A stretch of DNA of 64,000 nucleotides from Rhea pennata (taxonomy: Eukaryota > Chordata > Aves > Rheiformes > Rheidae). Made by a program: the position numbers and the translations under genes. Position 1 is the first letter of the stretch; the number at the start of each line of letters is the position of its first letter. The notes beneath the pieces are model-generated. The model was not told the origin of the DNA. It was given only the letters and a program-made list of their open reading frames with translations, and ran no database searches. The stretch covers positions 23,179,493-23,243,492 of the forward strand of contig NC_084668.1 of NCBI RefSeq assembly GCF_028389875.1, read 5' to 3'. Positions 1 to 64,000 of the stretch are shown piece by piece.

Positions 1-249
1 ACTGTCTAGTATATATTTCACAGTATCACTTTATACTTAAGTCTGTCCTGTGCATGGATGGTGGTTGTTCTTTAAATCTAAAAAGATGTACAGTGTGTAA
101 GGGAGAGATTAAAGAAAGCTTTGGGTATTATGCAGGCCCTTGGTACTTGGCAGTGTGGAAAGTGTCATGTATCTCTTAGTCTGTAACCAGAGAATAGTGC
201 CTGAAATGGAAAACTGTATTTTGAAATGGAAGTTTGGAACCAAATTGGC

Positions 250-325
250 TTGCTTTCTTTTTTTTTTTCTTTTTCTTTCTTTTTTTTTCTTTCTTTCTTC
301 TTCTTCTTCTTCTTCTTCTTTTTTG
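250..325. repeat. Polypyrimidine/(TTC)n tract
   Basis: A CT-only stretch with T runs and TTTC units, ending in about seven TTC triplets (297-320), in ITGA6 intron 1. Confidence 0.88.
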
Positions 326-2531
326 TAGTTTGCCTGCAGAAAAATGCTTTCTACCAAGATTAACAGATTAACAGTTAGGTCCTTGCTCTGAACATCACTA
401 ATATTTTTGTTAGTGGATGAAAATCTGATCCGCAAAGTCTATCTCAAATCCATACAGATGGAGCTCTTGACTGTAGGGAAGGAAGTGTTTGTTTTTCCAA
501 GTGACTTTGAGAAAGTCAATAATTAGTGGCCTTTACAGAACAACAGGTAGCTCTGTACTTGCAGTTTTGCTTTGTAGTATATTGCCCTGGTTGTTCTGTT
601 GCTTTTTGCTTCTTCTCCGAGCTCTTACCACAATATCTTTGCTAAAAGAGGCTGATCTAATAAAATGAAAATTGCAATCCTTTAAATGCCAGGCCTCCAA
701 GGAAAGAGAAGTTAATGGTGTGCTTGGCTGTAACTTTACATTGGTAGTTGGAAAAGGTAACTGTGGAGTAGCATATTAGGAGAATTATCAGTCAGTTAAA
801 ATAGCTGTAAATAACAGCATGGGAATGATGAGTATCTCTGTAACAAATGTCACAAACATGTCACTGCTATAGTTACTTGCTGGATTTGCCAGAACAGGGC
901 TTCTTTGGAGAAGCCCAGTCTGCTGGTTTGGCTCCAGTTCCCATCACCAGTGTAAGCCTGTGGATGGAAGATCTCTGTGCACTCATTACCCTCTGGTGCC
1001 CTTTTCTGCACCTTGTTCATAGTGTTGGAAGCAAAAGCCAGTCAGAAAGCAGAGGTGGGGCTTCTAGTATTGAAGTGCAGCCTTTGTGCCATTGACCAGC
1101 TTCAGCTGTGTTGAGAAATACTGTGTGGGTTAAGAGGTTTCCCTCCTCCCCTTTACTAAAGTTTAAAAACTGTTGAAATACTTAGTGCTTGAGGGAAGTT
1201 CTTACGTCACAGCAATTTGGCTTAGAAGGTCAGGAGCAGCATCTTTGTGCACTGAGGGCCAATCTCATTCCCAGAGCGATGGGGACTTGGCATCTGTTGA
1301 TGTGAATGGGAGCAGAACTGAGAAGCTTGTAGGCTGTTTCTCAGCTCTGTATAACTGTGACCTGTTCATTCTCCTGAGTTGTTGCTATCATAAAGCACTT
1401 TTCTCTTATGACTTATTATCTTTCTTTTTGCAACAGTTATTTTATAACTCCTAAGTGTTGACTTGGACTGACACAAGTTTGATGCTGGGGCCATAAGGGC
1501 TAAAAGGAGTTGTCTTTGAATTGGGTATAACATAAATGGACAAACTGGTTCAAGAGAACTGAAAAATCTTCTTCCATAGAAAGCTGTCTAGATGTCCAGA
1601 CTCAGATCAGTGATCTCTGCCTGGAGATTTTAAGTATCTGATATAAAATGAGGAGTGTGATTGGATTGTGCAAATTTCACCTAAATAAGAGTTAGTGGTA
1701 ATTATTCAAATTCTTCATTTTGCTCTATAGAATTAAGCTATATGAGAACTAAGTACTGTGAGTGTGGAAAGAAAAGGACGCAGGCATATATGTGCCTAGT
1801 TAGGAGTGGAGGAAGTTTCATACCATTTAGCTTCATCATTTTCCAAATTTGCCCCCTTTGTGTATATGGAGTCTTTCTGAAAACACAATGAAGTGCAAAG
1901 TCTACAGTGGCAGCATTGTTGTCTGCGAATACCAACCTTAAATTGGACATTTGTGCTCAATGAAGGCTGAAAAATTGGAAATTGCTTGCACCGCTGACTA
2001 TTTTATTCCGCCTATTTGTGGAAATGGCTAATGGTTTGTTACCCAGGAAACACTTCCAGTGATTTCTGCTCTGGTCTGTTAAAGCCCAGAGCTGGCACTA
2101 TTAATGTGTTGCTGTTACTTTTAAAGAAAGGATGGCAAAGATGCAGTGCCTTTTTCAGAATAGAAGATACCATGGAAAAGGAAAGAATTTCAGGAATGAA
2201 GAAAGGTTTGGAAGATAGCAGAGTATCTGAACTGAATGCAGACTGTGGTATTTCTCGTATTTGTTTAAATCAGGATGTGACTTGCTCAGTGGCAGCTGTT
2301 CACTTTCATGAACATGATTTTTCTTTCCAAAAATATTAATGACATTTCTCCCTGACTTGCTTTCTTGTGAGTTAGCATCTAATCTAGAGATATTGTAATG
2401 AGTCACTGGCAGTTTTTTTTTTTTCCTAAGTATGGTTTGAAATTTTGTGCTGTCCTTTGAAAGTGCCAAGCTGTAAGTGGGGAAAAGAAAATCACTGTGG
2501 AGTGAGGGAGCTACTTCCTAGGAACCTGGAG

Positions 2532-2555
2532 TTTATTTATTTATTTATTTATTTC
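2532..2555. repeat. (TTTA)n microsatellite
   Basis: About six TTTA units in ITGA6 intron 1. Confidence 0.88.
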
Positions 2556-3743
2556 CTTTGATATATTTTTCTCATCTTAACTGCAGCTTTCTTTTTGGAA
2601 GTAATCCAGGTAGTTTTGTGAACAACATTGGTGGGGGTTCAGAGAGCTTTAAGCATAAACTATTCCCAATTCCCACTGTTTCTGTTGTTTTCATTAGCTG
2701 AGAAGGATTTTGTAGCCATGCAGTAAAACTGTCACAGCTGCCTACTAAATGTCACAGGTATTATCAATGAAAGCAGAGAGGGTCTTAAATCAGCAGTTTT
2801 CTGGTTAATATTCTGTATTATCTGTTAAGATAGAAAACTATTTGTGGTGTATTTTGTGTTGGTTTTTAAGAACGGTATTGGGCTACTACTGATTTAACAC
2901 TGCAGCCTTTCTTCTTCTTCATCCGATCGCTGTTGCTTAGTTCCTGTCAACACCAGCCAACAAACTGAGGCACAAAGGCTGCCAAATTATGTCTCAGTAG
3001 TCAGGTACCACCTCCTTTCACCTCTTTGAAATACGTAGGTAGGTATAAAGCATGTTTTCTTTAAGCATGCTCTTAACTAGAGATCTATTCCAGCTTTAGA
3101 TGAAGTCGGTAAGAGTTTTGATGCCTCTTTGGAGGCTTGAATAGTGTGGATGTAATCCATGGAATGAAGTGTTTCTTGCCTCAGCCGCTTCCTTTGGGAG
3201 TAACGAATACTGCAGCGAGCTAGAGCAGGTATAGCCGTGCCCTGGTCTGAGGGGTGGTGTAGTGTTTCGCTGGATCCTGTCCCCAGGAGGGGAGGCTGGG
3301 TGGGCACAGATGGGTCTTGTCGGAGAGCCAGGCCAGCAGACCTGAGCGTGGCAGATGCTGTGCTCCTGTGTCACGATTGCATCTCGGTGATGTTGGTTAG
3401 CTAAACTGGTGTTGCGCACAGCCCTGGAGCTCAACCTGTGTCTCTATAGTATTATCTGAAATTTGGCCATGAATCTGGGGTTGTAATGGAGTAAATCTGT
3501 CCCTAGAAGCCTCCAGATGCTGTATAATTATCAGTGGAACTTCAGTCGTTATCCCCCAAATCCAAAAACAAGTAGTTCAGAGAAAGCAATAAGTAATCTA
3601 CTTCTAACCAATAGAGCAACTCAAGTGATGTATTTGGTTTGATTGGTATTTTCATTTGAAATCGGAAAGCACATGTTTTAATTGTAGAGTATAAATAAAA
3701 GCAAAGAACATTATAATTTGTGCCTGTGTGTGAGAGAATTCTG

Positions 3744-3769
<26 letters not shown>
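3744..3769. repeat. T homopolymer (26)
   Basis: An uninterrupted T run in ITGA6 intron 1. A second run, of 30, is at 4595-4624. Confidence 0.88.
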
Positions 3770-3774
<5 letters not shown>

Positions 3775-4591
3775 TGTCACTTAGACATTTCTTTTGGTCT
3801 GTAGAAATGGCATTTTTATTGAAGGTAACAGAATGAGCTACTAAAAGAAGTTCATTTAACACCTGTGCAGTGTGATTGGCTCAGGGGAAATGTAATCAAT
3901 TTGCAGCGTGTATTTAAGCAAAATGAATGGGGAAAAATCAGGATTCAAGTAATAGGAAGCATCTGATTCTCCAATTTACATGAGGAATGGTCTTTTTTGT
4001 GTCTGACTTTTAGCTTGTTTGAAATAAGAGATCTTAAGTTGTCATAACTAAAATCGTAAAAAGTTAAGGCTGCATTGGTAAATAGTGTTCAAATAGAAGC
4101 ATTTGTGTTCAGTATATTGTATGGTTTAACTTCTGCTATCTGCATGCTAATACAACATGAAATAGAAAAATAAATAAAATATCTACATTTTGGAGTCTGA
4201 GGTATTTACCTCCAGCTGAGTCTGCAATCTGGACAACTGGGCATTATTTTGGTATAATTATAATACAGATTCTGGAGCCGGGATTTGGGCACTCAGACCT
4301 GAATAGAAAGTTCTGTCTGTAGCACCCCCACACATAAAGGAGAAGTCGTAATAAATAAATGAATCGTAGCAAGGTCAGGAGGAAAAAATTAAGAACTTGT
4401 TTTTGTCAGTCTTCATTTGCAGAGGAAGATCTTTCATTTTTAGTCTTTTTGTTTCATCCTCTAAGATAAGTAGATATTGCTATCTAGAAAAGCACCCTCC
4501 CCCACCAAGTTATCTCCTTCCTTTTGCAGAAAGAGATTTTGCTCACCCTTGAAAATTCTGAACTGGAATGTGCATAGCTGCAAACAGAATT

Positions 4592-4594
<3 letters not shown>

Positions 4595-4624
<30 letters not shown>
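4595..4624. repeat. T homopolymer (30)
   Basis: An uninterrupted T run in ITGA6 intron 1. Confidence 0.88.
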
Positions 4625-4625
<1 letters not shown>

Positions 4626-7600
4626 GCATGATGGGCTCGAACTCTATTAAATTTCCTTTATTAAAGCTCAGCAGAATAAGTAGCCATATGATAATGACTG
4701 GAATGTGTCCTCAGTCTGCAAGACTACTGAGCATGCAACACAGCTTTTTCAGGCAGCGCACAATCTGATCAATTTGAACTGCTTCAGTCATGCTGAAATT
4801 CACACTGGTGCGTGATCCCATGTCATACGTCCTAGGCTTCGGGTGCACTTCCTCATTGCCATGCTTTTATTTTTAAATAAATAATTTATTTTCTATAGTA
4901 GAACTCTGATTTTTCAAATGTACCTCTATGAACAGTAGGTAAGGTGAATAGTAATACTATTCTTAGATAAGTCACAATGTTTTATGTAATTTATTCAGTC
5001 AAAATTTAAATGCATGTGACTGTCTTGTTCATATTTCCTAATATTGTTGATAATCCTAATAATGTTGGTAATCCTCAACTCCTTTAGTAATCTGTCTAGC
5101 AGAACCTGGAAGTGTTGGTTTAGTCTGTTCTGCTGTTGTATTTTGGGCAGATAAGTATGTAGTAAAGCAATGTAGATGTGCTCCTCCGACACTTCTTTGG
5201 CTACCACTTGAAAATACATTTCAATATTTACCATTATATCTACCTGAATGGATTTACTCCTTTACAAGTGCCTGTTCATAGTGTGTACTACTGTTTAATT
5301 GTCTTGTGCATATAAGACTTGCAGCATAGTTTAGCAGCAATGTACCTAACAGGATTCAAGACTTATTGTTTTGTTTTGTTTCATGAGCCTTGAGGACTAG
5401 TGACAGAATTTCTGGCAAAACTTCTTTGAAGATTGGAGAGTTTTAAATAAATCTGCTTAAAAATACTTTTTTTTTTTTTTTTCCCAGTGAAAACGAACTT
5501 TGGAAAAATTGGGAGTTGGTTTGGAGGTTTGGGCACTGGGAAGTATCTAAGGTAGCATATTTCCTCTGAGATCATGTTGGCCCTAACTGAAACGTTTTCT
5601 TATTCTTGGTATGCTGAGCCATTACATTTTTCATCTATTTGTCCTTAGCAGGGGTCTGTTTGAGATGTCATAGCATGTTGTGGGAATTGTAGGTCAACCG
5701 GCACATCTTTTCATTTATGTGCTGTTGGCTAAGCTGCCTATTGCTTGATGCCTCAGTGGGTCTTCCCTCTGGCTGACTCACGACCAAGATTATGGGCACG
5801 TCATCACGCTGTGTCATAAAAGATATAATTTAGCTAGGGAGAAGCTATAATCTGCCTATCCCATTGGAGAGAACAGGGACATAATTTTCTTGATCTAGCA
5901 CCATTGCAGTCAGTAGTATACGGGCAGATGGTGAACTTGAGTTCCTGAATTTCACTAACAAAAATCTGTTCAGAAATATTTTCTTTCAACATTCTGATCA
6001 CAACTAAAAGCTTAAATCTTCTGGAACTGAAATATTTCTTTAAGTTCATTTTCTCTCCCCCCCCCACAAGCTTTGAATGAAAAAGTTGAAATAATAGATA
6101 TTTCAATGAGTTAGGAAATCAGTTCCTCTGCTTTTTTAAATTTCTGGTTCCTAATATTAAAAATTTTAAATCTCACCCCATATGTCTTTTTCTGGAGGAT
6201 AACAGAACTGAGGAGAAAATGTATCTATTCCCACGTTAGCAATAGTTCAGAAACTAATTCTTTTGCAAAAGAATCACTCCTCAAAGACAGATGGTAAATG
6301 CCCTGTTGCTGGAATTAGAAAGTGAAGTTATTAAGGGCCTTTCTAAAAGCATAGTTGTATAGATTATAAACTGTTGTGATGACTGCTATGTTTCCGAAGA
6401 AATCTTTGAATAAAATGCCAGACATATGTAGGGAGAGGAGAAGATAACTATTTAGAACAAAACATACCTGATTTTATGTACTTATCAATCAAAAGCAAAA
6501 GTTTTGCTAAGGGCTATACTACTCAGGAGGTTAAATTACGGATTTTTGAAGAATTTATTTATATAAAATCAGCGAAAACTCTTGTTTCACGAAACAGATT
6601 TTCTGTTTCAAAAATGTCTTTTTTCATGGTAGATCATTTTCATTTTCTCTCATATTAAAATGACAATGAGTAAACATTTTCTTAATAGTGGAAATCTCTA
6701 TTAATCTTAACTGATCAAGCTGGTGTATGTGAGATATGAATAAAAGTGAGTTTTGTTTTTAGTAGGTTTGTAAGTGTGTTTTGGGAGGCTAGAAGAAAAG
6801 TGTTCTGAGCTACAGCAGTTTGCTTTGCCCCACATCTGTCCCAAGGCAGGGCAAAGCTTTCCCTTCCCGAGGGGAACTCTATAGGTGAAGCCTTAAAGAT
6901 AGTCTGAGTTCTTCTTTGTGGCTCTGGGGCTCCAGCTGTGTCCCCAGCGTTGCCTCCCTGGTGCAGCAATGTTGCAGAGCTCTTCTTTCAAATGATGCTT
7001 TTTACCAGGGTCAGGAAGCACATGGAGTCCAGTTCAACCTACATTGTACCTGCAGGATTGTGCCTGCCAATAAGTTGTTCTCTCTCGCTTGTTTTTTTCA
7101 ATTGAACGTGATATTTATTGTTTCTTTACCCTCCACGACCTGTGGGCGCTGTTGTTGCGGACTGGTTGTCGCTGGTTTCAGTAGTGAACTTCCGAGGTGG
7201 CCTGTGCTTTACATGTGTGTGATAGTTGGGAAACAAGTGCCCAGGTTTTTGTTTTCCTGAAAACCCTTATTTAGCAAGTAAATATGTCTACTGGTGATCA
7301 TATGGTAATACTCAGAGGAGAGAGTTGATACGGGAGGAAAAACTTACTTTATTCGGTTTTTAAAATATGGACCTTCGCGATTACCAGAAGAGCGTGTGGA
7401 GAGCTCGCTAGAACGCCTGTTGGGGAGAGGGAAACTTGCTGTGGGAGTGGCCTGTGGTTGCCGAGAGTTTTGTTGGAGAGAGAAATTTCCAGCTTCAGGA
7501 ATGGCCATTTGGACAACGGAGCAGAGAAGGGGGAGCGAGAGCCTTGCACAAGGGCTGGAGTTGTTCAGGAATTTGAACCCTTGCTGGGCCAGGAGCAATC

Positions 7601-8097
7601 CTGCTTTGTCTGAAAGTGTCTCCAACTTCAGCCCAGTAGTGGCACAGGACTGGTGTAAAACTAGAAGAGAGGCTGAAAGCAGGTGAACTCACTGTTTTGG
7701 GAGTTTTTGGTCATTTTAGCAAAACTACTTTTTCTGACGCTTACCAACAGTGTCCAGTAAGGCAACCCTCCACCCTTCCTTCCCCACCCCCAGAAAAAAA
7801 TAAAAATAAAACAGCCAACCAGCCAAACACTGGGCTCTGTGGCAGAGAGGTAGCTTTTGCAAAACCGCTAGAGAGCTACTTTTGAAGGTATGTGCACTTC
7901 TAGTGCTGTTTCAGTGAAGGCAGGCTTTGGAGGAGAAAGTTCATTTGCAGGAATAGTGCCATGATGTAGCTTTTCATCCTTCTTTAGATGCTTGCATATC
8001 AGACCTTTAGCAAACATGATCAGAATGTTCCCTGATTCTGTTTCTGGTTTCACTTCACCTTTGCAAGTCCCTTGAAATTATTTTACTTTCCCAACAG

Positions 8098-8225
8098 ATT
8101 GCTGGTTGGAGCCCCTCGAGAAAAAGCCCTTCCATCCCAACAAGCTAACAGGACAGGAGGGCTGTACAGCTGTGACATTACATCTTCAAGTACACGCTGC
8201 ACACGTGTCATATTTGATGAGGACA
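8098..8225 (+). CDS. ITGA6: ITGA6 exon 2
   Basis: The acceptor is ccaacag and the donor is gtaagt. The exon encodes [20 protein letters not shown] and onward to IFDED, the first propeller blade with an N-glycosylation sequon (NRT). The first base completes a codon begun in the upstream exon, and the exon ends after one codon base. Confidence 0.95.
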
Positions 8226-11200
8226 GTAAGTTTTTCAGCGCTTTTGTTTTGAATTGAAACAGACGTCTGATTTTTCTCATTCAGTGTGGTCCTTTCCATA
8301 GTAAATGTATCAGACTGAATTTATAATTTCATATAAAACTTTTTTTGCATTGGAACAAATTGTAATTTAATTATTAATTTAAGGAATTTAATTGCTTAAA
8401 TCTTGATAGATTTGAACGCTCTTACATTCTTTAGTAAGCTGATGATGTGACATAAAATAGCATGCTAGAAATGCTGTAGAAAAGGGATGTTGGCAGTCAT
8501 AAAATGTGTAGACACTGCCACCTATAGACTGTTTTGTGTACTGTATGAAGCTGCTGTCCTGACAGAGACTTAAAAAAAGTTAATTATTGGCATTTGAAGC
8601 TGAACTGTGATATTCTGCAGCTGATCCAAAGATGGAGAGTAAAGAAGACCAATGGATGGGTGTAACTGTCCAAAGTCAGGGGCCAGGAGGAAATGTGGTG
8701 GTAAGTCCATAGGACTAACTTATAAAAATATTTTGGGCTAACAGTAAGTGTTCTGAGTGGTCTGTGTTTCTATGCAGCTTTCTAAAAGCTGTCTTCATTT
8801 GTTTTAATCCTGGATTGCAATGTCTTATAATTAAGGACTTAAATGTCTCTCTAGCAAAATGAGACACTTGAGATTATAAATTTTAAAATACTTCCTGATT
8901 CTTAGTTAGTCTGTCTTTATAATCTTGGTACCAGTCTAAGATGTGCAAGTTATTTTCCTGGTGTACACATTTTCTTTTTGTGATGTACACATTGTTTTTT
9001 TAAATACAAATTTCTACAAAAATAGGGAAAAATAGTGTGATAAAGTTTTTAAAAAGTAGCAGACTGTCATCGGCCTCTTGTCTGAGATGATCAGCCTCAC
9101 TCTGACTTTCACCATAGACTTCAGCTGAGTTGATTCTATGTAGTAATGTAGACTGGCCATTGTGCTGGGACTTAGGAGGAAGAACATGATGCAGTGAGAC
9201 CTTGTACTAATGATGATGCAGATTATTATTTTATAGCATATAGAGAGAAGCTTTCAGGAGTTACCAGAGAATGTTATAATCTTTCTTTTTAAGTGAAGAT
9301 CTCTTTCTCATTTAAGTTTACCTCTCATGGTGCCACGGGATGCCAGCTTTATCAAAAAATGGGTGTGCAGTGGAGCTTCCCCATGTAATGGTATTCTTGC
9401 AGGTTATCCCCTTGAACCTCACTGCTTCCAAAATTGGATGCAAATTACTTCAGGATGACTGTGGAGTTACTTTGGGGTAATAGAGGCAGTAATGATTTGT
9501 TCCAGTCCCTCAGAACCCACTGGGGGGAGGAGAGGAAGGGCAGATGGAAAGAATTCTGTTAGTTTAATCATCTGTCATAAATTAGTGAATCTTGTCTGTG
9601 TTGTGACTTCTCGGCAGAGGAAATTATTGTAAGTGATAAATGGAAAACAGGCATATTAGATGAGCTGAGGGCAGCCTGAAGGTCACTGTATGGTCGGGTA
9701 CTGTGTAATGCTTCTTACCATGCCTGAAGAGTACTGCAGTGCCCATAGTGTGGAGCACCAAAAAAACAGCTGGCAAAGAAGTGTGTGATTGTACCACCTC
9801 TTTTTGAGATTGGTTTGGTGGTTATACAACTCCTATTGGCTATCTTTTATGTAAAATACTTGATCCAAATTCTTTGTGAATTATTCTCCGAGCAGGGTCT
9901 GGAGCCTAGGTAGGTCACTGTTCCCAGCTGAGCAGCCTAACCACTTGTCTAAGGTTATGCTCACTGCTTTTCTCTTTCTCTGTCCCAGCGACTCTGATTA
10001 TCCCATATAAAGTGGAATGCTATACGTAAGAAGTAGGCAAAATTTCTTTTTTCTTCGCATTACTGGAAAAGCTTTCAGTTGCTGATCTATGGCACTTTTC
10101 TAGGAGAGGTAAGTTTTGAACAGCCTCAGGCAGAAGGTAGTTGAACCAGCTTTTCATGTCCTGTGTAAGTATGCAGGTGAAATAGCTTGTGATGGCGGTG
10201 GAGAAACACAGCCACTTCTTTCTTTTTGAGGGATATGATTGTTCTCCCCTTGCTTCTTGAAGGAGAGTGAATAGGTATTAAGAGAAGATTTAAGGCTAAA
10301 AATCATAAATCCTGCAGAGAAGAGAGGTTTAACCACGTTGTCTCTCATGACCATAAAGTTGGTTACTGTGAATTGTATCCATAGATGCCTAGCTATTGCT
10401 ATACATTCCCCAAGGGTATACAAGGCTTTGCATTGCACCACAGATAGGTCTACAGGGAGACTTACTTTTAGTATTGCTAGCACAAAATATTGTGTAAGGA
10501 GACCTTCTGTCTGCTTTGATGATTTGCATGAAAACATGCAGAAAGCATCACTTACTATTTCTTTTCTCTTGCAGACGTGTGCACATCGCTATGAGAAGAG
10601 ACAGTATGTAAACACAGTGCAGGAAACCCGGGATATCATTGGAAGGTGCTATGTGCTGAGCCAGGATCTCACCATAAAGGATGATATGGATAATGGAGTA
10701 TGGAGTTTTTGTGATGGTCGTTTAAGAGGCCATGAGAAGTTTGGTTCCTGTCAGCAAGGCGTTGCTGCTACTTTTACTAAAGACTATCATTATATTGTAT
10801 TTGGTGCCCCAGGCACTTACAATTGGAAAGGTATGACCTGTCTTCCATCCTGCCAAGCCTTTAACCTGCCTCCTCAGGCTCCTCTTAGATTTTGCACAGT
10901 TGTTGCATCCAAGTTTCTAAAAATGTTTGTTGGGAATAAACCTAATGGGAATCTAATGGGGGATGTTTTACCCTGTTTTCACAACGTGCTGTGTTCTTGA
11001 ATCACAAATATTTAGTGAAGTTCCTTTAAATATTTTTGGGGAGACTACTTACGAACTTAAGAGAACTTTGCACATACCTACAGAAAATTTTTCTCGTATT
11101 AGTCTTAATTTTGTGAGTGTTTGTTCTGAGATTTTCACAATGGACCAAATTATTAAACTATTTTAAAGTTATTTGACCAACTTTTTCTTCTCATTTGAGC

Positions 11201-14200
11201 AAACATTAGATACGTGTGCTGAGATCTTTGTTTATCTTTCAGTATTCTCTTCTTTATCTTTGAGAAATGTATGGAAAGTAGTGTTTCCCAGATTCAGTAC
11301 TAGAGGGTGGTAAGACGATATCTGAGCCGAGCAAAACTTCATATATTGATATTTATTTTTTTTACTTAAGTAAAATTCCTTGGATAGTCTGTCTGAGTAA
11401 AAGCCGCAAGGACTTTTGCATCACCTAGGAGATACTCCCAAACTTAGGGGAAAGGAAAACAACAACAGCAACAAGAACAGATGGATTTTTCTCTACTGGT
11501 TTATACAGAGAAGCATCTAAATGAACAGCCCTGTCTGTCTTTTCTTAAAGTGATTTTTCCATTGCACTTCATTACACCAACAACTGTAAATACTTCTCTT
11601 CTTCTCTTTAGAACATCTGATCCTTGACCCCTTAACATTTTTTTTTCCTTCACACACCTGCCTCTGCCATATGAACCATGCAAAATCTTTGAGTTAAGCT
11701 CTGGCACAAGGTGTACTTTTGTGAAAACTTAATCTTCCACATATCTGTTTCTGTCAACAAAATCTGACCAAGCTGAAACAGCATATTGAGTTGAGAGTTA
11801 TTGCTTTACCTTAATTGCAGAGAACTGCTACGACAGTGTATCAGTCCTAAGAGTACTCTTTCATATCGTGGCAAAACATGTTCGTGCTCACCAAATTGTT
11901 AAATATGCCTGTGAATATAAGGGAAGCAGCAACTATATTGAGCTATCACTCCTTTGCCCTTAAATAATGCTTTCAAAATACATCACAAGTGCTTGTCCTA
12001 ATTGAACAGTTATTTTATATATTTTTTTTTTGTAATCTTAAGCATTTATCTCCTTTTTAAGAGAGGCTTTTTGAGATTAAGCAATTGGGGCGAAGTTGAT
12101 TCATGACCAAGCTAGTTCCATGCTTTTGAGAATTTTATTAGTATCCCATATTTTCCAGTCATTGCATGGTGTCTGTATAAAATAGCCTGAGATTCTGGCA
12201 CACAGCTAGAACTTACAAATTCATTGCCTTTTGAAAATTATTTCTTCCTGTGTGCTATTCTGCATTTGTCTCCACTTAAATAGCTATTGCTGTCTCATTA
12301 ATGGTAATATTAGTCAGGATCCATTTATCTATTATTTTTTCCCTTACCATTCATTTGTTTTTGTTTTATCATTTCATTTCTTTAGGGGTGGTTCGTGCAG
12401 AGCAAAAGAATCAGACATTTTATGATCTGGGTATCTTTGATGATGGGCCTTATGAAGTTGGTGATGAGAGCCGCCAAGATAAGAATCTAGTTCCTGTTCC
12501 AGCTAACAGTTACTTAGGTAGGATTAAGCTCATATAGTAAATCTCTTTAGGCTTCTTAATTGTCTGTGATCTCAATGTGGTGCGATAATATGAAATGGGA
12601 GCAAGAAACTATTCATTTATGAACCCTGTAAAATGTTACCTATTTTGGGTAATTCACATCTTGCTTCACACTTATGGGCTGGTTTACAATGTAAGATGAT
12701 ACTCTACTGAGGTACCTATAAGAGCTGCTAATGTTAATGAAACATTCAAGAGCTGTGATCAGGACCCACAAATCCTCAGGGAGCGATTGTAATCGCTCTG
12801 TCTGATGGTTAAGTACTGTCAGTAGATCTATAGTCACAAGGTCTGTGCTGTGTAGTGTCACGTTTATGAAAATCTTGAGTTTCTGGATATAACTATTAAG
12901 AGTGCAGTTTTTCCTGATAGGTGAGTACATTTTTTTTATATATATATCTTCTAAGGTTTTTAAAACTTCAATGGCCTTTTTGTAGGTTGTCTTAAATAAA
13001 TCAAATGCAATGTGATGATTTAGGTGTCTTTTAAAATACTGTAATTTGAATAGTGTTTATGTTTTAAGTTTGTATGCATGTGTAAAGGGAGGAGAGTCTC
13101 TTGTACTTTGTGCAAACATGAAGGCAAGATTATGTCCTTAGGCTAATGGATGTTACTGTAAATCAGCAAGATAAGTTGGTGCAGAGAAAAAGCTATACTG
13201 TGTTTTTGAAAAGACTCTTTGAGTGTAAAGAGGTCGCATCTTTCTGTCCTAGTGCAGATTTCTGTGGTATATTGATCCAGTGCATTTGGCATTTTTGTTT
13301 GCAACAAATAGTTTGTTGGTAATTTCAAACTGGAATTTAGATGTTAGTACTGGAAGGTTGAACAGATGGGAAGCGTATTGCTAACATATTTTTAAAAAGA
13401 AAAAAAAAAGCTGAGAAAAGAGCCAGCTTAGAGCTAGATATCTGTTAGAAGAAACAGAGCATAGACTGCAATTAAATATGAGTAGCAATTACTAGTAGTA
13501 AAAATCATAAAAATGTTTGTTCCAAACACAAGCTCATAGCCTTTTCTAGAGAAAGAAAAAATGGTAGGCAGAAGAGTGTTGTGGAAGGAGTCTTTTTTGC
13601 TATGAACAGAGTTAAGACTATTTTTCATTGCAATCGTAATAAGCCTAATGTTTATTTCGTAATAAATGTAGTCACCTAAACATGAAGGCTGCCTTTGCAT
13701 TTGTTACAATCAAAACTGCTTCTGTGCAAGCTGGGTGTTCGCTGCCATTGCTGTTCCCTATTTTCGGACAGTAAGGATATGCGTAGCTACAGTTACTCTG
13801 CTTAACTACTGTTTTTTTTTCTCTTTAATATTTCACTCATGTTTACAGGTCTTCTATTTCTGACAGCTGTGTCTGATACTCACCCAGATCAGTTTGTATA
13901 CAAAACATTGCCTCCCCGCATACAGGTGGACAAATCAGTGGATGTAATGATGAATAGCTACTTAGGTTTGTGACCACTTGATCTGGCAGCATCTGGTCAG
14001 ACATAAACTCCAGACCTTTGACATGACATTCCACCTTCCCACCCCCTTTCCTTTCGAAAACATTGCAAGTAAAAGCATGTCACAACAGGGATTCAGATGA
14101 AGAGTAACTTGCGACATAAGATGGCTTTGGAAAAACATTGTTTTATGATGCATCTGTCCAACCCTCTCTTTCTCCCCCCAAATTGGAGTCATCTTACTGA

Positions 14201-17200
14201 ATTTTTCTGAAACTCTGTTTCATTGTGAATTGCTGTAATTGAGAATTTGAATGGTAGTGGTGAAGTGTTTCAGAAGGGAGATTACTATCTTGTCTTGGTA
14301 TTTTTCTTTCTTGCAATATATGTAATTTCTTACTTTGGGCTTTATTGGGTATGTTAGTTTAAGCAGTATTTGTTTTTAATCCAATGTTTCCTATATTTTT
14401 AATCTATTAACTTTTATGAAGAAAACTTAATAAATTAATTTGAACACTTCCTCTCAAGGTGCATTGAAAAAAAACTATTAATTTCACCATTACTGTATAA
14501 AGTGATTCTCAAATACTGTATACATCAATAACATAAAATACTATCCTTGTACAGTATGTTTTGCATGTTTATAATAGAATGGCATTGAGTGATGTCTCAT
14601 AGTTTGTCAGGTGAAGTACTTCAGCTATATTAAAGTGGTAAACTTTAGTCATTTCTAAGCTGGTATGTTTAAAAAATCAATCTTAGATTTGGTGTTTGCA
14701 AAAGATAGAGTTGAGTGAGCAAGGAAACTCTTGTCAATATGTTTTGTGTGGAAAATATTTAAATGTAGCAGTGTGGGCTTGTAAACACACATCCACCAGT
14801 TTAAACACAAATGCAGAATTCTCAGCATACCATATTCTGTTTTAGACAAAACTTCTATTCAATATACCACTTCAATATAGTAGGGGAATTTATTTTTCCT
14901 ATTCACGATACAAGCCTGTATTTACATTTCTTTATTTCTTTCTCTGTTAAAGGTTTTTCTTTGGACTCTGGTAAAGGAATTGTTTCCCAAGATGAGATGA
15001 CTTTTGTGTCTGGTGCACCAAGAGCCAACCATAGTGGAGCAGTTGTTCTACTGAAGAAAGAGAAAAATCAGAGAGCACTTTCACTTGAGCACATGTTTGA
15101 AGGAGAAGGGCTGGCCTCTTCTTTTGGTTATGATGTTGCTGTTGTGGACCTCAACAACGATGGGTATGGCCTTTGGTTAACTCATGCTGTCTGCATAAAG
15201 AAAAATGACATAGTTTATTTCTGCTTTGATTTTCACATTAGAAGTACAAGGAGTGCTAAGTCCCATCTTCCATGTTTTGCTGGAAGAAAAGGTGAACATC
15301 TTTGAGAATGAGGCAGGACACACTCCATTTTTGTCGCAGGATTATTGATTTACTATAGAGGTCTTAGAGACAAAATATCTCTAAACAATTAACAGAAGAG
15401 AGTTCTATTTAACCATAAAACGTTGGTGTAAACAAAGAAACAAGAAACAAATTTTATACTCAAAAAAGGCCTAAGAATATCCTTACATGTCTTAAAGGGA
15501 GAATAATCAGCTTGTAATGTCAGTGAAGCCATTGTTAGCTTCCGTTGCTGAGCCAGTTTTATGTACTTTATAGTAGCAGCTCTTTGGCTAGTTGACCTTG
15601 AGACCATAGTCCTTATCAAGTATTTTCAGTTATTTTTCATAGTTCTGTGAAACAGTATTTCTTTTCTTTCATTTTAAGGTGGCAAGACATTGTCGTTGGA
15701 GCCCCGCAATATTTTGACAGAAGTGGAGATATTGGTGGTGCTGTGTACATCTACATTAACCAGCAAGGCAAATGGGAAAGGGTAAAACCTATTCGTTTGA
15801 ATGGAACCACTGACTCAATGTTTGGTGTTGCAGTTGAAAACATTGGGGACATTAATCAGGATGGATTTCCAGGTGAGTGAAGAATAATTAAAATAGGAAT
15901 ATGTGAGACTTTTTTGCTAATGCCAGACATCTTGCTTTATCATGATGGAAAGCTGCAAAAAGAGTGAAAATTATTTTAGATACCACAATTTATTTTCAAC
16001 AGATATTGCAGTAGGGGCTCCATATGATGGTTTCGGCAAAGTGTACATTTATCATGGGTCCAAGAATGGAATAAATACAAAACCAGCACAGGTAATTACC
16101 AACCTTTACTCTATCTAGTTGGTCTTGATAAAACTGTAGGCATAATAGGACTATCTCTCTTTGCTCTTTCTATTACTGTTAGGGGGGTAGTGGGTATGCA
16201 GAAAAGTTACTGGACTTGTCGAAGAGTGTAAGATGATGAATTCCTGATTTTTTAATATATAGCCTTCTTTCTGGGGCAGTCCTTTGGTACCATTAATATG
16301 TAGAGAAAAAGGCGTGTAGATAAACAAGTTCTGTTTTTTTTGGGGGGGAAGGGAGAAAGTTTGAAAATCCCACTTCCCCACCCTATCGGAATTGTAATTC
16401 CTTGCTTTTGAGACAGTATGGTCACATTAGTGGAGAATTTCTTCTCTGGAAATACTTACACATAACATTTTTCCTGCTTTGAAGATAATTAATATCTTTT
16501 CTTTTTCACTACTTCTCCATTTTTTTAATAAAAATTTTTGAAGTCTTTTTTTTCTAGAGGACCACTCTATGTTCAGTTTGCAAGGTAAGAAGGGAACTTA
16601 ATCACACTTTCTAGAAGACTTATTTGTCTAGTTTGAAGTGCCTATGCTGTATAAATCCTACAAATAACGATAAGCTAGGCAAAATTTGTATGCAAAACAG
16701 CCATTTTTGGCACTCATTGCTATTGCAAAGGAACTTTTTGGAAGGAAAGCAAATCATCGAGGCACTTCAGTGTCATTCACCTGAACATAGAGCTCCTACT
16801 TGTGTCTGTGTATGGCTGTATGTGTGTCTTTTTTTTTCTTCTTTTTTTCCTGGGGTGGGGAGGAGAGGGCATAGAACAATGTTGTTCATTTGTAAAACAT
16901 TTCATTTTTGCACTTTCGAATGTCCTAATCCCATCAATCTGTTTATTGTTTAGATTCTTCATGGTGAAAAAACAGGCACCAATTTCTTTGGTTATTCTAT
17001 TGCTGGAAACATGGACCTGGATAAAAATTCCTACCCTGATATTGCTGTTGGTTCTCTTTCAGATTCTGTATCTGTGTTCAGGTATTACGTGTAGGACTGT
17101 AACTAATTACTCCAAAATATTATTTTCATAGCTTTTTAAAAAGAAATTGCTTGGAAATAACAAAAGAGCTGTTTGGCCTGGATTATTTTTCCTTAGAGAG

Positions 17201-19356
17201 GTTAAAAATTCTGGAAGAAAAATACCCAGAAATTGTTCTAATACCTAATCCTTTTCCTCTCACTGAGGAGCTACCTTACAATTAATATAGGGCAAGAGGG
17301 TGAATGTGGACAGTTAGTATGGAGTGCTGATGTGTTTAGTAAATCTGTACTACCCTAACTTATTTGTATGCCCATGTCATTTGATGGAAAAAAGGACGAT
17401 ATTTAATTTTTTTCTTTTAAGAAATAAGTTAACTGATACATTTGATAGAGCTTTTGTTTGTTGCTCTTGTATAAATCTAATTCTCCTTTGTTGAAGATAA
17501 AAATGAGGCTGTTCCTTTTAGTTGAGGATCCATCAAGGTCCATAGAACAGACTTGAGGGAGCCCTGCAGACTCCTTGTGGATTTCTGCAGCACTTGCCTT
17601 AATTAGGGATGTAGTAAGATGAAATTGTTGTTTGTTAGTTAGTTTGTTTTTTAACAAGTCTCTCCTTCCTACTTTTTTTTCCCCTCCTGTTTAATATACC
17701 ATTAAGCTGAATTACTAGTGAAGAGCAGGAAAGAGAGGACTGTTTCCTCATCAACTATGAATTCTGCATCAGGTTCAGGGCTTTGGAAGAAAGAATCTTG
17801 GTGGAATGCGAGTTGGTTAGATTATTTAATGCTCTACTCAAAAGGAGCATTAGTTTTTTGCTGATAAGGACAGTACAAAAACCTTTACAAAGAAGATGAG
17901 AATAAAAAGCTTTATGTTGATGAATAAATAAATAAATAAAACGTAACATAACAGCCCAGTAAAAGAAATCTACTAAAAAAAAGGGGGGGGGGAGGAGATG
18001 GTTTATTGGCCTGTTAGAACTGTCATTTTAAACAGCCTGTAGATACTTCGTAAGAGTAGGATCAACTTATTCTTTCATTTATATCAGCTCTTTTTTTCTG
18101 TCCCTTCCAAAAAGGAAAAGAAAACCAAAGTTTTAAGGCTACATTATGATTAAAGCTTATGCGCAGAGAGGAGACGGGAAATGAAAACATTGTTTTCCGT
18201 AGTCATCCAAAATCCTAACCTGTATGACCTGAGTATCCATGGTCTGCTCACAGGGGCTGATTTACAATTGTTACAGGTTTTTCTTGGGTTTTATGTGTGT
18301 CTAAAATGACAGCCATAACATTATGTTAATGTCCTGTGCTCTCCCATCAGGCGTTTAATATACACAATGGTATAGTCATTTTTTGTGACTTGCTTAGCTT
18401 AGCTTTAAATTGTTGGGTTTTCACTTCTAACTGTTCTCGGAGCTGATCCCGATGTTTCTTTAAACTGCAACAAGTGTCATATCTTCATGGCGAATTGGTG
18501 CAGGTATAAATGGCAAACTATTCTGTTTAAAAAGAATTATTTCATTAATTTTAACTGAACTTTTCCTTCCTTTTTACCCCTTCTTTATGTTTCCCTGCCT
18601 CTTCCCAGATCTCGGCCTGTTGTAAGCATTAGGAAAAGCATTACAGTACATCCTGACAGAATTGATTTAAAGAAAAAGAGCTCTGAGGAACCTAATGAAA
18701 TACAGTAAGATTTTTTAAAAATTATTGTGTCAGAAGACCTGATGCTATTGAGCTTTGTTTTCAAAATTTCTTCAATCACTGCTGATGTTACTGTGAGGAG
18801 ACAGAAGTCATGCAGATTAAACAAATATAGCCATGTCATAATTTTTGACCTTTTAAATTTATTTATGACAACTGTGCTAAAGACATACCATGAAATATAT
18901 TCTGTTCACAATGCCCAATTTGAGAATGAATATCACTGTTTGCCGCTTATGTGAACTTACTCTTTGGCCTTACTCTTTGGCCTCTTAAAATTTAACATTT
19001 AAAGTATCTTAACCTGAACAGTTTTCTCATCAGCAGAAAAGTTAAAGCAAATAAAAGAAAATATTTTTTCTAATTGTAGATTAAATTTTGTTCCTTGCTT
19101 TGTAATTCAGTTTAATAAGCAGTAAATGACTGCTATAGCATGAATACTACAGTGTTAAGACCGATAACATCGTTCAGTGGACTATGAAAACTTTTCAGTC
19201 TGTTGGACCTTACCTTATTAAAGTTAACTTTAAGTTTTTGGAACTTTTTACAGGATGGATGTGAAAGCATGTTTTCAATATACTGCAAACCCTAGGGATT
19301 TAAATCCAAGAATAAGTAAGTTTTGAAGATTAATGTTTTTCATCTGCTTGTCAAAT

Positions 19357-19391
<35 letters not shown>

Positions 19392-20829
19392 AATTACCAT
19401 GGAAGAACTATACTTAAAGTACAGAAGCTTTTCTAAAACTCTTTCAAGTTAAAATGTGATTTAGTACTAAGGACAAGCGCTTTTACAGTATCTGTTTTTA
19501 CAGAAAGGTATAGGATCGTGTAAACAAATTACATATAGTATGTTATGAAGCTTTCTTTCAAAACTGAGGCTTTCTAGGTAACATAATTACCAGTAAACAA
19601 ATGGCTGCCACAGAGAGAGAACCATTTCATACACTCTCCATGTCAGTGCTGCTTTAGAAAATAGTTTTAAATGCTCATTTTGTATATCATTAATAAGCAT
19701 TTTGTAACCGTAACATTTTCTAACATTTGTAACTGAAATAAGAAGTCTCTTTATTAATAGGAGCCTAGAAGACTGTGCCATAAATGTATTTAAAAATGTA
19801 AAGTATCAATTTTTAATGTCACTTTTTTTAAAAAAAAAAAGTCAATGTGCTGCTGTTACTACAGTTCAGAAAGCTTTGTAGGATTTTGAGAGGAGATGAG
19901 AAGGATTTTTAAGCTGAAACTCTGTCTCCTGGGTAGTCTGAGTTTCCCTGTTGCTTGCAAAACCCATAGGACATACTTGAATAAGGTCTTAGTTCTTCAG
20001 CTGCTGTAGTATTTCCAGCTTTCAGAGGCAGCCGATGTTTGCTAGTCTGCACACTGCTGAGACCAAGTGTGTTTGGTACTGTTCCAGGCGTTGTAATACT
20101 GAGGTAGCTCGATGAATGTGAAGGTGATTAAAAGGTGCATGGAGCTCAGCTCTATCAAAACACGGTATTCCCTGCCTCAGCAGACATGGCTAAAGAGCTC
20201 TAGTTGCACTTTTGTTTTCAGTGTTAAAATTAGCAGTGCATCGTGACCTCAGAACCCTGCTAGCTGCTTAGGAAGGAATTGGGACAAAATAGAAATCACA
20301 GAGCTCTGGGTCAGAGTATTTACAAAGGTTTGCATCTCAGCCCTCTACTGGCCCCTCAGTAGCAATTACCTCCTCCAGCCAGCACTGAATACTGGCAAAG
20401 TAACATGATACTTCTGGAATAAAAGGCGGATTTGTTTTAGAAGCTCCCTCTGGATGAGAATCTGGCCCTCAACTGGAGAGGGACAAAACTGGAAGATGGA
20501 GGTTTTGTAAGTAACTGAAAACAGTTTGTAAAACTGAGCACTGAATGAAGTAGTCTTTGAGCATAATGTTGTAATATCATGCCTGGAGAATTTATTTATT
20601 TATTAATGTGGCAAGGATTCCTCTTTATAGCGGCCTACTTTATTTCTTCATTTAGAGGTCAGCTATACATTTGAAGCAGAAAATGAGAGAAGGCAATTAG
20701 GTTTGCCATCTAGAGTACGATTTAAAGACCATCTGTCTGATCAGTTTACTGCAACTACCGTCTTAAGGGGACAGAATTCAAAAGAGTGTGTGTCAACCAA
20801 GCTTGTGCTACAGGTAAGGCAGAGGGTTT

Positions 20830-20864
<35 letters not shown>

Positions 20865-23800
20865 CTTCACTCAGACACATTTGAAACAAAAGCATACTTT
20901 GCTTTCAGTCTCATGGTACTTTATATATAACTAAAAAGTCATGCAATATAAAGCAACCATAGCTAAATAAGTAGTACCCTGATATTCCCTGCACATATGT
21001 TGCTTCCTCCTCTAGCCTTTCTTCTAAAGCATTAATAAAAGTTTCAGCTACTGTAGTGTACCCTGAAGGTCAATAGAGCTGACCTAATTTAGAAGAATAG
21101 AGAGGAAATAAGTGCCAAAAATTAAGAGCTGTTGAAATACACAGAAATAGATGTTGTAGAATTTAATGGTGTGCCTGGCTAGGGAAGGAGTTTTAATGCA
21201 CAACTTTTGGCAGGGATGAATGGGCAGGACCAGAAAGCTTTGTACATGCTTTCTGATTTGGTTGCTATACTGTCCCTTAAAGGTGACATTGCTACAAAAA
21301 CTGATCAAATTTTCTGACCGTGGTTCAGGTGTAATTACCCTCCAATGTTCCTTATAACTACAGGAAATTAAAAAACTTGGCCCTAAGAAATAGGGGGGAA
21401 GTGTGTCATTTTACTGTGGTGGTGTGTGTTTCACCTGCTTGAGTTACCATCAGGTAACTCAATGTTACCATTGATTACTAATGTTAATTAGTAATTAACA
21501 TCTGTGAGAGAAACCAAACCAGGAAGCTAGAGAAAAAGATAGTAGAGAGAGACATGGAGCTACTGGAGAGAGTCCAGTGTAGGGCTACGAAGGTGATCAG
21601 AGGGCTGGAGCATCTGCCCGATGAGGAATGGCTGCGAGAGCTGGGCCTCTTCAGCCTGGGGAGGAGAAGACTGAGGAGGAATCTTATCAGTGTGTATAAG
21701 TATCTGAAGGGAGGGTGTCAAGGGGACGGGGCCAAACTCTTTACAGTTGCCTTATGTGACGGGACAAGGGACAATGGGCAGAAACCTGAACCACAGGCAG
21801 TTCCGCCTGAACGTGAGGGGGAATTTCTTCCCTGTGAGAGTGACGGAGCACTGGAACAGGTTGCCCAGAGAGGCTGTGGAGTCTCCTTCTCTGGAGATCT
21901 TCAAGGCCCACCTGGATGCAACCCTGTCTGACATGCTCTAGGTGCCCCTGCTGAGCAGGGAGGTTGGAGCAGATGATCTCCAGAGGTCCCTTCCAATCTT
22001 ACTGATTCTATGATTCTATAGTAGTTATAAGATCCTTGTGTTCTTGCATGTTTTTAGAAAATGCTGATTATAGTGAATAGTTTTAATATTGCAAAATATA
22101 TCAAGAGAGATTTTGCTTCACAGCATGTTACAGAATTTATATCAAAAGCTGATCTTTGCGTTCTGTCTTTTTGTCTTCTCTATACTGTATACTAACTATG
22201 CCATTTAAAATATTTTGACAGGAAAAAATTAAAGATAAGCTACGCCCAATTCCTGTATCAGTTAGTGTGAAAATTGCTGGCCTGGAGTCTAGCTCGCCAT
22301 CCGTAAGAAAAGAAAGAGCACTTCCGGATCTTATACCAATTCTAAATTCAGATGAATCTGAAACAAAGACCACAAAAGTAAGCTTTTTGTATACCATATT
22401 TCCAAGAAATAAGCACTTTACAAAGTTGCTAAATTTTAGAGGGTATAGAAAAGTAAATTATGACCAAAGGAAATAACTGGAGCGACACTGGACTTACGAC
22501 TACTGGTTTATATTTTGCTTTGCAAAATGTTCTGACCTTGATCCTGTATTCCTCGTATAACCGAAGTGAGGATGGTATAGCTGTTAGGGTCCCACCACCC
22601 CCAGTAAATTTAGGAAGAAACATGCTTTGGATTAAAATGGTAACCCATCATTTCCTGCTGTGATCATTTGTCCCACATCACAGGCTCTTGCTCAGTCTAA
22701 TTTTCTTGTGTTTGGGATGCTCTGACCATATGATAGCTCTGCAGCTGTGATGTAAGAGAGAGAGAGTACTTTGGGTAAAAGATCCCATTTCCTCAATCCT
22801 CATTGAAGAATAAACTTAAAGATGTTTTGCCTCACTTGAGGTGCCTCACTTAGAAGGGCAAACCACCAAGTTTTATCTAACTTTGCCTTTTAATCAGTCG
22901 TGGTTTCATTTACCAGTGATAAGGTCTGTGTGTCACATAAAAAAGACTCTCTTGACTTCCCTAGGTAAGAAATGGACTGAAGTTAAGATCTTGTTTTACC
23001 AAAAAAGTGTCTCTGAGCTCTCTGTAGATGCTTAATGCAGTGCACATCAGCAATCTTAAGTTAGTGTCATATGGTATGTAATAAAAATGTTTTGGTTTTA
23101 TTTAGGTGGAGTTCTTAAAAGAAGGATGTGGAGAAGACAACGAATGTCACAGCAATCTAAAACTTCAGTACCGATTTTGTACTAGAGAAGGAAATGAAGA
23201 TAGATTTACCTATTTACCAATGTAAGCCTTGATTGATGCGTTGCTAAAATTCAAGTTATCAGGAAGTGCTGAAGAGGGCTTTTGAAGAGGATTTTTGGGT
23301 GACTTAAAGAGCTTGGCTCTGTTAGTCTAGCAAGAGGAGGTACAAACACAGGGGAGTGGGGTCAGCCTGTTGAAGGAAATTGGTGGTGCAGAATCAAATG
23401 GATACAAAGAGGCCATAACCATGCAGTTTTAGGCTAAAAATTAGAATAAAGTTTCTAACCAATACAGAATTGAGATTTGAAAGCAACCTTGCAATAATTT
23501 ATTGCCTCTGCTATTGTTAATTAATAGTTAACAAATTATTGTTAACTAAGATGAAATTTGATCACGAGTAGGACAAAATGTTACACTACAGTACCAAAAA
23601 ACTGTATGACTTGATTCAGTCCAGTAGCCTTAGACAAGCAGTTACAGAGAAGTGAACAGACAAATTTTCACCATAACACATGCACAACACCCATCTCATC
23701 CTTCCTTCTGGGAAGACCAGTGAAGTTAGAAACAAGAGGTAAAACAAAACCAAATATTTAATTACCATGAATTGCCTTTAGCAGTAGGTACTACAATGTG

Positions 23801-26800
23801 TCCTGGAAGCCAAAAGCACATAAACTCAACAAAAAGAGGAGGGGGGAGCAGTAGATATATTCAGAGAGGATTCATCACTATTAAACATGATGAAGCAGAT
23901 ACAAATGCTAGTTCAGAAATACTATAGCTATCGATTGCTTGAGGGGTATATTAGTAAATTTTATCCTGTTAACTGCTAGCCACTATTGGAGTGAAATATT
24001 GGTCTGGAAAAAAAGCCTACAACCATTTTTATTTTTGTGATCTTACAGTAATTTCTCTCAGTATAGGAATTCCATTTGGGTAAATCTTAGTAAGAAGCAA
24101 ACTTTCATATGCATTTGTATATTTTGTATATTGTCTTTCTTCAGTGAAAATGACGTGCCAGTGCTTATTCTGAAAGATCAGAAAGATATTGCTCTGGAAA
24201 TAACAGTGACAAACAATCCATCTGATGCAAAAAATCCACAGAAAGATGGTGAAGATGCATATGAAGCTAAACTAATTGCAACTTTTCCAGATAGTCTGAC
24301 TTACTCTGCATTTAGGGAGATGAGGGGTTATCCTGTAAGTATTTTTTTTTAAGAGAAAAGATACTCAAATTTTAAAATACTTTTAGCATGTGTTCACTTT
24401 TAAATGTATTCCATTCATTCAGGAAAAACAGCTAACCTGTGGTGCTAACCAAAACGGCTCTCAAGCAGAGTGTGAACTTGGAAATCCTTTCAAGAGAAAT
24501 TCCAATGTAAGTTGTGGATATTTTATTCAAGTTACAAAATCTGATTCCCAGTTGCGGTCTTCCAAAGTTCCTTTCTGTCACATCTGGAAATTTGATTCAG
24601 ATCGGTCTTTGTTAACATTTGAACATGGTGGTGTATTTCTATAATATTGTTCATAGTAATGTGTCTATATATTTACATATTGCATGGATGTTCTTTCTTT
24701 TTTAGGTAACTTTTTATCTGATCTTAAGTACCACTAAGGTTAACGTTGATACCACAGACTTGGACATTAATCTGAAGTTGGAAACGTAAGAATTTTTTTG
24801 AGTTGGTGTGTGTGTGTGTGTAGGTGTGATTGTGTGTGTGTGTGTGTGCATGCCTGCAGAATTTTCACAAACACTTATAAACATGTTAAATTAATTTCTT
24901 TGGTTCATAAAGGCAATTTAACAGTAATATGGAAACTGCTAAATTTGTAAAATTAAACAGTATTGTTTCCTTTTCATTGTAGAACAAGCACTCAAGTTAA
25001 TTCGACTCCAATTACTGCTAGTGCTAAAGTGGTTATTGAACTGCTTTTATCGCTCACTGGGTAAGTGCTGATACATAACAAATGATTGTGTTGAGGGGAA
25101 AGGCAGGGGGAAAAGCACCTTTACTGCAGCCTTCATTAAAATCTGATTTTATTCTCCTTCTCCCTCACCCTGCAACTGAACAGAGTTGCCAAACCTTCTC
25201 AGGTGTACTTCGGAGGTAACATTGTTGGTGAGAGTGCTATGAAATCTGAAGATAATATTGGAAACCTCATAGAGTATGAATTCAGAGTGAGTAATTTAGA
25301 TTAATGCCAAGAGCCGCTTCTAATCGAATGATTTCTCTTTTTATGTATATGAATACTTGAAGTTGCTGGATTTAAAATCGGCTTTTCTTGTCCCAGAATC
25401 TTGTTTTCCTGTTCAGAATATGCTGTCTGCTTGTAGACTAGAGCTTCCTCAGGCTTTGATTTTTTTTGATATTCTGAGGAAGTGGCTGTGGCTGGCTGCA
25501 TGCTCTTTTTAGAATAGCTCATTGACATTGAGCTGTACAGCATAAAACTCCATGCATTCAAGGAAGTAAAACTTAAACCCAAAATTCAAACTGTGGCATG
25601 CCCAGATAGTAGCACTTGCACACAGATGGCAAGTATGGACACGTACACATGCAGGATTCAACATGCACAAGAGAATGCTGTACAGGAGCTATTTTGAACA
25701 TCTGTGTCCAGTTCACCCACGTAGCCTTCTCCACAGTCCTTGATTTATTAATTAGGCAGAAGGCCAAGGGAGGATTCTGGTTCTGTGAAAACTATGTTTA
25801 GCAGTAAGAGATTTCTTTTCTCACATCATTAATACAAGCACTAGTTGTGTATAGTACTTTGTCAGGATTATTCTCGTAAAATCCATCTCTATCAAATCCT
25901 TTACTTGCTTCTGTACCTCATTTATTTACTGTAGTATTGTAGGAGCAATTAGAATATCTGTTTTTGAACTTGCTCTCATAAACAGCAATGCTAAGAAAGC
26001 AAAACCACACTGGGAAACAATTCCCAAACTACTGGAATACTTCAGAAAGTATACTTTCTGTGTCAGAGTTTCTCTTAAAGTTGAAATTCTTATCAGTTAT
26101 GTAACTGAATGATTTGTTAACTCTGAAGCGTTGCTGCTGTTGTTTCCTATGAAGGTAGATTTCTAAAAATCAATGTCTTATCATATTTGTTACTGAATTT
26201 TAGACTTTACATGTTTAGTCTTTACAAGCGCTGTATCTTATTTGCTATCCAAATGTGCTAGCTTTAGTATATGGTTTGTCTTTATGCTGTATATAGTCTG
26301 TCTTTCAGTGGCTTTTAAATTTCCTATTAGCCAAATGCTTAAAACTTGCCAAAGTCGAGAACCATTTTGCTTGGAAAGAAAATCCCCTTAAACCAGATTT
26401 CACAGTTGAAAAGAATGTTTGTTTCAACAGGTAACTAACTTGGGCAGGCCACTTAAAACATTTGGCACAGCTTCCCTGGACATCCAGTGGCCAAAAGAAA
26501 TTAGTAACGGCAAATGGCTGCTTTATTTGATGAAAGTAGATTCCAAAGGCTTGGAAAAAGTCTCCTGTCAACCCCAGAGTGAAATCAATTATTTGCATGT
26601 TACGGTATGTTATCCAGTCTCTCCTGTTGATGAATTAGTACAACATTAAAGCATCACAGCTTGCAATAGTAGGGCCTAAGTGCTTCTCTCCAGAATGAAT
26701 TTTTTGTCTTAAGCAGCTCACAGGCACAATACATAAACAGTGTATCAAGGTTTAAGCTTATTAGGAGACTGCATAATGGCTTATGCCATAAGCTATAGGA

Positions 26801-29800
26801 TAGGTACTATCTTACCTTGGTTTCACCTGCCGTGGGTGGGTGTACACTGTTGTCGCATGCTGCACAGGATGAAACTGCTGCTTGCTTTAATGCATTCCAA
26901 CACTATTGAAATCTGTTTCTGCTTGTAAATTAAAAAAAAGGATGAGCAATAGTAAACATCTCCCAGTCCTTGGGGAATTCCATAGACTTTTTTGATGGAA
27001 ACAAGAGCTTGCACTTAAATGCATATATTTACACCAAATATGAGAAAAAGTTTCTTAAGTAAGACTTTCATAGCTCTTTGTTGTGCCTACTTAGCAAGAT
27101 TTTTTATTCTAAACCCTGGGCACTCAATTTCATACTTACAGTCCAGTTAACTTCAACAGACATAATGCACACAATTGATGTAACTAAAAGCTTTTATTGT
27201 GGAAAAGGAGTTAACAAGTTTTATTTCAGTGTTTTATGTATAATCTTGATATGATCTAGGAAAACTTAAAATTTTTATAAGCAATGAAAACTGTGTACAC
27301 ACAAACCCACTGTCCTGTCAGTTTGTTGAACACTGCACTGGTTTAATAATTTTTTTGGCAAGTGTAATTAGTGTGTGTGTGTGTGTGTGTGCGTGTGTGC
27401 ATATAGTTCAAAATATGCATCTACTGACCTTGCTACCTCTGCCACTTTTTCTTCTTTAACATAGTAGCATTAGTGATCTGTATTTAGAACAAAAATGGAA
27501 ATAACATTAAAAGCTTTATAGAACCAAAAAACCCTCCACCTGTTAAAAGACAAGAGAATAGTTAGTTGATCTATTCTTTAATCTCAAATTGCCATGATTA
27601 TCCTGACTCTGCTACTAGCAATAAAGGTAAATAAGTAGGGATATACAATGATGTCACTCGTGTGCCGATTTTGGAGCAAGCAGGCAGATTAATTGAACTC
27701 TTCTGTTTTTCTGCTTCTATGAGGGGGCTGGAATTATGACATACTTATGATATACTTGTGCTATACCACTAAAAATATTCAATCAACTTTTTTTTTTTTT
27801 TTAAAGGAATCCCATAACTCAAGGAGGAAACGTGAGGTTGCAGAGAAGCAGATTATAGACAGCAAAACATTTTCTTTATTCTCAGAAAGAAAATACAAGA
27901 CTTTGGTAAGCATATCACACCAACTACAGTTCTGTCAGGTATCTCTCCCTTTACTCCTAATAGTGCTTTTCTGAGTTTGGCAGAATGAAAGAAGATATCT
28001 TTCTTTGCTTTGTTTCCATCTTAATTTCAAATACTGGTGTGTTTAGGGTTTGGTCCATTTATATTATCCTCTGATAAGAGAGGAATAGGAAAGAATTTCT
28101 GTATAGTTACCTAAAGCATCAGCTTCATCATCATCGTATCTTCCTATTGCTTTCAGTCCAAGCAGATTTGTTTCTTGTACATAAAGAAGATGCATGTCAA
28201 TGTGTTTAAAAAAAAAAAAAAAAAATCCAAGGTTAAGTCGAGTTTTAAGGATGTGGCTTTTATTTTAACATGCGGAAATTTGTAATTGCAGGACTGCAAT
28301 GTGAATGCACGTTGTGTGGATATAAAATGTCCCTTGAATGGTTTGGACAGCAAGGCATCTATTGTGCTGCGTTCCAGACTGTGGAACAGTACTTTCTTAG
28401 AAGTAAGTTTGCTTACTTGCCATTTCTGAGAAATCATAGTTCTTTCCTGTTCTGTGTCTGATGTCTGTATTTTATTTTGAAACAGGAATACTCCAAAATG
28501 AACTATCTAGACATTCTCGTTAGGGCTTCGATCAGCGTTCCTGCTGCAGCTAAGAATGTTAAACTCACAAATGAAGTTGCTCAGGTAAGCTCAACATTTA
28601 ACATGAACTATTTGTGATTAGGGTGATCATGTTTCCAGCTTATCTGAAAAGACTGGGGAAAATAAAACACTTAGAAACAAAAAGGAGATACTGGTTAGAT
28701 TTTGTAACTGAATTTTTAATTATTGATTCTTCACACCTTTAATCAGGTTGGAAGAATTAACTATCATACTGAAATGATGAATTTGTCTGGAGCAGGTGCT
28801 CTATGCTTAGAAAGCCAGGTGTAAGAATAGCATCTGTAAGTTGCAGTTTTGGATTAGATATATGCTTTTGAAATGGTCTTACCATTATCTCCACACATTT
28901 TCTTTACTTTAGGTGCGTGTTACTGTCTTTCCTGCAAAAATGGTAGCACTTTATACAGGGGTGCCTTGGTGGATCATCTTAGTGGCAATTCTTGCTGGAA
29001 TACTGATGCTTGCACTGTTGGTATTCTTACTATGGAAGGTAAGTTTTAATTCATCTGGTCATTTCACATTTCTTGGTTTACAAGTGACAAGATAAGAAAC
29101 TAATTAAGCAAGTGATCAAGTATTTTGTAGTTGGGACATGAAACAAAAAGCAGCTAGCGCAAACTGTACCTTATCTTTTTTGGTTTTGCAACACTTGTGA
29201 TGAAAATGGTTGCATAGGAACATCTGTTACCCTTTTGTATCATGAAATTTTTCTGTTTCCAGATCTTCAAAAGGAAACATTTCGAGTTCTAGGCAAAACT
29301 TAGACAAGTTTTCAGAGACTGTAGTTACTTTGATATGGATACAGCTGCTTGGGGTTTCTGTGGCTTCTGCAATGTAAGGCTGTTGTGAACTATCTACAGA
29401 TGTCTAACTTTGCAGTTAATTTATCATCACATACAAAACACCATTAAACTGACAGTAGATGAAGGTAATATACCACAAAAGGTACAGAAATAATGCATAG
29501 TCAAGTGTATTGGCTAATTCCTTTAGTATTGGCTTGTCATCTTAAAAATTCTAATAGTTTTTAAGTTATTATTCAGGAATAAAAAATATTTAAAATGAAA
29601 GATTAACAGTTTGCAAATAAAAAATCAAGTGACTATTTTTCTTATGCATTTTGGCATTTTCTATAACTGATTCCAAGTGTAAGAGGTTAGTTCTCTTTCT
29701 TTGGCCTCCTAATCCACATTGGCAGTTAGTATTTGTTGCTAGGGGATAGCAGAAGGTTGTTAAGAAAGAAGAGGAATGCACCATCTGATTGTCACTTAGT

Positions 29801-32451
29801 CTTCTGGAGAAGCTGGCTTAACTGAGGAGCTACTGCTTGCTGCAGATCACCTCCTAACAGGATAAGCCCAGCCTCTCTGCTTTCCAAAAAATGCCCAGCT
29901 CCTGCTGCAGATCTCCCTGATGAATTATACAAAACAACACTTTGGCTATTAGGTTATAACTGTCTTATTGCACGTAGATATTTGCACATGATGTAGAATG
30001 TTTTGATGACAAACACTGAGCTATCCTATGAAGAACGAAGATTCAGAGTCAATTGCATGATCGAGTTTAATCAAGCATTTGTCTCAAGAGATTTAACTTA
30101 TTTATATATTGCCATTTTAACAGCACAAGTAAAAGCAATAAGCTTAAGTATCTTGTAATTCATCTACCCTGTGTACCCTAGCTGATTTCTGTACAGAATT
30201 TTTACTGCTCTTCACAGCTTTAGTTGCTATGAACATACTTTAATGTAAAAAACAAAAACAAAATTATACAGATTTATCAAAAAAACCCACTAAGGTAAGT
30301 ACCTAATCTCAGGCTATTACATGATTTTACAGATTAAGTTAGTTCAACAAGTTCTTTATTTAGAAACAGTTGTGAGCATTCTTGTATGTTTTTTTGGCAA
30401 GGAACTTATGAAAGGGATGACAGGAGGACACTTCACAAAATTCATTTAAGTTAGTTTTAACAGGTTTGATTTTTTCCAGTCAAAAAAAATGACTAAAATA
30501 CCTTGCTTCCTTGTAGTGTGGTTTCTTCAAGAGAAATAAGAAAGATCATTATGATGCCACATATCACAAGGCTGAGATCCATGCTCAGCCATCTGATAAA
30601 GAGAGGCTTACTTCTGATGCATAGTATTGATCTACTTCTATAATTGGTAATCGATCAGTATTTTTTAATTTTTAGCTGTGGCACATGCTATGGTTGTGGT
30701 GGCTAACTATGAGCTTTTGCTGCATATATTAACTGCTGGATTTCAAACTATCAGTACTTACTTACTCATTCTATTGACAGATTTCAGGTTTTGGTGCACG
30801 TGAACACACACAGATCTTTACCTTGGTCCTTTTTGTTTATTTTAAAACTTTTTTTTTTAACAGTACAAGTTATTTTTAAGCTTTAGAGATGGTAATCAAC
30901 ACTGTGCAGAGTTAAGATTTAAACTTAAGACTACACAGAAGATAATCTTGCTTTATTAACCTTTAGTGCATGCTAAAAAGTACATTACTCATAATGAAAG
31001 CAGTTTTCGTAATAAAAATTCAATTGCTATGGAAACATTTCTTTCAGTTCTAAGGTACATTCTTCTGGGCACATACCTTTTTCTGCTGAAGCTTCTAGAT
31101 GCATGATGATTTATGCTTCTAGCAACCTTTACACAAAATTTAAGATGTTAAGTGCATGTCTATTAATTAGTGATGCTTGGAATGAGAGGGTGGGGAAGAG
31201 TTTGTAACTAAAATCTCAATATAGTGCATAATGAAATGCTGGAGATAGCTAAAGATTTGGCCTATACTTTTTTCTTCAAAAAAAAAAGTCTGTTCTATGT
31301 AAGTTTTAATAGATTTGTGTAAAAGTAACCCTTAGTCCCAAAATCACCATCACAAATATATGAACAAACACTGACAGTTTCATTTTATATGCTAGCAATG
31401 TCTCAGGATAGATGTCTGTCCTGCACTTAATCTTGACCTCAGAGACCGTGTGAAGTTGAGAGTCTGCTTTGGCCACAATGCTGCAAAGATGACTGGTTGC
31501 ATTAGAAGTCCATTTTATTTTGAAAAATAACTTCAGTCCATTCTTAAATAAGTAAAATCAATTTTTATTTGTGCCTTGCATTTTTTTTTTTAATTCAAAG
31601 CCGACATAAGCTGAATTAGACTTCACCTAGGGAGATTTGTATCATTATGGTACATTACAAAACTTTCAAGGACTGCCTATTTTTAACTGTACAGCAAACT
31701 AAGCAAGATTAATATTCTAACCCCACATGTGTAGTTAAGCTGAGATGACTATGGATGCAATAGTGCTTTGGAAAGCATGGCCCTAGTGTAACTGTTCTTG
31801 AAGGTACTGGAAATCTTTCTGTATATCTTAAAAGAGAAATCATGTCCCCCTACAGGAGAATACTGAAGTACATACCTACCTTTAATTCAGGAGAGGCACA
31901 CTTTCCTGAAGTGTTAGCTTTTTCTCCTCTGTGCTGCATTAAATTCATTAAATTCTCTCACTAGATAAGCAACTATCTTTCATAAAAAGACTTTCAGAGA
32001 TTTGTGAAACACATTAAGAAAGTTACTAGAAGGAATTTGTTTAAGATCTCAGGCTACTGAAATGTTGGACTATGCTATTTGTCTGCAACTGCTTGCTGCT
32101 GGAACTAATTTAGACACTATCATGTATTTTATAGCTAAGCACACTCTGTTCTTGGCCTTTTTTTTTTTTTTTTTTTTTTTTTTCAGTTTTCTTACCTGTA
32201 TATGTGCACAAAGGAAGAATGTACTGCTTCTGTAATTGTAGTCCTTTGGCAGCATCTCAAACCTAAACCGTTCTTTTTCTATTCTGCCCCAGTGTGGGTT
32301 CTTCCAGCGTTCTAGGTACGATGACAGTGTCCCCCGATATCATGCTGTAAGAATTCGAAAAGAAGAGCGACAGATCAAAGATGGGAAATGCAAAGATCTA
32401 GAGACAAAACAGTGGATCACAAAATGGAATGAGAATGAAAGTTACTCTTAA
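8098..32451 (+). CDS. ITGA6: Integrin alpha-6 coding region (26 exons, exon 1 outside window)
   Basis: The spliced product is the alpha chain of the laminin receptors alpha6-beta1 and alpha6-beta4, a single-pass plasma-membrane protein. The exons in the window join in frame with GT/AG borders. They encode about 1057 residues when exon A is used and about 1074 when exon B is used instead. Visible in order are: propeller repeats with FG-GAP motifs; three calcium loops (DLNNDG, DINQDG, DLDKNS); thigh and calf regions; a furin site RRKR before E; a transmembrane segment starting at [13 protein letters not shown]; and the membrane-proximal GFFKR-type motif. Cleavage at the furin site yields heavy and light chains held by a disulfide in this family. 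The closest family alternatives (alpha-3, alpha-7) fit less well: the segments [17 protein letters not shown] and both tails read as alpha-6. The signal peptide and first blade residues are missing only because the window starts in intron 1. Confidence 0.97.
8621..8700 (+). CDS. ITGA6: ITGA6 exon 3
   Basis: The exon is bounded by tctgcag and gtaagt. It encodes [19 protein letters not shown] and onward, part of the beta-propeller. It keeps the frame from exon 2 (1 base carried in, none out). Confidence 0.95.
10575..10830 (+). CDS. ITGA6: ITGA6 exon 4
   Basis: The acceptor is tcttgcag and the donor is gtatga. The exon encodes [14 protein letters not shown] through the FG-GAP segment [20 protein letters not shown] to YNWKG. 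It has the conserved cysteines of the second and third propeller blades and ends with one codon base. Confidence 0.96.
12386..12517 (+). CDS. ITGA6: ITGA6 exon 5
   Basis: The acceptor is ctttag and the donor is gtagga. The exon encodes [20 protein letters not shown] to NSYLG. It carries a sequon (NQT) and lies just before the variable X region between propeller repeats III and IV. Confidence 0.95.
13849..13965 (+). CDS. ITGA6: ITGA6 exon 6 (X1-type variant exon)
   Basis: This 117-base exon is symmetric (phase 1 at both ends) and encodes [19 protein letters not shown] to MMNSYLG. In alpha-6 and alpha-7 this position is the alternatively spliced X region that tunes laminin binding. The sequence matches the X1 form. 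I could not identify an X2 exon in the following intron. Confidence 0.93.
14953..15163 (+). CDS. ITGA6: ITGA6 exon 7
   Basis: The acceptor is gttaaag and the donor is gtatgg. The exon encodes [20 protein letters not shown] through [16 protein letters not shown]. It contains an FG-GAP repeat and the start of the first calcium-binding loop, which is split across the next intron. Confidence 0.96.
15679..15872 (+). CDS. ITGA6: ITGA6 exon 8
   Basis: The acceptor is ttttaag and the donor is gtgagt. The exon encodes [20 protein letters not shown] to [17 protein letters not shown]. It completes calcium loop one and contains loop two (DINQDG). Confidence 0.96.
16003..16091 (+). CDS. ITGA6: ITGA6 exon 9
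   Basis: The acceptor is caacag and the donor is gtaatt. The exon encodes [20 protein letters not shown] to NTKPAQ, the GAP half of the sixth propeller blade. Confidence 0.96.
16954..17081 (+). CDS. ITGA6: ITGA6 exon 10
   Basis: The acceptor is tgtttag and the donor is gtatta. The exon encodes [20 protein letters not shown] to SLSDSVSVF. It contains the third calcium loop (DLDKNSYPD) and ends the propeller. Confidence 0.96.
18609..18704 (+). CDS. ITGA6: ITGA6 exon 11
   Basis: The acceptor is ttcccag and the donor is gtaaga. The exon encodes [20 protein letters not shown] to EEPNEIQ, the propeller/thigh junction. It lacks the close cysteine pair that, as I recall, mammalian alpha-6 has here (see findings). 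Confidence 0.92.
18957..18982. repeat. 13-base tandem duplication
   Basis: TTACTCTTTGGCC occurs twice in perfect head-to-tail order inside an ITGA6 intron. It is probably a replication-slippage event. Confidence 0.8.
19254..19315 (+). CDS. ITGA6: ITGA6 exon 12
   Basis: This small 62-base exon follows ttttacag and precedes gtaagt. It encodes [20 protein letters not shown] in the thigh domain. It keeps the frame and the conserved CFxYTANP motif. Confidence 0.93.
19359..19386. repeat. T homopolymer (28)
   Basis: This is an uninterrupted T run shortly after the donor of ITGA6 exon 12. It is simple sequence and probably length-variable. Confidence 0.85.
20656..20813 (+). CDS. ITGA6: ITGA6 exon 13
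   Basis: The acceptor is catttag and the donor is gtaagg. The exon encodes [20 protein letters not shown] to STKLVLQ, thigh domain. A second ag lies 7 bases inside the exon, but only the upstream choice keeps the frame. Confidence 0.93.
20827..20864. repeat. (TTTA)n microsatellite
   Basis: About nine head-to-tail ATTT units lie just after the donor of ITGA6 exon 13. A similar TTTA array is at 2532-2555. Confidence 0.9.
21441..21501. repeat. Two adjacent perfect inverted repeats
   Basis: GAGTTACC (21441-21448) pairs with GGTAACTC (21453-21460) across a 4-base loop. ATGTTAATTA (21481-21490) pairs with TAATTAACAT (21492-21501) around one central G. Both lie within about 110 bases upstream of the 5' end of a CR1 fragment. 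Confidence 0.85.
21550..22020 (+). mobile_element. CR1 LINE fragment, sense
   Basis: This is a 5'-truncated copy of the CR1 non-LTR retrotransposon. The left part reads as the C-terminal reverse-transcriptase ORF, with phrases such as [20 protein letters not shown], broken by a shift so that the later segment ([20 protein letters not shown]-like) is in another frame. It ends with the diagnostic TGATTCTATGATTCTATA 3' tail. The tail is typical of avian CR1. The copy is not autonomous. It lies in the ITGA6 intron between exons 13 and 14. Confidence 0.93.
22222..22377 (+). CDS. ITGA6: ITGA6 exon 14
   Basis: The acceptor is ttgacag and the donor is gtaagc. The exon encodes [20 protein letters not shown] to [14 protein letters not shown], 52 whole codons of the thigh domain, with the conserved KLRPIP motif. 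Confidence 0.95.
23106..23221 (+). CDS. ITGA6: ITGA6 exon 15
   Basis: The acceptor is atttag and the donor is gtaagc. The exon encodes [20 protein letters not shown] to TYLP, with a conserved cysteine pair of the thigh/calf boundary. Confidence 0.95.
24145..24334 (+). CDS. ITGA6: ITGA6 exon 16
   Basis: The acceptor is cttcag and the donor is gtaagt. The exon encodes [20 protein letters not shown] to FREMRGYP in the calf-1 domain. Confidence 0.95.
24423..24506 (+). CDS. ITGA6: ITGA6 exon 17
   Basis: The acceptor is attcag and the donor is gtaagt. The exon encodes [20 protein letters not shown] to RNSN, with a CxxxxxxxxxxC pair and a sequon (NGS). Confidence 0.95.
24706..24785 (+). CDS. ITGA6: ITGA6 exon 18
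   Basis: The acceptor is tttttag and the donor is gtaaga. The exon encodes [20 protein letters not shown] to LKLE in calf-1. A long TG repeat begins about 20 bases past its donor. Confidence 0.94.
24806..24849. repeat. (TG)n microsatellite next to an exon donor
   Basis: This imperfect TG repeat on the transcribed sense strand begins about 20 bases after the donor of ITGA6 exon 18. UG repeats in RNA are bound by TDP-43 and CELF proteins. Confidence 0.88.
24983..25060 (+). CDS. ITGA6: ITGA6 exon 19
   Basis: The acceptor is ttgtag and the donor is gtaagt. The exon encodes [20 protein letters not shown] to LSLTG in the calf region. Confidence 0.94.
25184..25286 (+). CDS. ITGA6: ITGA6 exon 20
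   Basis: The acceptor is gaacag and the donor is gtgagt. The exon encodes [20 protein letters not shown] to IEYEFR at the start of calf-2. Confidence 0.95.
26431..26604 (+). CDS. ITGA6: ITGA6 exon 21
   Basis: The acceptor is tcaacag and the donor is gtatgt. This 58-codon exon encodes [20 protein letters not shown] to INYLHVT. It carries the calf-2 motif [14 protein letters not shown]. Confidence 0.96.
27371..27400. repeat. (GT)n microsatellite
   Basis: This is a nearly perfect GT dinucleotide repeat in the intron before ITGA6 exon 22. Confidence 0.88.
27807..27905 (+). CDS. ITGA6: ITGA6 exon 22 (furin cleavage site)
   Basis: The exon follows a T-rich tract ending in aaag and precedes gtaagc. 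It encodes [18 protein letters not shown] to ERKYKTL. The RRKR-E site is where the family precursor is cut by furin-type proteases into heavy and light chains. Confidence 0.95.
28292..28402 (+). CDS. ITGA6: ITGA6 exon 23
   Basis: The acceptor is ttgcag and the donor is gtaagt. The exon encodes [20 protein letters not shown] to [10 protein letters not shown], with clustered cysteines of the light-chain stalk and a sequon (NST). Confidence 0.95.
28486..28584 (+). CDS. ITGA6: ITGA6 exon 24
   Basis: The acceptor is aaacag and the donor is gtaagc. The exon encodes [20 protein letters not shown] to TNEVAQ, the last extracellular segment before the juxtamembrane exon. Confidence 0.95.
28913..29038 (+). 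CDS. ITGA6: ITGA6 exon 25 (transmembrane helix)
   Basis: The acceptor is tttag and the donor is gtaagt. The exon encodes [20 protein letters not shown], then a hydrophobic span of about 23 residues, ending in LLWK. The transmembrane helix lies wholly in this exon, so the following tail exons can be exchanged. Confidence 0.97.
30054..31158 (+). promoter_or_regulatory. UGCAUG (RBFOX-type) splicing motifs around exon A
   Basis: TGCATG occurs at 30054-30059 upstream of exon A, and at 30967-30972, 31100-31105 and 31153-31158 downstream of it. RBFOX proteins bind (U)GCAUG and usually promote inclusion when bound downstream of an exon. The motif positions are read directly; regulation is inferred. 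Confidence 0.55.
30517..30646 (+). CDS. ITGA6: ITGA6 alternative exon A (cytoplasmic tail A)
   Basis: The exon follows ccttgtag and encodes [20 protein letters not shown] to KERLTSDA, then TAG at 30622-30624. The likely donor is gtaatc after 30646, giving a 130-base exon, which agrees with the length I recall for mammalian exon A. Because 130 is not a multiple of three and carries a stop, including it ends the protein as alpha-6A; skipping it exposes exon B. The tail ends in the PDZ-type sequence TSDA. Confidence 0.94.
32158..32183. repeat. T homopolymer (26) upstream of exon B
   Basis: This is an uninterrupted T run ending about 110 bases before ITGA6 exon B. It is a possible polypyrimidine-tract protein platform as well as a slippage-prone tract. 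Confidence 0.85.
32293..32451 (+). CDS. ITGA6: ITGA6 exon B (cytoplasmic tail B, terminal exon)
   Basis: The acceptor is gccccag. The exon encodes [20 protein letters not shown] to [11 protein letters not shown] and the stop TAA at 32449-32451. It is used when exon A is skipped, and the 3'UTR begins in the same exon. The normally near-invariant GFFKR motif reads GFFQR (codon CAG) here, while exon A keeps GFFKR. Confidence 0.95.
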   Translation, partial: CGFFQRSRYDDSVPRYHAVRIRKEERQIKDGKCKDLETKQWITKWNENESYS

Positions 32452-33190
32452 GGAAAAGGTTTTTTTCCCTCCACAAAGTTCAGCTAGTTATTTTCATTAA
32501 TGGAATACTGATGGAGTTGGACCTGTGTACACTATGGACATTCACTGTTTGATTGTAGATATTACTACTTATATTGAGGCTTTTGTTTGCACAGTTAAAA
32601 TTGCTTCAACAGACTTCATTTGCATTATTCAATTTCCAGACTGCCTCTTTTTCACTTCAGATCTTAACTCGAGCTGTAGAAGATGCTGTATTGATTTGAG
32701 TCTTTTCTGCAATGTGCACATCTGTCACATGGCAGACTTTTTCCTATGCTCTAGCATTCCGGGTGTGCAGGGAATGCACGGTTAAGGTCTCCACTCTTCC
32801 CGCAATGCACACAGTAGCCTTGACACACTTTGTTCAAGTGAAATCTGAAGAGCTGCAAACCTACTTTAGTCATAAGCTTTGCCTGCTACAGTAGTTAGGG
32901 CTTAACAAAAAGCATCATCTTAAATTACATGTGCAATAGGTCATGTTGCTCAATTTTTAAGATCAGATTGTGTGAATCTTGCTCACACCAAATATACACA
33001 GGTTTTTTTTAAAAGAGAGGCTTGAATATTAGATGTACTTTTTGTATATATATTTTAGTCATTTTTGTATTTATTTTTGTTATAAATCATTGTCTTTGAC
33101 TAAACATTAGGCCAAAGACTTAACTGAACCTTCAAACCCACTGTGCTTATGAACTTTGGATTATAAGACCTGAGGCTTTCACAGCATTTT

Positions 33191-33196
33191 AATAAA
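33191..33196 (+). terminator. Candidate proximal poly(A) signal, ITGA6
   Basis: This is an AATAAA hexamer about 740 bases into the ITGA6 3'UTR. It could give a short 3'UTR form; use is unproven. Confidence 0.4.
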
Positions 33197-34216
33197 TCAC
33201 TACAGGTGCCACTGCTTTCTAAAAATGTAAATACTTATTCCAGTGATGTACGTGGGGGCTTTTTTTCCCGATACTTATTCTGTGTAATAGGAATTACCAG
33301 GTCTTGTAACATGATTTGTATATTACTTCAGAGTATTTAACGATTTGGAAACCAAGCAGAAGTATGGTTTTAAGTACCGTTTTATACTTGCTGCAAGAGA
33401 AGTGACAGGTTCTCTGGGAACAGCTTTACAGCTTCATGAGGATTTTCCAGTTGGAGAAAAGTGTTGACTACTGCGTCTGTTATATAGCACTTGAAGGAGG
33501 CTCTAAAGGCCTGACTTACCTTAGTTAAGGGATCTGAGCTGATCCTCCTTGAGACTACTGAATTGTCTTGAATACCTGAATGTTGATAAGAATAGAGCCA
33601 CAAGGTTGTGCTTATCAGTAATCTAATTATTGTAACATAAGTGATTTAAATACATAAATATTTAAAGAGTTTACTTTTTCTTACCCATGTTCTAAAGTGT
33701 TGGTACTATTTAAGAATGAACATTCAGCTCACGATTGTTTATTCCATGTAAAACAAAAATTCTACTCAATGTATGCTCGCTAATTGCTTGTAATTTGAAC
33801 TATGCAAAAACCTCTGTACTTTTTCCCTCCTGGGGTAAAAACCTGGTAAGAGAGCATTTGTCAGGTGTCTTACTTGTATTACTAACTTTGAACGTATCTA
33901 TTATGGAAGGTGCATTCGTGTAATAGACATTCTTCCTACTGAATAATCTTGGTATGTTGTGACCCTGATTTTATGAAAATTTACACACACATAAAGCTGT
34001 TACGCAGGTTTTGACCTTTTAAAATTCTAGCGTACTTGCCGAAAGGCTCCTCTGTGTAAGAGGCCAGGCTAATGAGGTGCTAAGAAGCTTGACAGACCAC
34101 TGTAGCCTTTGCTTTAGAAGCAATGTCTTCCCCACCCTGCCCCCTCAATTGTGGCACTGCTGTACGAACACGAATGTCTCAACAGTGTTAAACAGAAAGC
34201 TTTTGAAAATAAGTCG

Positions 34217-34263
34217 TATCACTGGTATACTTTCATTTTGAACATTTATCACTGGTATACTTT
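34217..34263. repeat. Short direct repeat in 3'UTR
   Basis: TATCACTGGTATACTTT is present at 34217-34233 and again at 34247-34263, a period of 30 bases. It lies just upstream of the distal poly(A) signal of ITGA6. Confidence 0.8.
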
Positions 34264-34349
34264 TGTCTCAAACAATTTTTATACGAGCTAGCAATGCTAC
34301 TTCATTCCATGATTAGAAATTACCTGTGGATATTTGTATAGAAGTGTGA

Positions 34350-34355
34350 AATAAA
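34350..34355 (+). terminator. Distal poly(A) signal, ITGA6
   Basis: This AATAAA is followed by a T-rich stretch about 1.9 kb after the exon B stop. It is the last clear hexamer before the GC-rich island and is the probable end of the ITGA6 transcript. Confidence 0.6.
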
Positions 34356-34370
34356 TCTTTTTTAAATTAA

Positions 34371-37300
34371 AACACTAGTTTTGGTAATGGCAATTTCTTA
34401 TTAATTTCACAAATTACTTTCAGCTAAGCTTGTTAGTCCATTAGACAAGCAAGCTGCAAGCTTTAAGTCAAACTATTAAAATACTCGCTTTAGGAAAAAA
34501 AACAAAAAAAACCCAACAAAATATCTCACTCTAACTAGGGCCCTAACTCTACAGGCCCTCACCCGATACTGCGCTATCTCCCACGCACACCTGGCTCCCG
34601 CCTGCCGCAGTTTCCCGCCTTGGTGGCAGTCTGGCAGCCAGGCGGCGGAGCCAGGTCCCGGCCTGGCGGCACCGCTGCCAGCAGCGCAGCTCCACGCCTG
34701 AGCGCCCGGCAGCGCGGAGCGGCCCTCTCCCTTCTCGCCCTGCTCCGGCGCTGCCCAGGCGCGAAGGCGCTTCGAGATGGGCTTCCGCACTGCGGCCTCA
34801 GCGCGGGCGGCCTGCTAAAGCTCCCTTGCCATGGGGTGGGTTGGTAAGTGGGGGAGGCAGAAGAACAGCAGTTCCCAAAAATCAGTCAAGGACTTCACCT
34901 ACCTTTCTGCACCTGGTAGTTGATACTGTCATAAAGTGACACAATACAGAGTCAACTCAAAAAAACAAACAAACATGCAGCAAATACAAGGACTAGTGGA
35001 TTTTCTTCTTAAATCTTCAAGAAACATCATTACAGGATGTTTCACGCTGCTGAAAGATGCAACAAGTGCCAAAGATAATTAAGAGAATACATGCTAGCAA
35101 AGGCAGTGACAGACAAGGAGGCCAGTGTTTATCACAGCTGAGCGCTTTCCCAGGAGGATAACCAGCAGCTGCTGCTAGGCCTCCCAGAGCACGTCAAAGG
35201 TGTGGAAGTAACCGTCTAGTAATGCTTTAATTAGTAACATGATTATAACCGACACGTAAACATTAATCTGCAGGAATACAAAATAGAGACTGGTGGAGCA
35301 GGTAAGTGTCCGCCCATGAAACACAGGACAGTGGCTGGCAAAACAGACCTTGACAGCACTGCATCACTAGAAAAATCTAGCGCAGGGCCTCACTTCTGTT
35401 CAACATCACAAAAAAGTTACCTAAAAAGTATAGTGTTTCTTTCCCTACCACACTACACACAGTCTCAGTTACCACTGTGTGTACAGCTTAAGGCACACTA
35501 ACAGACCACTAGTAGAAATGGCATATATGTTTAACTGACGCAGGCGCCAGCTCTTACGAGAAAAGCTTCTGCTATAAGAGCCCACGATAGTACAATGTCA
35601 AGAGGAGCCTGTGTGGCAGAAGAGAAGGAACAGGGTGCACTGAAGCAAACAGCAGGAAACATAGAACATAAGTGGAATGGAAAAGATTTTTTGATGACGG
35701 CAGTAAAGCTCAAATCCATTTGCAGCACATTGAGCCACAATCCTTGCTGCCGCTGCAGCACAGCATCCCAACCAAAAATCAGACTATACAGAGGACCGGA
35801 AACCTGCTTACATGCAGCAGGTTTGGGGCAGGGGCAGGTACAAGAAAGTGTTAGCAGTCAGTTTGCAAAACACATGCGAACAAATTGCAATTAAATGAGG
35901 GAGAGAAAGCAGTACTTCGAGGCAGCTCAGCAGCATGGACATGCTTCTGCTGGTTTTCCAGACAAGTCCACCCATGTGTGGAAACAAGAATCCAAGCAGC
36001 CTATTTCCCTCCTATGGCTTTGTAAGCAGTTACTTCAGTTCCATCCCAATCCTTGGACATGAGCATATCTGTCTTCCAAAGCTCTGGATTCATAATATAT
36101 CTTTTATAACTTCATAAACCTTACTGTTTTGCTAGGTATGGCCTGCAAGAGAGGACTGATGGCTCAGTGCACTCCTGCCCGCATCCTTCTTTCCCAAGCA
36201 ACATCCTCAGGGGCTTTCCAGCAAGCCCTCCTTTGCTAGTCTTCAGGGTGGCTGTAGCTCTACAGCAGCTCCCTTTGTGCGGGGGCTCTTCCTCAGGACA
36301 TGGGGGGACTCGACACACCCGAGATCTCCTGGAGAGCATCCCGCCTCCCCACCGACACAGGCTGAGAAGAGAAAGAGGAAATACGTAGTTAGCACTGTAT
36401 ATTGATGGTAAAGGGTGTATATGGTGTGTTCTGTTATAGCTTTTAAGGGGTTCAAAAATCTTTTTTTTTTTAAGGTTTTTGGATATCTTTGCAGCTGCTT
36501 ACTTAGGGACAAGAAAAATCAAATCCTTCTGCCAAGAACGTCTGAAATACTGCTGCTGCTGAGTTGATCACAAGAAATGTTTGTGGGCTATTGTAAAGCA
36601 GTGTAAGGCTGCTTGGTTTCTTAAAGCAGAGGGAACCAACAGAGCTGAGCAATCTATTACAAGATATTCTGTGATTGATTCCAGTTTAGTGTGGAGAAAC
36701 AACATAAAAATAGCCATCCCTGTACAGACTATGGATCCATCTCAACCGGCATCTCACCTCTGACAACAGCTAACACTAAAGTGGCATGATATAGCACATA
36801 GTAACACTTTGCTCTTCCCATTTCACCAAAAAAATCATGCTCAGAGAAACAAAGAACTATATACTGTGGTTTTTCCTATGAAAGGAAAAGCCATCCATGA
36901 CAATCAATCATAATTTATCCAATCATCTTGTGATCTTGTGTGACATGAAATTTTAAATGGCATAAATTCACAAACTCCATAGTTTTATTACACACTGCAT
37001 TAAAATAAATAAGCACATCCATATGTTCTTCTTGAACCTACATAATTTAATCACAACTCATACAGAAGCCATTCCATGTTTCTGATCAACTCTGCTGCCA
37101 TTTTGTAAATCTTACTTTTTTACCTTTGGAAAAAGAGAGATGAAAAACCATGTCAAATTAATGCAACCCTAGGAAAATATTTCTAACACACCAAAAGCAG
37201 CTGAACTAATCAATAAAAATGCAGGATCCACGACAAGCCCTAGTGCAGAGTAAGTATGCAAGCTAAAATGAAACAAGGTCAGACAGACCAGATGAGGGTG

Positions 37301-39189
37301 CAGACATCAGAACAAAGCACATGAAATGTTGGAGAAAAAAAAAAGAAAAAAGACAGAAATATCCTATGGGTATCTGTGCAAGGAGACTGAAATTTTGTCT
37401 CTATGATAGAGCTATTTTGAACAGGAAAAAAAAAAAAGAAAAGAAAGCAAGCATCAGTATATGCAGCAACCAAGAATGAAGACTTCCATTAGGAGATATT
37501 TATGGTATGATCTTAATAAACCAAGAATTCTTTCTACAGAACATCCTGCAGGAATGCTGTGCTTTCAATTAGTAAACTTTTGTAAAGTAAACTAAGTATA
37601 CCTCAGTAAACTTTAAATTTTAAAATGAAGTTGCAAAAAAAATGCCCAGGTTAAAGTTAAAAGCTGTGTTTTCTATTATATCTTAAAGTCTGATTTGTTC
37701 TATCCCATTTGAATTGCGGATGTAGATGTATTAAAATTTCAGGAACACCAGTAAGTGAGAAGGGTGTCACAAGTTACCTGTGACATAATGCTAGTCAATA
37801 TACAAGTGCCAAGTGACAAAAACAATAAATTTATCCTTTCTGAGTTGCATAAGAGTTTACAAAAATTGACACACCACAGCTGAGTTCATGCCACACCGTG
37901 GGATCTGGACCAGATCAGAGTAAACTCTCAGAAAATCATGAATGAGAGAAACAGGTTAAAAAAAGAGAAAATTCAATATGAGCCTTCTCCAATATTTTAA
38001 AAGAACATGTTTTATGGGGATCAGTATCCGGATCAGTAGTTTAAACGAGACTAAGAAAAAAACCCTTTAGGTAAACAGAGATGGTTTGTTCTTCCCTGAA
38101 CACAGCTTTTAAAGAGTTTTCCACGATTCTTTATCCACAGGTCATTATCCACAATTACTTCTGTCACTGCTGATTCTACAGGATTTTCCCTGACAAAAGA
38201 GCTTACTGTTTACACTGTGCCATCACACCATGGCATTAAATGATTCACTTATCACACAGTCTGCCACATCTTTGGACAAGGGCTGTATGTGTCCAGTGGT
38301 ACATATATAACAGTAGTGTTTAAGCCATGCCTGTGCAAACTGAATCGAGCAGTAAAAGAAACATCTGGCATCAAGACAGCAACATGAAAGCATAAAAGAC
38401 AAAACCAACCCAGAACTACCATAAATTGCAGCAGCACACAACTCACCATCTGGAGGTGCTGCTTTAAACTACCACAGGCTCGCAATTAAGAATATATATG
38501 TATTTATAGCCACAAAATGGTTATAAAACAAAACAAATCTCGTAACATGGTTCTAAAGCAAAGCAGAACGTAAGCAAAGCTACAAACCTGAAGAGACGCG
38601 TGAGCTACCATTTGTGGTGCTGCTAAGGGCACCTGCGAGCAGCATTAGGGCAAAGGAAGTCAGCAGCCCACTGATTCGGGGAGAGAGCCGCAGCTGTGAG
38701 TGGAGGCCAGCAGCCCCTGGCCGGAACAGAACAAGCCATTCATTTCTCAGCACAAGATGGGGGTTCGTCACCACGCCTCTGCCTTGCAGCGCAGCCCAGA
38801 AACGCTGTAATTCATTATGCTATTTTCACATCTCTAACAGGAAGCTCCAAGCAATCCATCAAAGCACTGAGGAAAAAAAAAACCCACAGAAATAGTAGAA
38901 TGATTCTTACTCTGGTGCAGGCCATTGGATACCCATCCCTACTGTCCGGTTAGGGCAAGTCAAACAAAACCTGTTCAAAGGAGATCAAACAATACTTAAG
39001 AGCTGATTTCATATGACAAAATTATGGGAAAAATATAAGTATCTAGTAAAAGAAGTAAATGCTAAACACCCTGACCCAGTAATGTACTGTACCGCAAACA
39101 ACGCTGAACTGCAGTTAACCTAACAGGAATGCTTGTGATCGCTTCCCACTGCATTATTACACTATTAATGAGTGCGTTAGCGCTCGGGA
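34371..39189. other. Intergenic region ITGA6 to PDK1
   Basis: I recognise no protein-coding gene here. It contains an orphan CpG island (34540-34850, listed separately) and two moderately GC-rich patches (about 36121-36390 and 38580-38830) without recognisable reading frames. The rest is AT-rich filler with A runs. A possible minus-strand splice donor (cag/gtttgt) near 38588 is too weak to call a transcript. Confidence 0.65.
34540..34850. promoter_or_regulatory. Orphan CpG island, candidate promoter/first exon
   Basis: A sharply bounded GC- and CpG-rich block lies just past the ITGA6 poly(A) signal in AT-rich surroundings. It contains an E2F-like TTTCCCGCC at 34611-34619. At its right edge, GCCATGGGG (ATG at 34831) is followed by a strong donor, TTG/gtaagtg, with the intron GT at 34844. 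This looks like a promoter with a first exon on the plus strand, for example an alternative PDK1 first exon or a non-coding RNA. The transcript itself is not demonstrated. Confidence 0.5.
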
Positions 39190-39520
39190 AGTTTTCACTC
39201 CGGCGTTACAACGACGCTCGGACCGCGCCCGCCCCGCCGCCGCCGCCGCCGCCGCCCCCGCGGGCGGTGCGCGCCCCGCGCCTCCTCCCGCCCGAGCAGG
39301 CTCGCCCGCCCCGCCGGGCCCCGCGCAGGAGGCCGCGTCCCGCCTGCCGCGGCCGCCGCCCCCTCACGGCGCGGCGCGGCGGCCGCCCGGCCCCTGCCCC
39401 CCGCGCCGGGGCCGCCCTCTCCCCGCCCCGTCGCTGCTGCGTGGGGCCGGGCCGGGCGGAGACGCCGCCGCCGCTGCGGGCGCCTCCCCGCGGGGCCGCG
39501 CGGCGGAGGAGGCCGCGGCC

Positions 39521-39540
39521 GGGGCCGGGGCCGGGGCCGG
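39521..39540 (+). repeat. (GGGGCC)3 hexanucleotide tract
   Basis: Three perfect GGGGCC units followed by GG lie about 50 bases upstream of the PDK1 start codon, in the presumed 5' leader. The tract has G-quadruplex potential in RNA or DNA. Confidence 0.85.
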
Positions 39541-39551
39541 CGCGGCGGGAA

Positions 39552-39572
39552 ATGGCGGCGGGGCCGGGCTGA
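39552..39572 (+). CDS. Upstream ORF in PDK1 leader (MAAGPG)
   Basis: ATG at 39552 sits in a strong initiation context (G at -3, G at +4) and opens a 6-codon frame that stops at TGA 39570-39572. This is 17 bases before the PDK1 start. If the transcript begins upstream, most scanning ribosomes would meet it first and would need to reinitiate or leak. The transcription start is not known from sequence. Confidence 0.5.
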   Translation: MAAGPG

Positions 39573-39589
39573 GGCGCGCGTTGGCCGCC

Positions 39590-39707
39590 ATGAGGCTGCT
39601 GCGCGCCCTGCTGCGCGGCGCCGCCCCGGGCGGCATCCCGCAGCAGGTGGATTTCTACTCGCGCTTCTCGCCCTCGCCGCTCTCCATGAAGCAGTTCCTG
39701 GACTTCG
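39590..39707 (+). CDS. PDK1: PDK1 exon 1 (coding part)
   Basis: The exon starts at ATG in GCCGCCATGA and ends at donor gtgagc. It encodes an arginine-rich presequence ([18 protein letters not shown]) followed directly by the conserved [12 protein letters not shown] segment. About 18 residues precede that segment, against roughly 44 in human. Confidence 0.95.
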
Positions 39708-42700
39708 GTGAGCGCGGGGCGGGCGCGGGGCCGCTTCCCTCCGCGGCGCGGCGCGGCTTCCCCGGCCGCCGGGCGAAGGGAGCGCGCGGGCACCTGCGCG
39801 TCTGGGGGGCGGCGGCGCTGCGCGCTCGGGCCGGTCCCCGCCGCGCTCGGCGGCGGCGCCTCGTCGCGCCGGTCCCCGCCGGTCCGCGCCGGTCCGCGCG
39901 CGCCGAGGGAGCCCTCGGAGGCGCCGCGCCCGGGCCGCGCGGGCAGCGGGAGCTCGGCGGCGGCGGCCCCTGCGCAGCTGCTGCTCGTTACTTTCAGTAT
40001 CTCCTTCCTGGCGTAAACAGCCTCTGCTTTGCTGTGGGAGAGGGAAAAGCCTCCGCGGCTTCCAGGAGGGAGCCCCAGCCGGCTCCTTCCCCGGAGACAG
40101 GAACTGAGGCAAGGTTGAAATCCAGCTGAAAACGCACGGTTTTGATACCAAGGAAGTCTGATCCTGTGCAAAAACCGCAGTGAGGACAAGGGGAATTGTG
40201 AGAACTGCTGCTGCTAACACTGACTCAAAAAGTAAGAGTTGTCAGGACCGCTGAAGGCTGGCAGCGTGCAGGCTCTAAATTTAGTGTGTGCCAGTTACAT
40301 GGGATGGAAACGCTTAACCTCGGTTGGAGCCGGAGCTGAAGCAATAATGACATCCCAAACACAATCATGTGTTTTTGCCCTGCAAAAACCCTTTACGCAA
40401 GTGAAATGTTGCTTATTTGAGAAGTTGCGTGAGAGAAGGAGAAGAAAGGAAACCCCAGGAACCATCCTGAATGCTAATTTACTTATTTTCAAGGCCAGAC
40501 TCCCAGTCAACAGAACACTCTGGTCTTGTGCTCCTCACTAAAACCACTCGTAAGGCTCCCAGGTTGGACCGGCTGCTTGGAATCTAAAGGGAGCACAGGA
40601 ACTGTCCTGTTTCGCTTCCAAGCAAATACCGCACAGAGAAGGGCTTGTGAGCAAAGCGGAGAAACCTCCCTAAAGCCTGGGGAAGGAGCCATGCTGCAAC
40701 ACATTCTCTTTCTGTAAACATGTAACTAGTTAATAGTTATACTCTTTTTTAACTAGGTTTGAAGTAAAAACATAACTGAGAACTAGTCCTAGAATCCCAG
40801 ATTTTTAAAATAAGGTAAGTAGGGAGATTTATAAAGAAAAATCTCTATACATCCGTTCAATGTTTCATACATTGCAACAATGTATATCACTTATTCAAAG
40901 CTCTAGGTTTCTACAGGAGTCCCACCATGTAACTTTTGTTACTGCTGTTTTCAACAAAGAATCATGCGATTCAAAGTAGTAATTCAGTGCAGTTCAACCT
41001 GTATTGTTTTACCACTAAAATACCAATAAAACAATGCTTACCTTATAATCAATATTTATTTTCAAGGCACAATATTTTGTCATGTCAAAAGTCAGGCTAC
41101 TGCTTTGCTATTAGTACCTGAACACAATGTGAAGATAATCTCGAAAGATGTTTTTCTTTTTTCTTTTCTTTTTTTTTCTTTTTTTTTGCTTAAGCATTTA
41201 ACACAAAAGGGGAAGGAAACTAATAACAAAGATAAAGAGTAGAGTACAAAATTGACACAGTAATCATCTATAAGAAATTCGGTAGCCATTATCATCTGAT
41301 GGTGTTTGTGTTTGGGATTTTCTTGGTTCTGTTTGCTAAAGCAAGAGCAGTCACAGAGAAAATCATAAAATCCAGCAAAGCCAACTTAAAAAAATAAATG
41401 CTTCTGGCTCCCTCACTTGTCAGTATAGTAAATAAAGTATTTTTCTAAGAAAATTCAGGTCTCAATCTTATACATCTGTCATATTCTGGGATATATGCTC
41501 ACATAGGAACCTTTTCTTTGCATAAATAGTTCATAACACAGGGAAACATTTTCTTCATTCCCTGAAGTCTTCATTACCCTAAGCTGTCTTCCATCTTTGA
41601 CACAGTGATTGTGAAGATATGGCCTCCAAATACAAAACTAATTTGTGGGATGTTATTTGCTGAGTGTTTAGGGAATTTGAAGATTATCTCTACATTTTAG
41701 TATCTTCAATTTGAATTGTTATGGAATTTTGTCTGGGAATAGGGAAAGGCTTGTAATAGTCACACACCCAAAATGAAAGCTGGTTAGGGAAAAGAATGAG
41801 ATATTTCTGGGCAGAGATCATATCTAGAAAATGCACAACATTCTTGTGGTGGTCCCATTTGCCTCTCTTTAACATGCTCAATAAGTACCACACATTGTTT
41901 GATCAGCACTAGTTAGAGTCAATGTCTGTTGCAAATAAAATGAGCGCTTTACATGGATAGAAACCATACTTGAAATGGAATGGTATGGATCTGCATTAGT
42001 GCACCAGTTAGTCTTTGTATATAGTGAGGAATATATAAACGCTTCGTATAGGGAAGATTTTCCTTATTGTTACAGGGCTGGTAGATTTCAATATGATATT
42101 ACATTTTGAAATACAAGAAGGCTGTTGCCATGAAAGAAACATATTGGCTGACCAAACTAGCCCAGTCAGCTCCAAAAGTAAACCACAAGCTTCTTGCACA
42201 AGAAAGTAAGTTTATGTAGGTCTATCCCACAGATGTTGACTTTATTCTAATGTTTTCAATCTATTTCTTTTGGTTTTAGGATCTGAAAATGCTTGTGAGA
42301 AGACTTCATTTATGTTTCTGCGACAAGAGTTGCCTGTAAGATTGGCTAACATAATGAAGGAAATAAGCCTTCTTCCAGACAACCTTCTAAGAACACCTTC
42401 AGTTCAACTGGTGCAGAGCTGGTAAGAATAGCATCATTTCATACCTTTTAAAGGTTAGAAAAACAACACACTCTCTTTTATAGAAAGAGCATTTCATGAG
42501 CACATTACATGAACATTACTTATTTGGACTGAGTAAACATCCCATTGTGAGATAAATCAGAAACTACACTTGCAGATACTGGAAAAACATCTTGGAACAA
42601 TTAGAGAACCCACAATGGAATTAAATATCAATAGTCAACTTAGCATTGCAGAATATCATGCATGAGATTTCATTAACAACAAATTCACCTCAGCAATGTT

Positions 42701-45700
42701 TAATAGAGGCTTATCTAACATGAAGAAGCTAGCTGAAGGAACATAGCTAGCTGTGCAGATAAATGCACAAAATGCTTGTAAAGCAGAATAGAAACCATTT
42801 AAAAGACTGGTAAATGCATATTCAGACTAAAAGTATAGAACATATGAAGAAAGAGTAATAGGAACCTCCCAAAGCCAAGTTTTTAAAACAGCGAAAGCTC
42901 TTTGTTGCAATAGGAGGCTATTACAACTAAAAAGAAAACTAAAATTTGCTTTCAATTAAGGAATTTAGAAGTAAGCGTAAACTTTTGTAGGATAAATGCA
43001 AAATAAAGAGATGCAAAATAAACTGCTGAAGGTACATGGATATTTGGAAAAGGCTTTTAAAGTAAGAGAACGAAGTCTGCTAATGAATAACTGGGACTGA
43101 TTAGATGAATATAAAAAGCGATTTCAGTGAAGGTGGAGGCTCTCCATGAAACATGAAGGCTAAACTTTGTACGATACTAAATAATGGTGATAAAATGGGA
43201 AATGAATTTCACTTGTACAAATGCAAAGTAAAGCATGGAGAAGAACCTCCCACCCACCTAGTGTGATTGCTTACAATCAGAAAAGAAATTTTGATGCTAC
43301 TGGGGATATTTTTCTGAATATGCTAGTTGATGGGCAAGAAAACAAATACCTTGTTAAGAACTAAGTAGGAAATGGGGAGGGGGGTGGAAATATAATGGTA
43401 TATCACTGTGTTAGTCCATTATTCCTCTGAACTGCATGCAGATTTAGTTACCCCATCTTGAACAGAAAAGATCAAGAGGGATAATCAGATGTTTGGAACA
43501 ATTTCTTCATGAGGGGAAATCAGAATTCTTCAGCTGCAAAAATGCATAGCTAAGAAATACTTAAATCATGAACAAGCTGGAGAAATTTTCTAATATGTAA
43601 ATAAAATAACAGGAACTACTTGAGGATGCAAGTAAGTGATTGCCTACTAGATTTAAAGCTCAAGGAAGATCTTTTATACATTCTAATTACATTCTGGAAT
43701 CAATTACACTGTAAATTTTGGAATACAACAGTAAGAATGGATTCAAAAGGATCTGACAAAAATTCACAAGTAATTCACAAGGTCTGTTGGATATATCAAA
43801 TAATGATCTAGATGCAACCAGCCTTGGAAGACCATTAATTGCTAATTGAACGGAGCTGGGAAGCATATTAGAATTGGTCTTTGTCATATTTCTTTAATTT
43901 AAAGGTATGTCCAAAGTCTTCAGGAGATCCTTGACTTTAAGGACAAAAGTTCAGAAGATTCAGGAGCTATTCAGAGGTAAGGATTTCCTGTCACATGTGT
44001 TATTATGTTAATGTTATGTAAAAGGACAGGCAAGAAAAAAATTGGCTCAAGAAAAATTTCAACTATCTTAAATTCCTGCAGTCGCAGTAACATCATCCTC
44101 TGCCTCTGAAAGGAAAGTACATTAGAACATGAAAAAAAGCACCTCCTTTTATTTGAAATTGTTCTGGTCTCAGGGCTTTTTTTTAACACTGAATAAGCTG
44201 CAAGTACGTTAAGCTTGACCAATTTTTTTTGATCAATTCCTTACTTGTAGTGTTGCAACTGATGTGTGGAACTTTACAACTGTAGAGTATATTGGGGCAT
44301 CATTGACTGATATTAGCTGCCATTTGATGGGCATGGGATGATTTGTATGAAAATGATTGGCAAAATTTTCTCATTTTTCTTGTGGCACCATTATTAATAG
44401 ATCAGTGTAAGTTGCTTGAAATGATTTATATGCTGTCAAGACTGACCTGCCTTCATACTGTGGTGGGTAGATCTGTGATATTTCTGTTCGTAGTTGTCTT
44501 AATTCTCTGAGGCAGATACTCACTCGATTTTCCAGAGTATTAAACTCACTTGAAAGTGAAAATCTAACAATGAATTAATTTTAGTTTTACAGATACCGTG
44601 ATAAAAATCCGGAATCGACACAACGACGTAATTCCTACTATGGCTCAAGGAGTAATAGAGTACAAAGAAAGCTTTGGCATTGATCCGGTGACCTCTCAAA
44701 ATGTGCAGTATTTTTTAGACCGTTTTTACATGAGTCGCATTTCAATTCGAATGCTCCTTAATCAACACTGTAAGTGCTGTTGTTGCAAGGAAGGGAAATA
44801 ATACATGTAACATGCCCAGTATATTTTCCATTCATTTTATGTGCTTAACATGAACTTGTTTTTCATATCAATGCACCATTTATAAACTTCTCTAATACAA
44901 TTCTTAAAATATTAATTAATAGCCATTTTAATTATGCTAAAGATTGTACTTACAGAATGTTAATAAATTTCTATTCAGCAATACCAAAGATGCAAACTAA
45001 AAATTACAAAATTATGTTGGGTATTAAACATTATTTTCTTTGTTGGCAGCTTTGTTGTTTGGTGGGAAAATTAATCCAGCTCATCCAAAACACATTGGAA
45101 GCATTGATCCTAGCTGCAATGTTGTTGAAGTTATTAAAGGTAAATTTAGGAGATGGGAGCAAGAATTTTGTAAAGTTGTATGAATATCTATATTGAGAGC
45201 TAATACATTCACATAGTGTTTAGATCTTTCTTACCTGGAGCAGAAGTTTCATTTCAAATGTAGAACAGTTTTGTCAGTTTTCATATTAAGCTCAGTTTTA
45301 TAAGAAAATACAAAAACTCCCTGACAGCATAGAACATCTTCAATTTGTGACTTTTTTTTTTCCCGGCAATCTAAAAAAACAAGGGAGGAGGGAGGAATTA
45401 AACCTTCTGTGTTTTTATCATAGATGGCTATGAAAGCGCTAAGAGACTTTGTGATTTATATTACATGAGCTCTCCAGAGTTCATCCTTGAAGAGTTGAAT
45501 GGTAAGTGAATATGGGATGAGGCATTATCTTGAATGTAATAACTTCTTCTGAAGTACCTGATACTAAAATATTCTCCTTCCACTTCTCATAACTAATTGA
45601 GTCTTTGTATATATTATCCTAAAAAAAACCCTTTTTCTTGATCTTGCAAAAGGCTTCCCCTATTTCTCCTTTTCTTTTCCAAAATTAGGAAGTTTGAACC

Positions 45701-48700
45701 AGTAGCAAAGTTTTTGGTTGTATAGGTATTGATATAACAGATTTGAATAGCTTCCTCCCCTCCCCACCCTACAATCTTCACGCTCTCTGCATGAAGACAC
45801 TTTAAAGTTTATACCAAGTGTCACACCTGTGACTCTTTAAAATTTATACCAGGCATTCTGTTAATCTCTCTTTTTTAGCTATCATGTCCTTGTAGTTGCA
45901 ATTATATATAGTATGCTCAAATCTCTGTAAAAATTATTTGCACTTATTGGCTGCAACTTTTGAAAAAACTGTTTACAACTGTGCTGCTATGAACTCCTGA
46001 GAGTTCACGAGATCATAGTTCTCTGTGACGCTACTTACTGAAGTGCTTTTCAAATTATTAAAAGCCAAGTCTGGATAGTGCTATAAAAACAAGCAATCAA
46101 TCAAAATTGACTCTACAGATAAGTGCAAGAGCCAAAACATACCCACAGTAACTTGGCCTGCAAAGCAAAGAAGGTACGGCTTTAACTACACAGGCCATTT
46201 TTTTTCTTCCTGCTTTATAATATATGATGTCATTCTTTATCTAGATTAAAGGCTTTTTTTCTCTCTCCATCTTTGAGCATGAATACTAAAATAATCTCTA
46301 GGGAACTATCTAGTCATACTAGCTAATTCTCTGTCCTGAAGGGTCTTTTAATGTTGTGCGCGCTCCAGGAGCCAGAACAAATAGGTTAGTTGTTTATAAA
46401 AAAGGGAGTGGCCTTTTGCTCAGTGAATTGTGAAGGTGAGTTAAGCCTAAGCCAGGCCAAACGCACATTCCTTGCTCGTGGTTGTGAATGGACACCATTA
46501 AATTAAACCCTAGGCATGTAAATGGGGGTGGTAGAAAGTAGTTAACTGAAGGGTAGGAACCTGATATATTTCCAAGTGTGATTTTTTTTCTTTTGATGGC
46601 TACATAGTTTGTTCTAGATCTTTTGACAGTACTAATCTTTTAACGTTTACAGTTGATAAAACACTGGTTACTAACACAGTCTGATTAAAAAAAAAATCAT
46701 TAATTTGTTGAACTGGAAGGATTTTCATGGCCAGTAGAATATTCAGAGCCACTTTTCCTTGATTTTAGTGTAATGAATGTGTTCTCATGATATTATTTCT
46801 AGAATTTACTCTTTGAAAAAAAAACTTTTGAAAATTATACCAGTTTATAGACAGAATTGTCTATATAATCTTTATGGTTTGTTGTTATATCAGCTAATGT
46901 CTAAATTAATCCAGGAATAAGCTGTGCTGTAGTTACTGTCTGGTCCATTAGAGTATCATAGGATAATTCGGGTTGTAGGGATCCCTAAAGGTTTCCTGCC
47001 TAACCAGGTTGCTCAGGACTTTATTGAGTCTGTTTTTAAAAAGCCTCCAAGACTGTGTAACGCTGCTGGGCAACCTGTTCCAATGCTCAACTGTCTTCAT
47101 GGTGAAAGAGTTTTTCTTTATACCCAGTCTGAGCATATGTTAGTTCATCTTATACTCATTGTCTCCTGTCCTTCCACCATCCTAAGAGCCTGTCTTCATC
47201 TTCTTAACCTCCTTGTAGGTATTGGAAGGCTGCTATTATATGCTGGAATCAGTGTTATCACAGCTGGTTTAAAGATTAATTTCTAAAGAAGCAAGCACAA
47301 TTAAAAATCTTGAATATGGATTTTGATTAACACAACTTTTTAAAAAAATTTCTGTTTAAATTTTCCTTCTCTTGTAAATTCTTTCAAGAACTAATACAAA
47401 CATACATTTTGAATTACTGCTGGAATGAATAAAGGTATCTAGTTTGCCATTTAATTATTTAGGCCTTCTTTTCTTCAGCTAAATCACCAGGACAGCCCAT
47501 GCAAGTGGTATACGTACCATCACATCTCTATCACATGGTTTTTGAACTTTTCAAGGTCTGTGCAATTACCATTACACAATTTTATATACATATTTGTTTA
47601 GTGAGATTGTATTTGTTTGACTTTTTGAACCAATTCTAGATAGTAACATGCTTTTTGCAAGTGCAAGCCTCTAGCTGTCTGACTACAGGAAGATACCTAA
47701 ATACTGCATAGAAAATGAACAGCTTTGGAAGATGTCTTTTACGTAATGACTGAACATATCTGACAACTTCAGCAATAGGCTGCTTTGTTAAAATCTTCAA
47801 ATGTATAAAGGTACTAGTTAATAAAGCGATAGAGAATAAGATATACAATTTTTGGCCACCTTTAAATCTGATATAATGTGAGAGAGGGGCACTATACAGC
47901 TTTCCCCAAGCAATTTCTTCAGTCTTCCACTTTTCTTCAACTTTGTGTCATATTGCATGTACATTGCATTGTAAATAATTCTATAAATAAAACTACAGTA
48001 AAATATTTAGATGTTTATTCTAAAATATTTTGAGCAGCTCAAGTCTGTGCAGTTACCTTCTGATAAATTATACAAATACTGATACTGAACAAACCAGAAA
48101 AATATAAACGACTAATGCTAAAACTAGAAGCTTTTGTCTTGATTCTGAAATAAGCTGATAAAAATAATTTATTTTCATAAAGTGATGTCTTAAGAAAATT
48201 CACAAAATAGTAACAATAGGATTTAAGTTCTTGTACTTCAATTTGAAAATTGCAGAATGCAATGAGAGCCACCATGGAACATAATGCTGACCGATGCATT
48301 TATCCTCCAATTCATGTACATGTCACACTGGGAAATGAGGATTTAACTGTGAAGGTACAACTTTTTTTGATTATTTAGAAAGTTACTTTCATTATTTTTT
48401 TTTTTGTTGCCACAGACAGCAAATTATTAATGCTAGTTAGTGATTGATTCCAACAGTAGCTTACGTCTCATTGTGTAGCATATAAGGATCAGTAGGAAAT
48501 TCATGAAGCCATTACGTATTCATGTGGCAGGGACCATAATGAAATTTTATGCTTTTGTCATTGTCATGTTTTTGCCTAGCTTATATGCCACCATGACTGA
48601 AAAAAAAAATAGCAGCATAATACAATTGTAATGCTAGCATTTTGTAAGAGAAAATGACAGCAATATGTGAATTGTGAAGCAAAATTAAAGAAAATGAGCT

Positions 48701-50819
48701 TTGTGTATTCCATGTAGATCAAATCTGCCTGAAAGTCAGTTTCCAGAGAATTTTTTCTTTTGTACAACATCCATGTTGAATTTCAAATACCAGCTGCAAG
48801 TAACTGGCTTTTTCATATGTCTAATTAAAGTCTAGTAAAACCACTCTTATTAATGAGTTTTATCACATTTGTATTTAATTGGCACTATTCCTGAGGCATA
48901 AAGTTGAAAATATACAGAACTTGCATTTGCTGAAATCAGGAGGTGTAGATGCTGACTTCCAACAAAATTAGTTATGAATAAAATAGAAGCAGTGCAAAAA
49001 ATTAATTTTCTTGCTTCTAAGGGATTATGAATGTTTCCCATGATAGTACCTTATTTAAATGATTTGGGTGAGGTATGGAAAGGGGAGGATTCATCTCTTT
49101 CTGGTCATTGCTGTAGCTGAGAGATCAGAATTTAAGAAAATCCATGATTTAGTAAGGACAACTACATATTACATTTTATCTGAACTTTCTCTGGATCATT
49201 ATTTGAGAGATGCTGTTTTTTTATAAAAACATATTCAGGGACATAAATGGTGCATGGTCTTCCTTGTTCTAGATGAGTGATCGTGGTGGAGGCGTTCCTA
49301 TGAGGAAAATCGACAGACTATTCAACTACATGTATTCAACAGCACCACGTCCCCGTGTTGAGACATCACGAGCTACACCATTGGTATGTAAATCTTTTAT
49401 ACTTTGTCATCTTGGATATGATGAGTAGTCACAAAAAAAAGCATATAGTCGAAGCCCCTGCACTGATAACTTACAGATACAATGAGTATGACCATTTGAA
49501 TGTTACATCTTAATTCAAATACTTTTTTGAAAATAACTAGAAAATTGCATAAAACCCTAAAATACTCACAGTTATTTAAACTTTACTTAGAGATTCTTGT
49601 CTTCTCTGTCTAATGTATGGATCAACTACCTCAAGCAGAACATTTTGCTATAATGCACATGTTGCAGTAAGCATAGGACTCTAAACCCCTGTTGTGACTA
49701 CTGAATGAAAGGAAAAATAAATATAGCTGTAGCACTGGATGAAGTCTGTACTTTATTTCAATTGTACTATGCAGTTAGTTTTATCATCTCAACAAGAATG
49801 AAGGTGCACAGATGTGACAGGGCACATGAAGAATCTACTTCTGTCTAATATGAGCTTAACTAAGTGAACGTAGACCTTACTAAATTTTATAGCTTCACAA
49901 GAAATATTTTATTCTCTCAGTTAGAATCTCTTAACAGTTCTCCTTGAATTTGTTCTCAAATAGAATCATAGAATCAGTAAGGTTGGAAGGGACCTCTGGA
50001 GACCATCTAGTCCAACCTCCCTGCTCAGCAGGATCACCTAGAGCATATTAGACAGGGTTGCGTCCAGGTGGGCCTTGAAGATCTCCAGAGGAGACTCCAC
50101 AACCTCTCTGGGCAACCTGTTCCAGTGCTCCATCACTCTCACAGGGAAGAAATTCCCCCTCAAGTTCAGGCGGAACTTCCTGTGCTTCAATTTCTGCTCA
50201 TTGCCTCTTGTCCTGTCACACGGAACAACTGAAAAGAGTTTGTCCCTGTCCCTTTGACACCCTCCCTTCAGGTACTTACTTATAGCATCATTATGCTACA
50301 GCATCATTCAACTCATGTATTTTTAAATGCATAGTTTTCGCATCTATTTGACTGTGCAACTCAGTAAACACTAGATCCTTAAAAGATACTACTCAAAGTG
50401 AGTAGATAGAAGAAGTAATCAGGTTTGTCCTGGTGCTGCAGACAAGGCCTGTTAGAATTTCAGTGTAAACTACAAATTCATAAAAGTTGCTTCTTGAACC
50501 TTTTCATAAGTATTGACGATGAAATGCATCTTAGACTTCTATCTTCTTAAGATTAGCAGCTCTATTTGGCATAAGGTAGAGTTCATACTCCTTTCTGTAA
50601 CAGTGTCAGCTCTTTTTGGAAAAGCTACCAACAATATAAGAAATGTTGTCTAGTAGCCCCTTTAACAAGGGAATCAGTTTTCTCATTGTAATCATAATCA
50701 TCCATACTTTCTTCCATTTCTGGGTAAATATAAGGGAGACATTAGGCCTAACATCTGAACTCCTTATCCTACTGTCAAGCATCATGCATAGTTTGTCTCT
50801 TTGCATTTTGGACTTAAAA

Positions 50820-50860
<41 letters not shown>

Positions 50861-51315
50861 CAACACTGTTTCAGATTGATGCAATTAATGGAAATACACT
50901 TTTTTCTTTTTTTGCTTGCTATCCTTCTTCTGGATCAGGCTGGATTTGGTTATGGTTTGCCCATATCACGTCTATATGCACAGTACTTCCAAGGAGACTT
51001 GAAACTGTATTCCTTAGAAGGTTATGGTACAGATGCAGTTATTTACATAAAGGTATGACTTAACACTTTACCATTTTAAATTCATAATCAGCTCTAACTG
51101 CTAATGGATATCTTTGTTCTGTTGGTATAACTTTGATTCACAAATCAGTCATCTAATGTCTTCTCCTTTTACAGGCCTTATCAACAGAATCAGTTGAAAG
51201 ACTACCTGTATATAACAAAGCAGCCTGGAAACATTATAAGGCAAACCATGAAGCAGATGATTGGTGTGTGCCAAGCAGTGAACCCAAGGACATGACTACT
51301 TTTCGCAGTATATGA
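39590..51315 (+). CDS. PDK1: Pyruvate dehydrogenase kinase 1, complete coding region (11 exons)
   Basis: This mitochondrial-matrix kinase phosphorylates the E1-alpha subunit of the pyruvate dehydrogenase complex and so limits entry of pyruvate carbon into the citric acid cycle. The eleven exons join in frame to 408 residues. The catalytic core is a GHKL-type ATPase fold: N box with [14 protein letters not shown] (about residues 251-264), G1 box DRGGG (about 290-294), and G2 box [16 protein letters not shown]. The [11 protein letters not shown] segment is in exon 4, and a DW dyad (ADDW) lies near the C terminus. The isoform call over PDK2/3/4 rests on [20 protein letters not shown] and the C-terminal MTTFRS. 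The start ATG at 39590 has a GCCGCC context. Human PDK1 is 436 residues as I recall; most of the difference is a shorter presequence. Confidence 0.97.
42280..42421 (+). CDS. PDK1: PDK1 exon 2
   Basis: The acceptor is gttttag and the donor is gtaaga. The exon encodes [20 protein letters not shown] to PSVQLVQSW, in the N-terminal helical domain. Confidence 0.96.
43905..43976 (+). CDS. PDK1: PDK1 exon 3
   Basis: The acceptor is ttaaag and the donor is gtaagg. This 72-base exon encodes [20 protein letters not shown] to AIQ in the helical domain. Confidence 0.95.
44585..44769 (+). CDS. PDK1: PDK1 exon 4
   Basis: The acceptor is attttag and the donor is gtaagt. The exon encodes [20 protein letters not shown] to RMLLNQH, the four-helix domain with the conserved [11 protein letters not shown] segment. 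Confidence 0.96.
45050..45139 (+). CDS. PDK1: PDK1 exon 5
   Basis: The acceptor is ttggcag and the donor is gtaaat. The exon encodes [20 protein letters not shown] to VVEVIK. The GGK loop is two residues shorter than in human PDK1 as I recall it. Confidence 0.95.
45424..45501 (+). CDS. PDK1: PDK1 exon 6
   Basis: The acceptor is tcatag and the donor is gtaagt. The exon encodes [20 protein letters not shown] to LEELN. Confidence 0.95.
46950..47240 (-). mobile_element. CR1 LINE fragment, antisense, older
   Basis: The minus strand reads as diverged CR1 3' sequence, including the phrase [14 protein letters not shown]-like (compare HWNRLP in the other copies). The 3' end faces left near 46950 with a decayed ATAGGAT-type tail. 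It lies in PDK1 intron 6. It is more diverged than the other three copies. Confidence 0.8.
47479..47555 (+). CDS. PDK1: PDK1 exon 7
   Basis: The acceptor is cttcag and the donor is gtctgt. The exon encodes [20 protein letters not shown] to FELFK and leads into the ATP-binding N box. Confidence 0.95.
48256..48354 (+). CDS. PDK1: PDK1 exon 8 (N box)
   Basis: The acceptor is ttgcag and the donor is gtacaa. The exon encodes [20 protein letters not shown] to GNEDLTVK. Its first residue is the magnesium-binding asparagine of the GHKL N box. Confidence 0.96.
49273..49383 (+). CDS. PDK1: PDK1 exon 9 (G1 box)
   Basis: The acceptor is ttctag and the donor is gtatgt. The exon encodes [20 protein letters not shown] to SRATPL, with the DRGGG ATP-lid motif. 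Confidence 0.96.
49964..50284 (-). mobile_element. CR1 LINE fragment, antisense
   Basis: The left end reads TAGAATCATAGAATCA, the reverse complement of the avian CR1 3' tail. It is followed by the typical GGTTGGAAGGGACCTCTGGA and CAACCTCTCTGGGCAACCTG stretches. The copy is 5'-truncated near 50284 inside PDK1 intron 9. Confidence 0.92.
50283..50298. repeat. Small hairpin at CR1 5' end
   Basis: TAGCAT (50283-50288) pairs with ATGCTA (50293-50298) around a 4-base loop, directly beyond the truncated 5' end of the CR1 copy. Confidence 0.7.
50824..50858. repeat. A homopolymer (35)
   Basis: This uninterrupted A run ends 80 bases before PDK1 exon 10. It is likely length-variable and a sequencing-error hotspot. 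Confidence 0.88.
50939..51052 (+). CDS. PDK1: PDK1 exon 10 (G2 box)
   Basis: The acceptor is gatcag and the donor is gtatga. The exon encodes [20 protein letters not shown] to DAVIYIK, with the GxGxG ATP-binding motif. A 35-base A run lies about 80 bases upstream in the intron. Confidence 0.96.
51175..51315 (+). CDS. PDK1: PDK1 exon 11 (terminal)
   Basis: The acceptor is tttacag. The exon encodes [20 protein letters not shown] to MTTFRSI and the stop TGA at 51313-51315. It contains the DW dyad used in dimer/lipoyl contacts. Confidence 0.96.
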
Positions 51316-51540
51316 ACTTCTGAGGAAAAAAATTATAAGTAGATGTATGTTTATAAAGGGAATTAAAAAAAAAAAAAAAACAAAAAACTCTGGGTTACAA
51401 GAAGTAACTTAGCCATATTTGATATGTGAAAATCAATTTAAGTAAGAAGTTCAAATTACTGTTTTCTGCCAGTATGCAGAAGAATTAAAAACTGTACATG
51501 CTTTCAGTTTTTCAATAAAGAAGGTCACACTTAATTTGTT
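51316..51540 (+). other. PDK1: PDK1 proximal 3'UTR
   Basis: Non-coding sequence after the stop, with an A run at about 51364-51380, ending near the first AATAAA (51514-51519). Longer forms are possible: further AATAAA hexamers are at 52222-52227 and 53918-53923. Confidence 0.6.
51514..51519 (+). terminator. PDK1 poly(A) signal (proximal)
   Basis: This is an AATAAA hexamer about 200 bases after the PDK1 stop, followed by a T-containing stretch. It is the simplest 3' end; downstream hexamers at 52222 and 53918 may serve long isoforms. Confidence 0.6.
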
Positions 51541-54500
51541 CCACCTTCTATTTATGACTTTTTTCAGTAGCTAAATCTAGGGAACAGTAATTTCAGGTTT
51601 TATAGGGACCAATGCAACCTATTTCATATCTAATGAAATGAGGGTAATTAATATAATTACAAAATTCTTTTAATAGAAGAACTATTGAAAGTTCACCAGA
51701 GGAAATTTGTCATTACAGAGCGTACCAGATTAATGAAAAGCTCAACGCTATACCTTTGCAGCTGTATGGCACGTTTTATTCCTTGATTCTCAAGCATGCT
51801 AATGTCTTACTTTCTGAAACTAGAAATTTTGCCTAAACTTTATATTCAAAGTTTTTTTGCAGCTGTAGAAATAACCACATTTGGGTCTCTAGAAGTTTAA
51901 AACAACAAAAAACCAAAAAGAAGAAGTTTTAGCTGCTGCCATTGGTATAATGTATCTCAGGTATGTGGTATTAGTCATATTCCTTTATAGTACTTGGTTG
52001 TAATGTGAATATTTAATACATGTGAAAAACTTACCTTTCCGTGATCATTGTTAACTAGCACATACTGTTGGCTTGTATACAGTAAATATATAATGTCTTG
52101 TAATGTTTGCTTATATTTCTGTAGGTAATACCAAAACACAGTATCAGTGTTATAGCATCAGTAATATGATTTCAGACTCTGGGAAATGTCAGGTTACAGC
52201 TGTAAGTGAAAACTTATTTTTAATAAACAAACAGACTTTTAATATTTGCCCTTTCTAGGGCATCTCTGTTACTTTGACAGTAGAAACTAGCTTCTCAGGA
52301 GTATTTTAAAAACGTGGAATTAACAGTTTTTGAAAATACTTTTGTATTTGTGATGTGATTCTGGCTTTGTTTATGTGATAATTTGAAGTCATACTATAAC
52401 ATAAATAAGGTAAGCAGGACGAATCTATCAGTTGAAGGTATATTGTCAAAACGACATATTGGAGAGGAGAATGAGTATTACATTTCAGGTACGCAGTCCT
52501 TCTCTAATGAAGGACACAACTTCTCTTGATGCCTACAGTGCCAATTTTGTTCAAATCATACACATTTATGTTGCACCTTTGATTCCTATTATTCCTGAAC
52601 ATTTTGGCAATGATGCAGTTAATGATGTTTAAAATCTCAACCTCTTCCTCAGATAACTTGCAACAAATATGAGACTCAGTATTAGAAGACAAGCATGATC
52701 CATCTCACAAATAATAAGCCTAAATTTTGCTAGTTTACAAGATCAGCTCAGAGAAGAGAGTGATAAAAATACCACCCTCAAGTGAAGGGAATAGCTTCAG
52801 AATATATAGAGAATAGCTTTCTTTAAACTTTAATGCTTTTATTGTTTCTATAGATCACACTCTTCTAGTTGTAGCTGAGCCAGATTAAAGGTTATCACCA
52901 TACCTGTGGCCTTCCTAGCCCAGTTCTGCAAAACAGGATAGTTTTATACCCTGTTCAGGCTAACATAGGTCACTTTAACAGGAATGAATTGCAGAATGAT
53001 TACATTTGCAGTTGCACTGACACTCTGCAGGAGGATTAATCCATCTTAATGGCAACCTAGACAGCACATGTAACTGTTCCACCCAAGCTTGTGTGCATGT
53101 AGAGAGGTCCTCGTTTACTTACCTTACAAGGATGTGAGGTGGTGACTTTGAGGTACCTTTCAAACTGCATGGCTACAAGGGAGGAGAATATATAGCTGTT
53201 TCCTTCTTCAAATTGTATTTGCTGTAAAATGTGGCATTTGTAAAAGTTAGAAGAACCGTTTGCAGCTACTGTTTTTGCTAAACCAAAGCTGAAAGATACA
53301 GCAAGGGATTTTTAAAAACTCAACTCTGAAGCTGAATTTTAATTCTAGCTGTTCTGCTAAGTTTTAAATGTTAAACTATTTAAATAGCTTATTTGAACTG
53401 ATTTTAGTAATATCTGAGAAGTATGATAAAAGTTTCTGAAGAAAAGCTACAACAATTTGTTTCCTAGAAAATCTTTCAAAAGATTCCGTATGGTATTACT
53501 GAAATAAAAATCTTTCCATGCTGTCTCAGCTAGCTACAGATTGCATTCTGATTATTAAGAGTAACTTACCTGTAATTACACTTTATTTTTCCCCTTCTTC
53601 CAATGATTGTGGTGAAAACAGTGTAGTATATTTTGGTTTACAATATTTAATCCTACTCATAGGCTTAATCTCTTTCTTTTGATTTACATGGATTACAGCC
53701 TTTGGTTCAGAAGATGGATATAACATTTTCATTATTGTATTGAAGTCATTGCTAGCACACTGGTTAAAACAAATCATTGTAGAAAAGTAGTATAATGGCT
53801 CAACTATCAAAATGCTGAGATTAATAGTTTTGAATGAAAATGGCCTCAGTCTTGCACTGTGAAATTAATCTTGGTTTATATTAACTTAATTTTTTGGAAG
53901 AGTCAGTGCATTTATTCAATAAAATTTATTTAAAAAATTAGACTTTCAGTTGAGTGATTCTTTGTGGCTTTATACTAAGCTTGTTCTGTGGAGTCAGCTT
54001 TCTAGTTTAACATCTGACAGGTGTTAAATGCTGCAGTCTGTGTTAATCGGTGCTCTTATGCCCACATACCAGGTGAGCTTATCGTCACTGCTACAGCCCC
54101 GTTCAACTGCAAGAGCCCTGCACACAAGCAAACCTTTGAAGCCATTATTTCCACTTGTCTGGTTCCTGAAAAACAAACTCTCCACAAAGTGCAACATTGA
54201 GCTCAGTTGGCTTAGAAGAATAAGAACAGATGTCGTACCAATATTCCCAGCTCTAGCTGAAAGCACTTCACTGAAAAATAAACTCTCTTGACTGAATTAG
54301 CCAAAGGTGCAATTTTAGGCATACGACCCTAAAGATCTGACCAGTCCATATTTTTCCTAATTCTCTTCTATCAGTAGGGCAGCTTCTCCTTGCTGGCTCA
54401 AGGTCTGTAAGATTTAAGTACGAATTCAAATCCACTGTAAAAAAGTAAGAGTTAAATCTTGACAAAATAATTGTTTCTTAATGCATAGAACTGCAAATAG

Positions 54501-55759
54501 AACTTCTGTTTAGGAGTCATTACCACCAAGATTTTTTAACCTTTATTTTGGAAATGCGTGGTGTTCAGGAGCATTTCCACACAATCCTTTTACTGAAATT
54601 CAGAAAAGACAGTATTTATAAAAAAAAAAAATAAAAAAACAAAAAAAAAAAGTGAAACACCAATTGGGAAGTTCATTCATTTAATTAAAATGAAAAACAG
54701 TCCATAGATTTAAAGGAGAACTTGGTCCACATAAATGAATTATTTTTGTTCTAGTCCACTCTATGATGGAATTTATACATTTACTTAATGTTTCTGAAAT
54801 AATCTAATTAATGAAGTGCTGTTGCAGTATCTCCATAAGACAGTATGTAAATATACAAACATCAATTCATTTTCTAAACTATTGTGGGAATCAAATCCTC
54901 CTTTAAAGAGAAATAATCTGCAGTCTACAATCAAACACTTAAATACAATGCAGACACCCAGTGCTCCAGTGATAATTTTCCCTACAATTTTTCCCTCAGT
55001 ATTTTAAGTTTGAAAAACAGCATAGTTTAAAATTAGCAAATATATAAATTTGGTCCGCAAAAATAGCAAGTAGAAAAGAGAAATACATGTATTGCAAATT
55101 GATCTTATTCATAGCATAAATCTATAAAACTAGGTATTATTTAGGAAAAATAGGTTAAAAAAGATCTTATTTATATGTTTAAACTTTGTCCCAACACCAT
55201 ACAGGGTAGTGTACAGAAAATTTAATGTTTTAATTAACATAAGTAGTTTATAAAAACTACTTAATATTTCTGGTTATTTTCTCAGTAAACTGCAACACAT
55301 GGAATTCAAAACAATGTGTTACTACAGTGGATTTAAAATAAAAAAAGGAAAGGACAATCTCTGAGAAATACAAGAACTCAAAGAAAAAATTTCATAAATT
55401 TGAAATACATGCTTTCTTTTTTAAATTAATTTGACATTACTGTTTTCTTAAACTTAATTTTTACTATACAACTTTAGTGGCAACAGATAGACAGACTGTC
55501 ACAGACTGAATTTGTTGGCAGGATTTTTCTATTGTCCCTATATCAAATTCAACTCTATATCAAATGCCAGTTGACTAATATTGGAATGATTTTTAATTCA
55601 ATAGTCTATTCTCCACAAACATCTATCAAATTTAATGAAAAGGGTATGTGGTTTGTTTCTTAATCAGTCTTAAAAGCACAAATAGCACTTAAGGCAGAAA
55701 GTTAAGTTATTGTCTATTAGTACTGGCAGAGTCAACTAGGAATAAAAATACTGAAAACA
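51541..55759. other. Interval between convergent PDK1 and neurabin-like gene
   Basis: AT-rich sequence with no recognisable coding exon on either strand. It may include extended PDK1 3'UTR up to the AATAAA at 53918-53923. An A-rich simple tract is at about 54620-54650. Confidence 0.6.
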
Positions 55760-55765
55760 TTTATT
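55760..55765 (-). terminator. Candidate poly(A) signal, neurabin-like gene
   Basis: Plus-strand TTTATT is AATAAA on the minus strand, about 170 bases after the minus-strand stop codon. This is a plausible 3' end for the neurabin-like gene. Confidence 0.45.
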
Positions 55766-55936
55766 TCATTTCAATGGGTTGTAATGGGGAGGGACTATTA
55801 CTAAAAAGTAAAAAAACCCCAAGCCCTACCATGTTAGACTGTTGCACTTTCCTTCCTCCCTCAATTGTACAATTATATACAAGTCTGCTGAACTTCAAGA
55901 TGAAGCAAGCCTGTGCTAAGAATAAATCGGGTCATT

Positions 55937-56104
55937 TTAGCAGCTTGATTCAAGAGTGGTTACCCCTCTGCCACTCTTGCGAACTTCTCGCTCCTTCTTT
56001 TGTACTTTTTCCTTCTGTTTTTCCAGTTTTTCTTGTGTTTTTTTAATATCCTTAATTTTTTTCTTTATTGTTGATCGGTCATTTTGACTGGAAACTCCTA
56101 AAGC
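55937..56104 (-). CDS. Neurabin/spinophilin-like gene, terminal exon
   Basis: The minus-strand acceptor is cccaaag. The exon encodes ALGVSSQNDRSTIKKKIKDI, then a charged heptad-like stretch (KKTQEKLEKQKEKVQKKERE) and a short tail ending LESSC, with stop TAA at 55937-55939. It completes the SAM domain begun in the upstream exon and adds the C-terminal coiled coil typical of neurabins. Joining to the upstream exon is in phase 0. The gene converges on PDK1. Confidence 0.88.
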   Translation of the reverse strand, partial: ALGVSSQNDRSTIKKKIKDIKKTQEKLEKQKEKVQKKEREVRKSGRGVTTLESSC

Positions 56105-57437
56105 CTTTGGGAGAAAAAAGAAAAGGACTTTGTTACTATATATATATTTTTTAAACTTCAAAGCATATTGCTTCAGCACCAACAGTTTAAGAAAGGGTTG
56201 TTCACTTTGCTGCATGATAAACAGACTAAGTCCTCAAGGGCATCATTAATGATCATCTCCGTAGCAAAAGTAATAAGGAAAAGGTGGTCTACTCTTCTTT
56301 AGCTGTAAAATAACAGCTTCTCATTGCATTTTACATACAGATAGACATGTGAAAATTTCTATTAAGTAACATACTAAGAAAAGTAATCATTCAAAAATAT
56401 TTTCATAGCTTCTTTTATACAGCAGTGATTCATATTCTCTAACCACCGTTTAACTTTTGTTAACTACCTTTTTTTGTAACCTAGGAAGGTTGCTGAACTC
56501 AGATCAGTCAGCTGTAGTTTTTAACTGCTTGAGAAAAATCCAGTCCATGAACGCAGATTCCAGAAAGCTCACGTTTCTTTTGAAATTGCATAGCAAATAA
56601 AAGGTAACTCAGGGAATGAAAAAACTCCAATAACCACCCATAAAAACTTAATACTGTGAAAAACAACCCAAAACCTCAACTGTTTTTTGCTTCTTCCTGC
56701 TACTCTTGAGAAAGTGACACTACTTAAAGACAAAAATCCCCCCCACAACACAATAGTAGCTCAAAATTTTTTCTTCCACATACATTAATGAGTTATGTCA
56801 ACAGTGAGCCAATGAAGCTTCTTGGTAACAAGACCTATGTACTGTAAATGATCAGATTTCAGAGATATTTCTTTGATGATGTACCATTAAAATTGTGACT
56901 ATCTACTTTTTCAAGATTAATCATTTTTATCAATATGTAGTATGCTAACTTACTCGATATGCTACTCCTTAGCCTGCCTGTCATTGCTCATCTTTAACTC
57001 ATCTCCCATACAAAGGCTACTTTTCCTTTTGTCTACTTTTGCACAGTGTTGTCTATATTTTGCATTAACTGGACACATGTTCATTTTAAAATAAGCAAGT
57101 ATTCAATGCATAGTCAGCGCACTTTGATTTTTAGATCAGCAGATGGCAGTATCTGATTTCAAGTGACAAGATGGTGCTACAACACTACAGAACTCCTAGT
57201 GACATTAAGTGTAAATCAAATTTTAAGCATCAACATCACAAGTTTCTCAAATTATAAATATTCATGTGACAAACTTCAGTCAAGTATTTTCTCTGCATCC
57301 AAAGACACGTTTATTTAGCAACATAAAGGAAATATAGTGTATATGTCTATTGTATACTATTGTACTGGATCTTGTTTTCTTCACCTTATGCTGAGATGGG
57401 TTATAAACTTATCAAGCCTCTTGTGGGAATTACTTAT

Positions 57438-57456
57438 AAAAAAAAAAAAAAAAAAA
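57438..57456. repeat. A homopolymer (19)
   Basis: An A run in the intron between the last two exons of the neurabin-like gene. Confidence 0.85.
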
Positions 57457-57695
57457 CCCAAAAATCCAAACTTCCTCAAGCTACCAACAAGGACAAAATA
57501 TTTTATATTTTCCTAACGAAAAAAATAGGAATCTCAATTATTAAATTCTCATTGATCAGTATATTGTGTTTTAAAACCATAATTCTATCTCTAAAAATTC
57601 ATGAAGACAAGAAACTAGAAAGACTTCATGGGTAAAAACATCTGAGTAAGCACTGAAATTACAGATTACAGATGCATACTGGAATAGCCACATAC

Positions 57696-57884
57696 CTTTA
57701 ACTTATCACTATCAAGCTGCATCAACTGCTGTCCGTCTATGTTCATAGCTGTAAACTCTGTAATATACTGCTCCATGTTCATTCCCATTAACCAGTGGCA
57801 TACTTGCTGGGTTGTCCATTCAGAAATAGGTCTACTGTGCCATTGATTTTGTTTTCCTGTTGTTGCAAATTCATCATCTAATGC
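57696..57884 (-). CDS. Neurabin/spinophilin-like gene, SAM-domain exon
   Basis: This 63-codon, phase 0/0 exon lies on the minus strand, with acceptor ggttag and donor gtatgc. It encodes ALDDEFATTGKQNQWHSRPI, then the SAM domain from WTTQQVCHWLMGMNMEQYIT to GQQLMQLDSDKLK. In the neurabin family (PPP1R9A, PPP1R9B) and the related SAMD14, a SAM domain of this kind near the C terminus is followed by a coiled coil. Neurabins bind F-actin and protein phosphatase 1 and anchor it at synapses and junctions. Those N-terminal domains would lie outside the window, so PPP1R9-like and SAMD14-like cannot be separated with certainty; I favour PPP1R9-like. No such gene is expected here from the mammalian map. 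Confidence 0.88.
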
Positions 57885-59667
57885 CTAACCAATTGAGAAG
57901 AGTCACCGTAAGTAATAAAAAATGATAACTGATTTACTTGACTATATGTTGAATTTAGGTTGCCTGTTGAGTCTGGGTAACAAAATGCATTTTTAAACAT
58001 AGTCTAGAATTTCTACAGTGCAAAGCTTCAAAATTACTTGTGTTTTTGAGATTACATCTTATAGTGAGTTTGCCTAGTGGGTTCTTATAAACAAGTGGAC
58101 ACCACACAATAACATCCAACGCAAATTAAGACAGAAATCCAGAACACGTACAGTTTTCTCTAAGAAATATGATCTTCATGAAACCTGTTCTCACAAAATG
58201 GCAGAAGTTTTGCTCAAGTCTGGCTTAATGTATCTAAAACAATGAACAAGATTCCTCAGTCAGCCAAGGTAGCTCAATCCTAATATTAGATGCTATCTTA
58301 CACAGCGCTAAGAAGTAGCACTTAAACGGTATTACATGATATTTTCAAGTGAAGAAAAATGGGAATTAAAAACAATGCTAGTATTCACTAAATCTGGTAA
58401 CAGTTCAACTACAGTTTTTCTAGATTTGGTATACTTCTACCATGTAGACCTTTTAAAATGTTGATGTGATAGGATTAGGTGAAAGAGTTAAGTCTTCTCT
58501 TAGAAGTCCATTTGAGAAGCATCAGAGCTTGTAGTATTCCACTAAAAATACACTTCCCAGTTCTCAGAGCTTTTGAAGCTCCTTGCTTCATTTTCAGTTG
58601 GCCTCCAAGGGGAGAAAGGTACAGCTGCTAGTCCTGAAGCACTTTATTACTTCATCACAAATGAAAAGCTACATAAAACAGAGCTCAATCTCTATAAAGA
58701 AGAAATTCTAGTGTGAGAGCTGAATCAGAGAGACATCAGAGTGGCTTGAACCTTTATTAACTATCCGAAATGATCTCTCACTACTCATGACCTAGTACAG
58801 GCTGCATTAAACTTATATTCCAAAAGCTCTCTAGGTAACTTCCACTCTATATCAAAGATACTTGCAAAACAGATACTAATCCAAAAATATACTACTGCTT
58901 CCAGTGAGCTTATATGAATGTCATTTGTAAAGAGGGAATATGGAAGTAAATGTCAATGTACTGATGGATTTGAGAAGTAACCTTGCAAGTTTCAAGTGAA
59001 CTAAAGCTCCAAAAACTGAGGATCTCACAAAATCCATCTCCTTTGCTAGAAAATGTGGGAAAATGGAGTACACCTCAGTAATTCCAGCAAATTACAAGTA
59101 AAAGATTGAGAGACTTAAGCTTGTAAAATATGATATATGATTATATAATAAACTGGATCCAGGAGGTTAAAATGGAACAGTAAAGCATGTGAGTTGAAAT
59201 AAATATTAAATTTAAATTTCAGATGTGTTAGAAGACTACCCAATTAGAATCTCTTTTGCTTTTCCTAGTCCATGAAACACAGGACAGTGGTTATTTTATG
59301 AGGTAGTATAGATAAATACAAACAGATTTGTAGAGTAAGCAGTTTGTGCTGAGGCCCTGAAATCCATACCATATGCATATCAAATAATTTTTACTTCAGA
59401 AGAACTATACAGTCTGGTCCTACAGATTCAGTGCCCATTAGCAGCTGAAACGTATCAGGTGCATTTTCAGAGTGTATCTTCTAGTTTGATTTCCAAGATA
59501 AATCAAAGAAAGGTTAAGTGGAGACAATGAAGAGATTCTGAAGTGAACTCCAAATCCAAATTAAAATGCCAATGCAGACATAAATGTGAACACACTCAAA
59601 TTGCTGATGTGCAAAAGAATAGCAACTTCCACAAAATAACAAAGAGGTTTCACAGCATCACACTGGA

Positions 59668-60082
59668 TCACAGAATGGTTGAGGTTGGAAGAGACCTTTG
59701 AAGATCATCTAGTCCAATTCCCCTGCTCAAGCAGGGCCACATAGAGCAGGCTGTCCAGGACCTTATCCAGATGACTTTTGACCACTTCCAAGAAGGGAGA
59801 TTCCACAACCTCTCTGGGCAACCTGTTCCAGTGCTTAGTCACCCTCACAGTGAGAAAGTGACTGTTGCCTCTTGTCCTGTCACTGGACACCACTGAAAAG
59901 TGTATGGCTCCATCTTCCATTTGCCCTAGTTCCTTAACCATCTTAGTGGCCCTTTGCTGGACTCACTCCAGTAGCTCCATCTCTCTTGCCCTGGGGAGCC
60001 CAGCACTGGACACAGCACTCCAGGTGTGGCCTCACCAGGGCTGAGTAGAGGGGGAGGACCACCTCCCTTGACCTGCTGGCAG
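59668..60082 (-). mobile_element. CR1 LINE fragment, antisense
   Basis: The left end carries CACAGAATGGTTGAGGTTGG followed by the CR1 3' block. The minus strand reads [17 protein letters not shown], a CR1 ORF2 C-terminal phrase. Recognisable CR1 ends near 60082 at CCCTTGACCTGCTGGCA. The copy lies in the presumed intron of the neurabin-like gene. Confidence 0.92.
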
Positions 60083-60109
60083 GTCCTCTAAACCTGCTGG
60101 TTTAGAGGA
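60071..60109. repeat. Nested hairpins at CR1 5' end
   Basis: ACCTGC/GCAGGT (60071-60076 with 60079-60084) is immediately followed by an 11-base perfect stem, TCCTCTAAACC (60084-60094) with GGTTTAGAGGA (60099-60109), loop TGCT. The phrase ACCTGCTGG is repeated at 60071 and 60092. All of this lies at the truncated 5' boundary of the CR1 copy. Confidence 0.85.
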
Positions 60110-60358
60110 GGTTTTGCCTGAAGTAATTTCTGCAGCATTTGTATCAAGACAACTGTGGCACAGCAAGTTTCCTATCCAAGCTGAGATGCTTGGCATACAG
60201 AAATAAAAGTCATTGTATAAATTACTAACAAAATTTGAAAACACCTGTTTGCTTTAAAAAACAGTGTCTTTGTCATTGTCTGCTTGAGTCTCGTACCCCT
60301 CAACCTGATGCTGTAACATCAAAATATATATCAGTAGGACAGAAGCTTGATTTGTGGC

Positions 60359-60376
60359 AATAATAATAATAATAAT
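60359..60376. repeat. (AAT)n microsatellite
   Basis: About six AAT units in the intron of the neurabin-like gene. Confidence 0.85.
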
Positions 60377-61488
60377 GTCTTTGTCATTAAAAACTATTGT
60401 AATTGATGTTCATCAGGATTAAAATTATTTGCAGAACATTCTAAATCTAGAAGATTCTTAAAATAAATTTATGAACTGTCATATTCAGAGTCATCTTCAC
60501 AGATAGCTACAAATAAGAAGTATGGACATGGCTAAGGCCAACAACGATAGTAATTTAAATATTTGTTAATCAGTTTTGCAGCCTATCTACATTGAAAACC
60601 ATCAGCACTAAGCCAACAGCATTTTGTATGACCCACTAAGTCTTATGAATCATACACTTTCAAGTCTATTGGAAACTGGTAGGTTTATTTTGTCTCACAC
60701 TAGCAATTGCTCATGAGTTATACACAAGAATTAGGAAACTTTTGCACTTCAAGTTTGACCTGAATCTCAGAATCATGTGCGTGTCAGAATAGACAAGAAA
60801 ACACCAAAATATATTACCAGAACCATAAAAGTCAGATATACTGAAAAACATGTAAAATGTATATTCCTCAGCTGGAACTCACTACTGGTTTTAAATTTTA
60901 TTTAAACTATGTTAGCTATGCAGCAACCTCACTTCTGTGATTTTAGAACATCAATATTTAAGAAGGAATATTCATGTTAAACAGACCCAGGTTCATTCAT
61001 TTCAGGAGAATGTGTTTCCCTTACAGAAACACGAGGGGCTCTTTGCATCACTTCCTCCAAGCAACATTCGAGCAGCTCATCACAGACTGTACCACTAAGG
61101 ACTCTTCTAAACTGTGCTACTAATTTCACTTAGACTTTTGGCACATCAGTCACCAGCAAACTCCTTATATTTCAAATTAGTAAAGCCCTAGGCTCTATTG
61201 ACTTCCAGCTGACAGTTTCTAAAGCATTCAGGATTCTCAGCTAATGAGATGCAGCTTATTTCTGGCCAAAGTGCAAGAGGGTCAGAACCTATTTTATTTT
61301 CTGGTAGTCCTTTAATATTAAGAAAGGTTTTTTACCATTACATTAACTGCCTGTTGGTATTTATTTTAAATAAAAAGCAGTATTTTAGAAGACAACCTAA
61401 CCCATTCATTCTTTAAAGCTAACATCAGAAAAAGTAGTACCAAAAATTGAACATGTATTAAAAGACTTAGACATCATCTCCTCATAAA

Positions 61489-61492
<4 letters not shown>

Positions 61493-61521
<29 letters not shown>
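61493..61521. repeat. A homopolymer (29)
   Basis: An uninterrupted A run in the presumed intron of the neurabin-like gene. Confidence 0.85.
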
Positions 61522-61523
<2 letters not shown>

Positions 61524-62330
61524 TCTAATCCCCTATTATTGTAATTTTCACTACTGCACAAAGGAAAAAACATAGTCTTGGCTATTTTGAGGAATAAGCC
61601 ATTTTTCTAATCTAATAAAGAAGAGGATAACATGAGGAATGTCATTAAGAGACTATTAACAGAATTCACTGTCTAAGCCTCCTCACTTTTCTGTTGATTT
61701 AGCATAATACCAAACTCAAGGCATTTCAGATATTCTAATACCATTCCCACTTCAATTCACAACTGCAACGAGAAATCTGGAAACAGATATTTAGCATTTC
61801 TCCCTTGGATTCTACTATATTTGGTTGCTTTAAGTTGGAAGAAGATGCAGTTCAGGATAATACCATTATCTATTCAAGTACTATTTAAGGAGAGCTACAT
61901 TTTTATTAGAAGATTCACAAATAACTAATTGTAACAGTACAATCAGTGCCAACCTTATCTCCACTATGGAGAAAACAGCTTATAGGGTAGGCAGACTTTT
62001 ACTTTATGAAAAACACAGAAGAGTGAAATGAACATTGACTTCAAGTGATGCTTATGGATTATTAAGTAACACCTGTAAATCATTTTTTCAGTTGTCTACC
62101 TTCCAGAGGCAAAGGGCTGTCCCATGGTGTTTGTACATCAAAGGAACAGTCCCCAAAACAACCCCCCCCCACCCTCTCCAAGGAAAAAACAATCAACCAT
62201 GAATTCAGAAAGCAGAACTAAAACTGCTCAGGAAAAAAGAAAATATGAGAGAGGAAATATGTTCTACCACATAGAAGTGCTGGCAGTTCAGAAAGTAAGT
62301 AAGGACAGAAATACTAAAATATATTATCAC

Positions 62331-62396
62331 AAAAAAAAAAAAAAGATGAGAGAGAAAAGAAAATAAAAAAAAAAAAAGAAAAAGAAAAAGGAAAAT
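62331..62396. repeat. Purine-rich simple tract
   Basis: An almost pure A/G stretch with A runs and GAGA motifs. It is simple sequence without coding meaning. Confidence 0.8.
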
Positions 62397-64000
62397 ACCC
62401 AAATGCCTTCATATCAATAACAGATTAAAATTTTTAAAAAGGATTAGAGGGATACCAGCTAGAGCTTGCTAACAACTCAGATGAGGAGCTGAGAAGCTGA
62501 ATACGGCGGAGGTGCCTTTGCTCTACCTAGCCGGCTCCTAGCAAACTACCCCAAACTGCCTGCGAGTTTCTGCTCAGTAGAGGCAGGCTGAAGCGCTGCT
62601 CCGCTCTCCAAGAGGTGTTGCCATCCCTAGTTGTTCCTCTGAGAGCACGGGGTGTTATACGGGCTAACAAGATCCCTGACGGGTATTTCTAAACTCATCC
62701 AAACAACAAACAAGGGAAAGAAATTCTGCCTGTGAAGGGTCATTAAATTAGGAATTTTAAATATCCAGAATTGCTCTAAGAATGATCAAGATTTATTACT
62801 TATTTTTTCTAAGCCTCAACTATACACATATTAACCAAAGAATTTTAAGAGTCAGTTAGGAGTAATTCAAAAGCAATTATTGAACCTTTAGCCCACTTCC
62901 ATAGCTACTGAGTGGATTAGCAAAGAGCAAGTTAACAACATTGCCTCACTAAAAGCATGATAACCTGCACTCTCAGAGACTGAAAAGCTGTAAACATGCT
63001 CCAAAACAACCAACCTTCCCCTTCCTCCTCAGCTACCTGGTTTTGTTCACACCCTTTCCTGCCCAAAAGAGAAACAAGCTCAGTTTTTATCATTATCCCT
63101 GGAACAGACTCTGATAATCAACACAATTACTAAAAAGCTGCAAAAAACTTTCATTGCTCATGCATATAAACAACATACAAACTAGAGACAACACTAAAAT
63201 CAAACTAGTCTATGACAAAATAGGCTTAACAATTGCTTCACACATACACAGTTGGCAAAAGGCAACTTTTGTTGAAATTTTAGAATCAGAGATTAAGTGA
63301 AGTTGTAACGTTAATGAAACAGCAGCATTTAAGGCAATAATTTAAGGCTTTGGTAGTATCTTATGATCTATATTGCTTGAAAGTTTAGCAACACAAACAC
63401 CATTCAAAGCTTGATTTAAGATAGCCCACCATTCCCCCCCCCCCAACATTATTACTACCAGTTTGACCAGCCCTTTGCCAACACGTTTCTGGAAGATGAT
63501 GGTGCTCAGCTTTTAATGATCCCCTCCCTAGTCTATAAGGCATTTCATTTATAAAGATGCCTACCAGTCAGACAATGAACGAGACAAAAACTTAGAATGT
63601 TATAAAAATATGGATTTCAGGTTTCAGCTGTGGGCAAAGGAGATGGTTCTGCCGGGAGAATGAACACTGATTTTCAAATATAGCTTTCCAGCTACATGCC
63701 AGAACAACTTTATCCTGAAGGTGGCTTTTTTTTTTGTTTTGTTTTGTTTTTATTTTTAAAAAATAAGACAAATAACAAGTTTAGCTTAGCACATATCTGC
63801 ACTGGTGTGAGGGCAAGGTGAAAAACACTGTAGTTTTCATTCACACAATAAACTATTCAGGTTATTGTAACACGAGCATCTTATATTTATAATTAAGAAT
63901 TGCAATTTGGTCACACCAAATTTATTCCAATTTTTAAGATGTAACTAAAAACAGAACACAGAATCTCATATGGCATCTTTCAGTCTATGTCCTTAATTCA

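Follow-up and report, generated by a model that had tools for sequence, protein, structure and literature searches.

Two minus-strand exons in a 64,000-nucleotide window of the Rhea pennata genome are the 3' end of a full-length, apparently intact gene of the neurabin/spinophilin family. The gene is very probably a third vertebrate member besides PPP1R9A and PPP1R9B, namely an ohnolog ('PPP1R9C') that dates from the early vertebrate genome duplications, sits in the DLX1/2-ITGA6-PDK1 paralogon and is absent from two published human gene lists. The window, i.e. the whole stretch of DNA analysed, covers C6:23179493-23243492 (C6 is contig NC_084668.1) within a genome of 1.27 Gb.

Gene model and protein domains

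The two exons in the window have the clean splice borders and the phase 0 join described in the earlier note (Table 1). Joined, they encode 118 residues matching Pfam SAM_2 (E 2.2e-17) and SAM_1 (E 3.2e-14). Among 69 distinct PDB sequences at E<=1, the SAM domain of neurabin-1 (2gle) is the closest match (E 1.8e-24), followed by liprin-beta-1 (E 5.6e-13). The Pfam and 2gle values rule out a chance SAM match. With the basic coiled coil, they bear out the neurabin-type C-terminus proposed from the letters of the exons.

Table 1. Coding exons of the third neurabin gene and neighbouring features. Positions are those of the window, continued past its right end (64000) for coding exons 1 to 12.
Feature	Position	Strand	Remarks
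Coding exon 1	103580-101976	-	continued window coordinates
Coding exon 2	88895-88763	-	continued window coordinates
Coding exon 3	88280-88160	-	continued window coordinates
Coding exon 4	87634-87530	-	continued window coordinates
Coding exon 5	87355-87235	-	continued window coordinates
Coding exon 6	85794-85651	-	continued window coordinates
Coding exon 7	83810-83757	-	continued window coordinates
Coding exon 8	80947-80718	-	continued window coordinates
Coding exon 9	78971-78875	-	frame, splice sites, resemblance; among the least certain
Coding exon 10	78792-78609	-	frame, splice sites, resemblance; among the least certain
Coding exon 11	77809-77658	-	continued window coordinates
Coding exon 12	64268-64152	-	continued window coordinates
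Intron 12, part in the window	57885..64000	-	remaining coding exons further right
Coding exon 13	57696..57884	-	most of SAM domain; acceptor ggttag, donor gtatgt; splice sites, phase 0, SAM_2
Intron 13	56105..57695	-	GT-AG, phase 0; cuts SAM domain
Coding exon 14	55937..56104	-	SAM end, basic coiled coil, stop TAA; acceptor cccaaag
AATAAA, possible poly(A) signal	55760..55765	-	starts 172 nt past the stop codon; consensus match only
PDK1 exon	44577..44771	+	convergent neighbour of the neurabin-type gene; isozyme 1 structures match best
Upstream exon of the same PDK gene	42282..42422	+	PF10436
Two integrin-alpha exons	20646..22389	+	PF08441; ITGA6 by position

The gene model was built from the window and the adjoining 200 kb of the same contig, and exon borders were picked by eye, using homology and reading frame. 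It comprises 14 coding exons over 47.6 kb, with GT-AG borders and consistent phases at 13/13 introns. The coding length of 3,420 nt corresponds to 1,139 residues plus stop, free of internal stops. Exons 14 and 13 lie in the window and the other 12 of the 14 past its right end, between 64152 and 103580 in continued coordinates (C6:23243644-23283072). In the adjoining 200 kb, four PP1-PDZ exons were hit by a spinophilin probe, with identities of 84%, 87%, 76% and 57% and E values from 6.6e-21 to 2.1e-9; a weak hit (E 0.06) fell on the end of the first exon, where RKVKF is encoded. The rightward search for PDZ and PP1-binding exons suggested by the earlier note thus found both. A neurabin-1 probe identified the coiled-coil exons, with 70% identity for the coiled-coil exon, and gave no significant match to exons 9 and 10. 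An open frame at 59705-59962 (minus strand) sits inside intron 12; we take it to resemble a CR1 LINE reverse transcriptase at its 3' end.

In this model of genomic DNA, continuous phase through exons 12-14 places the SAM domain in the same gene as the PP1-PDZ part. A short SAMD14-like gene is ruled out by the 12 modelled upstream coding exons. The SAMD14-like reading of the earlier note therefore fell: PP1, PDZ, coiled-coil and SAM parts are all present, as in a neurabin of full length.

The order of domains is neurabin N-terminus, RKVKF PP1-docking motif, PDZ, coiled coil and SAM. Above the Pfam cut-offs are PDZ_5 (residues 506-567, E 1.2e-28), a single neurabin-type PDZ domain (PF00595, 576-658, E 7.9e-14) and SAM_2 (1043-1105). 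RKVKF stands at residue 525, and the conserved PP1 string of neurabins comes after it, identical at 26/30 positions to neurabin-1 (9gsu) and at 26/30 to spinophilin (3egg). Over residues 525-661, identity is 120/137 to 9gsu and 112/137 to 3egg; for the PDZ domain it is 79/92 and 73/92, respectively. Fourteen of the 137 residues are unlike both proteins. They include residue 641 in the PDZ domain (Phe; Asn in neurabin-1, Ser in spinophilin) and residues 580-582 (GDS; DED in neurabin-1, DSE in spinophilin). As a guess, these private residues may shift ligand choice.

The N-terminal exon starts MMKTEGKGERTLRSASPHRNAY and can be aligned with the paralogous exon on C2 in several conserved blocks (46% identity for the first-exon part). 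In neurabin-1, the N-terminus is the actin-binding region. The coiled coil is 68% identical to the C2 locus and 59% to the C26 locus. The SAM domain of the third gene shares 38/64 residues with C2 and 32/64 with C26, which share 41/64 with each other; it is the most diverged of the three loci. The intron interrupting the SAM domain occupies the same codon and phase in the C6, C2 and C26 loci.

Over 126 codons of the PP1-PDZ part, dN against the C2 copy is 0.076 and dS is saturated at 3.36 (NG86, dS being computable for this one of three pairs), which places this part under purifying selection. A decayed or untranscribed copy is highly improbable, given an open frame of 3,420 nt over 14 exons, canonical borders at every modelled splice site, the low dN against saturated dS, the AATAAA downstream and a CpG-rich stretch upstream of the ATG at 103580 (104000-105499, CpG o/e 1.09-1.26). 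The gene is presumed to be expressed.

By homology, the protein would most likely work in the manner of neurabin-1. Its N-terminus would bind F-actin, and RKVKF with the string after it would dock protein phosphatase 1. The PDZ domain may recruit substrates or membrane partners, dimerisation may rest on the coiled coil, and the SAM domain may add self- or partner association. The net role would be that of an actin-bound targeting subunit, placing PP1 at actin-rich sites. PDZ recruitment of substrates is described for neurabin and spinophilin with 4E-BP in an excerpt of one report (PMC12185105).

Family copies, orthology and synteny

A genome search with the PP1-PDZ part gave at least 15 matches at E<=0.001: four exons each on C6, C2 and C26, and three others with 42-44% identity on C61, C1 and C16. 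The SAM search gave at least 16 matches at E<=10, two each on C6, C2 and C26 and ten others (best E 0.0013). Besides the gene itself, the best SAM matches in this genome were exons on C2 (E 9.9e-15) and C26 (E 3.1e-8). At least five coiled-coil matches at E<=0.01 were distributed over C6 (three), C2 (one) and C26 (one). The N-terminus gave at least two matches, on C6 and C2; the N-terminus of the C26 copy, absent from them, was either missed or is too diverged. Prokaryote genome contigs searched for the PP1-PDZ part yielded 129 pattern matches and viral contigs searched for the N-terminus 18, none of them confirmed.

In the PP1-PDZ core, the C2 copy is identical to neurabin-1 structures at 124/126 (9gsu) and 123/126 (3hvq) residues, and the C26 copy to spinophilin at 123/126 (3egg). 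These three structures are presumably mammalian chains. The third gene reaches 111/126, 110/126 and 104/126, respectively, and 110/126 and 105/126 to the C2 and C26 copies of its own genome. A tree of six sequences, unrooted and without an outgroup (the fly neurabin 4xhv was not among them), recovered the B pair in 500/500 and a three-member A group in 482/500 neighbour-joining bootstraps. FastTree supported the same two splits with 0.99 and 0.83. Identities and tree both place the third gene outside the PPP1R9A and PPP1R9B orthologue groups. By sequence, the C2 copy is assigned to PPP1R9A, the C26 copy to PPP1R9B and the third gene to neither, as follows from the separate C2 and C26 orthologues and from its position in the tree.

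A translocated or misassembled PPP1R9A or PPP1R9B orthologue, to which the PPP1R9A-like domain order and the 110 of 126 residues shared with C2 might point, is virtually impossible. Both orthologues lie elsewhere, at separate C2 and C26 loci that refute this reading, with 123-124/126 identity to the solved proteins and each beside a PDK gene of its own; assembly duplicates are excluded by the 105-110/126 identity of the third gene to them. The additional family member beside PDK1 proposed in the earlier note was thus upheld, including its placement in neither orthologue group.

Somewhat less remote, yet very unlikely, is a younger duplicate of PPP1R9A, restricted to one lineage and inserted beside PDK1. 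The PP1-PDZ core shares eight sites with C2 against C26 and three with C26 against C2, as such a duplicate might. Against it stand the saturation of synonymous sites and the position of the third gene outside the mammal-bird PPP1R9A group in those 482 bootstraps, which makes the split older than that between birds and mammals. The convergent PDK neighbour at all three loci is likewise what duplication of a whole segment yields. As the tree is unrooted and limited to six sequences, it is synteny that dates the split.

The exon at 44577-44771 matches structures of PDK isozyme 1 with 124.6 bits and those of isozymes 2, 3 and 4 with at most 104.5 bits (15 distinct sequences, E<=1e-10). By this comparison the neighbour is PDK1, in agreement with the earlier note. 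PDK1 was the sole neighbour tested by name; the other names on C6 are taken from family, position and gene maps. The integrin-alpha exons in the window would be ITGA6, going by their position in the human gene order.

Four PDK loci were found in the genome (eight matches, two each). Three of these loci pair up with the three neurabin loci as convergent neighbours, all within 70 kb; between the nearest exons found, the gap is 11 kb (C6), 69 kb (C2) or 4 kb (C26). The search for the DLX N-terminal domain (DLL_N) gave three matches, at C6:23.09, C26:3.21 and C2:28.28 Mb. The distance from the DLX-type gene to the PDK exons is about 132 kb on C6, 30 kb on C26 and 0.6 Mb on C2. Integrin-alpha exons (14 matches in the genome) at C6:23.20 and at C26:3.235 Mb agree in order and orientation with respect to PDK; none lies near the C2 locus, the closest on C2 being nearly 4 Mb off. 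Duplicated neighbours thus comprise PDK at 3/3 loci, DLX-type genes on 3/3 contigs and integrin-alpha at 2/3 loci.

This pattern points to a paralogon of the early vertebrate genome duplications. Most likely, the third gene is the third ohnolog of the HOX/PDK paralogon, and the label 'PPP1R9C' is proposed here; the duplication event itself is inferred. Counted against this explanation are the unrooted six-sequence tree, the C2 locus without a near integrin-alpha gene and with its DLX-type gene at a distance, the C26 N-terminus that was not found and the SAM domain, the most diverged of the three. The fourth PDK locus (C1:130906191-130923872) had no neurabin-type match nearby in the SAM, PP1-PDZ, N-terminus and coiled-coil searches, whose match counts are lower bounds. 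By elimination, this locus (C1:130.9 Mb) would be PDK3, and a fourth neurabin ohnolog seems to have been lost there.

Human locus, SAMD14 and implications

DLX is followed on C6 by integrin, PDK1, the third neurabin gene, two RasGEF exons at 23.51 Mb (out of 42 matches) and, at 23.61 Mb, a SAM exon. This order fits the human one, DLX2, ITGA6, PDK1, RAPGEF4, ZAK. One human list, seen in an excerpt, gives DLX1, DLX2, ITGA6, PDK1, RAPGEF4-AS1, RAPGEF4 and ZAK in order (PMC3704668). An excerpt on a human deletion names HAT1, METAP1D, DLX1, DLX2, ITGA6, PDK1, RAPGEF4, ZAK and CDCA7 (PMC6756287). Neither list, as excerpted, has a neurabin between PDK1 and RAPGEF4, which agrees, for human, with the mammalian map given in the earlier note (PMC3704668; PMC6756287).

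An orthologue that persists elsewhere in mammalian genomes, or unannotated beside PDK1, is unlikely; what speaks for it is that the comparison covers these two published human lists in excerpt. A spinophilin PP1-PDZ probe retrieved 14 PDB sequences at E<=1e-20, including neurabin-1, spinophilin/neurabin-2 and the fly neurabin 4xhv, with no third vertebrate neurabin among them, solved structures being a sample only. None is described in the open-licence literature searched, mostly at the level of titles; a table of carp miRNA targets, seen in part, names ppp1r9ala. Databases likely carry the gene already under an automatic name such as 'neurabin-1-like'. The novelty is the recognition of a third ohnolog and not of an unannotated stretch.

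On C26, the PPP1R9B PDZ exons (region 3262200-3264600) are followed 11 kb downstream, on the same strand, by SAM exons (3250454-3251226, region 3249580-3252726). From their position, these SAM exons are taken to be SAMD14. The C26 layout, the common SAM intron and the human gene pair suggest that a SAM-tailed neurabin split in the B copy, and SAMD14 looks like its split-off tail. The layout of the third gene suggests a route by which SAMD14 arose beside PPP1R9B. In the part of the report available, PPP1R9B and SAMD14 are two adjoining human genes, and a cow PPP1R9B prediction overlapped SAMD14 (PMC3833843). An excerpt of another report aligns the capping-protein-binding segment of Samd14 to a region of neurabin-1 at 64.7%, which suits this reading (PMC9282853).

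Vertebrates would then have begun with at least three neurabins. On balance, it seems probable that in non-mammals 'PPP1R9C' survives next to PDK1 as a complete PP1-actin scaffold, so that accounts of synapse biology in mammals stem from a reduced set. The A and C copies would keep the ancestral one-protein form; the B copy would have broken into PPP1R9B and SAMD14, a detached neurabin tail. A role in PP1-dependent neuronal plasticity is ascribed to neurabin and spinophilin, which by recent work act on 4E-BP and p70S6K, according to the excerpt (PMC12185105). If the proposal is true, findings on redundancy and knockouts in mammals need not transfer unchanged, and the third member is a natural comparison for the role of the SAM-bearing form.

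Comparison with known family members

PPP1R9A (neurabin-1) agrees with the third gene in the sequence of its parts (N-terminus, PP1 motif, PDZ, coiled coil, SAM) and in the SAM intron position; it has an alignable N-terminal exon and, as the copy in this genome, a PP1-PDZ core identical at 110/126 residues. It differs by its locus on C2 beside another PDK, by Asn instead of Phe 641 and DED instead of GDS 580-582, and by a post-SAM region that aligns with a gap of several residues.

PPP1R9B (spinophilin, neurabin-2) shares the PP1 string (26/30) and the PDZ domain (73/92, both to 3egg) and is 59% identical in the coiled-coil exon. Its copy in this genome is identical at 105/126 residues, and the third gene differs in having PP1-PDZ and SAM modelled as one gene. 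Spinophilin is not known to have a SAM domain of its own.

SAMD14 shares the SAM and coiled-coil end and the SAM intron position, with 32/64 residues identical between the third gene and the C26 SAM domain. In the human genome it is a separate gene beside PPP1R9B, according to the part of the report available (PMC3833843), whereas the SAM domain of the third gene ends a long PP1-PDZ protein.
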